DNA of 49,470 bases from Gammaproteobacteria bacterium (GTDB lineage Bacteria > Pseudomonadota > Gammaproteobacteria > JAJDYQ01): NCBI GenBank assembly GCA_028289815.1, contig JAPYNQ010000078.1:1-49470 (forward strand), in the 5' to 3' direction. Positions 1 to 49,470 of this stretch are shown piece after piece. The position numbers were made by a program, and so were the translations under genes. Numbering within the stretch: position 1 is the first letter of the stretch; each line of letters starts with the position of its first letter. A model generated the notes under the pieces. That model searched no databases. It was not told where the DNA came from and worked only from the letters and a program-made list of their open reading frames with translations.

Positions 1-219
1 AAGCGCGGACTCTACGGCACTTGGCACAAGGCCAGCCGCAAGCACCTGCACCGCTACGTGAACGAGTGCACCTTCCGGCTCAATGAGGGCAACGTGAAGG
101 TGCACACGCTGGATCGGATTGATGCGCTGGTCCAGCGGGCATTCCGGGCGCGACTCGCCTACGCGAAGCTCACTGCCGACAACGGACGCTCGGCGGAAGC
201 CGAAGTGGTGTCGGTGTGA
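1..219 (+). CDS. IS1595-family transposase, C-terminal part (cut by window edge)
   Basis: Frame 1 is open from the window edge to TGA at 217-219 (72 residues). The peptide has the typical end of an ISXO2-like DDE transposase: Y-G-T-W-H near residue 5, then KHLHRYVNE and TFRLNEGN, then a DRIDALV segment. The same motifs occur in the second IS1595 transposase of this window (31194-32219), where they read AKQYVNEFTF and DRINALF. The gene is GC-rich. Its stop overlaps the GTG start of the following methyltransferase by 4 nt (GTGA), so the two are probably translated from one message. The N-terminal zinc ribbon and most of the catalytic domain lie outside the window, so activity cannot be judged. 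Confidence 0.85.
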   Translation, partial: KRGLYGTWHKASRKHLHRYVNECTFRLNEGNVKVHTLDRIDALVQRAFRARLAYAKLTADNGRSAEAEVVSV

Positions 220-1220
220 GTTTACGAGCTAGATTGGCGGCTTCGGAGCGCATTCGGCTTCGAGCTTTTGTCAATGAATGGATTTCTGATGCTTTACCGA
301 AGCATCGGAAGTATCTGAAACATTCCGAACCTGAGTTCATCAAATCTCGCAACCTGTGGCGAGTTGGTTTGAACGCCAATGGCTGTGGTCGTTGCGTTGG
401 CCATGTTTGGGCTGCGTTAGATGAAGGTGTTGTCGATGCAGTAGCTCCCTCTTTAGTAGAACGAAAAATTGACGACTTGTTGCACGAGAAGAAAAACCCT
501 AAACCTTTGCCGAGGGAAATTTCAGGGGAAAACTACAGTTTTTATTTAGGTGATGGGATCAGTGCAGCGCAGAAACTCCAAGATAATGAGATCGACCTTC
601 TCTTGACGGATCCACCTTACGGGATCAGCAAGGCATATACGTGTGAGACGCAAGTTCCTCGTCGTCTGCGAAATAACGGGCGCGACTTCATTATGCCGAA
701 GGGACATTTTGGTGATTGGGATGCTATTCCGCTTTCCTGGCTTGAGGTTGTATTACCTAAAGTCGGGGGGTGGGTCGTTACCTTCTGCGCTCACGCGCAG
801 ATAGGCGAGTACCAAGAAGTATTGACAGATCATAAATTTGTCGCTGTTGGCGCGATGGTCTGGAAAAAAACGAACCCGGTTCCCTTTAATCACAGGTTCA
901 AGCCAGTAAACTCTTGGGAGGCTATCGTTGTCGGCAAACGCCCAAGGACAAAATTCAATGGCCATGTTGTTCACAACGTATTTCTTTACAAATCTCCATC
1001 CCCTAGAGTTCGTATTCACCCTACACAGAAACCTTTGCCTCTCCTTGAGGAATTCGTAGGCTTGTTTACTGATCCCGGCGATTTAGTTTTTGATCCGTTT
1101 GGTGGAGCGGCAACTACGCTGATAGCTGCATCAAAGCATGGCAGGCGCGCTGTATCCTATGAACTAGAGCCGGAAATTTACCAAACAGCAGGCAGGCGTA
1201 TTCTGGATGCTTTCGCATGA
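216..1220 (+). CDS. DNA methyltransferase (N6-adenine/N4-cytosine, beta-type order)
   Basis: The 334-residue protein should transfer a methyl group from S-adenosylmethionine to an adenine or cytosine amino group in DNA, protecting sites from the nuclease encoded next. Catalytic motif IV is D-P-P-Y-G at residues 132-136. The SAM-binding motif I, F-D-P-F-G-G, comes later at about 292-297, so the order IV then I is that of beta-class amino-methyltransferases. The GTG start at 216 overlaps the transposase stop; a TTG at 234 is an alternative and there is no useful early ATG. About 100 residues precede the catalytic core and contain C-G-R-C, with no function I recognise. The gene is less GC-rich than the transposase. 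Target specificity cannot be read from the sequence. Confidence 0.85.
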   Translation: MSLRARLAASERIRLRAFVNEWISDALPKHRKYLKHSEPEFIKSRNLWRVGLNANGCGRCVGHVWAALDEGVVDAVAPSLVERKIDDLLHEKKNPKPLPREISGENYSFYLGDGISAAQKLQDNEIDLLLTDPPYGISKAYTCETQVPRRLRNNGRDFIMPKGHFGDWDAIPLSWLEVVLPKVGGWVVTFCAHAQIGEYQEVLTDHKFVAVGAMVWKKTNPVPFNHRFKPVNSWEAIVVGKRPRTKFNGHVVHNVFLYKSPSPRVRIHPTQKPLPLLEEFVGLFTDPGDLVFDPFGGAATTLIAASKHGRRAVSYELEPEIYQTAGRRILDAFA

Positions 1221-1939
1221 ACCCGGAAGATCTGAAAAAATTAGAAGAAAAGTTCGATAGTTCAACTAAGACTGGGATGGTTTTTCAGGTCTTGAAAGAT
1301 CATCAATGGCATTGCCGCGAGTGCGAGTACAAGCACACTGGCATAACGCAGATTGCTGGCGGCTCAGGCATTCAGGGGCTACAAAGAGGAAATAGATCTC
1401 GACTAGGACTAGTCATAGAGAGTGGCAATCATTTCTGCGAAAAGTGTGATAGGACAACAAGGCATGACCGATGGCAGGGACAGTTCCAAGCTGCGGTTCA
1501 AGCAGCATCAATGCCTAGCAAATTCGTCAAAAGAGCTGTGGCTTTGCTGAAAAGTAGGGACGTTATAGAGGGAACCGAGAGACCTACTAACCAACTAACC
1601 ATCGATCACAAACTGCCGATGATTCGGTGGGATGAAGCGATGGCGCGTAAGCAGACAAATTATGCGGAAATGTCCGATCAATTTATCCTGAGACATTTTC
1701 AGCTACTGAAAAAATCGAATGGAAGCGTAAGTCACAATCTACTGAAAAGTCGTGCTTGTGAACGGTGCTTTAGGCGCAGGGAACGCGGAACTCCTTTTGG
1801 TATCCGATTTTTCTATTCCGGCGGTCCGGATTGGGAGCCTAAAGATAGAAAAGATGCAACGGGCTGTCGTGGTTGCGGATGGTACGACTTCGACAAATGG
1901 CGCATTGCACTGAACAAGAAATTGAAGGAGATTCCATGA
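1217..1939 (+). CDS. putative HNH-type type II restriction endonuclease
   Basis: The 240-residue protein starts at ATG 1217, overlapping the methyltransferase stop by 4 nt (ATGA). It has several Cys-X2-Cys pairs (WHCREC near residue 33, CEKC near 76, CERC near 180, CRGC near 217) that suggest structural zinc, an I-D-H-K motif at about 129-132 and a later Asn/Cys-rich stretch, which together fit an HNH (beta-beta-alpha-metal) nuclease. Its place directly behind a methyltransferase makes a cognate restriction enzyme the natural reading. I do not recognise the specific family or recognition site. An HNH protein with another role, for instance in DNA repair, is the main alternative. Confidence 0.65.
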   Translation: MNPEDLKKLEEKFDSSTKTGMVFQVLKDHQWHCRECEYKHTGITQIAGGSGIQGLQRGNRSRLGLVIESGNHFCEKCDRTTRHDRWQGQFQAAVQAASMPSKFVKRAVALLKSRDVIEGTERPTNQLTIDHKLPMIRWDEAMARKQTNYAEMSDQFILRHFQLLKKSNGSVSHNLLKSRACERCFRRRERGTPFGIRFFYSGGPDWEPKDRKDATGCRGCGWYDFDKWRIALNKKLKEIP

Positions 1940-2217
1940 CCGAAGAAGAGGCGAAGGAGCCTGCAGAACCGAGTCTGCGCGAAATAGTCCACCAGTCTGT
2001 GCCGGCCAACGACATCAATGGGCAGCGGATGGCGGCTGAGATCTTCGGTGAGCTACCGGCAGACAGCCCGTATTACGACCAAGCGCAAGTCATGGAGCGG
2101 GACAATCCAGAGCCGAAGCAGCCGACTCCGCCCGCGCTGGACGCCGCCGTCAAGCGGATTCTGGCTTACCGGCCACCGGCGAAGCGGCGCGGGCGGGTGG
2201 TGGAGTCAAGTAAATAA
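1936..2217 (+). CDS. small hypothetical protein, last ORF of the IS1595 transposon
   Basis: The 93-residue ORF begins at ATG 1936, overlapping the restriction gene stop by 4 nt, with a GAAGGAG ribosome site just upstream. The longer open frame from 1873 has no such signal. The protein is charged: the first part is rich in Glu, Pro and Ala, the end is basic (R-P-P-A-K-R-R-G-R). No domain is recognised. It is clearly GC-richer than the two genes before it and resembles the transposase in composition. Its TAA stop lies inside the transposon terminal repeat at 2208-2222, so this is the outermost gene of the element. A regulator of the restriction system or a remnant of the transposon backbone are both possible. 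Confidence 0.6.
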   Translation: MTEEEAKEPAEPSLREIVHQSVPANDINGQRMAAEIFGELPADSPYYDQAQVMERDNPEPKQPTPPALDAAVKRILAYRPPAKRRGRVVESSK

Positions 2218-2222
2218 TTCCC
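2208..2222 (+). repeat. terminal inverted repeat, right end of IS1595-type transposon
   Basis: AAGTAAATAATTCCC differs at one base from AAGTATATAATTCCC at 32281-32295 and 27311-27325, the outer and inner ends of the other IS1595 element in this window. It marks the right border of the transposon that carries the restriction-modification genes. The left end and any target duplication lie before position 1. Confidence 0.75.
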
Positions 2223-2309
2223 TTTAGTAGGACCTTATTCCTCTTTTTGGTTTTGAAGGCAACAGTGAGACTTGCAGAGTATTCTGGGGGGACGGCAAAA
2301 TACCCGCCT

Positions 2310-2828
2310 ATGAAAAAATGCCAATCCATATGGTGTCTGATCTGGGCCCGAGCCTTGTGCAGTGTAATGATCTTTTCCCTGTGCCTGGTTGTGGATACGG
2401 GCGCGAGTCCTCAGGGCTATCTGCCCAGATCAAAGTGCGTTCAGGTTACCATAACCTCGTCCCATTCCCAGAGAGAAAGAGCGGGTGTTAAAATTATCGC
2501 CGAAGCAGCGACTAGTGCTGCCGAAAGACATAAAGGGCTCATGTATCGAACCCAGTTGCCACCGGGGATGCTGTTCCTTTTCAATGCCCCGCAAATCGTC
2601 AGCATGTGGATGAAAAATACGCCAAAATCGCTTGATATCCTTTTTATCAGTTCTAAAAATAAAGTCATCAATATCGAAAGAGGAACAGTTCCATTTTCTT
2701 TGGAGGCTGTCTCTTCCAAAGCCCCTGCTATTGCTGCCCTTGAAATGCCCGCAGGAACAACAAAATCATTCGAACCAGGAGATACCGTTAAGTGGACACC
2801 TCACTTTTTTCCTTGTCCGCAAAAATAA
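2310..2828 (+). CDS. DUF192 family protein, exported
   Basis: A 172-residue protein from ATG 2310 with a hydrophobic N-terminal segment (about residues 7-30) that should act as signal peptide or anchor. The mature part matches the DUF192/COG1430 pattern: E-R-x-K-G-L-M-Y-R, then G-M-L-F-L-F, then M-W-M-K-N-T with L-D-I-L-F-I, and near the end A-L-E-M-P-A-G. Members are small periplasmic beta proteins of unknown function. The open frame runs upstream to 2247, but the signal peptide argues for the later ATG. It stands alone, just outside the transposon end and before murJ. Family certain, role unknown. Confidence 0.8.
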   Translation: MKKCQSIWCLIWARALCSVMIFSLCLVVDTGASPQGYLPRSKCVQVTITSSHSQRERAGVKIIAEAATSAAERHKGLMYRTQLPPGMLFLFNAPQIVSMWMKNTPKSLDILFISSKNKVINIERGTVPFSLEAVSSKAPAIAALEMPAGTTKSFEPGDTVKWTPHFFPCPQK

Positions 2829-3060
2829 AATCAGTACTTTCTCTGAAGAAGCTCTGATTTAAACCAAGTCGAATTTTTTGGCAACCTTGGTTGTCGGATC
2901 TTCAAAAATGAGATTCAGTGCTTAGTACCGAATCAAATTGCAAAGATTTATTTTCAAGGTTCATTCTTGCCGGGGCACTGCCAGAAAAACATTATAATTC
3001 GACACGATTGTCCTGAGGTGACAAGTGGTGTCTGTGATCAACTAATAATGAGATAGTCTA

Positions 3061-4632
3061 TTGCCTGATCAGTTACTTAAATCAATCTGCAGTTTTTCTT
3101 CCATGACCCTGCTATCCCGTTTTGCCGGCTTGGCGCGTGATATCGTGTTTGCCAATTATTTTGGTGTCCGGGCGGCTACAGATGCTTTTTTTGTGGCCTT
3201 TAAAATTCCGAATTTTCTACGTCGCCTGTTTGCCGAAGGCGCATTTTCCCAAGCATTTGTGCCGATACTTTCCGAGGTCAAGGCCCGTCGCGATGAAGAA
3301 GCTGTCAGGGATCTGGTATCTCATGTGGCCGGCACCTTAGGTATCTTGTTGCTTGGCGTTACCTTCTTGGGGGTTATAGGTGCGCCCGTAATCATCTCCA
3401 TATTTGGTGCCGGTTTTCTGATTGAGGGGAATGAGGATAAATTCGCTCTTAGCGTGGCGATGTTGCGTTTTACCTTTCCCTATATTCTTTTTATTGCTTT
3501 GGCCGCGTTGGCTTCCGGCATCCTGAATACCTACCGGCAGTTCGCGGTTCCGGCATTTACCCCGGTTTTTCTCAACCTGATATTAATTATCATGGCGGTA
3601 GGTATTTCGCCTTATCTGGATGAACCGGTAATGTCGCTGGCGTGGGGTGTTTTTATTGCCGGTGTTGTGCAGCTCGGTTTTCAGTTACCGGTTGTGGCAA
3701 GGCTTGGCATGCTACCAGGGCCTCGCTGGGGTTGGTATCACGAAGGTGTTACCAGAATTCGCAGACTGATGTTGCCGGCAATCTTCGGTTCTTCTGTAGT
3801 ACAGATCAGCTTATTGATGGATACACTGATTGCCTCTTTCCTCGTAACTGGTAGTGTGACATGGATATATTTCTCTGATCGTCTGGTCGAGTTTCCTGTT
3901 GGTGTTTTTGGTGTGGCTCTTGCCACTGTAATACTGCCCAACCTGTCGCAGAAGCATGCTCTGGACTCGCCACGACAGTTTTTTAATCTGATGGATTGGG
4001 CGATGCGTTGGGCGGTAGCTGTTAGTATTCCCGCGATGGTGGGCCTGTTTGTGCTGGCCGGACCGGTGCTGGTTACTCTATTTGGCTATGGTGAGTTCTC
4101 TCTTCGTGATATTGAGATGTCACGCTTGAGCCTGATGGCCTACACGCTTGGTTTGCCGGCTTTTATTTTGGTCAAGGTTCTCGCGTCTGGTTTTTTCTCT
4201 CGGCAGGACACCAGTACCCCGGTCAGGGCAGCCATTCATGCCATGTTGGCTAATGTTTTTTTGAAGCTCATACTGGTTGGTTTACTGCTGTTGGTAGTGT
4301 TTGATGGCGTCCACATGGGGCTTGCACTGGCGACGGCGCTGGCTGCCTATATAAATTGCGGGCTGCTGTATTATTGGCTCAAGCGCCAAGGGATTTTCTA
4401 TTTTGATGCAGGTTGGTGGCTTTTTATTCTGCGCATTATGCTTGCCAGCGTGATTATGGGGGGAGTACTATGGCGGTTTGCCGGGCAGACAGTGGCATGG
4501 TATGGGCAGGATTTGTTTTCAAGGGTAATATGGTTGTCTATTTGGGTTTTGATGGGAGTGATGCTGTTTACAGTGGTTTTACTTATTCTAGGTATAAAAC
4601 CACAGCAGTTTCTGCGACCGTCGCGGCCATAA
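3061..4632 (+). CDS. murJ: lipid II flippase MurJ
   Basis: The 523-residue polytopic membrane protein of the MOP/MATE-like superfamily flips the peptidoglycan precursor lipid II across the inner membrane. The N-terminus (SSMTLLSRFAGLARD) is typical of MurJ/MviN, followed by the conserved F-F-V-A-F-K-I-P-N-F-L-R-R-L-F-A-E-G-A-F-S segment, and there are about 14 hydrophobic helices over the length. The start is TTG at 3061, chosen because alignment with MurJ proteins leaves no room for extra residues and the frame is closed just upstream. A TATAAT-like hexamer lies at 2993-2998. murJ before ribF-ileS-lspA-fkpB is a common gammaproteobacterial order, here interrupted by one minus-strand gene. 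The gene looks intact. Confidence 0.95.
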   Translation: MPDQLLKSICSFSSMTLLSRFAGLARDIVFANYFGVRAATDAFFVAFKIPNFLRRLFAEGAFSQAFVPILSEVKARRDEEAVRDLVSHVAGTLGILLLGVTFLGVIGAPVIISIFGAGFLIEGNEDKFALSVAMLRFTFPYILFIALAALASGILNTYRQFAVPAFTPVFLNLILIIMAVGISPYLDEPVMSLAWGVFIAGVVQLGFQLPVVARLGMLPGPRWGWYHEGVTRIRRLMLPAIFGSSVVQISLLMDTLIASFLVTGSVTWIYFSDRLVEFPVGVFGVALATVILPNLSQKHALDSPRQFFNLMDWAMRWAVAVSIPAMVGLFVLAGPVLVTLFGYGEFSLRDIEMSRLSLMAYTLGLPAFILVKVLASGFFSRQDTSTPVRAAIHAMLANVFLKLILVGLLLLVVFDGVHMGLALATALAAYINCGLLYYWLKRQGIFYFDAGWWLFILRIMLASVIMGGVLWRFAGQTVAWYGQDLFSRVIWLSIWVLMGVMLFTVVLLILGIKPQQFLRPSRP

Positions 4633-4679
4633 GAACGGATCAGCAGCTTAAGAAAATTCTGGCTTAACCAAGGTTTTCT

Positions 4680-6752
4680 TTACTGGCCTGCGGAAAGCTC
4701 TGTTTCCAGTTCCTTGTGCCACTTGAGGAAGTTTTCCGAGCTTTCCGCAGGTACTCTGGCCAGCATCTGGGCTTGGAATTTTGGGTTGGCGCGGCGGTAT
4801 TGGGTGCGCAGCAGCCGGTAGAATTTTTTTGCCTCTTCTATCTTGTTGGTTTGCAGCGCAAATAGCACTAAGGCATTCAGTGTGTCTTGTCGTTTGATCA
4901 GATATTTTTCTGGCTGTTCAGCCAATTCCTTGAATACCTGTTGAGCCTCCGCGAGGTTGTTCATTCTGGCATGAATGGACATCAGATTGATATAGTCACG
5001 GTAGTTACCGATAGGTGCGCGTTGCTTATTGCGCTGCAGTAATGGCAGGGCTTCGGCCCAGCGTTTTTGCCTATAATAGGTCATGATCATGAACTGCTCG
5101 GTCATCCAAGAACCTGGTATGCAGCCCGCAAGTGAGTGTGTCACAGTCAGGCTTTTGTCATAGTGTCCGGTATTCTGATAGACAGAAGCGAGTCCCACAA
5201 AGAGTCTCACGATGCTGCGATGACAAAGCGGTGAGGTCAGGCGAATGGGTTGATGCCAATTGCCGCGCCGGGTTTTGGCTTCGGTGGTGAAGAGCGTATT
5301 CAGCCATGCTAGATTGAGTATCAGCACCAATGCCAACACGGCGCTGGCGGTAATCAAACCGATATTCCAGTGGTGTGCTTGTAAATCGACGCTCTTGATT
5401 TTGCCGCCACCTGCCTTGAGAATCATCCCGGCATAGATGCTAAAAATAATGATTGGTATCGGCATTTGATAGGGGAAGCTGAACTGCATCTGGAGTGTGC
5501 TGCCGGCCAGCGCAGCGGTGATAATCATGAAAAACACCCGCGCAGTCAGATTGCTGCGCCGTACCACGGTGAACAGCACACCCGCTAATCCGGCTGCACT
5601 GATCAAAAACACCAGCATGCCCACCACACCGAGTTCAACACCGATTTCCAGTATGTCGTTATGCACGCGCAGTACCGAAGAGACCTCATACTTACCGCTG
5701 TTTGTCAACAGATTATGAGAAAAACTACCCATGCCGGTGCCGAGTATGGGATTTTCTTTTACCATTTCTAGGGCATCCCCCCAGATGCGATAGCGCTCCG
5801 AGCGTTTTGCCGCCGAATAACTGCTGATATCCGATTGCAGGTCGGTAACTCTGGAGGATATTTTTTGGAAGGGATTGTGCCATCCGTCCGCCGAGAGACT
5901 GACCAGTGCTGCCAATAGCAGTAGAGCCGCCGGTGCAGCGAATTTATGTGCACGATGCCAAGTTATCAGCCCTTCATGCACGGCTGCCTTAATTGGGTGC
6001 CACAGCCACACCAGCATGCCGACAATGACGATTCCCTCCAGTAGCAGTGCCAGCCAAGCCGAGCGCGTGCTCGTGTGAAACGCATATCCATATCCCAGTG
6101 CCAGCATAAACCAAGACAAAAGCGATAGCTCTCGGCGTCGTTCGAACAGCAGCATGAAGAAGATCATCGGTAGTGACAGCACGATCACCTGCATGGCTGC
6201 ATTTTTGTTGTGGTAGTTTGCCGATGGTACTGCCGTTTGCAGGAATATATCGGTTGAGGTCAGTGACTGAATGAGCCCGACCGTGGAGATATACACCGTG
6301 ATGAATGCTAGTCCGCGTGCCAGCTGCAGCATTGTGTTGAGATCAAATCGCACGGTCAGGGTTACCCCTAGTGCGGCGGCGGCTGCCAGCCACAAGAAGT
6401 ATTTACTGGTAAAAAAGCTGAGATCGGCAGACCAGAAAACCGACATACCCCCGAGCAGTAGCAAGCCGCCCAGCCACAGGCGTGTTTGGCTGAAGGTTAA
6501 ATTGATTTGACGGACATGGTGATTGCGCCACAGCCACCAGATTAGCAGGCCAAGAAAACCTACCTCAGCGATGGCTTCACGGTAGTGGTCGGAGAAGCCG
6601 ATACTGGAACCAATGAAAGAACCGGGCACTGCTGAGGCCACGCACACCAGAGCGATCATCGACATCGGCATTGACCAGATCGTTGATGGCTGTGTGGAAT
6701 TAGATAAGATTGGTTTCGATTTGCCGGATTTCTTTGATCTTTTTCGTGCCAT
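4680..6752 (-). CDS. O-antigen ligase/polymerase-like (Wzy_C) membrane protein with C-terminal TPR-like tail
   Basis: The 690-residue protein has a basic cytoplasmic N-terminus (about residues 1-25), about 11 hydrophobic helices up to roughly residue 450, and a soluble tail with helical repeats typical of TPR domains. A Wzy_C loop is visible near residues 310-370: RYRIWGDALEMVKENPILG, G-T-G-M-G-S-F and H-N-D-I-L-E-I-G-V-E-L-G. Such proteins join or polymerise glycan chains on lipid or protein carriers at the periplasmic face. Whether this one is a WaaL ligase, a Wzy polymerase or a PglL-type protein glycosyltransferase cannot be decided. It converges with murJ and its start faces ribF. The rfb and uppP genes at 35-38 kb show other surface-sugar functions in the window. 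Confidence 0.8.
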   Translation of the reverse strand: MARKRSKKSGKSKPILSNSTQPSTIWSMPMSMIALVCVASAVPGSFIGSSIGFSDHYREAIAEVGFLGLLIWWLWRNHHVRQINLTFSQTRLWLGGLLLLGGMSVFWSADLSFFTSKYFLWLAAAAALGVTLTVRFDLNTMLQLARGLAFITVYISTVGLIQSLTSTDIFLQTAVPSANYHNKNAAMQVIVLSLPMIFFMLLFERRRELSLLSWFMLALGYGYAFHTSTRSAWLALLLEGIVIVGMLVWLWHPIKAAVHEGLITWHRAHKFAAPAALLLLAALVSLSADGWHNPFQKISSRVTDLQSDISSYSAAKRSERYRIWGDALEMVKENPILGTGMGSFSHNLLTNSGKYEVSSVLRVHNDILEIGVELGVVGMLVFLISAAGLAGVLFTVVRRSNLTARVFFMIITAALAGSTLQMQFSFPYQMPIPIIIFSIYAGMILKAGGGKIKSVDLQAHHWNIGLITASAVLALVLILNLAWLNTLFTTEAKTRRGNWHQPIRLTSPLCHRSIVRLFVGLASVYQNTGHYDKSLTVTHSLAGCIPGSWMTEQFMIMTYYRQKRWAEALPLLQRNKQRAPIGNYRDYINLMSIHARMNNLAEAQQVFKELAEQPEKYLIKRQDTLNALVLFALQTNKIEEAKKFYRLLRTQYRRANPKFQAQMLARVPAESSENFLKWHKELETELSAGQ

Positions 6753-6955
6753 GCTGGCTTGTCGTATTCGAGTATTTTGCTAGGCTGATAAATTGGTCGG
6801 TAGTTTATGTAGCGCAGGATAGAAAGGCAAGGACCATGCCTGAATTTAATCATTCATTTGCATTCATGGCTTATCTGTCGGGCTCGCTTCATAGGGAAAC
6901 TCAGAGTTTACAAAAACGCAGAGTACAGATACATAAAAAATCACTTAAATCAGGT

Positions 6956-6961
6956 TATAAT
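6956..6961 (+). promoter_or_regulatory. candidate -10 box upstream of ribF
   Basis: A perfect TATAAT lies 33 bp before the ribF ATG in AT-rich intergenic DNA between divergent genes. No convincing -35 hexamer is seen at the right spacing, so this is only a likely site. Confidence 0.35.
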
Positions 6962-6993
6962 GCTTGGTTATATTGAAGCTGGTTGCCTATTTC

Positions 6994-7923
6994 ATGCGAC
7001 TCGTCCGTGGTTTGATCAATCTACCTGAAGAGGCAACTCCTTGTGCGCTGACGATTGGCAACTTTGATGGCGTGCATCGTGGTCATCAGCAGATCATCTG
7101 GTCACTGGCGGTTGCCGCAGAAAAGCGGAATTTACTGTCCTCACTGATGCTTTTTGAACCGCAACCGATGGAATTTTTTCTTGGAGAAAAAGCGCCAGCT
7201 CGTTTGTACCGGTTTGCTGATAAGCTGCGTATGCTGACAGAGCTCCCGCTCAACCGAGTGATTGTGCTAGATTTTAATGGCTATCTGGCCGAAATGTATG
7301 CCGAGGATTTTATTCGGCATATCCTTGTTCGGCGATTGAATATGAAGTACCTGCTGGTCGGTAACGATTTTCGTTTTGGAAAAAATCGTGCCGGAGACCT
7401 TGAGATATTGACGGCTGCTGCAAACCGGTATGATTTCGAGCTGCACGATATTGATGATGTGTTGGATGCTGAATGTCGAGTGAGCAGTACGGCAGTGCGC
7501 GGACTGTTGTATCGTGGAGATATCGAGGCCGCAAATCGTTTACTGGGACGTCCGTACACGATGTACGGGCGGGTTGTTCATGGTCAAAAACTGGGACGCG
7601 ATATTGGTTGGCCGACCATTAATATTCCTGTGCGTCGCCGGCATTCGCCGGTATCCGGAGTTTATGCGGTGCATGTGTCCGGCGTAGAGGATAATGTCAT
7701 CTTGGACGGTGTGGCCAGTATCGGTACTCGGCCGACGGTAAGTGGCGTGGACTGGATGCTGGAAGTGTTTTTGTTCGACTGGTCGGGTGATTGTTATGGT
7801 CAGCGAGTCGGCGTGGAGTTTGTCAGATATCTGCGTGACGAAGAAAAGTTTGAAAATTTGCAAGCAATGGCATTACAGATTGAACGTGATGCACAATTTG
7901 CGAGAGAAGTGTTGAGTAAATGA
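6994..7923 (+). CDS. ribF: bifunctional riboflavin kinase / FMN adenylyltransferase RibF
   Basis: RibF phosphorylates riboflavin to FMN and adenylates FMN to FAD in the cytoplasm. The 309-residue form from ATG 6994 is of normal length. The N-terminal nucleotidyltransferase domain shows G-N-F-D-G-V-H-R-G-H at 22-31 and the S-S-T-A-V-R signature near residue 165. The C-terminal kinase domain shows G-R-D-I-G-W-P-T-I-N and later G-T-R-P-T-V. The open frame extends to 6964, but the ATG at 6994 fits the family N-terminus (MRLVRGL). It is first in the ribF-ileS-lspA-fkpB run; its stop lies 12 bp before the ileS start. Confidence 0.95.
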   Translation: MRLVRGLINLPEEATPCALTIGNFDGVHRGHQQIIWSLAVAAEKRNLLSSLMLFEPQPMEFFLGEKAPARLYRFADKLRMLTELPLNRVIVLDFNGYLAEMYAEDFIRHILVRRLNMKYLLVGNDFRFGKNRAGDLEILTAAANRYDFELHDIDDVLDAECRVSSTAVRGLLYRGDIEAANRLLGRPYTMYGRVVHGQKLGRDIGWPTINIPVRRRHSPVSGVYAVHVSGVEDNVILDGVASIGTRPTVSGVDWMLEVFLFDWSGDCYGQRVGVEFVRYLRDEEKFENLQAMALQIERDAQFAREVLSK

Positions 7924-7935
7924 GTGAAGAGAAAA

Positions 7936-10752
7936 ATGAATTACAAGGCAACATTGAATCTACCAAAGACGGCCTTCCCGATGAAGGCCAACCTGGCGCA
8001 ACGTGAACAGGAGATACTTAGTTTTTGGGATCGAATCAGGCTCTATTCAAGGATGAGAGAACAAGGCAAAAACAAGCCAAAATACATTTTGCATGATGGC
8101 CCCCCTTATGCAAATGGAGATATCCATATCGGACATGCTGTTAATAAGGTGTTAAAAGATATTATTGTCAAATCAAAGACGCTGAGCGGCTTTGATGCCC
8201 CTTATGTACCAGGTTGGGATTGCCATGGTCTACCGATTGAACATCAGGTTGAAAAGAGAAAAGGTCGCCCAGGTCAGAAAATCAGCGCACGTAAATTTCG
8301 TCATGCCTGTCGCGAGTATGCCAGTCAACAAATTGATAAACAGCGACAGGATTTTATACGTCTGGGTATAACCGGTGATTGGCAAAAACCCTATCTCACC
8401 ATGAACTATAATTTTGAGGCAAATATCCTTCGCGCTGTCGGTAAGTTGGTTGCAAACGGACACTTGCATAGAGGCCATAAGCCGGTTTACTGGTGTACCG
8501 ACTGTCGTTCCGCCCTGGCCGAAGCCGAAGTGGAATACCAGGACAAGACATCTCCCGCGATTGACGTGCGTTTTCATGTAAATGATGTGGCTGCATTCGA
8601 GTCTGCAACAGGTATCGAAACAGCGGGCATGACAACCAGTATTTCAATCTGGACCACGACGCCGTGGACATTGCCAGCCAATCAGGCAGTGTGCCTCCAT
8701 CCTGACCTGGAGTATTCTGTAAGCAGGGTGAATATTGATGGTGTAGAAGAAATTATTATACTTTCAGATACATTGCGAGAAGCCTGTTTGCAGCGTTATG
8801 ACGCTGAGGATATAGAAGTACTGTCTAAGGTGACGGGTAGCAGGCTGGAAGGCTTAATATTGCAGCATCCGTTTTATGATCGCCGAGTACCGGTAATACT
8901 TGGTGATCATGTTATCACCGATGTTGGTACCGGTGCAGTCCATACGGCCCCGGGACATGGGGCCGATGATTTTAATGTCGGACAAAAATATAGCCTGCCA
9001 ATCAATAATCCAGTTGGTAGTAACGGTTGTTTTATTGAAGGCACTGAGCTGTTTGCGGGCCAGTTTGTCATGAAGGCCAATGATGCGATAATCAATGTGC
9101 TGAATGAGCGTGGCAGATTATTGCATGCTGCCAGCTTGTCTCATTCGTATCCGCATTGCTGGCGCCATAAGACCCCAATTATTTTTCGTGCAACGCCTCA
9201 GTGGTTCATCAGCCTGGACAAGAGTGGCCTGCGTGAGAATGTATTACAGGCCATTGATAATGTGAATTGGATTCCTGACTGGGGGCAGGTACGTATTCAT
9301 GGCATGATTGAGAATCGTCCGGACTGGTGCATCTCTCGCCAGCGTACATGGGGAGTGCCTATCCCTATTTTTACTCACAGGGACAGCGGGGAACCGCATC
9401 CGGACTCTATTAAACTGATTGAACAGATTGCCAAAAGAGTTGAAAAGAGCGGTATTGATGTCTGGCATGATCTTGAAAAAGAGGATTTTATAGGTAAAAA
9501 TGTCAACCAATATATTAAGTTAACCGATACGCTTGATGTCTGGTTTGATTCCGGTTCCACGCATTACAGCGTATTGAAGCATCATGATGATTTACGCTAC
9601 CCGGCTGATCTTTACCTAGAAGGTTCAGATCAGCACCGCGGATGGTTCCAGTCTTCTCTACTGACAGCGATTGGCATGAATGGTATACCGCCTTATAGAA
9701 ATGTACTGACACATGGTTTTACTGTTGATAAAGATGGCAGGAAGATGTCCAAGTCTCTTGGTAATGTGATACAACCGCAGAAAGTAGTGGGGCAGCTAGG
9801 TGCTGACATTCTGCGGTTATGGGTGGCGGCTACCGACTATCGCAATGAGATGCATGTTTCAGATGAAATTCTCAAGCGTATATCGGACTCTTATCGTCGT
9901 ATACGGAATACTGTCCGCTACCTGCTGGCCAATCTGGAGGGTTTTGAACCTGCTAAGCATCGTGTTGATATGGCAGATATGCTATCGCTGGATCGCTGGA
10001 TGATTAAGCGTACCGATCAATTACAGCAGGAGCTGGTGCAGGCCTATGATGATTTTAATTTTCACCTGATCTACCAAAAGGTACATAACTTCTGCGCTGC
10101 GGATATGGGTTCATTCTATTTGGATATCCTGAAAGATCGAATCTATACCATGCGTGTTGATTCTCTGGCCCGCCGTTCTGCGCAAACCGCCATGTTTGAT
10201 ATTGCTGAGGCCCTAGTACGCTGGCTGGCACCTATTCTGAGTTTCACCGCAGAAGAAATCTGGCAGCATATGCCGGGTGAGCGTAACGAATCAGTCTTTC
10301 TTAATAAATGGTATGACCGATTAGCAGAGCATGATGAATATGCGCTGAACGATGAGTTCTGGGCTACTATAATGTTAGTGCGCGAGGAAATTTCCCGTGA
10401 ACTAGAAAAGGCGCGAAAGGAAAAAATTATAGGCTCATCTCTGGCAGCGGAAGTTGATATTTACTGTAATAGCAAAATTATGAAAGAATTAAGCCGACTT
10501 GGTGACGAATTACGTTTTGTATTCATTACTTCCTATGCGCGTGTATATCCATTGAATGAAAAGCCGGCTTATGCTGTTGTGGCAGAAGGCTGGGATGGTT
10601 TATCTATGGTGGTGAAGGCAACTCAGAACAGTAAATGTGAGCGCTGTTGGCATCATCGTGAAGATGTCGGTTCATATCCTGGCCATAAAACCTTATGTGG
10701 ACGCTGTATCGAAAACATAGACGGTGACGGCGAACTGCGTTTGCATGTCTGA
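7936..10752 (+). CDS. ileS: isoleucyl-tRNA synthetase
   Basis: Class I aminoacyl-tRNA synthetase charging tRNA-Ile, 938 residues. The ATP-binding signatures are H-I-G-H at 64-67 and K-M-S-K-S at about 603-607. The editing domain lies between them. The C-terminus has a zinc-finger-like pair, C-E-R-C near residue 897 and C-G-R-C about 20 residues later, as in bacterial IleS of the Escherichia type. ATG 7936 was chosen because [10 protein letters not shown] matches the family start; GTG 7924 in the same frame is an alternative. Its stop overlaps the lspA start, so ileS and lspA are translationally coupled, as is usual. Intact. Confidence 0.97.
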
Positions 10753-11254
10753 AGTTTCCGAAATGCGATTGTTGTATGCCAGGTACTGGTTACTGTTATC
10801 AGTTTTTGTCATCATACTTGATCAGCTGACCAAGCTATGGGCTCAGTCCGTACTCCTCTATCATCAGCCTGTACCTGTTATGCCCATGCTTAATCTGACG
10901 TTGGCATATAATACTGGTGCAGCTTTCAGCTTTCTGAGCGATGCCGGTGGTTGGCAGCGCTGGTTTTTTATCGTACTGACCTTGATCGTCAGCGGGGTGA
11001 TACTGCACTGGATATGGACCCTGCGAGCACAAGAGAGCTTACATGCGGCGGCTTTGGCGCTTATTCTTGGTGGTGCCATTGGTAATCTGATTGATCGCAT
11101 CTGGCTCGGCTACGTTATCGACTTTATTGATGTTTACTATCAACGATATCACTGGCCGATATTTAATATTGCGGACTCGGCTATAACAATCGGCGTGACT
11201 TTATTGATATATAACTTGTTTGTTAATCAGCGTAACAAATCGGATGATGAATGA
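10745..11254 (+). CDS. lspA: prolipoprotein signal peptidase LspA
   Basis: The inner-membrane aspartyl protease cleaves the signal peptide from diacylglyceryl-modified prolipoproteins. The 169-residue protein has four hydrophobic helices and the family signatures [18 protein letters not shown] and F-N-I-A-D-S. The two Asp of N-L-I-D-R and I-A-D-S are the expected catalytic pair. Start at ATG 10745 overlaps the ileS stop by 8 nt; ATG 10763 in the same frame would also give a complete protein. It overlaps fkpB at its end, so the four-gene unit is compact. Confidence 0.95.
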
Positions 11255-11693
11255 AATCGTGCCGGGTTGCCACGTTATTATGCACTTCACCTTGATTTTG
11301 GAAGACGGTACGGTAGCAGAAGACTCGTCTGACAGCGAACCGCTGGCATTTATCATGGGTGATGGTAGTCTGATTGAAGGTCTGGAAGTCGTGCTGTATG
11401 GCTTAAAGGCAGGTGATGAACAAACAGTCACATTAACTCCAGATCAAGCATTTGGTTTTCATGATCCCGAGAATATTCATGTAGTGCCCTTGAGCGATTT
11501 TTCCGTGGGTATGCAGCCGGAAGAAAACCAGATTATTGTTTTTACTACGCCGACCGGTAATGAAGTGGCCGGGACGATCAAGAAAGTCTCAACAGATACG
11601 GCACTGGTTGATTTTAATCATCCGCTCGCTGGTCATAATCTACTATATAAGGTGAGGATACTTGAGGTTACCATAACACAAGATCACTGCTGA
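11247..11693 (+). CDS. fkpB: FKBP-type peptidyl-prolyl isomerase (SlpA/FkpB type)
   Basis: A 148-residue SlyD-like prolyl isomerase. The FKBP part is split by the insert-in-flap chaperone domain, seen as V-G-M-Q-P through [13 protein letters not shown] at about residues 85-130. There is no His-rich metal tail as in SlyD. ATG codons at 11244 and 11247 overlap the lspA end. It follows lspA as in most gammaproteobacteria. ispH, often the next gene, is absent: the following gene is rpiA on the other strand. Confidence 0.9.
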
Positions 11694-11956
11694 AAACCTG
11701 TTGCACGGTACTGCCGATTGTATCGCATAATGCTGAATCCTCATGAATCACATACCATGAAATTTCCTGATTCTCTGTGCTTTGTACCAGAATTACTCTT
11801 TGCGATTTTGCGAGATTCCCTATAGGCAAATAATTGATATCCCTTTCCACAGGAAGAACGCCAAGCATTCAGTATTTAAGTAGGCTGGAGAAAATTTGAG
11901 CGGCATCCTGACTTAAATTGAGTAGAGTCCAATATTTTCGACCCGGCACTTGCCAA

Positions 11957-12640
11957 TTATATAGTAAGCATTTCAGGGCCGGATAGATTTATTTGTGTTA
12001 CTCCGTTTTCTCCACCTGCCAGCAGAACATCGGCCCCGCGTTCGGCAAAGATTCCAACGGTAACGACCCCGGGTATCTGATTAATCTCACGCTCCATTTT
12101 GAGTGGATCAACGATGTCGAGTCCCTGTATATCTAGAATAGTACATCCATTGTCGGTAATAAAGCCTTCACGTAACATCGGTTGACCGCCGTATTTCACA
12201 AGTTTACGTGCCACCATGCTTCTGGCCATCGGGATAGTTTCTATTGGTAATGGAAATTTGCCCAAGCGGTTTACAATCTTTGAATCGTCAGCAATACAGA
12301 CAAATTTTTCACTGGCAGCGGCAACAATTTTTTCCCGAGTGAGCGCACCACCGCCTCCTTTGATGAGATGGAGATTGCTAGTGAGCTCGTCGGCACCATC
12401 GACATAAACCGGTATGCCATTTACCTCATTGAGGTCATATACTTTGATTCCATGGGCCTGCATACGCTTGGTCGATTCAGCTGAGCTGGATACGGCACCA
12501 TCAATCCTGTTTTTCAGGTCTGCCAGCAGCTCTATAAAATAGTTGACGGTTGAGCCTGTACCCACACCAATAATTTCACCTGCCTGAATGTATTCCATAG
12601 CTGCTTCTGCGGCCAGCTTCTTGTGTACCTCCAGCGACAT
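11957..12640 (-). CDS. rpiA: ribose-5-phosphate isomerase A
   Basis: A 227-residue cytosolic enzyme of the non-oxidative pentose phosphate pathway, interconverting ribose 5-phosphate and ribulose 5-phosphate. Family signatures are present: V-G-T-G-S-T-V near residue 26, D-G-A-D-E near 82 and [12 protein letters not shown] near 94-105 with the catalytic Glu. Length is typical. The ATG at 12640 has an AAAGGGG ribosome site close upstream on its strand. It faces ilvA across about 220 bp that should hold both promoters. The 263 bp between it and fkpB hold no convincing gene. Confidence 0.95.
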
Positions 12641-12860
12641 GGGATTTTCCCCTTTGTATTCAAAAGCGGTGATGATACTCTGTTTAACAGGTTGTTGAAA
12701 TTCTACTCATATGAGGTGATGTGGAGTTAAAAGTGTTTTCAACATGCCTATTTACTCGGTGTAAAGAGCGCTTTTTCAGCCACTTTTGGCTTGGTATTTG
12801 CCTGAGCGAACTTCAGCCTGTTAACACTTTAATCGAACAGCGATACGCATAAATCTGCAT

Positions 12861-14381
12861 ATGAACCTGGAATCTTTGGTCAATAAAATCCGTCAAGCTC
12901 GTGTCTATGATGTGGCGATAAATACGCCCTTAGAGTATATGGAGCTGATGTCCCGGCGTTTTTCTAATCGGATATATATCAAGCGTGAAGACCAGCAGGG
13001 CATTTTCTCATTTAAGGTTCGTGGTGCCTATAACAAAATATCCGGATTGACCCGGGAAGAGAAAGGTAAGGGAATTATCGGTGCATCAGCGGGCAATCAT
13101 GCGCAGGGTGTTGCTTTATCTGCTAGTCGGCTGGATGTGGATGCCACTATCGTTATGCCGAAAACAACGCCCGATATCAAGGTTGATGCAGTTAAGCGTT
13201 TGGGTGGAAAAGTTATTTTGCATGGTAATACCTATGATGAGGCTTCTGCACATGCCTATGAATTATCTGCGCAGACGGGAGCAGTATATATCCACCCATA
13301 TGATGATGAAGATGTCATTGCCGGGCAAGGTACTATAGCCCATGAAATTCTGGAGCAGATGGATAGCGCACCAGATGCTATATTTATCCCTGTTGGTGGG
13401 GGTGGTTTGATCGCCGGTATGGCTGCCTGGGTGAAATATTATCATCGGGATATCAAGATTATTGGAGTCGAGCCAGATGATGCACCATCCATGTATGAAG
13501 CGTTGCGCGCAGATAAGCGCGTGGTGCTGCCTCAGGTTGGCATATTTGCCGATGGTGTTGCGGTAAGGCAGGCCGGTGAGAACACATTTGAACTTGCACG
13601 TGAGCTGGTGGATGAGATTGTTCTTGCCAGTACAGATGAAATCTGCGCGGCTATTAAGGATATTTATGATGAAAACCGTTCTATTTCCGAACCTGCCGGT
13701 GCTTTGGCGTTGGCAGGACTTAAGAAGTTCATAGAGCGTGAGGCGTTGAGTAATAAGCTATATGTCGTTGTTGATACTGGTGCCAACATTAACTTCGACC
13801 GATTGCGCCATGTTGCTGAACGAGCGGAGGTAGGTGAGCATAAAGAAGGATTGTATGCTGTCACGATTCCGGAGCGGCCAGGAAGTTTCCATGAATTTTG
13901 CCGTCTGATAGGTAATAGAGGCATAACTGAATTTAACTATCGCTATGCCGATAAAGACAGCGCACATGTTTTTGCCGGTATTCAGCTAAGAGAAGGCCTG
14001 CAAGAAAGACAGTACCTGAATGACATGCTGGAGAAAAAAGGTTTTCCGGTGATTGATTTATCTGATGATGAACTGGCCAAGCTGCATATACGTTACATGG
14101 TTGGAGGCCGTTCGCCCGGCATAAAAAATGAGCGCTTATTTCGTTTTGAATTTCCTGAAAGACCCGGAGCTTTATTGCGATTCTTGTCTTTACTTGGTGG
14201 TAAATGGAACATTAGCCTGTTCCACTACCGTAATCATGGTTCAGACTATGGCAGGGTATTGTGTGGATTCCAGGTGCCGGATATAGAGCATCAAGACTTT
14301 CAGAATTTTCTCGATGGACTAGGATATGGATTTGGGGAAGAAACAAAAAATCCAGCTTATCAGCTGTTTCTTGCGAATTAG
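12861..14381 (+). CDS. ilvA: threonine deaminase, biosynthetic
   Basis: A 506-residue PLP enzyme converting threonine to 2-oxobutanoate, the committed step to isoleucine. The catalytic domain has the PLP lysine in F-S-F-K-V-R-G-A-Y-N (K52), the G-N-H-A-Q-G motif and the glycine loop P-V-G-G-G-G-L-I. Two ACT-like regulatory modules follow, at about residues 330-410 and 420-500, each with a P-E-R-P-G start. This marks the isoleucine-inhibited biosynthetic form, not the short catabolic one. Single gene. No clear leader peptide or attenuator is visible upstream. Confidence 0.96.
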   Translation: MNLESLVNKIRQARVYDVAINTPLEYMELMSRRFSNRIYIKREDQQGIFSFKVRGAYNKISGLTREEKGKGIIGASAGNHAQGVALSASRLDVDATIVMPKTTPDIKVDAVKRLGGKVILHGNTYDEASAHAYELSAQTGAVYIHPYDDEDVIAGQGTIAHEILEQMDSAPDAIFIPVGGGGLIAGMAAWVKYYHRDIKIIGVEPDDAPSMYEALRADKRVVLPQVGIFADGVAVRQAGENTFELARELVDEIVLASTDEICAAIKDIYDENRSISEPAGALALAGLKKFIEREALSNKLYVVVDTGANINFDRLRHVAERAEVGEHKEGLYAVTIPERPGSFHEFCRLIGNRGITEFNYRYADKDSAHVFAGIQLREGLQERQYLNDMLEKKGFPVIDLSDDELAKLHIRYMVGGRSPGIKNERLFRFEFPERPGALLRFLSLLGGKWNISLFHYRNHGSDYGRVLCGFQVPDIEHQDFQNFLDGLGYGFGEETKNPAYQLFLAN

Positions 14382-14434
14382 CAGTCTGCTTGTAGTTCTT
14401 TGAATGAGGAAGAAAAGCACGCTTTGATAAGTTC

Positions 14435-14448
14435 GGCAGGAACCTGCC
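14435..14448. terminator. possible hairpin downstream of ilvA
   Basis: GGCAGG and CCTGCC flank a 2-nt loop about 55 bp after the ilvA stop. There is no T-run, so it may be a factor-dependent terminator or a processing hairpin. Confidence 0.25.
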
Positions 14449-14524
14449 CTCAGGCTTTCTTAAGCGGAACCTTGGACAACTTTGGCGAGCGTTGCCAGAC
14501 CAAGGTGCGCCAGGAGCCTGTAAA

Positions 14525-15155
14525 AGATTTTGTGTAACTGCGGTGAGTTAAACCAAGTCTGTCAGCCGATCTTCGAACTCAATCATAAAACGATTCAATG
14601 CCGCTTTCCAATTCCAAATCGGCATCGTCCATTTTTTCGACGCTTCGTGCCTGCCTGCAGCAGGCAGGGATGACTTGTTCAATCACGGCATCCGTGACCT
14701 TGGAGAGCAGGGTGGCCGACGCTCATACATCTCCTTGAAGCTGGCAACAATCAAACGGGTTGGCGTACAGGCAATGAATCTTGTCGTCCATACCGGTCAC
14801 GGTACTGATGCTTTTTGACTAACTGGAACTCAAAAGATCCCTCTCGGTCATGCGGTACATCAATATCAAAGGTGTCCTCTTCGCTCATCAGGGTCCTGCT
14901 GGAATAACTGTTACGAGAATATCGTTGTCTGATAGCTGATGTCTGTCATAGCCCGGGTGATCATCAAGTTCTGCATTCAAAGCCGCTTCTACGGTGATCT
15001 TTTTGAGCGTCCGGGAAAAGTCACTGAGATCTTTCTCGGTTTTAATCGTACTGGCTGCCTTACGCACCAAGGCGGCTACCTCTTGCTTGCTCATTGTGCT
15101 TATCTCCTCTATCTAGGTTAATGTTGATGATAAGCAGTTCACAATGTTATTTACA
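14525..15155 (-). mobile_element. IS256-family element, internally deleted remnant
   Basis: Both ends of a Mutator-type transposase survive on the minus strand with the middle missing. Imperfect ends are visible: TTGTGTAACTGC near 14530-14541 and the inverted match ATTGTGAACTGC near 15134-15145. At about 630 bp the element is roughly half the normal length, so it is dead unless served in trans. The 140 bp between the ilvA stop and this element hold no gene. Confidence 0.65.
14548..15094 (-). pseudogene. IS256-family transposase, broken
   Basis: The N-terminal piece (15094 down to 14888) reads MSKQEVAALVRKAAS and later A-L-N-A-E-L-D-D-H-P-G-Y, the usual start of IS256 transposases. The extreme C-terminus is found near 14548-14645 as K-K-W-T-M-P-I-W-N-W and F-E-D-R-L-T-D-L-V, ending at TAA 14548-14550. 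The DDE catalytic core between them is mostly deleted. A palindrome (CCTGCCTG, CAG loop, CAGGCAGG) at 14650-14668 interrupts the C-terminal part. A GGAGATAAG ribosome site precedes the start. Non-functional. Confidence 0.7.
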
Positions 15156-15271
15156 GTCTCAGGCGCCAGAGGCAGCAGGAACCTCAGCTTATAGTTAATG
15201 TAAAAGTTTCGGCCACCACGTAGTGTCATTATCGTGTCAGCAGTAGGTTTCCTTGGGATTTTGGGTTTTCT

Positions 15272-15303
15272 TAAGTAAAAAAGGCCTGCATATGCAGGCC
15301 TTT
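15272..15303 (-). terminator. rho-independent terminator of the histone-like gene
   Basis: On the minus strand a perfect palindrome (arms AAAGGCCTGCA and its complement, 15280-15303) is followed by a run of six T. It lies 7 bp beyond the stop of the gene at 15310-15687 and is the clearest intrinsic terminator in the window. Confidence 0.85.
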
Positions 15304-15309
15304 AATAAC

Positions 15310-15687
15310 TTACCTTCTGGCTTTTTTCTTGGCAATTTTTCTTGCGGAAGTTTTCTTCTTGGCAGTTTTTCTTGCGGAAGTTTTCTTCTTGGCAGTTTTT
15401 CTTGTGGAAGTTTTCTTCTTGGCAGTTTTTCTTGCGGAAGTTTTCTTCTTGGCAGTTTTTCTTGCGGAAGTTTTCTTCTTGGCAGTTTTTCTTGCGGAAG
15501 TTTTCTTCTTGACAGTTTTTCTTGCGGAAGTTTTCTTCTTGGCGGTTTTTCTTGCGGAAGTTTTCTTCTTGGCGGTTATTTTCTTTTTCCTTTTTAGGGC
15601 AAATTTTTCTTTCATTGCCACTTTTTTTCTTCCTGGAGTTTCGCGCTTTGCGCTAACTTTTTTCCTGCGTGATGTTTTTTTTACCAT
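15310..15687 (-). CDS. Lys/Ala-rich histone H1-like DNA-binding protein
   Basis: A 125-residue, extremely basic protein, made mostly of about eight copies of a decapeptide K-K-K-T-S-A-R-K-T-A after a 45-residue basic lead. Such repeats resemble the tails of eukaryotic histone H1, bacterial Hc1/Hc2 and AlgP-type proteins, which bind and compact DNA without sequence specificity. ATG 15687 was chosen because the upstream extension to 15732 has a non-basic composition. The gene has its own terminator and stands alone between an IS remnant and argB. The opposite frame is also open for 129 codons, but only because of the repeat. Role in nucleoid compaction is inference. Confidence 0.8.
   Translation of the reverse strand: MVKKTSRRKKVSAKRETPGRKKVAMKEKFALKRKKKITAKKKTSARKTAKKKTSARKTVKKKTSARKTAKKKTSARKTAKKKTSARKTAKKKTSTRKTAKKKTSARKTAKKKTSARKIAKKKARR
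15331..15570. repeat. 30-bp tandem repeat array inside the histone-like gene
   Basis: Eight full copies of a 30-bp unit that begins GGCAGTTTTTCTTGCGGAAG on the plus strand, with only a few substitutions, followed by a partial copy. The unit is ten codons, so copy-number change would keep the reading frame and only alter the number of decapeptides. Confidence 0.95.
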
Positions 15688-15942
15688 AATTAGCTCCAAT
15701 AAGGTAAGATTCCAATGATGATTATATAGCACAAAAAATAAAATGCCACTTTTATTGGAGATAAATCATTGAAAATGAATGACCATCAAAATCAGAGAAC
15801 TAAATTGATGGAAATGACCATCTTCATGATTTATAAAACACCACTATAAACCTGATAAAACGAGTTGTATATGTCGTCATGTCAGGGAGATTCCAATTAA
15901 CTCGAAACCTCTTTAGAGACTTTCCCGATGGTGCGTGGATAT

Positions 15943-17726
<1,784 letters not shown>

Positions 17727-17771
17727 GACATACCTTGATTGCTTATGATTCTGCAATTGAAAGTAATAATT

Positions 17772-18992
17772 TTAAGCTATAATCTGACGAGAAGTATCTG
17801 CCCGGTATCGGTCACCGATAAGGGCTATAAGCTGGCGAGCAATTTTGGTTTTGCTGGCAAGCGGTAGTGTTTTCTGGCCATTACTCCAGTAAACATCAAC
17901 TGCATTTTCGTCAACCTCGAACCCACGGTCAGGCAGACCTACAATATTTGCGGCAATCATATCCATGTTTTTTCTTTGCATCTTGTCCCGCGCATAAACA
18001 TCCATATTCTCTGTTTCGGCTGCAAATCCCACAGTAAATGGTTTATCCTGTAGTTGGCCGACCTCCTGCATAATATCAATGCTGGGTGAAAGCTCAATAG
18101 ACAAGTTATCACAAGTTTTCTTTATCTTCCCTTCATAGGGGGCTGTTGGAACATAGTCAGCAACAGCAGCAGAACCGATTAATATATGGTGGCTCGAGAT
18201 TTGATTCAGGACAGCCTGTCTCATTTGTTTGGCTGTTTCAACATCTATGCGTGATACTCCACTGGGAGTATCAAGATTGACCGGTCCGCAGATCAGTGTA
18301 ACTTCGGCACCGGCCTCTCGAGCCGCATTGGCTAACGCAAAGCCCATTTTCCCTGAACTTCTGTTACCGATATATCTGATAGTATCAATGGCCTCGCGTG
18401 TACCTCCGGCGGTAATGATGATCTTCAGACCGGCAAGGGTATGCCGAGCAAAACTGTTGTCGATGATGCTAGCCAGCTCATCGGATTCCAGCATACGGCC
18501 GGGCCCAATATCTCCACACGCCTGATTGCCCGATGCAGGGCCCATAATCGTGATGCCGGATTGACCGAGATGGCTGATGTTAAGTTGAGTCTGACGGTTT
18601 ATCCACATCCGCTGATTCATAGCGGGTGCCACCATAATGGGTGCATCGGTGGTCAGGCACAATGTACTTAGTAAATCATCGGCCATGCCATGTGCCAGTC
18701 GGGCAAGAAAATTGGCCGATGCCGGTGCAACAACAACGGTATCCGCCCAGCGAGCGAGCTCAATATGCCCCATTCCGGCCTCGGCCTGCTCATCAAGAAT
18801 CGTCGTATGGACCGGATTGCCGGACAGTGCCTGCAAGGTCATGGGAGTGATAAAGGCTTGCGCCCCCTGAGTCATGACAACCCGGGTGCGGGTACCGGAT
18901 TTTACCAACAGGCGTACCAATTCGGCTGCCTTGTAGGCAGCGATGCTGCCGGTTATGCCCAAAATGATCTGTTTGCCCGTCAAAAAGCCCAT
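17772..18992 (-). CDS. coaBC: CoaBC, phosphopantothenoylcysteine synthetase/decarboxylase
   Basis: A 406-residue bifunctional enzyme of coenzyme A synthesis. The N-terminal flavoprotein (CoaC, about residues 1-185) shows G-S-I-A-A-Y-K, A-P-A-S-A-N-F and P-A-M-N-Q-R-M-W. The C-terminal CoaB part shows I-T-A-G-G-T-R-E-A-I-D and R-Y-I-G-N-R-S-S-G-K-M-G, then A-A-V-A-D-Y. It begins an apparent operon with the sensor-domain gene and argB, and is divergent from radC with 82 bp between, the usual arrangement. dut, normally next, is absent. Confidence 0.96.
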   Translation of the reverse strand: MGFLTGKQIILGITGSIAAYKAAELVRLLVKSGTRTRVVMTQGAQAFITPMTLQALSGNPVHTTILDEQAEAGMGHIELARWADTVVVAPASANFLARLAHGMADDLLSTLCLTTDAPIMVAPAMNQRMWINRQTQLNISHLGQSGITIMGPASGNQACGDIGPGRMLESDELASIIDNSFARHTLAGLKIIITAGGTREAIDTIRYIGNRSSGKMGFALANAAREAGAEVTLICGPVNLDTPSGVSRIDVETAKQMRQAVLNQISSHHILIGSAAVADYVPTAPYEGKIKKTCDNLSIELSPSIDIMQEVGQLQDKPFTVGFAAETENMDVYARDKMQRKNMDMIAANIVGLPDRGFEVDENAVDVYWSNGQKTLPLASKTKIARQLIALIGDRYRADTSRQIIA

Positions 18993-19074
18993 ATTTATAC
19001 TCTATATTTATTCAGGTGCAATCCGTTAAACATTTCCATTATGCTATTCGTTTAACCTGTAGAAATGAAGTCTT

Positions 19075-19749
19075 ATGAGCATCAAGCAATGGCCGGTTAC
19101 TGAACAGCCTAGAGAAAAACTTATCAATCAAGGGGCGCATTCGCTGTCTGATGCCGAACTGCTGGCGATCTTTCTGCGTACCGGGGTCAAAGGGAAGAGT
19201 GCGGTTGATTTAGGTCGGGACATGGTTCGGCATTTTGGTGACATACGCGGCGTGATGCGCGCTAATATCAGCGAACTTTGTGTCATACCGGGACTGGGAG
19301 AGACAAAGTATGTCCAGCTACAGGCAGCACTGGAAATGGGGCGGCGTTATCTGGCGGTGGAAATTCAACGAGGTGACATACTGGACAGCCCACAGGCTAC
19401 ACGCGAATATCTATGCCTTAAGCTGGGCCATTTATCCTATGAAGTGTTTGCCTGTCTCTTCCTGGATAATCAGCATCAGATTATCCGATTTGAGGAAATG
19501 TTCAGAGGGACGATTGATGGTGCAAATGTGTACCCAAGAGACATTGTAAAGCGGGTACTGGAACTGAATGCCAAGGCCGTGATTTTTGCCCATAATCATC
19601 CTTCCGGTATTGCTGAGCCAAGCCAAGCTGATCGAGCCCTGACGGAGCGATTACAGCGTGCTCTGGATTTATTGGAAATTCGCGTCCTAGATCATTTTAT
19701 TATTGGCGATGGTCAGCCGGTATCTTTTGCAGAGCTTGGGCTGTTATAG
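19075..19749 (+). CDS. radC: RadC family JAB/MPN-domain protein
   Basis: A 224-residue protein with an N-terminal helix-hairpin-helix region (I-P-G-L-G near residue 72) and a C-terminal JAMM metal site, H-N-H-P-S-G followed by S-x2-A-D at about 173-186. RadC-type proteins have long been linked to DNA repair, but the biochemical role is unsettled. Position divergent to coaBC is the standard one. Length is normal and all metal ligands are present. Its end overlaps by a few bases the open frame of the decayed fixH. Confidence 0.93.
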
Positions 19750-20310
19750 CCGGGAAATTCCGAGGCCCAGCTCACCCCGTCGAGTGCCCTGTCTATAACC
19801 GGGGTTGTAGATATGCTGTTGTTGCTTGAGGTATTTGTAAGCGTCCATGAATTCGCCGTTCGAGAGGCGTAGCTCCCAAGGACCGGCGGGCAGCCGATTT
19901 GCCAGTGGTGCATAGTAAAGACCCTGGGGTGCATAGTAAAGACCCTGGCGGCTGCAGGTGAGCAGCAGATTAACGTCCGTACCTCCACGAGTTGCATGCA
20001 TGATGTCAATGGATAGTGCTATGGGTAAATTCGTGCCCGTTGCGGAAGCCAGTGTTGAGGTAATAGACGGGATATCCCGATCATAATAATATAATACTGC
20101 GATAACCCATTTCGCGGGCTTGCCTGTCTCTGCTGAGTTCCATACTGATGGCGTTACCACGCTTGTAGTAATCATCATTGACCAGTCCCAAGTCTATGTT
20201 CAACGAAAACACCAGCAGGGACAGGCCACCAATTACAGCAGGAGGCCGGAAAAAAATAAGCAACCATACAAATGAATGCTGTTACCAGGGTCTTTGCTTT
20301 ATGTTCTGCG
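19744..20310 (-). pseudogene. fixH: fixH-like cbb3 oxidase assembly gene, broken
   Basis: The N-terminal part (minus strand, 20263 to about 20081) reads A-V-I-G-G, then V-N-D-D-Y-Y-K-R-G, then L-S-R-D-R-Q-A-R-E-M-G-Y, the FixH signature of a single helix followed by a D-D-Y-Y-K motif. The rest continues in another frame (20178 to 19744) with L-P-A-G-P-W-E-L-R-L-S. A TAA near the start and the frameshift near 20100 destroy the gene. A perfect 21-bp tandem duplication at 19907-19948 adds a second Q-G-L-Y-Y-A-P. It follows ccoG, as in intact fixGH clusters. Confidence 0.8.
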
Positions 20311-20319
20311 GGCTATCCA

Positions 20320-21752
20320 TTATTTTCTAAAGGGATCAAGAAACTTGGCATCCTCTGAAATATACAGATTTTCATCATCGATGGCCTGCATCCTGAAATC
20401 AACTGATACACTTGCAGACGGTAATAAATAAGGATCTGCCCTGAGCCTGACGGCAGTAGCCATCGCCTCGCTGCCGGCGACCGGAAAAATTTTCCTGTCG
20501 GAGGCTAGGCTGATTCCCTCAATACTGGTAACGGTGAGCCTGAATCCGTGATCGCGTTGACTTTTATTGATCAGTTTCAATGTATAAATGTTTTCAATCA
20601 TGCCGTCATAAGTTTCGGAATATAGCTTGTTACGGTCATGGATAACACCAAGCTCGAGTGGAACACGAGTAATAATGGAATACAGTAATCCACTGATCAA
20701 TAACAACAGGATACAGCTATAGATAAGAACTCTGGGACGTAAAACCCGCTGCTCGCCACCGTTCAGAATATTATGAGTGGTGTGCACGAGGCCCTTTTCA
20801 TAGCCCATTTTCTCCATCACATCGTCACAGGCATCAATACAGGTCGCGCAGCCGATGCACTGATACTGCAGGCCATCACGTATATCAAGCCGGGAGGGCA
20901 AGCCTGCACACAAATATGGCAATCAATACAAGAACCCAACTCTTTCTGATGGTAGTCGTCACTGCGTTTGTGCGCCCCTCTGGGCTCACCGCGCTTCTCG
21001 TCATAGGAAACGTTCATAGTGTTTTTATCGAGCATAGCGGACTGAAAGCGGGCATAAGGGCACATATAGATACAGACTTGTTCCCACATAAAGCCTGTAT
21101 TGCCCCAAGTAGCAAAGCCATAAAACAAAATCCAGAAAATTTCCCATGGTCCCGCATGAAAAGACAGAATGCTGTCCCAGAGTTCTCTTATCGGAGTGAA
21201 ATAGCCGACAAACGTAAAACCGATCCACAGGCTGAACAAAACCTAGGCCAGATGCTTAAAACCTTTGGTACGCAGCTTGTAAGTATTCCATGGCATTTAG
21301 TCGAGTTTCATTTGTCGGGAGTGGTCACCCTCAATTTTACGCTCCAACCACATAAAGGTTTCAGTCCATACAGTTTGCGGACAGGCATAGCCACACCAGA
21401 GTCGCCTGGCGATTGCCGTGAAGAAAAATAAAGGCAACGCTGCAACGATCAACATCACCGCTAGATAAAAGAAATTCTGTGGCCAGAATGTCCAGAACAG
21501 GATATGAAACTTACGTTCAGGCAAGTCGAACAACAAAATCTGCCGTCCATCCCAGTTAATCCAGGCCACAATATAATAGCCACCCAGCAATACAGCGATT
21601 GCCAGCAACCTCAATCTTGCAAATAGACCATGCACCTCGCGCGGATAGATTTTCTGGTGCTTGGAGTACAGAGAAGCCTCGACTGCCTCATCAGATATTG
21701 ACTGGTTCTTGCCGGGTACGTAATCAATCCCCGGCCTGCCTGCTGACATCAT
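20320..21752 (-). pseudogene. ccoG: ccoG (fixG-like) cytochrome oxidase accessory ferredoxin, broken
   Basis: Nearly the whole gene is recognisable in three pieces: the N-terminal membrane part (21752-21297, with W-C-G-Y-A-C-P-Q-T-V-W), the middle (21239-20817, with C-P-Y-A-R-F-Q-S-A-M and C-I-D-C-H-I-C-V-Q-A-C) and the C-terminal part (20922-20320, with C-I-G-C-A-T-C-I-D-A-C). The first two share a frame but are cut by TAA at 21297-21299 and by TAG at 21243-21245, where a Trp is expected. A one-base deletion near 20900 shifts the frame inside the ferredoxin region. CcoG handles copper for cbb3 oxidase; this copy cannot work. Confidence 0.9.
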
Positions 21753-21939
21753 GATAGAGCTTCATGAAATAAGAAGTCATGATACAAGAACTGCCGGTGA
21801 GTACCCAGAATGCAAAAAAGCCAATGGAATAAACAGTGATATTGTTCACCGGCCCATGATCGACAGCCTGCATCAGAATGTCAGGTTCAAAAAAAGTAAA
21901 AAACAGACTATTGGCGGTGCCGGCAGTGATAAATGATGA
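21724..21939 (-). pseudogene. remnant of a small membrane protein between ccoP and ccoG
   Basis: An open stretch of about 70 codons without a clear start, preceded by an in-frame TGA at 21940-21942, reads F-F-T-F-F-E-P-D-I-L-M-Q-A-V-D-H-G-P followed by a hydrophobic helix (Y-S-I-G-F-F-A-F-W-V-L-T). Proteins with a T-F-F-E-P lead are found at this place in other cbb3 clusters as far as I recall; their role is unknown. The piece overlaps the ccoG start and is probably dead with the rest of the operon. Confidence 0.45.
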
Positions 21940-22085
21940 TCAGAGTATAGAAGTTATCCGCTGCATAACAGGGATAACCAACTTACCTTTTCCATCGCTT
22001 ACTATGATGGTTTGATGTTTTTTTATAGCGTGATTCCGATAATGGCTTGAACAAGCCCTGAAAATTTTACTGAGGTAGCCGGATG

Positions 22086-22913
22086 TCATAACCAACAGCT
22101 TGCGAAGCCAACGTCAATCCGTAAGAAACCATACAGCCAGATATTATCTGTCAGGCTGGGTGCGCCCAGAGCGGCCAGACCCTGTCCGTCGGGCAAATGG
22201 CAGCCAGCGCAAAAAGCCATATATTTTGCCCGGCCGGCCTGTGCCGTGGCCTCATCAATATCCTCGCGTTCGCTCAGGCCAAGAACATACTGAGTGACCT
22301 CATTAACACCCTGCTCACCGCCCGGAATACCCTCCCAAGCCGGCATTATGCCGTTACGACCATCCATAATAGACGCCTTGATTTGTTGAGCCGGGCTTCC
22401 ACCATAAAGTCAGTCATTATCGCGAAGATTCGGAAAGCCTGTTATGCCGCCTGCATCAGAACCATGACAGCCTGTACAGTAAGTCAAATACAGATGCTTA
22501 CCGATTTTCAAAGCCTCTTCATTTGAACCAAGTGCCTCATCAATACTCAGTTCGGCATACCTAGCATACAGCGAGCTATACTTATCTTTTGCTTGCTGTT
22601 CTTCGGTCTCCAGCTGCTTAATGGAAGTCCAGCCAAGGACACCGGCAAAACTACCCAGACCGGGATAGAGAATCAGATAACCCAGGCCGAAAGCACACGT
22701 AATATAAAACATATTCTTCCATCAGCCCGGCAGCGGATTATTCAGCTCCATGAGATCCTCATCCCAGACATGCCCCATAGTTTCGGCTCTCTCACCTTTT
22801 TTAGGTGTATTACCGGTGGTCATCCACATAATCAACCAGACGCAGGCCAATATGCCGGTAATTGAAGCGATGCCGATAAGCCAATTCCAAAAGGGGTTGC
22901 TGAAATCACTCAT
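22086..22913 (-). pseudogene. ccoP: ccoP, di-haem cytochrome c subunit of cbb3 oxidase, broken
   Basis: From ATG 22913 the frame gives the membrane anchor (MSDFSNPFWNWLIG), then stops at TGA 22722-22724 where the next residue should be Trp (L-P-G-stop-W-K-N). The second piece holds the first haem site C-T-G-C-H and again stops at TGA 22410-22412 at an expected Trp (R-D-N-D-stop-L-Y-G-G). The third piece has the second haem site C-A-G-C-H and ends in unrelated sequence after I-W-L-Y-G. Two nonsense mutations plus a damaged C-terminus make it a pseudogene. Confidence 0.92.
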
Positions 22914-23091
22914 GATCCTTGGTCTCACCGGATGATGTTGCTGCATCAGGTCGGGTGTCCTGTTCCAGCGGAATCTGAGCAGCATCATCAAATAGTTTTT
23001 TCTGCTTGTCGCTCGAAATCCAGACAATCAGATCGACAAAGGCGATCATCATAAAGATGGCCCATACTGTATGAAATATAACCGGACCCAT
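22906..23091 (-). CDS. ccoQ: CcoQ-like small cbb3 oxidase subunit, open frame intact
   Basis: A 61-residue protein with one transmembrane helix (V-I-F-H-T-V-W-A-I-F-M-M-I-A-F) followed by a short polar tail, the layout of CcoQ/FixQ. Its TGA overlaps the ccoP start. In working operons CcoQ stabilises the CcoNOP complex. Here it survives uninterrupted between ruined ccoN and ccoP, most likely because it is too short to have been hit yet. Expression is doubtful. Confidence 0.6.
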   Translation of the reverse strand: MGPVIFHTVWAIFMMIAFVDLIVWISSDKQKKLFDDAAQIPLEQDTRPDAATSSGETKDHE

Positions 23092-23112
23092 AAGATTTTA
23101 CTTCACAAACAG

Positions 23113-23690
23113 CTAACGATGACACTGCCAGACAGTTCTGGCGACGTAGAAGGGATACATGGCCTGCAAAGACTCGACAAAGCTGTAGATCAAAGTACCG
23201 TCCTCATTTGCTGTACGCTACATCAGTCCCTGCGTAATCTCGGCAACCCACATGGAAGCGATATACGCAACGATGCCGACCGGTGGCGGCCCAGAAGTGA
23301 GCCTCAACCAGTTTTGGGCTGTACAGCTCATGGTTATAAAGCCTGGGGATCAGATAATACAACATGTCGAAAGTAATCAGGCCATTCCACCCCAGAGCCC
23401 CGGCATGCACATGGCCAATCGTCCAGTCTGTGTAATGAGACAGAGAATTGACCGTCTTGATGGACATCATCGGTCCCTCAAAGGTTGCCATGCCATAAAA
23501 AGACACAGAAACTACCAGAAAACGTAGCACGGGGTCGGTACGCAGTTTTTCCCATGCATCCGAAAGCGTCATAATGCCGTTAATCATGCCGCCCCAGGAA
23601 GGTGCCAGCTGCAACGGAGAAAATACCAGTGCCCAGAAATGAACAATGGACAGACGATAAGAATAAAATCGGGCGCTCGGCTTGCTTATC
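23113..23690 (-). pseudogene. ccoN: ccoN fragment, catalytic subunit of cbb3 oxidase, truncated and broken
   Basis: Only the C-terminal third is left. It has [13 protein letters not shown] and [11 protein letters not shown] near 23370-23440, typical of CcoN, preceded by [11 protein letters not shown] near 23650. A deletion seems to join these two parts directly. A one-base insertion near 23280 and TAG at 23218-23220 in place of Trp (G-L-M-stop-R-T) follow. The normal C-terminus and the whole of ccoO are missing; ccoQ starts about 20 bp further on. The N-terminal two thirds, with several haem and copper ligands, are gone. Confidence 0.88.
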
Positions 23691-23753
23691 GTTTTCCACC
23701 AGCTTTCATTCTTGGCGGCATCCCAGGTTTATCGATAATTTATTCTGCATGGG

Positions 23754-24335
23754 CTATAACTCGGGCAAATGACCGAGGCACTCCCGGCGAAATGCTTCGG
23801 CAGATTGGGCATCCGGAATCGCATTGGCGATTTGATTAATGAGCTCCGGGATGGAATCGGACACCTTGAGCGCATCTTCAATCAGGATTTCCGTTGCGGG
23901 TCCGGCGTATTTCTGTAAGATGCCGGTAATAACATTTCGGATACTCGAGAAATGCTGGCTGTTCAAACTGCTCTGCGCCTCAGACAGCAGCATCTCGCTT
24001 GAGGCGGGATTGAAATCAAGCGAGGATACATCTGGTTCCTCAGGCAATAACAGCATGGATAAAAACGCATCGACCGCAATGATTTGTATGCGTTTGCTGA
24101 CAGAATCCGTTTGTGTAAAACTGAATTTAACCTTTTTTGAGTTGTTCAGAACATCAATCGCATCACCTATATCTGTCGAACGTGCTTTAATCGAAGTGAT
24201 TTTGCCATCAACAAACCCTAATAAGACCGAGCGGTTAATATCGGCTGAAAGGATCGTCAGATAGCCGCTCTGAGCGGCAGCGGCTATCTGACGGATAAAG
24301 TCAAATAGTGCAGGTTTTTCCTGATATTCAGGCAT
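23754..24335 (-). CDS. DUF4388 (PATAN-like) protein
   Basis: A 193-residue soluble protein. The N-terminal 80 residues (S-G-Y-L-T-I-L, V-L-L-G-F-V-D-G-K-I-T-S-I-K) have the DUF4388/PATAN pattern found in signalling proteins that act with gliding-motility-type GTPases, roadblock proteins or response regulators. The C-terminal 80 residues (Y-A-G-P-A-T-E-I-L-I-E-D-A-L, then a helical end) match a domain often fused to it. The gene starts 6 bp after the Cache-HAMP receptor stop, so they form a pair. Function is unknown; sensing or relay for the receptor is the natural guess. Confidence 0.65.
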   Translation of the reverse strand: MPEYQEKPALFDFIRQIAAAAQSGYLTILSADINRSVLLGFVDGKITSIKARSTDIGDAIDVLNNSKKVKFSFTQTDSVSKRIQIIAVDAFLSMLLLPEEPDVSSLDFNPASSEMLLSEAQSSLNSQHFSSIRNVITGILQKYAGPATEILIEDALKVSDSIPELINQIANAIPDAQSAEAFRRECLGHLPEL

Positions 24336-24341
24336 TACTAT

Positions 24342-25694
24342 TTACCCTGCATTCTTGCTTGCACGCCGGGCGCGCTCAATCATAATGGAAACCGCTAATC
24401 GCATGCGGTTAAAGGACTCTGCCAAATCCTCAATTTCATCATTGGAATTAAACCTGATGTCTCTGTCAGTTTTTCCCATGCTGACCTCGTCAGCAGCCTC
24501 TCGCAAGCGAGTTATCGGGTGTACAATGATGCTGGCCGTGCCCCACGAGAGAGCCACAGAGAGACATAACACGAGAACGACAACGCCAATCATAAGCTGC
24601 AGGTTGCGTTTTTTGATATTATTGATGTCCGTTTTAATTTTCCGAATGTCCTCAACCGAGCGTAAGGCTACCGTATTGGGTTGTCGGACAATGACGGTCC
24701 AGTCGAAACCCTGAAAACGATTGGCTACTGCGGCATAGAAGTCGGCGCCGCCAGAGCGGGCAAAGCCCACAACATCGTTGTCTGCCAATACAAAGCCGTT
24801 GGTCGAACCGAATATGACGTTGTATTCCGGATCAGATAATTGCCGGATATTGACATTCTCATTCATAATGACATTGGACGAGTGCCTTTTCAGGGTATCG
24901 GCAAGCAGTAACCCGGTACTACTAACGATCTGCACAGACCCACCCTCAATGGACCCCACCTGTTTGTCGGCGACTTCCTGTATCAGCGATACGCTCAAAA
25001 CAGCTTTAAGCACACCAAGGCTTTTACCTGTGACCGGATCATCAATACGAACCGAAATATCTACTGACCAGATGCCGGCTGACTGGTCATACTCCACACT
25101 GCCTACCGAAATTCCGTTTTCCCATGCAGACTTCCACCAGTTTTCATCACGCTGGACGAAATCGGAAGTTGGATTCGTCAATGCGACATTAAATCCGAAC
25201 TCGTCGGTAAAAAATATCTCACCGAAGTGCTCGGACTGCTCTATTTGCCGATTAATATAGGAAGTTGCCTGCGGAAAACTGTTATGGCTTTTTATCTGTC
25301 TAGGAAACTGGCTCTCTACTTCATTAATGGGAAGTTCATGATAGCCGAGGGCGATATGTTCTTCGGCAGCAGAACGGGCGGCACTGATCACCACTTCGGT
25401 GCTCGCCCACTGTTTGGCATCCCGAATACGCTCAAGGATAAAGTTATCGAGCAGCTCGATAGTGCGTTTGGCTGCGGCCTGCATGCTTGAACCAATGACG
25501 GTTTCAAGCAATCGGTTTTCGCCGGACTGTAAGTGTTCTGATGTGCTCTCCGTGAGTGATTGCAGCCCGAACCAAGAACTTAACCCTAATAAAATGATCG
25601 GGATTACACCAATCAAGATAGAGCGATTGGTTATTTTTCCTCTCAAACTGTTGAAGTAGGAGCGGGTTTTGGGTTGTTCAGTCGGATTAACCAT
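24342..25694 (-). CDS. Cache-HAMP membrane receptor without output domain
   Basis: A 450-residue protein: N-terminal transmembrane helix (about 22-42), an extracytoplasmic double-Cache-like domain of some 290 residues (with D-E-F-G-F-N-V-A-L-T and W-W-K-S-A-W), a second helix (about 355-375) and a HAMP domain (P-I-T-R-L-R-E-A-A-D-E-V, then N-D-E-I-E-D-L-A-E-S-F-N-R-M). It ends 15 residues after HAMP, with no kinase, cyclase or chemotaxis signalling region. ATG 25694 has an AGGAG at the right distance. It must signal through a partner, and the DUF4388 protein 6 bp downstream is the obvious candidate. Confidence 0.8.
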   Translation of the reverse strand: MVNPTEQPKTRSYFNSLRGKITNRSILIGVIPIILLGLSSWFGLQSLTESTSEHLQSGENRLLETVIGSSMQAAAKRTIELLDNFILERIRDAKQWASTEVVISAARSAAEEHIALGYHELPINEVESQFPRQIKSHNSFPQATSYINRQIEQSEHFGEIFFTDEFGFNVALTNPTSDFVQRDENWWKSAWENGISVGSVEYDQSAGIWSVDISVRIDDPVTGKSLGVLKAVLSVSLIQEVADKQVGSIEGGSVQIVSSTGLLLADTLKRHSSNVIMNENVNIRQLSDPEYNVIFGSTNGFVLADNDVVGFARSGGADFYAAVANRFQGFDWTVIVRQPNTVALRSVEDIRKIKTDINNIKKRNLQLMIGVVVLVLCLSVALSWGTASIIVHPITRLREAADEVSMGKTDRDIRFNSNDEIEDLAESFNRMRLAVSIMIERARRASKNAG

Positions 25695-25712
25695 GAATAT
25701 TATTCTCCTCAA

Positions 25713-26034
25713 ATAAAGTTCTCTAACATTATATTTTGATTATGTTACACTTATCTTACTCCCTAGCCCCTCGCATGGCCAGCATCCCTTTGCTCTGATT
25801 ATTGATGGGCAGGGTGCGGGTTGGACAGAACCGGAATATCTTCATTTTATCCATGAACTCAGCGTTGCTGACTTGTTCGGGTTTAACCGCACTAGGGTTT
25901 TGGCATAGTCAGCCATGCGCTGACGCTGCCGATTATGAAATTTCTGTGGCAGGTGAGTGGTCAGTTCCGGTGCTTTGCGCGACAGATTGCGCACGACATT
26001 CGTTACTTTGAGTGATTCGTAAATCGTAGTATTA
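25713..26034. other. intergenic region without a recognised gene
   Basis: About 320 bp between the Cache-HAMP gene and a small membrane-protein ORF. Short overlapping open frames exist on both strands (for example 25842-26057 on the minus strand, 71 codons, basic). None has a ribosome site or a family pattern I recognise. It may contain the remains of a lost gene. Confidence 0.5.
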
Positions 26035-26208
26035 TGAATAATTTCCGCAAATGGCAAAAAGCGGCGGGTATAACCGTCATCCTGTTTGGTTTGTGGACAG
26101 TCGGTTTCAGTATCTTGGGGCGGATTAATGTTGGACTCGGATGCGCGTTACCTGCCTGAGATCGACTTTTGGATAGATCTGTCGGTGATTACTTTGGATT
26201 CGGTATAA
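26035..26208 (+). CDS. small single-pass membrane protein (57 residues)
   Basis: ATG 26035 to TAA 26206-26208 gives a basic N-terminus (M-N-N-F-R-K-W-Q-K), one hydrophobic helix (A-A-G-I-T-V-I-L-F-G-L-W-T) and an acidic tail with D-S-D-A-R-Y-L-P-E-I-D. Positive-inside charge and a clean helix argue for a real gene, but there is no strong ribosome site and I know no family. It lies 26 bp before the hydroxylase gene in the same direction. Confidence 0.45.
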
Positions 26209-26234
26209 CACAATACCGCATGGAGGTGTGGTTA

Positions 26235-27068
26235 ATGAGCTGGAATGACTGGATACTGGCGAATGAAATGGCTATCCGCTTGGGCTTTTTTCTGGGTGTA
26301 TTCACTCTGATAGCTTTATGGGAGATAGTATCACCCAGACGAAAACTAACTCTCTCCAAAGGGAATCGCTGGGTAAGTAATATTAGTCTGGCGGTCCTCA
26401 ATACCATTATCCTGCGTTTACTGTTCCCGGCTGCTGCCGTCGGAGTTGCCATTATCACCCAGCAACGGGGCTGGGGCCTGTTCAATAACGCCTTTCACGG
26501 CATTGAATTGCCGGGTACCATTGCCGTCATACTCGCCGTGGTCATTATGGACCTTGCGATCTATCTGCAACATGTCATGTTTCATGCCATACCGCTGTTA
26601 TGGCGGTTGCACAGGGTGCATCATGCCGACATGGATTATGATCTGACTACCGGTGCCCGCTTTCACACCCTTGAGGTCATTCTCTCAATGCTCATCAAGT
26701 TTGCCGTTATCATTCTGCTGGGACCGGCACCTATTGCTGTTATGATTTTTGAAGTTCTGCTCAGTGCCACATCCGCATTTAATCATGGCAATGTTTACAT
26801 CCCGGAAAAAATTGATCGTATATTGAGACTATGTATTGTTACACCCGACATGCACAGGGTGCACCATTCGGTATATACGCCGCAGACAAACGCCAATTTC
26901 GGATTCAATTTACCTTGGTGGGATCGTTTATTCGGTACTTACGTCGCCCAGCCAATGCACGGACACATCGCCATGCAGATCGGCCTGCAAACGCACCGCA
27001 ATCCCGCACAGGTCGCAACCCTTAAGGGTATGCTCGGAATGCCGTTCATACGCGAGTCTGGTGGGTAA
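26235..27068 (+). CDS. fatty acid hydroxylase / sterol desaturase superfamily protein
   Basis: A 277-residue integral membrane di-iron protein. The His boxes are present: H-V-M-F-H near residue 115, H-R-V-H-H near 127 and M-H-R-V-H-H near 205, with F-N-H-G-N and N-F-G-F-N-L-P-W-W-D-R-L-F-G-T-Y near the end. Such enzymes hydroxylate or desaturate lipids with O2; the substrate is unknown. ATG 26235 was chosen because GGAGG lies 8 bp upstream; longer in-frame starts (26169, 26220) lack this. It stands right at the left edge of the defence transposon and is not interrupted by it. Confidence 0.88.
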   Translation: MSWNDWILANEMAIRLGFFLGVFTLIALWEIVSPRRKLTLSKGNRWVSNISLAVLNTIILRLLFPAAAVGVAIITQQRGWGLFNNAFHGIELPGTIAVILAVVIMDLAIYLQHVMFHAIPLLWRLHRVHHADMDYDLTTGARFHTLEVILSMLIKFAVIILLGPAPIAVMIFEVLLSATSAFNHGNVYIPEKIDRILRLCIVTPDMHRVHHSVYTPQTNANFGFNLPWWDRLFGTYVAQPMHGHIAMQIGLQTHRNPAQVATLKGMLGMPFIRESGG

Positions 27069-27104
27069 TAAGTTGAGAATCGCCATTAAATCAGTGGTAT
27101 AAAG

Positions 27105-27112
27105 ATATTTTT
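27105..27112. repeat. target-site duplication, left copy (ATATTTTT)
   Basis: The 8 bp directly before the left terminal repeat are identical to the 8 bp directly after the right one (32296-32303). Eight bp is the target length reported for IS1595-family elements. Confidence 0.9.
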
Positions 27113-27127
27113 GGGAATTACATACTT
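27113..27127 (+). repeat. left terminal inverted repeat of the 5.2-kb transposon
   Basis: GGGAATTACATACTT, followed by AATACCG. The inverted right end of the element continues the same way (GGGAATTATATACTT then GATACCG), so similarity extends to about 22 bp. Confidence 0.85.
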
Positions 27128-27325
27128 AATACCGAAGATGTTTGACAAACTACATATAGCTGCTAAAATGATGTTGATCTCTACACACATAGGAGATTTA
27201 AGTAGAAAATCCAGTCATTATGGCTGGTCGGCCCTCGGGAATAGGGCTGCTAGACGTGGAGGTAACGAGGTTATTCGGCCTGTGAATCGTCAAATTGATA
27301 TTTGGGTAGCAAGTATATAATTCCC
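27113..27325. repeat. 213-bp MITE-like segment bounded by IS1595 repeats
   Basis: A second inward-facing copy of the repeat, AAGTATATAATTCCC at 27311-27325, makes the leftmost 213 bp look like a small non-autonomous IS1595 element. It has no target duplication of its own: ATATTTTT on the left and TAATACAG on the right. The 69-codon open frame inside begins like the upstream region of the intact-length transposase copy (MGITYLIP versus MGIIYLIP) and is not a gene. Confidence 0.7.
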
Positions 27326-27342
27326 TAATACAGAGTAGAGTA

Positions 27343-27843
27343 ATGACTACAGAAATCAAAAGGGAAAAGCTGGGAGCGCATCTGAATAAATTCAGTTTAA
27401 CTAAGATCCGCCTGAATTTAAAATTTGTCGAAGCTGAAATTTCTTTCACGCAAGCGGATCAAGATGCTGCTTGGGAATTACATGTTGAGATGCTGACAAG
27501 AATCGTCACTCAGCCTCTACCATCTAATTCAGGAGATGAAAAGACGGCCTTGGACAGCATTTTTGCACTTTTCTCTATTACTCGCGAGATTCTGCGGCGA
27601 CATGGACGTAAAACGATACAATTTAGTAAGATTGCGATACCAGTGTTGAATCAGATAGTACGACCTTTTACTGCAAAGTGGCATAAGGAGAGTCTGGCAG
27701 GAACCTTTCTAGATGCAACTAAAAGAAAAGAATTTCGCATTGAACTGGAAGATTTACAGAATGAATTACGAAACTATAATCGCTTTTTGGCGACAATTGC
27801 CGGTGTGGAAGATTTGACTGATTTAGAGCAAATAACACCTTAA
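27343..27843 (+). CDS. unknown helical protein, first gene of the TIR/Nmad2/MazG/UDG cassette
   Basis: A 166-residue soluble protein, strongly helical by pattern, with a charged start (T-E-I-K-R-E-K-L-G-A-H-L-N-K-F) and a coiled-coil-like end (R-I-E-L-E-D-L-Q-N-E-L-R-N-Y-N). I do not recognise a domain. It is the first cargo gene, 17 bp inside the inner repeat at 27325 and 36 bp before the TIR-like gene, in the same direction and with the same AT-rich composition. It could be an adaptor, an inhibitor of the TIR protein or a sensor subunit. Those roles are guesses. Confidence 0.75.
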   Translation: MTTEIKREKLGAHLNKFSLTKIRLNLKFVEAEISFTQADQDAAWELHVEMLTRIVTQPLPSNSGDEKTALDSIFALFSITREILRRHGRKTIQFSKIAIPVLNQIVRPFTAKWHKESLAGTFLDATKRKEFRIELEDLQNELRNYNRFLATIAGVEDLTDLEQITP

Positions 27844-27879
27844 AATGATTTATAATATGGTAAAAAATAGGTCTAGTAC

Positions 27880-28356
27880 ATGACTAGCGAAACAAAAAAT
27901 ATCTTCATAAGTCATATTCATGAGGACGACGGTGGCCTAAGTAAGCTCAAAAACCTGCTAGAAGATAATGGGATGACCATCCGGGACTATTCAATAAATT
28001 CCGACAATCCAAATAATGCTCATTCTGAAGACTATATCAAATCTAAGATTCTAGCACCGCGTATCCAGCAGTCAAGCACACTGGCAGTTTATATTTCCCC
28101 TGAAACCAAGGATAGTAAATACGTTAATTGGGAAATTGAGCATGCCCACAAACAAAGGAAACGAATTGTAGGTATTTGGGCACATGGAGAAAAAGGCTGT
28201 GAAGTTCCAGAAGCATTGAACAAATATGCCGATGCTGTGATTGGTTGGGAAGGTAATCGTATTATTGATGCGATTAATAGTGAAATTAATGGTTGGGAAA
28301 ATCCAGATGGAACACAACGTGACACCCGAGGCATCAAACGATATAGTTGTGGCTGA
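27880..28356 (+). CDS. TIR-like (MTH538/ThsB-type) domain protein
   Basis: A 158-residue single-domain protein. It begins with the first strand and turn of the TIR fold (N-I-F-I-S-H-I-H-E-D-D), then a helix, L-A-V-Y-I-S-P-E-T near residue 68-76, and S-K-Y-V-N-W-E-I-E-H-A with W84-E85, the position of the conserved Glu in this group, followed by R-I-V-G-I-W-A-H-G. Proteins of this class either make cyclic ADP-ribose-type signals (Thoeris ThsB) or destroy NAD+. The last 50 bp overlap the Nmad2 gene in another frame, so the two are coupled. No partner SLOG-domain ThsA is present. Confidence 0.8.
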   Translation: MTSETKNIFISHIHEDDGGLSKLKNLLEDNGMTIRDYSINSDNPNNAHSEDYIKSKILAPRIQQSSTLAVYISPETKDSKYVNWEIEHAHKQRKRIVGIWAHGEKGCEVPEALNKYADAVIGWEGNRIIDAINSEINGWENPDGTQRDTRGIKRYSCG

Positions 28357-28981
28357 AACCCATAATGTGAAGCTATTCTCTTACGTTGTTGCTCGGGATT
28401 ATGGTTTTGCACCTAACCCTTTTTTTGGGATATGTACATTGGCTACATGTAAGCCAAGAATTCGAAAAGCAGCCTCCATTGGAGATTGGATTATTGGTAC
28501 TGGCAGTAAACAAGAAAGGAGGCAAGGACGCCTCGTTTACGCCATGCGTGTAACGGAAACCATGACATTTAATGAATACTGGGAAGATGAGCGGTGCAAA
28601 TGTAAAAAACCAAACCTGAGAGGCAGCTTGAAGCAAGCATTCGGCGACAATATCTATTTTCAAGACGAAGCTGATCAGTGGCAACAGATGGACTCCCATC
28701 ACAGCTATGAGAATGGCGAGCCCAATTCGAATAATATTGAGCGTGATACACAGACAGACAAGGTCCTGTTTAGTGCGGAATATGCATATTGGGGTGGTTC
28801 AGGACCAGAAATTCCTCAGAAATTCAGCAAAGACTACGAAAACGAAGTTGACATTTGTGCACTTCGAAATCATAAGTGCAACTTTCCAGAAAAACTGGTT
28901 AATGATTTTCTTGAGTGGTTCCAGAATCTTGATGCGAGTGGTTATCTTGGTGAACCCTTAGATTGGCCAGAGACAACATAA
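28307..28981 (+). CDS. Nmad2-type nucleotide-modification-associated protein
   Basis: A 224-residue protein whose first half matches the Nmad2 pattern: F-S-Y-V-V-A-R-D-Y-G-F-A-P-N-P-F-F-G near residues 24-41, T-L-A-T-C-K-P-R-I-R and G-D-W-I-I-G-T-G-S near 59-67. This fold was proposed from comparative genomics to bind or modify nucleotides and is found beside DNA-modification and conflict genes; its chemistry is not known to me. ATG 28307 lies inside the end of the TIR gene; no later Met precedes the conserved region. The stop is 16 bp before the MazG gene. Confidence 0.75.
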   Translation: MEHNVTPEASNDIVVAETHNVKLFSYVVARDYGFAPNPFFGICTLATCKPRIRKAASIGDWIIGTGSKQERRQGRLVYAMRVTETMTFNEYWEDERCKCKKPNLRGSLKQAFGDNIYFQDEADQWQQMDSHHSYENGEPNSNNIERDTQTDKVLFSAEYAYWGGSGPEIPQKFSKDYENEVDICALRNHKCNFPEKLVNDFLEWFQNLDASGYLGEPLDWPETT

Positions 28982-28997
28982 CCACCATGCCTGAAAA

Positions 28998-30158
28998 ATG
29001 ACCAAACTAAACAAACTGTTGTTTGATGGCACAATGTTTATACGAGATTACATGCGGGAGATTGAATCGACTGATCAACTTCCAAAGGACAATCTGGATC
29101 AAATTCTTATGGGTCTTTTCGGTGAAGTCGGTAGCATTATGGCAGCTGCTAAAAAGCATGTCAGAGAAGACAAGGCATATGCCAGATATCAGCAGGCTTT
29201 GGAGGAAGAATTCGGTGATGTGCTCTGGTACTTTACTACATTATGTCAGCGTCTTGGTACGGGCATCGACAGTATTTTTTCTGATGTGTCTATGCAGGAG
29301 AAATACAACAAGTGTGTCGCCGCAAGCGGCCTGTTGGATGGCCCTATTTCTCACATCTCATCAGCCAGCCAATCGCCTGCATTGAATGAGGCACTGTTGA
29401 AATTGGGAGAGGCAATGACGGCATTGCTCAGCATAAAGGAATTAAATAAAAACACACAAGACTCGCTGTTCAGATTCGCAGATCATTACCTACAGGCACT
29501 GCAAGTAGCAAAGATGAGCTTTTCAAAAATTGTCCGGATGAATATCGAAAAAACACATGGGCGTTTTCTCAAACAGATTGAGGCTGATTTGCCAACTTTT
29601 GATAGCGGTTTTCCAGATGAGGAAAAACTACCTGATCAATTCAAGATAGAAATTATACAAAGAAAAAACAGGCAAAGTTACATGCGATGGAATGGTGTAT
29701 TTATAGGATCGCCTCTTACAGATAGTATTCCAGATCCTGATGGTTACCGATTTCATGATGTATTTCATCTTGCTTATGCCTCTATTCTCCATTGGTCTCC
29801 TACATTTCGTAGCCTAATAAAACAAAAGCGTAAAAGTGATCCAGAAGTCGATGAAGCTGAAGATGGTGGAAGGGCAATTGTTATTGAAGAGGGACTTACA
29901 GCATGGATATTTTCTTCATATGCAAAACATCTTAATTTTTTTGAAGGTCACGATAGGGTCTCTTTTGACTTGCTAAAAACGGTGAGTCAATTCGTGCAGG
30001 GATACGAAGTAGAACATTGTCCTCTCAGTCTATGGGAGAAGGCAATTCTCAGGGGTTATAGTGTCTTCAGAAAGGTGCGGAGTAATAACGGCGGGATTGT
30101 AATTGGAAACCGTAAAGACCGAACTATTGAATATAGATCAATCAATAGGAGTAAATAG
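28998..30158 (+). CDS. MazG-like nucleotide pyrophosphohydrolase with large C-terminal domain
   Basis: A 386-residue protein. Residues 30-85 hold a MazG-type metal site: G-E-V-G with E43, then E-E-E-F-G-D-V-L-W-Y with E71 and D74. A second domain (about 200-370) has D-G-Y-R-F-H-D-V-F-H-L-A-Y and I-V-I-E-E-G-L-T-A-W, a pattern I associate with the MazG C-terminal domain family. MazG enzymes cleave (d)NTPs to NMP and pyrophosphate, removing non-canonical or alarm nucleotides. Within a TIR/Nmad2/UDG cluster it probably acts on a modified nucleotide. The stop lies one base before the UDG start. Confidence 0.82.
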   Translation: MTKLNKLLFDGTMFIRDYMREIESTDQLPKDNLDQILMGLFGEVGSIMAAAKKHVREDKAYARYQQALEEEFGDVLWYFTTLCQRLGTGIDSIFSDVSMQEKYNKCVAASGLLDGPISHISSASQSPALNEALLKLGEAMTALLSIKELNKNTQDSLFRFADHYLQALQVAKMSFSKIVRMNIEKTHGRFLKQIEADLPTFDSGFPDEEKLPDQFKIEIIQRKNRQSYMRWNGVFIGSPLTDSIPDPDGYRFHDVFHLAYASILHWSPTFRSLIKQKRKSDPEVDEAEDGGRAIVIEEGLTAWIFSSYAKHLNFFEGHDRVSFDLLKTVSQFVQGYEVEHCPLSLWEKAILRGYSVFRKVRSNNGGIVIGNRKDRTIEYRSINRSK

Positions 30159-30159
30159 G

Positions 30160-30834
30160 ATGACACCAACACAATTCGTAGAGGAGTTAAAGAATCTGGA
30201 GTTTGAGAATACATTTAACCCGTATTCTGACCAATGTGATGCTCATGATTTTGATAGTGCCGCAGATTGCCGCTCACAATTATTACAGGAAATGCTTGAA
30301 GTGGCGATTGAGCAACCAGTTAACTCAATCTGGATCGGACGCGATCTAGGCTACCGTGGTGGGAGGCGAACAGGGCTTGCTTTTACAGACGATGTGCATA
30401 TTCAGGTACATGCCAAACGCTGGCAATTATCATCTTCTATTAATCGCTTTACGAAAGGTAAAGCCGTTACTGAACGGACAGCTACTGTGATCTGGGATAT
30501 GCTTTCATTGATTCAAGAATCTGTCTTTCTCTGGAATGTCTTTCCATTACACCCTCACGAAACAGATAATCCTTTTAGTAATCGATCTCATAATGCTGGT
30601 GAACGGAGGGTTGGTGAAGAGTTGCTCTCTGAGCTTATTACCATGCTTGAACCGCAAAGGCTGATTGCAGTTGGTAATAATGCGACGCGGACAGTATATC
30701 ACCTATGTGGAGAGCATGAGGTAATACCGGTACGGCATCCAAGTTATGGTGGGCAATCTACATTCCTTGAACAAATCAGCAAACTGTATCAACTGCCTGA
30801 AATATTCAAATCGCCGTATACCAGAAGACAGTAG
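30160..30834 (+). CDS. uracil-DNA glycosylase superfamily protein
   Basis: A 224-residue protein from ATG 30160, with a GGAG-containing ribosome site overlapping the end of the MazG gene. It has the UDG-fold motif 1 variant W-I-G-R-D-L-G-Y-R-G-G-R-R-T-G (58-72), a central F-L-W-N-V-F-P-L-H-P-H and motif 2 R-H-P-S-Y-G-G near 192-198. Motif 1 differs from the canonical G-Q-D-P-Y of UNG, so the substrate may be a modified base or nucleotide instead of uracil. It is the last gene of the five-gene cargo. About 360 bp separate it from the transposase remnant. Confidence 0.82.
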   Translation: MTPTQFVEELKNLEFENTFNPYSDQCDAHDFDSAADCRSQLLQEMLEVAIEQPVNSIWIGRDLGYRGGRRTGLAFTDDVHIQVHAKRWQLSSSINRFTKGKAVTERTATVIWDMLSLIQESVFLWNVFPLHPHETDNPFSNRSHNAGERRVGEELLSELITMLEPQRLIAVGNNATRTVYHLCGEHEVIPVRHPSYGGQSTFLEQISKLYQLPEIFKSPYTRRQ

Positions 30835-31193
30835 TGTGTCAATCTGACTTTTTTCTGTAATGGACAACTATAGCCTCCCATGTTACGCCTTATATCTCAA
30901 AGACAGCCGAAGCGTACACTATTATGGCGTTATTCTACCCTGATGCAGATGAGCCCATGAGTGACGATCTAGGCAAACCTCGGCGAATGGTCTGACTGAC
31001 ATGTCCATCGGGTCTAAAGGTGAGAAATGTATTCCTGCTACATAGACGAAGAGCGGCCACTGCGGAACCAAATTCAATCCCAAACAGCCCATAGAAATAT
31101 TGGTCGGAGTAATAACAGATATAAGCAAACTATTCAAAACGGAGAGGGAACAAGCAGAAATCATACAAATTCTCAGAGATCAGGCAATTGATC
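30835..31193. other. stretch without a recognised gene inside the transposon
   Basis: No convincing gene. Part of it is open on both strands, for example a plus-strand helical-looking stretch near 31100-31215 (K-L-F-K-T-E-R-E-Q-A-E-I-I-Q) and a minus-strand frame at 30922-31164. These may be remnants of the transposase 3' region or a lost sixth cargo gene. I see no inner IS1595 repeat here, which supports the view that only the outer repeats define the element. Confidence 0.5.
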
Positions 31194-32219
31194 TTAACGA
31201 GTTAAAAGCAAACGACGCTTACCGAGGGAGAAAGCACTTTGACCCGTTTGCAGACTGTGATTCCGGTTCAACTTCCCTGCAAGGCGGTACTCAACTGTGT
31301 TCGCGATCAATTCGGTATACGTCAGTCGTTTGCCGACCATGCGGGAGAACAAGGCATTGATGCGGTCCAAGGCCGGCGCATGGCAATGCCCGTCACCGAG
31401 CTGGAAGGTAAACTCATTGACATACTGCTTGGCAGTGTTTCGTGCTCCAGTGATGATACACCCCGTCAAAGCCCCGCCCACACGCTCTCAATGCCATTGG
31501 TGCTCGCCATGTCGTTGACAAACTCCTTGGCCGAATGATTGACTGTCTCGTGGGTATAGTAGGCACCGACCGGAAGGCAGGCACGGGACTCATCGGTGCA
31601 GACGAGTGCATCCGGGTCAATATGCGCCAAGGCAATGCCTACAACCGTTTCCGCATCCTCAATCGGTACTGCTCGGGCAGTCAACCTGCCCCCCGCCCCG
31701 GGCCCGCATACCGATGACCGCCTGCTTGCCCACCGGACCACGCCCGGCGCTCATCTTCTTATGCTCATGCTTGTTGGCTTCCTTGCCGCCAATATGCGTG
31801 GTATCAAGTTCCACAATGCCTTTAAGTAACTCCATATCCCCGCCACAAGCCGTGCGCAGGCGGCGCAGCATGAACCATGCCGTCTTCTGTGTCACGCTGA
31901 TCTCCTTGCTCAGTTGCAGAGAACTGACCCCCTTGCGGGCCGTCATCAGCGAGTAGATAACGTAAAGCCAGATATTCAAGGGGATCGGGGACTGCTCAAA
32001 GACGGTCCCCGTGCGTACACTGAAGAGGCTCTTGCCGCAGTCCCGACAATCGTAAAAGCCCGCTCGCTTGCCCTGTCGGGCATAAATGTTCGTGCTGCCA
32101 CAGGACGGACAGGTCACCGTACCACGCCACCGAACCTGCTCCAGATGCCGACGGGCAGAATCGGCATCTGGAAACCGGCGCATTAACTCATACGTGCTGA
32201 TCGTGATGTGATCGTTCAT
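31194..32219 (-). pseudogene. IS1595-family transposase with two frameshifts
   Basis: ATG 32219, with an AAAGGGGG ribosome site, opens a zinc-ribbon N-terminus (C-P-S-C and C-R-D-C pairs, near residues 37 and 58). The catalytic part starts with G-I-V-E-L-D-T-T-H-I-G-G-K and continues G-K-Q-A-V-I-G-M-R-A-R-G-G-G-Q. The frame is lost near 31690 in a C-rich run, resumes in the next frame (A-V-P-I-E-D-A-E-T-V-V-G-I to G-I-E-S-V-W-A-G-L) and is lost again near 31470 before A-K-Q-Y-V-N-E-F-T-F. All parts of an ISXO2-type transposase are thus present but split. It points away from the right transposon end at 32295. Confidence 0.88.
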
Positions 32220-32280
32220 CAAAATGTCCCCCTTTCGTGATTGGCTGACCGGCAGATTAACTCGGAATGTTTCCGGTATC

Positions 32281-32295
32281 AAGTATATAATTCCC
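32281..32295 (-). repeat. right terminal inverted repeat of the 5.2-kb transposon
   Basis: AAGTATATAATTCCC, the inverted partner of 27113-27127, about 60 bp before the transposase start. Confidence 0.88.
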
Positions 32296-32303
32296 ATATT
32301 TTT
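32296..32303. repeat. target-site duplication, right copy (ATATTTTT)
   Basis: Identical to 27105-27112, proving insertion of the whole 27113-32295 segment at one AT-rich target. Confidence 0.9.
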
Positions 32304-32419
32304 AATGTGCCCTTGGCCTGAGATGGGTAAATAGTTTTGGTGCAGCTTTTTGTATCTATTCGTACTTTGCGATAAATTAGGGTATCTGTTAATGGTTTAT
32401 ATGCAGTAGAGAAGCGAGT

Positions 32420-32965
32420 ATGTCGTTGCTCCCAGATTATTTCTCAGATTTTAGTGCCCGACTGCTTAATGAATCTGAGAGTATCAGAAAATTTTTTCAA
32501 GGTCACAAGCTAACTGCTGGTGAAAGTAAAGAAGATTTGGTTTCAAAATTTCTTACTAGCCACTTACCTAAAAGATTTTATATAAGTCCGGGACTAATTG
32601 TTTCAAAGGAGGGTGAATTCTCAAGTCAGGCAGATGTCACTGCTACAGACCAAATTAATAATGCACCATCTGAAAGGCCGGATTTCATAATTGCTCCTGA
32701 CTCCATATTATTGCGTTTAGGTCACTATCTGGAGTTGAGTAAAACTGGCCAAATTGGTAGCGGTTATAGAAAACAATTGCACCAAGCGCATGGTGACAAT
32801 GTACACCTACTTTTGGGTAATGGCATTGAAATATATGATCTTGGGCAGAATAGTCTGCTTGAATTCATAATATTGTATTCTTCATGGTTAAAAGCAGCCG
32901 GTAACCGTAGCGCTACTCTTGCTAAATATCTACCTAGTAATGAAGTTTTCGATCATATTATCTAA
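32420..32965 (+). CDS. DUF6602-like protein, possibly degenerate nuclease
   Basis: A 181-residue protein from ATG 32420. The first 80 residues (E-S-E-S-I-R-K-F-F-Q-G-H, G-E-S-K-E-D-L-V-S-K-F-L, L-P-K-R-F-Y-I-S-P-G-L-I-V, S-S-Q-A-D-V) follow the pattern of DUF6602 proteins, which look like restriction-type nucleases with D and E-x-K residues. Here the D of Q-A-D-V is present, but the E-V-K segment expected about 30 residues later is missing, so an internal deletion is likely. It lies between the transposon and the HindIII-type pair, AT-rich like both. Confidence 0.5.
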   Translation: MSLLPDYFSDFSARLLNESESIRKFFQGHKLTAGESKEDLVSKFLTSHLPKRFYISPGLIVSKEGEFSSQADVTATDQINNAPSERPDFIIAPDSILLRLGHYLELSKTGQIGSGYRKQLHQAHGDNVHLLLGNGIEIYDLGQNSLLEFIILYSSWLKAAGNRSATLAKYLPSNEVFDHII

Positions 32966-33045
32966 GCACATAACAAAGAATTTCGGCTGATGCGAGGTGT
33001 AGCTGATTTAAGCATTAATCATCTAAAAAAATATAAGGTAATCTA

Positions 33046-33973
33046 ATGAATGTAGAAATAATAACTCAGGAGCAAATCGACAATCGAGCTTATTGGATAG
33101 ATCAAATAAGCATATTGAGTGGTAATTTTAGGGCTGATGCAGAAAAAGTTGAAGATGAGATCGACAAGGAGATCAAAAATAAAGGTATTAATGCCTTACT
33201 CGGACATTTGAGATTATGCAGTGCGATTCCAGAGAGGTATGGTCATGACACAGGTGAAGAAAAATTGTATTCAAAATATACGGATATTGTAATTCATGAG
33301 GCGTATCTGTCGATGGGATTCAATAGCGTAGTATTGAAAGAGAGGGCGGATGTGGCTGACGTAGAGTGTCTAAACGATGACTATAGTTTTGTTGCCGATG
33401 CAAAAGCATTCAGGCTTAGTCGGACAGCAAAAAATCAGAAGGATTTCAAAGTTCAGGCAATGGACAGCTGGAAGTATGGAAAGCCTTATGCGATGATCGT
33501 CTGTCCTGTATATCAGTTGCCTTCTCTCACTAGTCAGATATATCAACAGGCGAGTGTAAGATCGGTTTGCATTGGTACATACACCCATCTTGCAGTATTA
33601 GTCCGTTATGCGGAAGAAAATAGTAAAAAAAGTGCGATGGAATTAGTTCTTGAGGTATTCAAAGCAGTTGAAGCTATGAATCCGTCAAAAGAGGCAGCTG
33701 ACTACTGGCAAATAGTAAATCGCCTTATACTTGATTTTGATAAAAATATTGGTAATTTGTGGCAAGAAGAAAAGCGAGCATCCATGGAATCAATATATTT
33801 CAAGGAAAGAGGCCCTAGACTTTTGGGCTTTGGAGCGTAAGCGGATTATGGGGCTTTCAAAAAAACAAGCTATCAGGGAAATTCTGAAAGCCAGTAAAGT
33901 AGAAAATAAAATCAGGGTTATTGAATCTGTAATTGATAATGGCCTATTAGATTTGAAAGGAAAAACCAAATGA
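33046..33973 (+). pseudogene. HindIII-type restriction endonuclease, frameshifted near the C-terminus
   Basis: The main frame (33046-33840, 264 residues) contains V-A-D-A-K-A-F-R-L-S-R-T-A-K-N-Q-K-D-F-K at about 116-135, the nuclease core of R.HindIII with D-A-K, and other matching blocks. It ends too early (L-L-G-F-G-A). The missing helices continue in the next frame from about 33805 (E-A-L-D-F-W, then K-K-Q-A-I-R-E-I-L-K-A-S) to TGA 33971-33973, which overlaps the methyltransferase ATG by 4 nt. A one-base change near 33805 has therefore split the gene. HindIII cuts AAGCTT; this copy may be inactive or work without its last 50 residues. Confidence 0.85.
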
Positions 33974-34899
33974 ATAAGAATTATATTAATAAAATTACTC
34001 TGGGAGATTGTCTGGAGCATATACCTATGTTGAAGAACAATAGCATAGATTTGCTTTTATCTGATATTCCTTATGGTATAGGCCTGGATGACTGGGATGT
34101 TTTACATAGTAATACCAACTCGGCTTTATTGGGTAAATCACCTGCCCAGGAAGGTAAGTCCGGGTTTAGGCGGAGAGGTAAGCCGATCAATGGTTGGGCG
34201 CAATCAGATAGAAATATTGGATTAGAATATCAGGAATGGTGCAGAGGATGGGCTACACAAGTTTATCCAAAGATGAAAAACGGATCTTTTCTTTTTATAT
34301 TCGGTGCCAGGAGAACGGTACATAGAGTAATTAACGCATTTGAAGATAGCGGATTTTTATTGAAGGATACTTTGGCATGGAAAAAGCCGTCAGCACATCA
34401 TAGAGCGCAGAGAGTCAGCATTATTCTTGAGCGGCGTGGTTTGAGGAAGAAAGCAGCATACTGGAAAGGATGGAGACTCGGGAATTTGGCCCCAATATGG
34501 GAACCCATCGCGTGGTTTATGAAGCCATATACTATTGGTGGAACTATCACGGACAATGTCCTGGAAAATGAAGTGGGTGCCATGAACATCGAAGAATGCA
34601 GGCTGGATGGTTGCAGCCCAACTAATATGCTCGAATTTGCTTTTGGTAAAGATGAGGTGAGAATTCACGAGGCACAAAAACCCCTTGAATTGACTGAGTA
34701 CCTGATTAAGCTGACAACAAGGAAGGGTCAAATAGTGTTGGATCCGTTTATGGGAAGCGGTACGACGGCGGTGGCAGCAGCAAGGCTGGATCGAAAATAC
34801 ATAGGCTTTGAGGTCAATCCTGAATTCCATAGCAAGTCACTGGAAAGAATTGAAGGACCAGTCTTGGGTAATGCTGAAGAGTTGCCCATATTTCAGTAA
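33970..34899 (+). CDS. HindIII-type adenine-specific DNA methyltransferase
   Basis: A 309-residue beta-class enzyme. The catalytic motif is S-D-I-P-Y-G at 31-36, the Ile variant typical of M.HindIII, and the SAM motif D-P-F-M-G-S-G-T-T is at about 258-266. The target domain lies between. N6-methylation of the adenine in the HindIII site is expected from the family. ATG 33970 overlaps the end of the frameshift-restored nuclease gene, so the two were one coupled unit. It appears intact, which fits a methylase outliving its nuclease. Confidence 0.9.
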   Translation: MNKNYINKITLGDCLEHIPMLKNNSIDLLLSDIPYGIGLDDWDVLHSNTNSALLGKSPAQEGKSGFRRRGKPINGWAQSDRNIGLEYQEWCRGWATQVYPKMKNGSFLFIFGARRTVHRVINAFEDSGFLLKDTLAWKKPSAHHRAQRVSIILERRGLRKKAAYWKGWRLGNLAPIWEPIAWFMKPYTIGGTITDNVLENEVGAMNIEECRLDGCSPTNMLEFAFGKDEVRIHEAQKPLELTEYLIKLTTRKGQIVLDPFMGSGTTAVAAARLDRKYIGFEVNPEFHSKSLERIEGPVLGNAEELPIFQ

Positions 34900-35062
34900 A
34901 TGCTATTGGAAAAAAATAGTTGACAGGATGGCGCTGCTGCATTGGACGGCGATTTCATTGCATTTCATTGTTACTGAAGTTCGGTCGCTAATGTTTACTC
35001 ACCCGTTCACAGCCTGTTAATAAAATATCCGTCAGGCCATATTAAGGTATGATGCGCACCCT

Positions 35063-35857
35063 ATGGACTGGTTGCAACTTGTGATTCTGTCTCTGGTGCA
35101 GGGAATTACTGAATTCCTCCCTGTCTCGAGTTCGGCCCATCTCATTCTTGTGCCGTATTTTTTGGGATGGCCGGATCAGGGACTGGCTTTTGATGTCGCC
35201 GCGCATCTGGGGACACTGCTGGCGGTTATTTTGTATTTTCGCCAATCACTTAAATCCATGTTTTTTTCATGTTTGTCGGTTGTCGCGATCAGGCGTCCGG
35301 ACCGGGAAAGCCGACTGGCCGGTCTTGTGTTACTGGCAACTTTTCCTGTGATAATTGCAGGCGTAATATTTCATGATGAAATCGCTTCCCGTTTAAGGAG
35401 TCCTCTGGTTATCGCCATGACAACCATTATCTTCGGACTTGCCCTGCTATGGGCCAATCGGGCAAGGCCCGATGCCCTGGATGAGTATCAAATCAATATA
35501 AAGATTGCCCTGCTGATCGGGCTGGCCCAAGTACTGGCTTTAGTACCCGGTGCTTCGAGATCCGGGATTACAATAACAGCGGCCGTCCTTTTGGGAATGT
35601 CGCAGACTGCTGCCGCACGTTTTTCGTTCTTGCTGGCCATCCCGGTGATTTCAGGTAGTGCCTTGTTTGAGGTTATCAATCTGATACAGCAGACTGCTGT
35701 AATTGAATGGCAAATTTTATTGGCCGGGATGCTGTTATCCGGTGTCAGTGCCATGCTTTGTATCCATCTGTTTCTGCAGTTTATCGAGCGTGTTGGTTTT
35801 ACGCCATTTGTTGTGTATCGTCTGATACTCGGTGTTATTATTTTGGCTATATTATAA
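35063..35857 (+). CDS. uppP: undecaprenyl-diphosphate phosphatase
   Basis: A 264-residue polytopic membrane enzyme recycling undecaprenyl pyrophosphate to the phosphate carrier for cell-wall and O-antigen synthesis. Signatures G-I-T-E-F-L-P-V-S-S-S-A-H near residue 13-25 and P-G-A-S-R-S-G-I-T near 165. Eight hydrophobic segments. It is the first chromosomal gene after the defence island and is followed at 8 bp by the broken rfbB. Confidence 0.95.
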   Translation: MDWLQLVILSLVQGITEFLPVSSSAHLILVPYFLGWPDQGLAFDVAAHLGTLLAVILYFRQSLKSMFFSCLSVVAIRRPDRESRLAGLVLLATFPVIIAGVIFHDEIASRLRSPLVIAMTTIIFGLALLWANRARPDALDEYQINIKIALLIGLAQVLALVPGASRSGITITAAVLLGMSQTAAARFSFLLAIPVISGSALFEVINLIQQTAVIEWQILLAGMLLSGVSAMLCIHLFLQFIERVGFTPFVVYRLILGVIILAIL

Positions 35858-35864
35858 TATGTGT

Positions 35865-36927
35865 ATGAAGGCCAATATTATTATTACTGGTGGTGCAGGC
35901 TTTATCGATTCAAATCTGGTTCGCCATGTCTTTGAAAATACCAACTATCATATTATCGTGGCTGACAAGTTGACCTATGCCGGCAATGTGGAGAGTATTG
36001 CTGATTTGCTGGAGTCCAGACGGGTCGAGTTGGAGCAATGCGATATTGCAGACCGGCGTGCTATGGCAGATGTATTTTGATCGGTGGAAGCCGGATTATC
36101 TGATCAATATGGCGGCTGAAACGCACGTTGATCGTTCCATTGATGATGCGCAGTGTTTCATGCAGTCCAATATCATTGGTGTTTATGTGCTGCTGGAGTT
36201 GTTTCGGCAGAGGGCCAGACAAAAGCCGGGGTTCAGGGCCATTCATGTTTCAACGGACGAGGTCTATGGCTCTCTGGGGATTGAAGATTATTTCAGTGAG
36301 ACTACGCCTTATGCGCCTTACGCGGTATCCAAGATATCTGTTGATCATCTGGTCAGGGCTTGGGTAAAAATTTATGGTGTGCCGGTCATAGTAACCAATT
36401 GTTCAAATAACTATGGGCCTTGTCAGTAACCGGAGAAACTGATTCCTCTCATGGTGTTAAATGCCCTGGAGGCGATGCCAATGCCTGTGTACGGTGACGG
36501 TCGACAGATATGGGACTGGCTTTATGTGGAAGATCACTGTAGCGGTATCCTGAAGGTGCTGCATGAAGGTAAACCGGTTAAGCAGTATAATATTGGTGGC
36601 CATAACGAATGTACAAATCTGGATATCATCAAACGGTTATGCTCAGAGCTGGAACAACATAGTCCGGCTGCAGATAATGAGGCGATGCAGGCCAGAGGGT
36701 GTTGTTCATATCAGGTTCTGATTACCTTTGTGGAGGATCGTCTTGGGCATGACAGACGATATGCAGTTGACGCAGGCAGGATCCGCAATGAACTGAGATG
36801 GCAACCTGCCCATCGCTTGGCCGACGGCATAGCCAAAACCGTAAAGTGGTATATACAGCACTCCGACTGGTGTCAGGCTGTAACCAAGGGTCGATATGAG
36901 CGCCAGCGTCTGGGTGTTGTGAGTTAG
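35865..36927 (+). pseudogene. rfbB: dTDP-glucose 4,6-dehydratase, broken
   Basis: Almost the whole enzyme is recognisable in three pieces. The NAD-binding start reads G-G-A-G-F-I-D-S-N, with Asp in place of the third glycine of the G-x-x-G-x-x-G loop. A frameshift near 36075 separates it from the middle part, which has [19 protein letters not shown] and the Y-x3-K pair (Y-A-V-S-K). TAA at 36427-36429 then interrupts N-N-Y-G-P-C-Q before P-E-K-L-I-P-L-M. Three independent lesions make it a pseudogene. It normally works after RfbA in dTDP-rhamnose synthesis. Confidence 0.9.
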
Positions 36928-36947
36928 TCGGCGATGGATTTTAATGC

Positions 36948-37820
36948 ATGACTCCCAGAGGTATCATTTTGGCCGGTGGCTCAGGTTCCCGTCTTTACCC
37001 AATCGCTTTCGGTATCAGCAAGCAGCTGATACCTGTCTATGATAAACCTATGGTTTATTATCCTTTATCTGTCCTCATGCTGGCGGGCATAAGGGATATT
37101 CTTTTTATTACGACACCGGCGGACCAGCTGCAGTTTCAACGCCTGCTGGGTGATGGGTCGCATATTGGTATGAATTTTAAGTATGCCGTACAGCCAAGCC
37201 CTGATGGTTTGGCGCAGGCATTTCTGATCGGTCGTAAATTCATTGCTCATAACAGTTGTGCATTGGCGCTGGGGGATAACATATTTTTGGGTAATGGTTT
37301 GTCTGCCACTTTGCAGCAGGCAGCTGGTAGAACGACCGGGGCAACCGTGTTCAGACATCATGTCGGTGATCCTGAGCGGTACGGAGTGGTTGAGTTTACC
37401 GGTGACGGAAGGGTTGTCAGTATTGAGGAAAAGCCCGCTGAACCTCATTCACAGTATGTGGTAACCGGGCTTTATTTCTATGACAGCGATGTGGTCAATA
37501 TAGCTGGAGAGATAACGCCTTCTCCGCGCGGAGAATTGGAGATTACCGATGTTAATAATGTTTATCTGCAAAGAGGCACTTTGCATGTGGAAAAGTTCGG
37601 GCGTGGTGTTGCTTGGTTGGATACCGGTACGAATACATCAATGATGCAGGCGTCTAATTTTATCCAGACCTTGCAGGAACGTCGGGGCCTGATGGTCGGC
37701 TGTATTGAGGAGATTGCTTGGGACGAAGGATATATTGATGACGAAGATCTTGCAGTAATAGCGCAGACAATGAAAAAGAGTGATTACGGTCAATATTTGC
37801 TGCGACGTTTACAGGAGTAA
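36948..37820 (+). CDS. rfbA: glucose-1-phosphate thymidylyltransferase
   Basis: A 290-residue enzyme making dTDP-glucose from glucose 1-phosphate and dTTP. The N-terminus has [13 protein letters not shown] and [11 protein letters not shown], followed by L-G-D-N-I-F near residue 107. Length is typical and there are no interruptions. It follows the broken rfbB directly. rfbC and rfbD are not in the window, so a full dTDP-rhamnose route would need genes elsewhere. Confidence 0.95.
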
Positions 37821-37979
37821 ATCGGTCGGCTGAAGAGGTCAGCAGGCTGCTAGGAAAGCTCTGGTGCCTGCCTGTTCACCGCTCGGAATTTTATGTATTG
37901 GTTTGTTGTACTCCTGTGCCCCTTGCTCTGGGGCTGTTTACCGAGGCTTTGTGAGGTTTGCTGGTATAGCAGGCTTGGG

Positions 37980-38333
37980 CTAATTTGCCGATTCGGAAAG
38001 AATCGCTTTTACTTTCTCGAATTCATCGCTGATGTTGCGCAGCAACTCATCCTGGTTTGACAGATCGTCCTTTTGTGCGCTGTATTGCAGTTCCTGAAAA
38101 TATTCGGCAAGGGTCTCGGCACCCAATGTTTGGCTATGCTGTTTAAGACGCTTTGCTGCTGCTTCCATCGGGTTAGTCAGCTTCTCAGGGGAGGTCTCGT
38201 TTTGCCCATAATCAATATGAATGCTTTCGTGTAAAATCTGTTTTTGCTCAATTATGTCAATAAGCCGTTGAAGCTCATCTTCAATGAGATCGTGTAACGC
38301 CTTGTTTTCATTTTCAGGTTTTGAGTGAGTCAT
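37980..38333 (-). CDS. small HPt-like helical protein
   Basis: A 117-residue acidic, helical protein. Residues 60-112 (K-R-L-K-Q-H-S-Q-T-L-G-A-E-T-L, then a further helix) resemble the phosphotransfer (HPt) fold, but where the phospho-accepting His should precede L-K a Lys stands. It could be a degenerate HPt or an unrelated helical protein. It is isolated: no kinase or regulator gene is near. Low certainty of function, good certainty that it is a gene (MTHSKPENENK start). Confidence 0.5.
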   Translation of the reverse strand: MTHSKPENENKALHDLIEDELQRLIDIIEQKQILHESIHIDYGQNETSPEKLTNPMEAAAKRLKQHSQTLGAETLAEYFQELQYSAQKDDLSNQDELLRNISDEFEKVKAILSESAN

Positions 38334-38485
38334 GTGCGTGTATAATCAGGGCCGTTTGGCTGCGAGTTTCTGGTATCCGTGACCAGTCTAATAATATCAT
38401 TTAATATTTATTGAGGCTTTCAAAATTGGAAAAACAGCTCCCGCCTGTTAGCCTGCATACGGTTTTGTCTCACGAGTAACATTAG

Positions 38486-38836
38486 ATGTGCGAGCAACAC
38501 ACAAATTCCGGTCTGCGATATAAGGACCTTGTCGCCGGAAGCGGCCTTGAATGTGAGGGGCGTGGAGATACAGTCAAGGTGCATTACACGGGTTGGCTGG
38601 AAGATGGTACCAAGTTTGATTCCAGCTTTGATCGGAATGAGGTTTTTTCATTTCCTGTTGATGTCGGATATGTGATTAAGGGCTGGGACGAAGGTATCAA
38701 GGGTATGAAGATCGGTGGTAAGCGCAGGCTTATCGTGCCCTCTAAACTTGGCTATGGTTCGCATGGTGTTGGTGATGTAATCCCTCCTGATGCTACGCTG
38801 ATCTTCGAACTGGAGCTGCTGGAAGTCTCGCGCTAG
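38486..38836 (+). CDS. FKBP-type peptidyl-prolyl isomerase, cytoplasmic
   Basis: A single-domain FKBP of 116 residues without signal peptide. The family core is complete: V-K-V-H-Y-T-G-W-L-E-D-G-T-K-F-D-S-S, V-I-K-G-W-D-E-G-I-K-G-M-K-I-G-G-K-R and Y-G-x-x-G-V-G-D-V-I-P-P-D-A-T-L-I-F. Prolyl cis-trans isomerisation is expected. Monocistronic, opposite in direction to the HPt-like gene. Confidence 0.92.
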   Translation: MCEQHTNSGLRYKDLVAGSGLECEGRGDTVKVHYTGWLEDGTKFDSSFDRNEVFSFPVDVGYVIKGWDEGIKGMKIGGKRRLIVPSKLGYGSHGVGDVIPPDATLIFELELLEVSR

Positions 38837-38980
38837 CCCGGCTATTTTTGTTTAGTCTGGGGGAGATAGTACGATAGCCCGGGGCTGCTCGAAAAAGTAA
38901 GGATGTTTCAAACTATATCGGTCATTTCATAGCATGATCAAGGCGTATGGAGGGACTGTGAGAGAATGAAATTCTCTTTG

Positions 38981-39066
38981 TTTGCCGCGTTTTTCTGCCA
39001 GTATCAAGGCGGGCTGTCTTTTTTGTAGCCTGAAATTTTGTGACTTGAGATTGAATAACTCACCAT
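38981..39066. repeat. 86-bp direct repeat, copy 1 (copy of part of the radical SAM gene)
   Basis: Matches 41201-41286 with two differences in 86 bp. Copy 2 lies inside the spore-photoproduct-lyase-like gene, so copy 1 is a displaced fragment exactly 2220 bp away in the same orientation. It lies across the 3' end of the membrane-protein gene at 39060-39416. Confidence 0.93.
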
Positions 39067-39416
39067 TCGTACAGATGGTACGGATAGAACCATTCGTACG
39101 GATAGAGCTTGTAATAGGTAATTCCCCAAGCCATCCCAAGTGTCACCGTGATGACCCAGAACATTGCGTTATAGAGGCGATCCAAGGTGCCTGGATAGTC
39201 TTCTCCGTTATTTGGGTTGTTGCCACGTGGTCCGGTGAGCGCATACAACCAAGCCCCCAAATGAGCGTATCCAAATATAGAGAGGATGTATAGCGATTGC
39301 TCGTCCCAATCCAGAAATGGATGGAATCTACCTGCTAATAGATAAAACGAGGTCACTCCGTAAGTAATCCAGGTCACGACGAGTACCGCTAGTTTTTTAT
39401 TTTCAGGGCTCATCAT
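39060..39416 (-). CDS. small membrane protein of unknown family
   Basis: A 118-residue protein with about three hydrophobic helices (V-L-V-V-T-W-I-T-Y-G-V-T-S-F, L-Y-I-L-S-I-F-G-Y-A-H-L-G-A-W, M-F-W-V-I-T-V-T-L-G-M-A-W) and an aromatic tail, Y-E-W-F-Y-P-Y-H-L-Y-E-W, encoded by a short imperfect DNA duplication. I recognise no family. The stop codon lies within the 86-bp displaced repeat, so its present C-terminus may be a product of that event. It is 27 bp downstream of dusA on the same strand and may be the last gene of that operon. Confidence 0.55.
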   Translation of the reverse strand: MMSPENKKLAVLVVTWITYGVTSFYLLAGRFHPFLDWDEQSLYILSIFGYAHLGAWLYALTGPRGNNPNNGEDYPGTLDRLYNAMFWVITVTLGMAWGITYYKLYPYEWFYPYHLYEW

Positions 39417-39443
39417 TCAGATGCTATTACGGTAAGCCACTTA

Positions 39444-40400
39444 CTATAAAGTGCGAACCAGATCAGTAAACTGCTGCACGGTAAGTTTGTGATTTGAACT
39501 TAGCTGGCGCCTCCAGGTTCGTGCGCCGGGAACCCCCTGGAATAAGCCCGCAAGGTGTCGGGTAATCCGATGCAGGCTGGTGCCATTGGATACCTCTTCA
39601 TTCATATAGGGGATCAGTTTCTCCAGCACTGTTTTTCTGCTTATCTGTTCATGGTTGCAGCCGTGGAATTGCTGATCGATCCCGGCAAGCATGTAGATAT
39701 TATTATAGGCTTCTCGTCCGACCATGACGCCGTCAACGTGTTGCAGGAGTCGGTGGCATTCATCCAGGGTCTTGATGCCGCCATTGATAATGATTTCCAG
39801 TTCGGGGCATTCGTTTTTCAGTTGATATACTTTTTTGTATTGCAGGGGTGGGATTTCGCGGTTTCTTCTGGGACTGAGTCCCTGTAGCCAGGCTTTGCGG
39901 GCATGAACTATAAATGTCTTACAGCCGGTGTCCGCAACGGTTGTGATGAATTCCAGCAGAGCCTCGCTGCTATCCATGTTGTTAATTCCAATACGGTGCT
40001 TGACTGTGACCGGAATATCAGCTGCCTGGCGCATGCCGTTGACGCATTCGGCAACCAATCCGGGCTTTGCCATCAGGCAAGCGCCAAACGTGCCATTTTG
40101 CGCCCGAGCACTCGGACATCCGACATTGAGATTGATTTCATCGTAGCCATAATCCGCTGCAATACGCGTGCATTCTCGCAGTTCTTCCGGATTGCTGCCG
40201 CCCAGCTGCAGGGCGATCGGGTGCTCTGCCGGGTGATATCGCAGTCGGTAGGGGGTGTCGCCTTTTAGTATGGCCCCTGTGGTTATCATTTCCGTGTAGA
40301 GCAGGGCGTGTTTAGTGAGGAGCCTTGCAAGGTAGCGGTAATGCCGATCAGTTTTATCCAGCATGGGTGCAATACAGAATGTCCTGTTGGTTACGCTCAC
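39444..40400 (-). CDS. dusA: tRNA-dihydrouridine synthase A
   Basis: A 318-residue FMN enzyme reducing uridine in the tRNA D-loop. The N-terminus F-C-I-A-P-M-L-D-K-T-D-R-H-Y-R, the central L-Q-L-G-G-S-N-P-E-E-L and N-L-N-V-G-C-P-S near residue 95 with the catalytic Cys about ten residues on (F-G-A-C-L-M-A-K-P) are those of DusA; later G-G-I-K-T and V-M-V-G-R-E-A-Y-N follow. Its ATG overlaps the stop of the radical SAM gene by 4 nt. Confidence 0.94.
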   Translation of the reverse strand: MSVTNRTFCIAPMLDKTDRHYRYLARLLTKHALLYTEMITTGAILKGDTPYRLRYHPAEHPIALQLGGSNPEELRECTRIAADYGYDEINLNVGCPSARAQNGTFGACLMAKPGLVAECVNGMRQAADIPVTVKHRIGINNMDSSEALLEFITTVADTGCKTFIVHARKAWLQGLSPRRNREIPPLQYKKVYQLKNECPELEIIINGGIKTLDECHRLLQHVDGVMVGREAYNNIYMLAGIDQQFHGCNHEQISRKTVLEKLIPYMNEEVSNGTSLHRITRHLAGLFQGVPGARTWRRQLSSNHKLTVQQFTDLVRTL

Positions 40401-41389
40401 GTGGCGCAGGGGAATAATACGGATGGGTTGACATATTCCAGCAGCATCTTTTGTATGGCATTGCGCATGTTCTGTTCGCGTGATTTGTTGTATGACACCA
40501 TGCCGTCACGCCGCTCCATGCTGAATGCAAGAAGCCTTTCTTTCGGATACAGCTTTGTCATTTGATTGTAAAAGCCCTGTGGCATGCGGAATGTACCGAA
40601 GCTGACAGAGTGGATGTTATCGGCATTGATAACGCTGAACAGCTGCTGCAGAAGTCTCTGATACTGTTGCTCAAAGTCCTCACTATCAATCAGCGGGTCA
40701 AGCCGCAGGCCGATCAGCCAGCCTTGCTGCTGTAGTTTATCAATCGCGTCCAGCCGCTGTTTGATCGCGGGAACTCCATGTTCAAGTACTTTTGAAACCT
40801 CTTCAGGTGTGAAGCTGAATGCAACAACACACTGATGCCAGGTTTCCAGGGCGAGCAGGTTGCGTACCTGAGTACTTTTGGTCCTGAGCTCTAACCAGAT
40901 ATTGGGTATATTTTTCAAGCTGTTTATGAGGGTCTCCGAGAATGAGGAGAGCGGTTCCAGAGCCAGGCTGTCACCGTCGTATCCAGAGAAGAAGTGTACG
41001 GCTTCAGTGCGGTGCCGCAGGGCCTGTTGCCGGATGCTGTCGATAAAGTCTTCGTAGTTGACAAATAGTACCGCATAGGCCGACTGATACATACCCTGTA
41101 AAAAACAATAGCGGCAATCATATATACAGTTGAGCATGTGTGAGAAATAGTAATTATGCCTTGCGCCAATAGCATAACCCGGAGGGGCAGGCAGGATTTT
41201 TTTGCCGCGCTTTTCTGCCAGTATCAAGGCGGGCTGTCTTTTTTGTAGCCTGAAGTTTTGTGACTTGAGATTGAATAACTCACCATAATGTCGGCATTCA
41301 ACAATGGTTCGACCCTTGAAATGTCGGAGGATTTTCCGGGTACGCGGGTGACCTCGGATCGCTTCTTCAATGTAAAGTGTGGAAAACAT
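40397..41389 (-). CDS. spore photoproduct lyase-like radical SAM protein
   Basis: A 330-residue protein with a C-x3-C-x2-C cluster at C88, C92 and C95 (C-I-Y-D-C-R-Y-C-F-L-Q), binding a [4Fe-4S] cluster that cleaves SAM. The family repairs thymine photoproducts in spores, but this organism shows no sign of sporulation. The Cys that donates hydrogen in Bacillus SPL is not seen in the corresponding place (H-F-F-S-G-Y-D-G-D), as in other non-spore members. Substrate unknown. It lies between a nucleoside-phosphorylase-like gene (1 bp away) and dusA (4-nt overlap). Residues 36-63 are copied by the repeat at 38981-39066. Confidence 0.82.
   Translation of the reverse strand: MFSTLYIEEAIRGHPRTRKILRHFKGRTIVECRHYGELFNLKSQNFRLQKRQPALILAEKRGKKILPAPPGYAIGARHNYYFSHMLNCIYDCRYCFLQGMYQSAYAVLFVNYEDFIDSIRQQALRHRTEAVHFFSGYDGDSLALEPLSSFSETLINSLKNIPNIWLELRTKSTQVRNLLALETWHQCVVAFSFTPEEVSKVLEHGVPAIKQRLDAIDKLQQQGWLIGLRLDPLIDSEDFEQQYQRLLQQLFSVINADNIHSVSFGTFRMPQGFYNQMTKLYPKERLLAFSMERRDGMVSYNKSREQNMRNAIQKMLLEYVNPSVLFPCAT
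41201..41286. repeat. 86-bp direct repeat, copy 2 (source, inside radical SAM gene)
   Basis: Source copy of the fragment at 38981-39066; it encodes G-E-L-F-N-L-K-S-Q-N-F-R-L-Q-K-R and following residues in the gene. Confidence 0.93.
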
Positions 41390-41390
41390 T

Positions 41391-42194
41391 CTAGAGCCTC
41401 ACCGGCAGATTTTTTAGTTGATTATCCAGCCATCGAATAAATGCCTTACTCGAATCAATCCCGGTTGGAATAATATCCGCCAGCTCTGCGTCGGGCTGTA
41501 GCGTATGATAACATTGTAGCAGATCAGTAAGCTGTTTTTTCTGATAGTTTGTGAAATGCCACTGTTGCGTAACCTGAGGGAATAGGATGCAGGTGTTATC
41601 CACTAACTGTGCACGGTATTGTCTGAGTTCATCGGCAAGGCGCATGATGGTTTCTGCATGAGGGGCCAGTAATGACTCTGCTTCACGGTCTTTCATAAGT
41701 CTGGCAGGCTGTGCCGTGTTATCGGATATAACCTTGATTGATTGGCAAAGCTCTATGGTGGTAAAGCGTGTTGCCGTGTGTATAAAGGCGCTGGCTTCCA
41801 TATCAACCATACATTTTTCGGGATAGTCTTCGGTGGGTCGAACCAGCGTCAGCAGGCAATGGCTGCCGAGAGAGGTATCGGCAAGCTGTGGCGGATAATA
41901 ACGATGTCCGGTTGCGTGATCTTCAATACGGTTTGCAAGATAGCATTCTCCGATGGAATAGCTGGCATGTCCGGCCATGCCGATGTTCAAGATGATCGGA
42001 TTGGGTATATTCAGCATGCCGCAGGTCCAGCCAATGGCTGATGCCGTGTTGATTTTGCCGATGCCGGACTCAATGAGGAATATGTCATCTTTTTGAAAGC
42101 AGGCAAAGGCGTTGATGTTGTGTTGTCGTTTTAAGGCGCAATGCCGGATAAATGCACGGGCCTCTCCATGCAGTGCCGTATGGATAATTAACAT
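41391..42194 (-). CDS. nucleoside phosphorylase / MTA-SAH nucleosidase-like protein
   Basis: A 267-residue protein. The first 190 residues have the phosphorylase superfamily pattern: E-S-G-I-G-K-I-N-T-A-S-A near 42-53, N-I-G-M-A-G-H near 69 and V-D-M-E-A-S-A-F near 129-136, the V-x-M-E motif of MTAN-type enzymes. A helical tail of about 75 residues follows. It is fused in operon with a radical SAM gene; such enzymes release 5'-deoxyadenosine, which nucleosidases of this fold can clear. This link is inference. It overlaps the glycosyltransferase gene by 7 nt. Confidence 0.72.
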   Translation of the reverse strand: MLIIHTALHGEARAFIRHCALKRQHNINAFACFQKDDIFLIESGIGKINTASAIGWTCGMLNIPNPIILNIGMAGHASYSIGECYLANRIEDHATGHRYYPPQLADTSLGSHCLLTLVRPTEDYPEKCMVDMEASAFIHTATRFTTIELCQSIKVISDNTAQPARLMKDREAESLLAPHAETIMRLADELRQYRAQLVDNTCILFPQVTQQWHFTNYQKKQLTDLLQCYHTLQPDAELADIIPTGIDSSKAFIRWLDNQLKNLPVRL

Positions 42195-43051
42195 GCTGCG
42201 GCCCCTTTAACAAGCAAGCGGCCACGCTCTGTAATATGTTGTTGCAGCTGCCGTTGATAGCGTGATACTTCGTCCGATTTACCACGCTTTTGCGCACCAT
42301 TGATGTAAATGCGTGCTTTCCTGATGAGCATGTCCAGAGTAAGCTGTCTGTTTTCCATGTTCAGGTTGCCGCTGTGCAGTATGCTCTGCATTGCCTGTAT
42401 CCGAAAGCGGTCCATGCCTTGGTATTTGCGTGAGAGTTGGTCCTGATGTCCTCCATATTTGATGGTTAAGGGTATGTCTGTGTACAGCACCGGATGTACT
42501 GAACAAATACGCAGCCACAGGTCATAGTCTTCGCAGGCCGGTAGTCGGGTATCAAACATTCCGATTGTTGTGGGAATATCACGATGGAGCATGGCGGTTG
42601 AAGGTGAGATAACGCACATTGGCAGGCAGTTCGGGTATATCCAGCCCCCTTGTTTGCGGTGCTTTTTCATGGGATTGACCCGCCTGTTGTTGCGAATCCA
42701 GAGTTCTTCGCCGTGGCATAGTTGATATTGCGGGTGTGCATTTACAAGCCTCAGCTGTGTTTCAAGTTTATGAGGCAACCATTCGTCATCATCATCCAGA
42801 AAGGCCAGCCATTCGCCGGAGGCCTTTTCTATGGCAGCATTGCGCGCAGCACTTATTCCTTGATTGATCTGATGCAGGACGGTTATTTCCCCCGGCAGCG
42901 TTGTCAGATAGTCCCAGGTGGTATCATCGGAACCGTCATTTACAATAATGACTTCATCGGCAGGCCGGCCCTGACTAAGTACCGAATCAATCGCTCGCGG
43001 CAGCAGCTCCGCACGATTGTATGTCGTAATAATGGCGGATACGGTGGTCAT
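42188..43051 (-). CDS. family 2 glycosyltransferase
   Basis: A 287-residue GT-A enzyme. V-S-A-I-I-T-T-Y-N-R-A-E-L-L-P-R-A-I opens the nucleotide-sugar domain, V-I-I-V-N-D-G-S-D-D-T follows near residue 35, and L-D-D-D-D-E-W near 90 is the metal-binding DxD region; C-E-D-Y-D-L-W-L-R near 170 is the usual acceptor-side signature. ATG 43051 overlaps the fau stop by 4 nt and was preferred to upstream codons, which lie inside fau. Sugar and acceptor are unknown; cell-surface glycan synthesis is likely. Confidence 0.9.
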   Translation of the reverse strand: MTTVSAIITTYNRAELLPRAIDSVLSQGRPADEVIIVNDGSDDTTWDYLTTLPGEITVLHQINQGISAARNAAIEKASGEWLAFLDDDDEWLPHKLETQLRLVNAHPQYQLCHGEELWIRNNRRVNPMKKHRKQGGWIYPNCLPMCVISPSTAMLHRDIPTTIGMFDTRLPACEDYDLWLRICSVHPVLYTDIPLTIKYGGHQDQLSRKYQGMDRFRIQAMQSILHSGNLNMENRQLTLDMLIRKARIYINGAQKRGKSDEVSRYQRQLQQHITERGRLLVKGAAAC

Positions 43052-43644
43052 CGGGGGAAGCGCCGTATCCCGGATTCCGTTGCAACACCATTTAAGCACA
43101 CATCCCAAGGGTTGATCTGGAACTCGACCTGCTGAATATCCAGCGCGACAGCCCATAGAGCAGGACGAGTCAGAGCCGGGTGGCGGTTAATAAAACTGAA
43201 GGTACGGTCATAAAAGCCACCGCCCATTCCCAGCCTCTCACCGTTTAATCCGAATGCTAATAGCGGAGTGACGACGATATCGAGCCGACGTATCGGGATA
43301 TGTGCCCTGACCGGCAGGTCAGGTTCAGGAATGCCAAAACGATTGGGTCTCATTTTGGAGTGCCGGGTAAAGGCCTGAAAAACCATTTTTTGAAATGGTC
43401 GGGATAAAATTCTGGGGAGATAAACCCGTTTATTGGCTGCCCAACAGATTTCTGCCAGCGATAACAGGCTGATTTCATGTCTTACCGGGAAAAACAGCCC
43501 TATATGTCTGTAGCGGAGGAACTCCGGTGTGCCGATAAAGTATTTGATTGCCTGTTTGGTCAGTGTGTCTCTGTCAGATTCGCCCAGAGCCATCATATTC
43601 CGGCGCATCTGACGGCGTATTATGTGGTTATTCTGGTCAGACAT
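43048..43644 (-). CDS. fau: 5-formyltetrahydrofolate cyclo-ligase
   Basis: A 198-residue enzyme converting 5-formyl-THF to 5,10-methenyl-THF with ATP. Typical blocks are R-R-Q-M-R-R near the N-terminus, G-L-F-F-P-V-R-H-E-I, and R-L-G-M-G-G-G-F-Y-D-R near residue 140. It is the first protein gene behind 6S RNA, as in Escherichia (ssrS-ygfA), which supports both calls and the gammaproteobacterial assignment. It begins a five-gene overlapping unit fau / GT2 / phosphorylase-like / radical SAM / dusA. Confidence 0.93.
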   Translation of the reverse strand: MSDQNNHIIRRQMRRNMMALGESDRDTLTKQAIKYFIGTPEFLRYRHIGLFFPVRHEISLLSLAEICWAANKRVYLPRILSRPFQKMVFQAFTRHSKMRPNRFGIPEPDLPVRAHIPIRRLDIVVTPLLAFGLNGERLGMGGGFYDRTFSFINRHPALTRPALWAVALDIQQVEFQINPWDVCLNGVATESGIRRFPR

Positions 43645-43780
43645 TCGCGCAATGATAGACCTGATAGCTTAGCGGGTTCCGAATGAGTCCGTTTTCTACG
43701 CGGATTTGAGTTCATTGATTCCGATGATACGCCTTTAATCAGAGTTTCCCTAGATAATCATATCCGGGACAACGAACCAA

Positions 43781-43967
43781 GTGTCCTCCGCTCGGCCGTC
43801 GCAAGGCATGCACCCTTGAACCTGAGTTCAAGTGGTGACATGCGAGAGACCGCAGGCTTTCCTCAGGAATCCGAGGATATGCACAAAGGCCTCAAAGCAT
43901 CGTCTCCTTAATCGGAGATTAAAGGCTCAAGAGATTGCATCAAGCTGACGAACCTCGCAGAGGACGA
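43781..43967 (-). ncRNA. ssrS: 6S RNA
   Basis: On the minus strand, about 187 nt start with GTCCTC and end with GAGGAC, closing a long hairpin. The 3' half has the conserved block around T-T-G-A-A-C-T-C-A-G-G-T-T-C-A-A-G-G-G-T followed by G-C-A-T-G-C-C-T-T-G-C-G-A-C-G-G-C, and CCTCGGATTCCTGAGGAAAG precedes it, all as in 6S RNA. A promoter-like TTGCTA, 18-bp spacer, TATCCT lies just upstream (44001 down to 43972). 6S RNA binds sigma-70 RNA polymerase in slow growth. fau follows about 135 bp downstream. Ends are estimated from the closing stem. Confidence 0.88.
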
Positions 43968-44054
43968 TTACAGGATAACAAAAAGGATTTATGAATAGCA
44001 AACCGATATTCTGACTCCAGCGGTTCGGTGTGAGGCAGTATATTTGCGGACTGA

Positions 44055-47000
44055 TCAGCCCGGTTCGGTACCTAGGGTTCGATGTGATTTATTTTCGCGA
44101 ACCCGGTTGAAAATCTCCCGGGCTAGATGTGTGTGTGCAAGCAGGCGAAATTCGGGGTCGGACATAATCCTGGAAAATATTTCTTCATTGCCCTCCATGC
44201 GCGCGATAAACAGTTGATCCAGAGTGTTATCCAGATATGAGGCAAAGTTCGGGAAATTGTTGGCGCGTGCTGCTTCCACAATATCCTGATTTTTCTCTGC
44301 TGAAGCCCGCACCTGATCGAAAAACAACTGGTCAGCTCTGGTGAAGTCTGTACCAAAACGTTCATTGAGGTGATCAATCAGGCTCGACAGCTTGACTTCT
44401 TTATCTCTGCCTCGGCCTGTGCCGACATCGGTCGGTCCTTTCAGGGGTTCTGCTATGCCTTCCGGGAGCTTGATGGAATTTTCGGACATCTGCTGGAGTC
44501 GGAAATATTGCAGTGCCACTTCATCATCCAGAACAAAGGTTCTGTTATTGCCTGGGGGCGGCAGTTTTGCCAGAAGATTTCTTGCGAAGGTGTAGAACCG
44601 CTCAAGATCGGTATCTGGATAGGGTATGATCTGTGACAGGAAGGCATAGAGATTTCGATAGGCTGTCAGTTGTCCGAAAAACTCTTCCTGTTCTTCCTCT
44701 TTGCGGTTTTTGAAGTTTTCAATAACAGCATCAAGGACAGCATTCATCTCGCGATGATCGGCGATTGAGTGGTTGCGTTTGCCGTGATACCAGAGCTTGG
44801 TAAATGTAGTCACATCGGTTGGTGTGAAGATAGCCCATTCAAACAGGTGGTGTTGCAGCTCGGAGAGTCGGTGCGGTTCGGCGTTCTCTCCGATAGGTGT
44901 TGTCTCATAATAGGGCTTGAATGCTTTGTAAATGTCTTCTGCCTCATTGGCGAAATCGAGAACGAAGATACGCGATTTACCGGGCGCAACCCGATTGAGT
45001 CTTGAGAGGGTCTGAACCGCCTGAACACCTGCCAGCTTTTTCGCCACATACATTGTCTGTAAAAGAGGCTGATCAAAGCCGGTTTGATACTTTTCTGCGA
45101 CCAGAAGCACTTGATAATCGTTGTCTGCGAAGGTATCCGGCAGCGCAGTTTCAGCAATACCGTCGTTCATTGCTACCTCGGTATATGACGAACTGGGATC
45201 ATCCGGGTCCACGACCGTGCCGGAAAAGGCTACCAGTGAACGGATGCCGGTATAGCCCTGCTCGTCAATGTAGCGATCAAAGGCGAGTTTGTATTTTACG
45301 GCAGCGAGGCGAGAGCTTGTGACAACCATAGCCTTTGCGCGTCCGCCGATCTCGTTTTTCACATAAAGCCGGAAATGTTCAATGATGACGGAAATGACCT
45401 GCTCTATATTGACAGGATGAAGCTCCCGGTAGCGCGTGAGAACCTTTGCGGTTTTCCTGCGTGGTACATCAGGATCGTCTTCAATCTGTTTGATGAGTCC
45501 GAAGAAACGTTTATAGGTGATGTAGTTCTGAAGCACATCCATGATGAAGCCTTCCTCAATAGCCTGTCGCATGGTGTACTTATGGAACGGGGACTCCCCG
45601 GACAGGCCGGGTTCGTCAAACAAGGCCTTGGTCTTGAATTTCGGCGTAGCTGTAAAAGCAAAAAAACTGATATTAGGCTGGCGTTTCCGTTTCAGTGCGT
45701 CGCGTAGTACCGCCGCCTTTGCATCATCGGAGAGGTCACTGTCCTCTTCTTCGGAAAGTTGGGCAGCAATGGCTGCTTCAATCCCTTCCTTGTTCAGCAT
45801 ACCTCTGAGGGTAGCCGCGGTTTCTCCGCTCTGGGATGAGTGTGCTTCATCAACGATAACGGCGAAGCGTTTACCCGCGGTATTGATTTTCACATCGTCT
45901 CCCTTATCCTCAAGGGTTGTAAGTGCACGTGAGATGAAAGGGAATTTCTGTATGGTGGTAATGACGACAGGCGTACCTTCAGACAAAGCACGGGCGAGTT
46001 GCTGTGTGTTTTCGTCAATTTTCTCGACTACACCGGTCTTGTGTTCAAACTGGTATATCGTTTGTTGCAACTGTTGGTCCAGTACACGCCGGTCGGTTAC
46101 CACGACAACAGAGTGAAACACCTTTTCATCATGCTCGTCATGCAGGCTGGCCAACCGATGTGCAAGCCATGCAATTGAGTTTGATTTGCCCGAACCGGCC
46201 GAATGCTGGATCAGATAATTTCGACCTGAGCCATGCTCTTTTGCATGTGCGACCAGTCTCCGAACCACATCAAGCTGGTGATAGCGTGGAAAGATCATCG
46301 TCTCTTCCCGTCGGGCCTGTATCCCCTTATAGGTTTTAACGCGCCTCTCTGTCACCTCAAGGTGCATAAAACGTTGCAAAATCTCCAGCAGGCTGTCAGC
46401 CTGTAGCACCTCGTCCCATAGATAATGTGTCCTGTGGTTTCCTTCAACCGGCGGATTGCCCGCTGCGTGATTATTGCCCCGATTGAAAGGCAGGAAAGAG
46501 GTTTCCTTGCCATCCAGGCGAGTTGTCATCCACACTTCATCCGGATCTACTGCAAAATGGACTAGTGCCCGTTTTTTGAAATCGAAGAGCAAATCATTCC
46601 CGCTTCGCTCATTCATATATTGATGTTTCGCATCAATAGCGCATTGCCCGGTCAACGGATTTTTAAGCTCGGCAGTGGCGACAGGGATGCCGTTCACGGC
46701 AAGTGTCACATCAATAATGCAACGGCGATTTTTACCGTCCGTGTGTTTGAGTACTGAAGTAAAAGCAACTTGCCGGGTAACGGTCAGCCGGTTCCGGGCA
46801 TAGTTTTGAGCAGCTTCGGGATTCATGGCAGTGTTAGGTCGGAACCAGGCCATACGGAATATTTTGCCGTAGCACTTGAAGCCGTGGCGCAGAATGTGAA
46901 GTGTGCCCTTGAATTCTAACTCCTTTGACAAGCTGCTCAGCACGGTCGCATTGGTTTTCTCTTCAAGCAGCTTTTCAAGTGACTTCCATTTTGTCGCCTG

Positions 47001-47147
47001 GCTGTTTTTGAGAAAACCGCAAACATCGTCGGGGAAAAGTGCAAGTGCTTCATCAAAGGCATCGGGCCTACGCTTCTCATAGCCACCTTGAGAGGTCAGG
47101 CTATGTTCGATAGCGGTTTCAAAAGCAAACTCGGTGTGCGCAGGCAT
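44055..47147 (-). CDS. hsdR: type I restriction enzyme R subunit
   Basis: A 1030-residue protein: N-terminal nuclease domain with D-V-T-L-A-V-N-G-I and A-E-L-K-N-P (PD-(D/E)xK type) near residues 145-165, superfamily 2 helicase motor with H-S-A-G-S-G-K-S-N-S near 312-321 and D-E-A-H-S-S-Q-S-G near 430, and a helical C-terminus. HsdR translocates DNA and cuts it in complex with HsdM and HsdS. Neither hsdM nor hsdS is seen in the window. The frame is open throughout. Upstream 15 bp away is the DUF4411 gene on the same strand. Confidence 0.93.
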   Translation of the reverse strand: MPAHTEFAFETAIEHSLTSQGGYEKRRPDAFDEALALFPDDVCGFLKNSQATKWKSLEKLLEEKTNATVLSSLSKELEFKGTLHILRHGFKCYGKIFRMAWFRPNTAMNPEAAQNYARNRLTVTRQVAFTSVLKHTDGKNRRCIIDVTLAVNGIPVATAELKNPLTGQCAIDAKHQYMNERSGNDLLFDFKKRALVHFAVDPDEVWMTTRLDGKETSFLPFNRGNNHAAGNPPVEGNHRTHYLWDEVLQADSLLEILQRFMHLEVTERRVKTYKGIQARREETMIFPRYHQLDVVRRLVAHAKEHGSGRNYLIQHSAGSGKSNSIAWLAHRLASLHDEHDEKVFHSVVVVTDRRVLDQQLQQTIYQFEHKTGVVEKIDENTQQLARALSEGTPVVITTIQKFPFISRALTTLEDKGDDVKINTAGKRFAVIVDEAHSSQSGETAATLRGMLNKEGIEAAIAAQLSEEEDSDLSDDAKAAVLRDALKRKRQPNISFFAFTATPKFKTKALFDEPGLSGESPFHKYTMRQAIEEGFIMDVLQNYITYKRFFGLIKQIEDDPDVPRRKTAKVLTRYRELHPVNIEQVISVIIEHFRLYVKNEIGGRAKAMVVTSSRLAAVKYKLAFDRYIDEQGYTGIRSLVAFSGTVVDPDDPSSSYTEVAMNDGIAETALPDTFADNDYQVLLVAEKYQTGFDQPLLQTMYVAKKLAGVQAVQTLSRLNRVAPGKSRIFVLDFANEAEDIYKAFKPYYETTPIGENAEPHRLSELQHHLFEWAIFTPTDVTTFTKLWYHGKRNHSIADHREMNAVLDAVIENFKNRKEEEQEEFFGQLTAYRNLYAFLSQIIPYPDTDLERFYTFARNLLAKLPPPGNNRTFVLDDEVALQYFRLQQMSENSIKLPEGIAEPLKGPTDVGTGRGRDKEVKLSSLIDHLNERFGTDFTRADQLFFDQVRASAEKNQDIVEAARANNFPNFASYLDNTLDQLFIARMEGNEEIFSRIMSDPEFRLLAHTHLAREIFNRVRENKSHRTLGTEPG

Positions 47148-47162
47148 GGCTTAAGATACAGG

Positions 47163-47669
47163 TTAAAATTTATAGCCGATGCTGAGTGCCTTCAGCATGG
47201 CAAAGGTATTGTCATTCGGAACGGAAAAGTGATCACAAACATCAGGCAGTTTGATTTTAGTTGAACTTGGTGCCGGTTGTTCATTAGTGACGACAGTTTT
47301 TCCGGTTGCTATGCCGTGAGCGACCAGCCAGCCATCCGCACCTTGGGCGAACTCGGCCTTCTTGTCCGCATTGCTATATTGCAGATGGGAGTTGATCCAG
47401 GATATGACCTTCTTATAGGCTTTGGTGACCTTGGGATCGTCACTCGTACGAAAGAAGCCTGCCGGAACTGATTGACGAACCCATTGCTCCAAGTCATCTT
47501 TGCCGCGCAGTAATTCCTGTTTGACCCGATCAATACTGTGGATATTCTTGCGCGAATGGTGGCGCAGGATGCTATCCCAAAAACCCGGACAGATAGCAAA
47601 GGCATAGTACTGGTTTTTAGCCGTGATCAGTACATCCGAGTCAATCAGGTAGCCGTGCTCAGCGCTCAT
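47163..47669 (-). CDS. DUF4411 PIN-like protein
   Basis: A 168-residue protein with the PIN-like start Y-L-I-D-S-D-V-L-I-T-A-K near residue 7-18 and later acidic positions (G-A-D-G-W-L-V-A-H-G, T-N-E-Q). DUF4411 is a PIN-fold family commonly paired with an ImmA-type HTH protein, as here, where the start overlaps the upstream gene's stop by 4 nt. A toxin-type nuclease role is inferred from the fold. Confidence 0.75.
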   Translation of the reverse strand: MSAEHGYLIDSDVLITAKNQYYAFAICPGFWDSILRHHSRKNIHSIDRVKQELLRGKDDLEQWVRQSVPAGFFRTSDDPKVTKAYKKVISWINSHLQYSNADKKAEFAQGADGWLVAHGIATGKTVVTNEQPAPSSTKIKLPDVCDHFSVPNDNTFAMLKALSIGYKF

Positions 47670-48820
47670 GGCAGCATGATGTCCAATTTGCGCGCATATT
47701 TCTGGAAGGCGTTGCCGCTCAGTCCGGTCAGGTCATAGGCCTCCTTGAAGCCGATACGCCCCTCCTTGGCTGCCCGGATGATCTGGCTGGCAAACAGCCG
47801 ACCAACCTTGGTGTTCTGATTATTATAGAAATCCCCGCCGCCTGCTCCCGTTTGCCGGCCTTCGTTTTGCGTATAGCTACGGTAAAAGTCGAAAAATTTC
47901 TCACGCTCCACCAGATGCAGATCCATCGCCCGCCGCCCGATCACTATGGGGCTGACCTTAAAGTGCCTGGCCAGATTCCTGAAAGCCGTGTCGATGTCGC
48001 TGGTGGTTTGCCAAGCATCTCGCAATTGATCAGCAGGTACGAGAAATTCGGTCGCCGCTTGGTCGCAGAATCGTTCCACATCATGATCATCGGGGGGCTG
48101 CAATCCTTGGAAACCGGACAGGCCTTCACCGGCATCGCCCAACCACAGGTGCGCCAGCTCATGGGCGAAGGTGAACATCTGGGCGGACTTTGCATCAGCG
48201 CCGTTGACAAAGATCATCGGGGCATAAGGATCACTCAAAGCGAAGCCGCGAAACTCGTTCACATCCAGCTTGCGCCGGTTGTTGTTGCCGACAACACCAT
48301 TGATCACTACCATGATGCCAAGCTCCTCAATGGCGTTGCGCAGTTCGCTTATGGCGGCCGTCCAGTTCGGTATCTGCTTCGTCCGACCATCTTTCAGTCC
48401 AAACACCCGGCGCATCTTCCGGCCTGTGACCGCCGGGTCATCCGAAAGCTTGGCGGTACCGATACATTCCAGTGGTCCCACCCCGGTCTCAATCCGCTCT
48501 TCCCGCAACCAGGCTTGTCGCCTCAGCATGAGGTTGACGGTATCCATCAGTTCGGGGCTTATACCTTGGGGACGTTGATTTTCGACCGTGCGGAAGTCCG
48601 TAAATGGCAGCGACATCTCCGGTGGTTTGGGTAGAAACAGGAATCCGAACGGTACCCGCGTTTTCTTGGCGAAGTCCTCCAGCTGTTTCATCGTGGGTCG
48701 GCTGGTTTCGGCTTCCCATTCCTTCAATTTCGGGAACTTGCTCCGCAGGTCAGACAGGCTGAACCCGGCACGCTCCCGCGCCCAGCGAAGGACTTCGGGG
48801 CTGACCGCTATTCTGTTCAT
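47666..48820 (-). CDS. HTH domain plus ImmA/IrrE-type metallopeptidase
   Basis: A 384-residue protein. The N-terminus (S-P-E-V-L-R-W-A-R-E-R-A-G-F-S) is a short XRE-like helix-turn-helix region; the catalytic part has F-A-H-E-L-A-H-L-W-L-G near residues 217-227, the H-E-x-x-H zinc motif. Such proteins act as repressor-cleaving proteases or antitoxins, often beside a DUF4411 partner and type I restriction genes. It is the first gene of the unit leading to hsdR and probably sets its expression. Confidence 0.82.
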   Translation of the reverse strand: MNRIAVSPEVLRWARERAGFSLSDLRSKFPKLKEWEAETSRPTMKQLEDFAKKTRVPFGFLFLPKPPEMSLPFTDFRTVENQRPQGISPELMDTVNLMLRRQAWLREERIETGVGPLECIGTAKLSDDPAVTGRKMRRVFGLKDGRTKQIPNWTAAISELRNAIEELGIMVVINGVVGNNNRRKLDVNEFRGFALSDPYAPMIFVNGADAKSAQMFTFAHELAHLWLGDAGEGLSGFQGLQPPDDHDVERFCDQAATEFLVPADQLRDAWQTTSDIDTAFRNLARHFKVSPIVIGRRAMDLHLVEREKFFDFYRSYTQNEGRQTGAGGGDFYNNQNTKVGRLFASQIIRAAKEGRIGFKEAYDLTGLSGNAFQKYARKLDIMLP

Positions 48821-48942
48821 ACTCAGGATATTACAGGATATTCGGGTATTATGCCTTCCTGTTCATGCTAGAGAAAACATGGGTGGCAGAGATATTACCT
48901 GTTAGTTTCACCCGCATGGAATCTAGCCTCGGAGCACTTTAA

Positions 48943-49177
48943 ATGGTCAGAGACATTGACAAGTATCACTTTAAAAAAGGGAAATAAAATTATTCATACG
49001 GGAATAACCAATGGTCTTGAAAGGCGGGAGCAGGAACATAAACAGACTTATGAAGATGACGGTCATATCCCAAAAGTGGGGCATGCCACAACCCTGGATG
49101 CAGCATTGGCATGGGGATCAGAACAGACAAAAAGGGGCAACCTGACCAGAAAATCGACCGGAAGAAAACGGAGCTGA
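48943..49177 (+). pseudogene. GIY-YIG-type small nuclease gene, frameshifted
   Basis: ATG 48943 opens M-V-R-D-I-D-K-Y, then the frame is lost near 48970 and continues in another as L-K-K-G-N-K-I-I-H-T-G-I-T-N-G-L-E-R-R-E, the GIY-YIG-like pattern with the conserved G-I-T-N and R-R-E. The rest (V-G-H-A-T-T-L-D-A-A-L-A-W) fits the family and it ends at 49177. One or two base changes separate it from an intact gene of about 77 codons. The substrate is unknown. Confidence 0.55.
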
Positions 49178-49238
49178 TTATGGAGACAGGTTTTTGCCGA
49201 GGAATCGGATTTAGCTCAAGCAGGTCGTGTTCTGAATG

Positions 49239-49267
49239 TTGCGCCGCATGTTCCAGCCTCCTATACT
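49239..49267 (+). promoter_or_regulatory. candidate sigma-70 promoter of a small RNA
   Basis: TTGCGC (49239-49244), a 17-bp spacer and TATACT (49262-49267) make a fair sigma-70 promoter; transcription should start near 49274. Confidence 0.4.
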
Positions 49268-49273
49268 ATAATC

Positions 49274-49386
49274 TTGACCGCGACCAGAGAGCCGTTCCCA
49301 AAAGCGGCCTAACCCTTACGGGCTGGTCGTTCCGAATCGTCAAGGCCAGTGTTGGACTTTTAGATCAGCACTGGCCTTTATTTTTT
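49274..49386 (+). ncRNA. candidate small RNA of about 110 nt
   Basis: Between the promoter-like site and a strong terminator there is no open frame, but there is pairing: GACCAG (49281-49286) with CTGGTC downstream. No known family is recognised. It could also be the tail of a decayed gene. Confidence 0.35.
49342..49386 (+). terminator. rho-independent terminator
   Basis: AAGGCCAGTG (49342-49351) pairs with CACTGGCCTT (49369-49378) and is followed by TATTTTTT. A classical intrinsic terminator for plus-strand transcription. Confidence 0.8.
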
Positions 49387-49470
49387 CATATTTCAAAAAT
49401 CTGGACATCTGCCGACCCGGAAGCGTGTTCGGTATAGCCAAACATTATTATGTGGCCACAGAGCGAATTT

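What the first reader, a model, noticed from the sequence alone, without database searches (positions are those of the whole stretch)
27105..32303. A five-gene defence cassette moved as one IS1595-type transposon with a perfect target duplication
The segment 27113-32295 has 15-bp inverted ends (one mismatch) and identical 8-bp flanks, ATATTTTT, at 27105-27112 and 32296-32303. Inside are the unknown helical gene, TIR-like, Nmad2, MazG and UDG-fold genes plus one IS1595 transposase pseudogene. The flanking duplication shows directly that the cargo arrived together with the transposase. This defines natural borders for the defence system and points to IS1595 elements as its carrier.
Basis: partly seen in the sequence, partly recalled or inferred. 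Interest (0 to 1): 0.93.

Follow-up and report, generated by a model that had tools for sequence, protein, structure and literature searches.

The report
Composite IS1595 transposon carrying TIR cassette
A 5.2-kb jumping element, made of a small mobile repeat on the left and a broken IS1595 insertion sequence on the right, carried a five-gene predicted anti-phage operon into this genome; related elements here and in other bacteria carry restriction or DNA-methylation genes, so IS1595 elements look like real carriers of defence genes.

Summary
27113-32295 has IS1595-type inverted ends (19/21) and a perfect 8-bp duplication, ATATTTTT. Four of 26 end pairs in 442 kb of this genome have 8/8 flanks, against ~0.03 expected by chance.

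The interpretation needs correcting. The left end belongs to a complete 213-bp MITE (27113-27325), found elsewhere in the genome; its 3' half is a tnpB 3' end. The right IS1595 copy has a frameshifted transposase and no inner end. The unit is therefore a composite (MITE + cargo + IS remnant), probably mobilised by transposase from another copy. No empty site was available.

The transposon does not define the defence system. The core TIR-Nmad2-MazG_C-UDG recurs in the same order in about 15 other bacteria, without such ends, beside changing partners: SIR2-SLOG (ThsA-like), TIR+SLOG, 2TM/SLATT, g1 domain. It looks like a Thoeris-type system with a modified-pyrimidine module. This is inferred and untested.

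The carrier idea gains support. A second IS1595 transposon, starting in contig C27 and ending at window 2222 (TSD TTTAGTAG), carries a type II restriction-modification pair. Further gammaproteobacterial IS1595 elements with perfect TSDs carry DNA methylases.

Verdict: real; new variant of a known kind ("transporter IS"); cargo system apparently undescribed.

The parts
27105..27112 (.). left target-site duplication ATATTTTT
27113..27325 (+). complete 213-bp MITE with IS1595-type ends; its left end is the outer left end of the composite
   Evidence: own right end at 27305-27325; copies 93-96% identical at C76:94540-94752, C10:8316-8528, C47:15089-15301
27113..27133 (+). outer left terminal repeat GGGAATTACATACTTAATACC
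27142..27169 (+). promoter-like TTGACA-16-TAAAAT inside the MITE, facing the cargo
   Evidence: 11/12 consensus matches; the -35 hexamer is unchanged in all four copies; not a functional proof
27230..27298 (+). tnpB 3'-end remnant inside the MITE
   Evidence: 79% nt identity to G001:C84:262-333, the 3' end of a TnpB gene
27305..27325 (-). inner right terminal repeat of the MITE, bypassed by the composite
   Evidence: flank TAATACAG is not a duplication of ATATTTTT
27343..27843 (+). g1, 166-aa helical TIR-partner domain (putative effector or sensor)
   Evidence: homologs: standalone next to a ThsB-type TIR (G142, L121), fused to patatin next to TIR-Nmad2 (L116), with an N-terminal hydrophobic stretch upstream of the core (L065), beside a TIR gene (L117, L119, L120)
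27880..28356 (+). ThsB-type TIR (putative NAD-derived signal synthase)
   Evidence: PF08937 9.3e-24; PADLOC ThsB 4.6e-64; conserved W84-E85
28367..28981 (+). Nmad2 (putative modified-base reader, PUA/EVE/YTH-like)
   Evidence: PF18753 1.6e-69; AlphaFold2 pLDDT 80.6, Foldseek list dominated by YTH/EVE/ASCH/McrB-N but no E<0.001
28998..30158 (+). MazG + MazG_C protein
   Evidence: PF18722 3.8e-78; N-half resembles iMazG and dimeric dUTPases
30160..30834 (+). UDG-superfamily protein
   Evidence: PF03167 5e-9; invariant GRDLG..GRRTG, LWNxFPxHP and RHPSYGGQ motifs
30835..31290 (.). decayed spacer, no recognisable gene
31291..32295 (-). IS1595-family insertion sequence remnant: transposase frameshifted, inner terminal repeat missing
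32275..32295 (-). outer right terminal repeat, exact family consensus
32296..32303 (.). right target-site duplication ATATTTTT
1..2222 (+). right part of a second IS1595-type transposon (whole element 3047 bp, starts at C27:24723; contigs overlap by 99 bp): tnp C-terminus, DNA methyltransferase 216-1220, type II restriction enzyme 1217-1939, 93-aa ORF 1936-2217, right end 2201-2222
2223..2230 (.). right TSD TTTAGTAG of the second transposon (left copy C27:24715-24722)

Best explanation
27113-32295 is a composite, now probably immobile, IS1595-type transposon. A tnpB-derived MITE forms its left end and a decayed IS1595 copy its right end; between them lies a five-gene predicted anti-phage operon. 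Proposed steps. (1) In a donor genome a MITE sat 17 bp upstream of g1 and an IS1595 element sat downstream of the UDG gene (inferred). (2) The IS lost its inner end, so IS1595 transposase, acting in cis before it decayed or in trans from another copy, paired the outer MITE end with the outer IS end and moved everything between, making an 8-bp duplication (ends and duplication shown, event inferred). (3) The MITE also brings a promoter-like sequence facing the operon (sequence shown, function inferred). The cargo most likely works like Thoeris. The ThsB-type TIR makes a nucleotide signal from NAD on infection. Nmad2 (reader-like), MazG_C and the UDG-like protein sense or process a modified pyrimidine base or nucleotide of phage origin and license the TIR. 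g1, which elsewhere is fused to patatin or to transmembrane-like helices, is the partner that carries out or transmits the response. These cargo roles are inferred from domains and gene neighbourhoods only.
For: Ends and TSD. Family rule of 8-bp AT-rich TSDs in the same genome: C50:4749-5751 CAATACAA, C25 MITE TAAAATAA (+ strand TTATTTTA), C27/C76 element TTTAGTAG; 4 of 26 end pairs with 8/8 flanks. MITE copies. tnpB link: G001:C95:13473-14733 is a 1261-bp element with identical 22-bp ends, TSD ATGAGAAT and only a TnpB gene; MITE alignment. Missing inner end of the right IS. IS1595 as carrier: restriction-modification element; elements with perfect ends and TSDs and DNA methylases in G181 (two) and G185 (three copies, three different TSDs). 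Cargo as one unit: the four-gene core in the same order and strand in Beijerinckia, Cupriavidus, Tistrella, Roseovarius, Methyloversatilis, Brevundimonas, Achromobacter, Gallionellaceae, Lysobacterales, Accumulibacter, Sphingomonas and Symbiobacter. ThsA-like SIR2-STALD directly upstream in Brevundimonas and downstream in Cupriavidus; SLOG cluster 2 or 3 plus TIR, or SLATT, in others. 5-hmdU DNA kinase, dCTP deaminase and dTMP kinase next to MazG_C relatives.
Against: No empty site or close strain was available, so a single insertion event is inferred. The other three full MITE copies have no matching 8-mers, so either their duplications decayed or were lost, or these ends do not always leave one. 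No other locus with this cargo has IS1595 ends and a TSD. The Nmad2 fold match is below significance. MazG_C's C-terminal half and the UDG gave no match to solved structures. The usual second Glu of the first MazG motif is Gly/Ser (comparison from general knowledge), so pyrophosphatase activity is uncertain. No anti-phage activity has been shown for this operon.
Confidence: 0.72

Rival explanations
1. Insertion first, cargo later: a plain IS1595 or MITE copy inserted here and made the ATATTTTT duplication; the cassette was added afterwards by recombination between that copy and a circular or incoming DNA carrying another copy.
For: Gives the same outer ends and duplication, and explains the direct orientation of the MITE and IS right ends. 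MITE copies are abundant in the genome.
Against: MITE and IS share only their terminal ~21-23 bp, so the crossover would have to fall there, and the right copy should keep an inner left end, which is absent; a later deletion must be added.
Confidence: 0.2
2. Chance: the MITE and the IS1595 copy inserted independently on either side of an older defence island and their 8-bp flanks agree by accident.
For: The region also holds an unrelated import (DUF6602 and HindIII-type R-M, 32420-34899) of low GC; three other MITE copies lack duplications.
Against: P(8/8) about 1e-3 for this pair; all four perfect pairs in 442 kb fall on plausible elements and there are no 7/8 near misses.
Confidence: 0.05
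3. Cargo role: a nucleotide-salvage or DNA-repair operon (dNTP house-cleaning by MazG_C plus UDG) rather than immunity.
For: MazG and UDG folds; MazG_C-UDG pairs occur without a TIR, in one case next to a dCTP deaminase.
Against: A ThsB-type TIR is next to the core in nearly every close relative, with ThsA-like, TIR-SLOG or SLATT partners and other defence genes nearby; MazG, MazG_C, NMAD and UDG were also predicted as defence domains by DefensePredictor (PMC13092281).
Confidence: 0.12

Closest known systems
IS1595-family 'transporter IS' (IS copies with passenger genes; Siguier et al. 2009, cited in PMC3129680)
   Same: IS1595 transposase, GGGAATTA..-type ends, 8-bp AT-rich TSD, passenger genes between the ends
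   Different: Left end supplied by a MITE with its own second end; transposase broken and inner IS end lost; five-gene TIR cargo instead of one or two genes
Composite (compound) transposon flanked by two IS copies
   Same: Two related mobile elements flank cargo and the outermost ends move together
   Different: Left copy is a 213-bp non-coding MITE derived from a tnpB element, not an IS; right copy lacks its inner end
IS1595 element with R-M pair in the same genome (C27:24723 to window 2222)
   Same: Same end type, 8-bp TSD, defence cargo; transposase likewise frameshifted
   Different: Simple one-unit architecture, 3047 bp, with transposase and R-M genes side by side
Thoeris (ThsB TIR + ThsA SIR2-SLOG)
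   Same: ThsB-type TIR; in Brevundimonas a SIR2-STALD (ThsA-like) gene lies directly upstream of the core; SLOG partners in others
   Different: Extra conserved genes Nmad2, MazG_C and UDG; in the window the partner is g1, with no SIR2 or SLOG protein
DefensePredictor predicted systems with MazG, MazG_C, NMAD and UDG (PMC13092281, Fig. 6F)
   Same: Same domain families predicted as defence; not validated
   Different: The text held does not describe this TIR-Nmad2-MazG_C-UDG operon, its swappable partners or its transposon; the figure itself could not be seen

Membership tests
IS1595 family | DDE transposase of the ISXO2-like/IS1595 type with N-terminal zinc ribbon | tested here: met
   PF12760 9.2e-10, PF12762 3.7e-6, NF033547 6.3e-20 (3 bits below its cut-off; broken gene)
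IS1595 family | short imperfect terminal inverted repeats and 8-bp target duplication | tested here: met
   19/21 ends, 8/8 TSD; the same rule in four own-genome elements and in other genomes
IS1595 family | both ends belong to the element that encodes the transposase | tested here: not met
   left end belongs to a MITE found elsewhere as a complete 213-bp unit; inner end of the right IS absent
Composite transposon | two related mobile elements flank the cargo and the outermost ends carry the TSD | tested here: met
Composite transposon | demonstrated movement or an empty site | tested here: inconclusive
   no empty site in the three genomes of the genus held; G002 contig ends inside the sterol-desaturase gene
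Thoeris | ThsB TIR protein | tested here: met
   PADLOC ThsB 4.6e-64
Thoeris | ThsA effector (SIR2-SLOG or known alternative) in the operon | tested here: not met
   none in 27113-32295; SIR2-STALD found beside the core only in L058 and L050
Thoeris | TIR makes a cADPR-type signal that activates the effector | not testable with these tools
   needs biochemistry

The most novel reading that the evidence does not exclude
The cargo is a new branch of Thoeris-type immunity in which TIR signalling is gated by a conserved sensor for modified pyrimidine bases or nucleotides (Nmad2 reader, UDG-like protein, MazG_C), with interchangeable effectors (ThsA, TIR-SLOG, SLATT, g1-patatin, g1). IS1595-type elements, including composites that use tnpB-derived MITEs as ends, spread it and other defence genes.
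Probability: 0.3. Interest if true: 0.85.

Novelty: new variant of a known kind. Interest (0 to 1): 0.68.

Why it matters
How defence genes move between bacteria is usually argued from islands and phages. Here a small DDE transposon family is caught with defence cargo twice in one genome, each copy with an intact target duplication, and with DNA methylases in several other gammaproteobacteria. That gives a tractable carrier to test. The cargo is a recurrent operon that joins TIR signalling to nucleotide-modification domains and swaps its effector, and no held paper describes it as a system.

Tried and rejected
Empty site: searched the two other genomes of the genus with both flanks. G002's sterol-desaturase contig ends inside the gene, G001 has a HindIII-type R-M elsewhere (between dinG and tsaB) and uppP at another place, so no empty site was seen.

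Truncation of g1 by the MITE: considered because the Sphingomonas homolog has extra N-terminal hydrophobic helices; rejected because standalone homologs of 157-158 aa start at about the same residue.

IS1595-type ends around the cargo in other genomes: none. A first scan with an 11-base seed missed the positive control and was replaced.

Rfam in and around the MITE: nothing. Viral contigs and phage genomes for the MazG_C protein: no relatives. Solved structures for Nmad2 and UDG by sequence: none significant.
Full report
Observation. The segment 27113-32295 has IS1595-type inverted ends and perfect 8-bp direct flanks ATATTTTT, as reported. Independent pairs of flanks of this element family agree at 41% of positions, so an 8/8 match has a chance of about 1e-3. 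In 442 kb of the same genome 26 pairs of such ends lie within 20 kb of each other; four have 8/8 flanks and none has 7/8. The four are this segment, a 1003-bp internally decayed IS (CAATACAA), a 197-bp MITE (TAAAATAA, read on the element's strand) and a 3047-bp transposon that ends in this very window (TTTAGTAG).

Anatomy. The left end is not a bare IS end. Positions 27305-27325 hold a second right end, a direct repeat of 32275-32295, and 27113-27325 as a whole is a 213-bp MITE with three other full copies 93-96% identical and several degenerate ones. Its 3' part matches the 3' end of tnpB genes in a sister species, where a 1261-bp element with identical 22-bp ends of this type and an 8-bp duplication (ATGAGAAT) carries only tnpB. 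The MITE also contains TTGACA-16-TAAAAT pointing at the cargo. On the right is an IS1595 copy whose transposase is frameshifted and whose inner end is missing; homology to the simple 1003-bp element stops near 31290. The unit is thus a composite whose outer ends come from two different elements. One transposition of the whole is the simplest reading. A plain insertion followed by later recombination is not excluded, because no empty site could be found.

Cargo. The five genes are g1 (no family in Pfam, PADLOC or NCBIfam), a ThsB-type TIR, Nmad2, MazG+MazG_C and a UDG-superfamily protein. The last four form a conserved operon in the same order and strand in about 15 other genomes and plasmids of alpha-, beta- and gammaproteobacteria, and partly in a Binatia contig and a cyanobacterial plasmid. 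The neighbour changes: a SIR2-STALD gene (ThsA-like), TIR plus SLOG cluster 3, TIR plus SLOG cluster 2, SLATT/DUF4231, or a g1 domain with N-terminal hydrophobic helices. g1 homologs occur as a small gene beside a ThsB-type TIR, beside other TIR genes, and at the N-terminus of a patatin beside a TIR-Nmad2 pair. So g1 belongs to the system, and swapping of the partner suggests that the core makes or gates a signal and the partner responds. MazG_C relatives lie next to a 5-hmdU DNA kinase (Gloeothece), a dCTP deaminase (Bradyrhizobium) and a dTMP kinase (Mesorhizobium). The AlphaFold model of Nmad2 (pLDDT 80.6) gives a Foldseek list dominated by YTH, EVE, ASCH and McrB-N modified-base readers, though below significance. 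A Thoeris-like system that senses modified pyrimidines is the best reading, but every functional step is inferred.

Carrier. None of the other loci with this cargo has IS1595-type ends and a duplication, so the transposon does not define the borders of the system in general. The idea that IS1595 elements carry defence genes is nevertheless strengthened. The window begins inside a second IS1595 transposon: contig C27 ends with its left end and most of its transposase, overlaps the window by 99 bp, and the joined element carries an N6/N4 DNA methyltransferase and a type II restriction enzyme between identical 22-bp ends and TTTAGTAG duplications. Its transposase reading frame also has a frameshift in the assembly. 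In other gammaproteobacteria IS1595 elements with perfect or near-perfect ends and 8-bp duplications carry DNA methylases (two in G181, three copies of one type in G185 at sites with three different duplications), a DUF3800 gene (G310) or unknown genes (G003). IS copies with passenger genes are a known class ('transporter IS', Siguier et al. 2009 as cited in PMC3129680). So the carrier is a known kind; the composite architecture and the five-gene cargo are the new part.

Novelty. No held paper was found that names Nmad2 together with MazG, or the four-gene operon. DefensePredictor predicted MazG, MazG_C, NMAD and UDG as unvalidated defence domains (PMC13092281). The literature searched covers open-licence PMC papers only.

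Noticed in passing
window 1-2230 with C27:24715-25646 (joined through a 99-bp overlap): Second IS1595-type transposon, 3047 bp, TSD TTTAGTAG, carrying a DNA methyltransferase and a type II restriction enzyme (PADLOC REase_II 1.5e-70); its transposase frame has one frameshift.
   Followed up: yes
L160 = G001:C95:13473-14733 (sister species): 1261-bp element with identical 22-bp IS1595-type ends (GGGAATTATATACTTAATGCCC) and 8-bp TSD ATGAGAAT that carries only a full-length TnpB gene (391 aa): a TnpB element apparently moved by a DDE transposase in trans instead of IS200/IS605 or IS607.
   Followed up: partly
window 27113-27325 and copies C76:94540-94752, C10:8316-8528, C47:15089-15301: Young MITE copies with a conserved tnpB 3'-end region (where the guide-RNA scaffold of TnpB elements would lie) but no matching 8-bp flanks; why the duplications are missing is unexplained.
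   Followed up: partly
window 32420-34899: DUF6602 (PD-DExK/NucC-like) gene and HindIII-type restriction-modification pair directly right of the transposon, low GC; in the sister species G001 a related HindIII-type pair lies between dinG and tsaB.
   Followed up: partly
L116 (Mesorhizobium plasmid MesoLj131a2) 1073-8556: Two TIR-Nmad2 pairs in one locus: one followed by MazG_C-UDG with a dTMP kinase upstream, the other followed by a g1-patatin fusion.
   Followed up: partly
L064 9121-10125: An IS1595-type transposase gene lies between MazG_C and UDG in the cassette of Gammaproteobacteria Co_bin.43.
   Followed up: no
window 43781-43966 (- strand): 6S RNA (Rfam RF00013, 73 bits).
   Followed up: no
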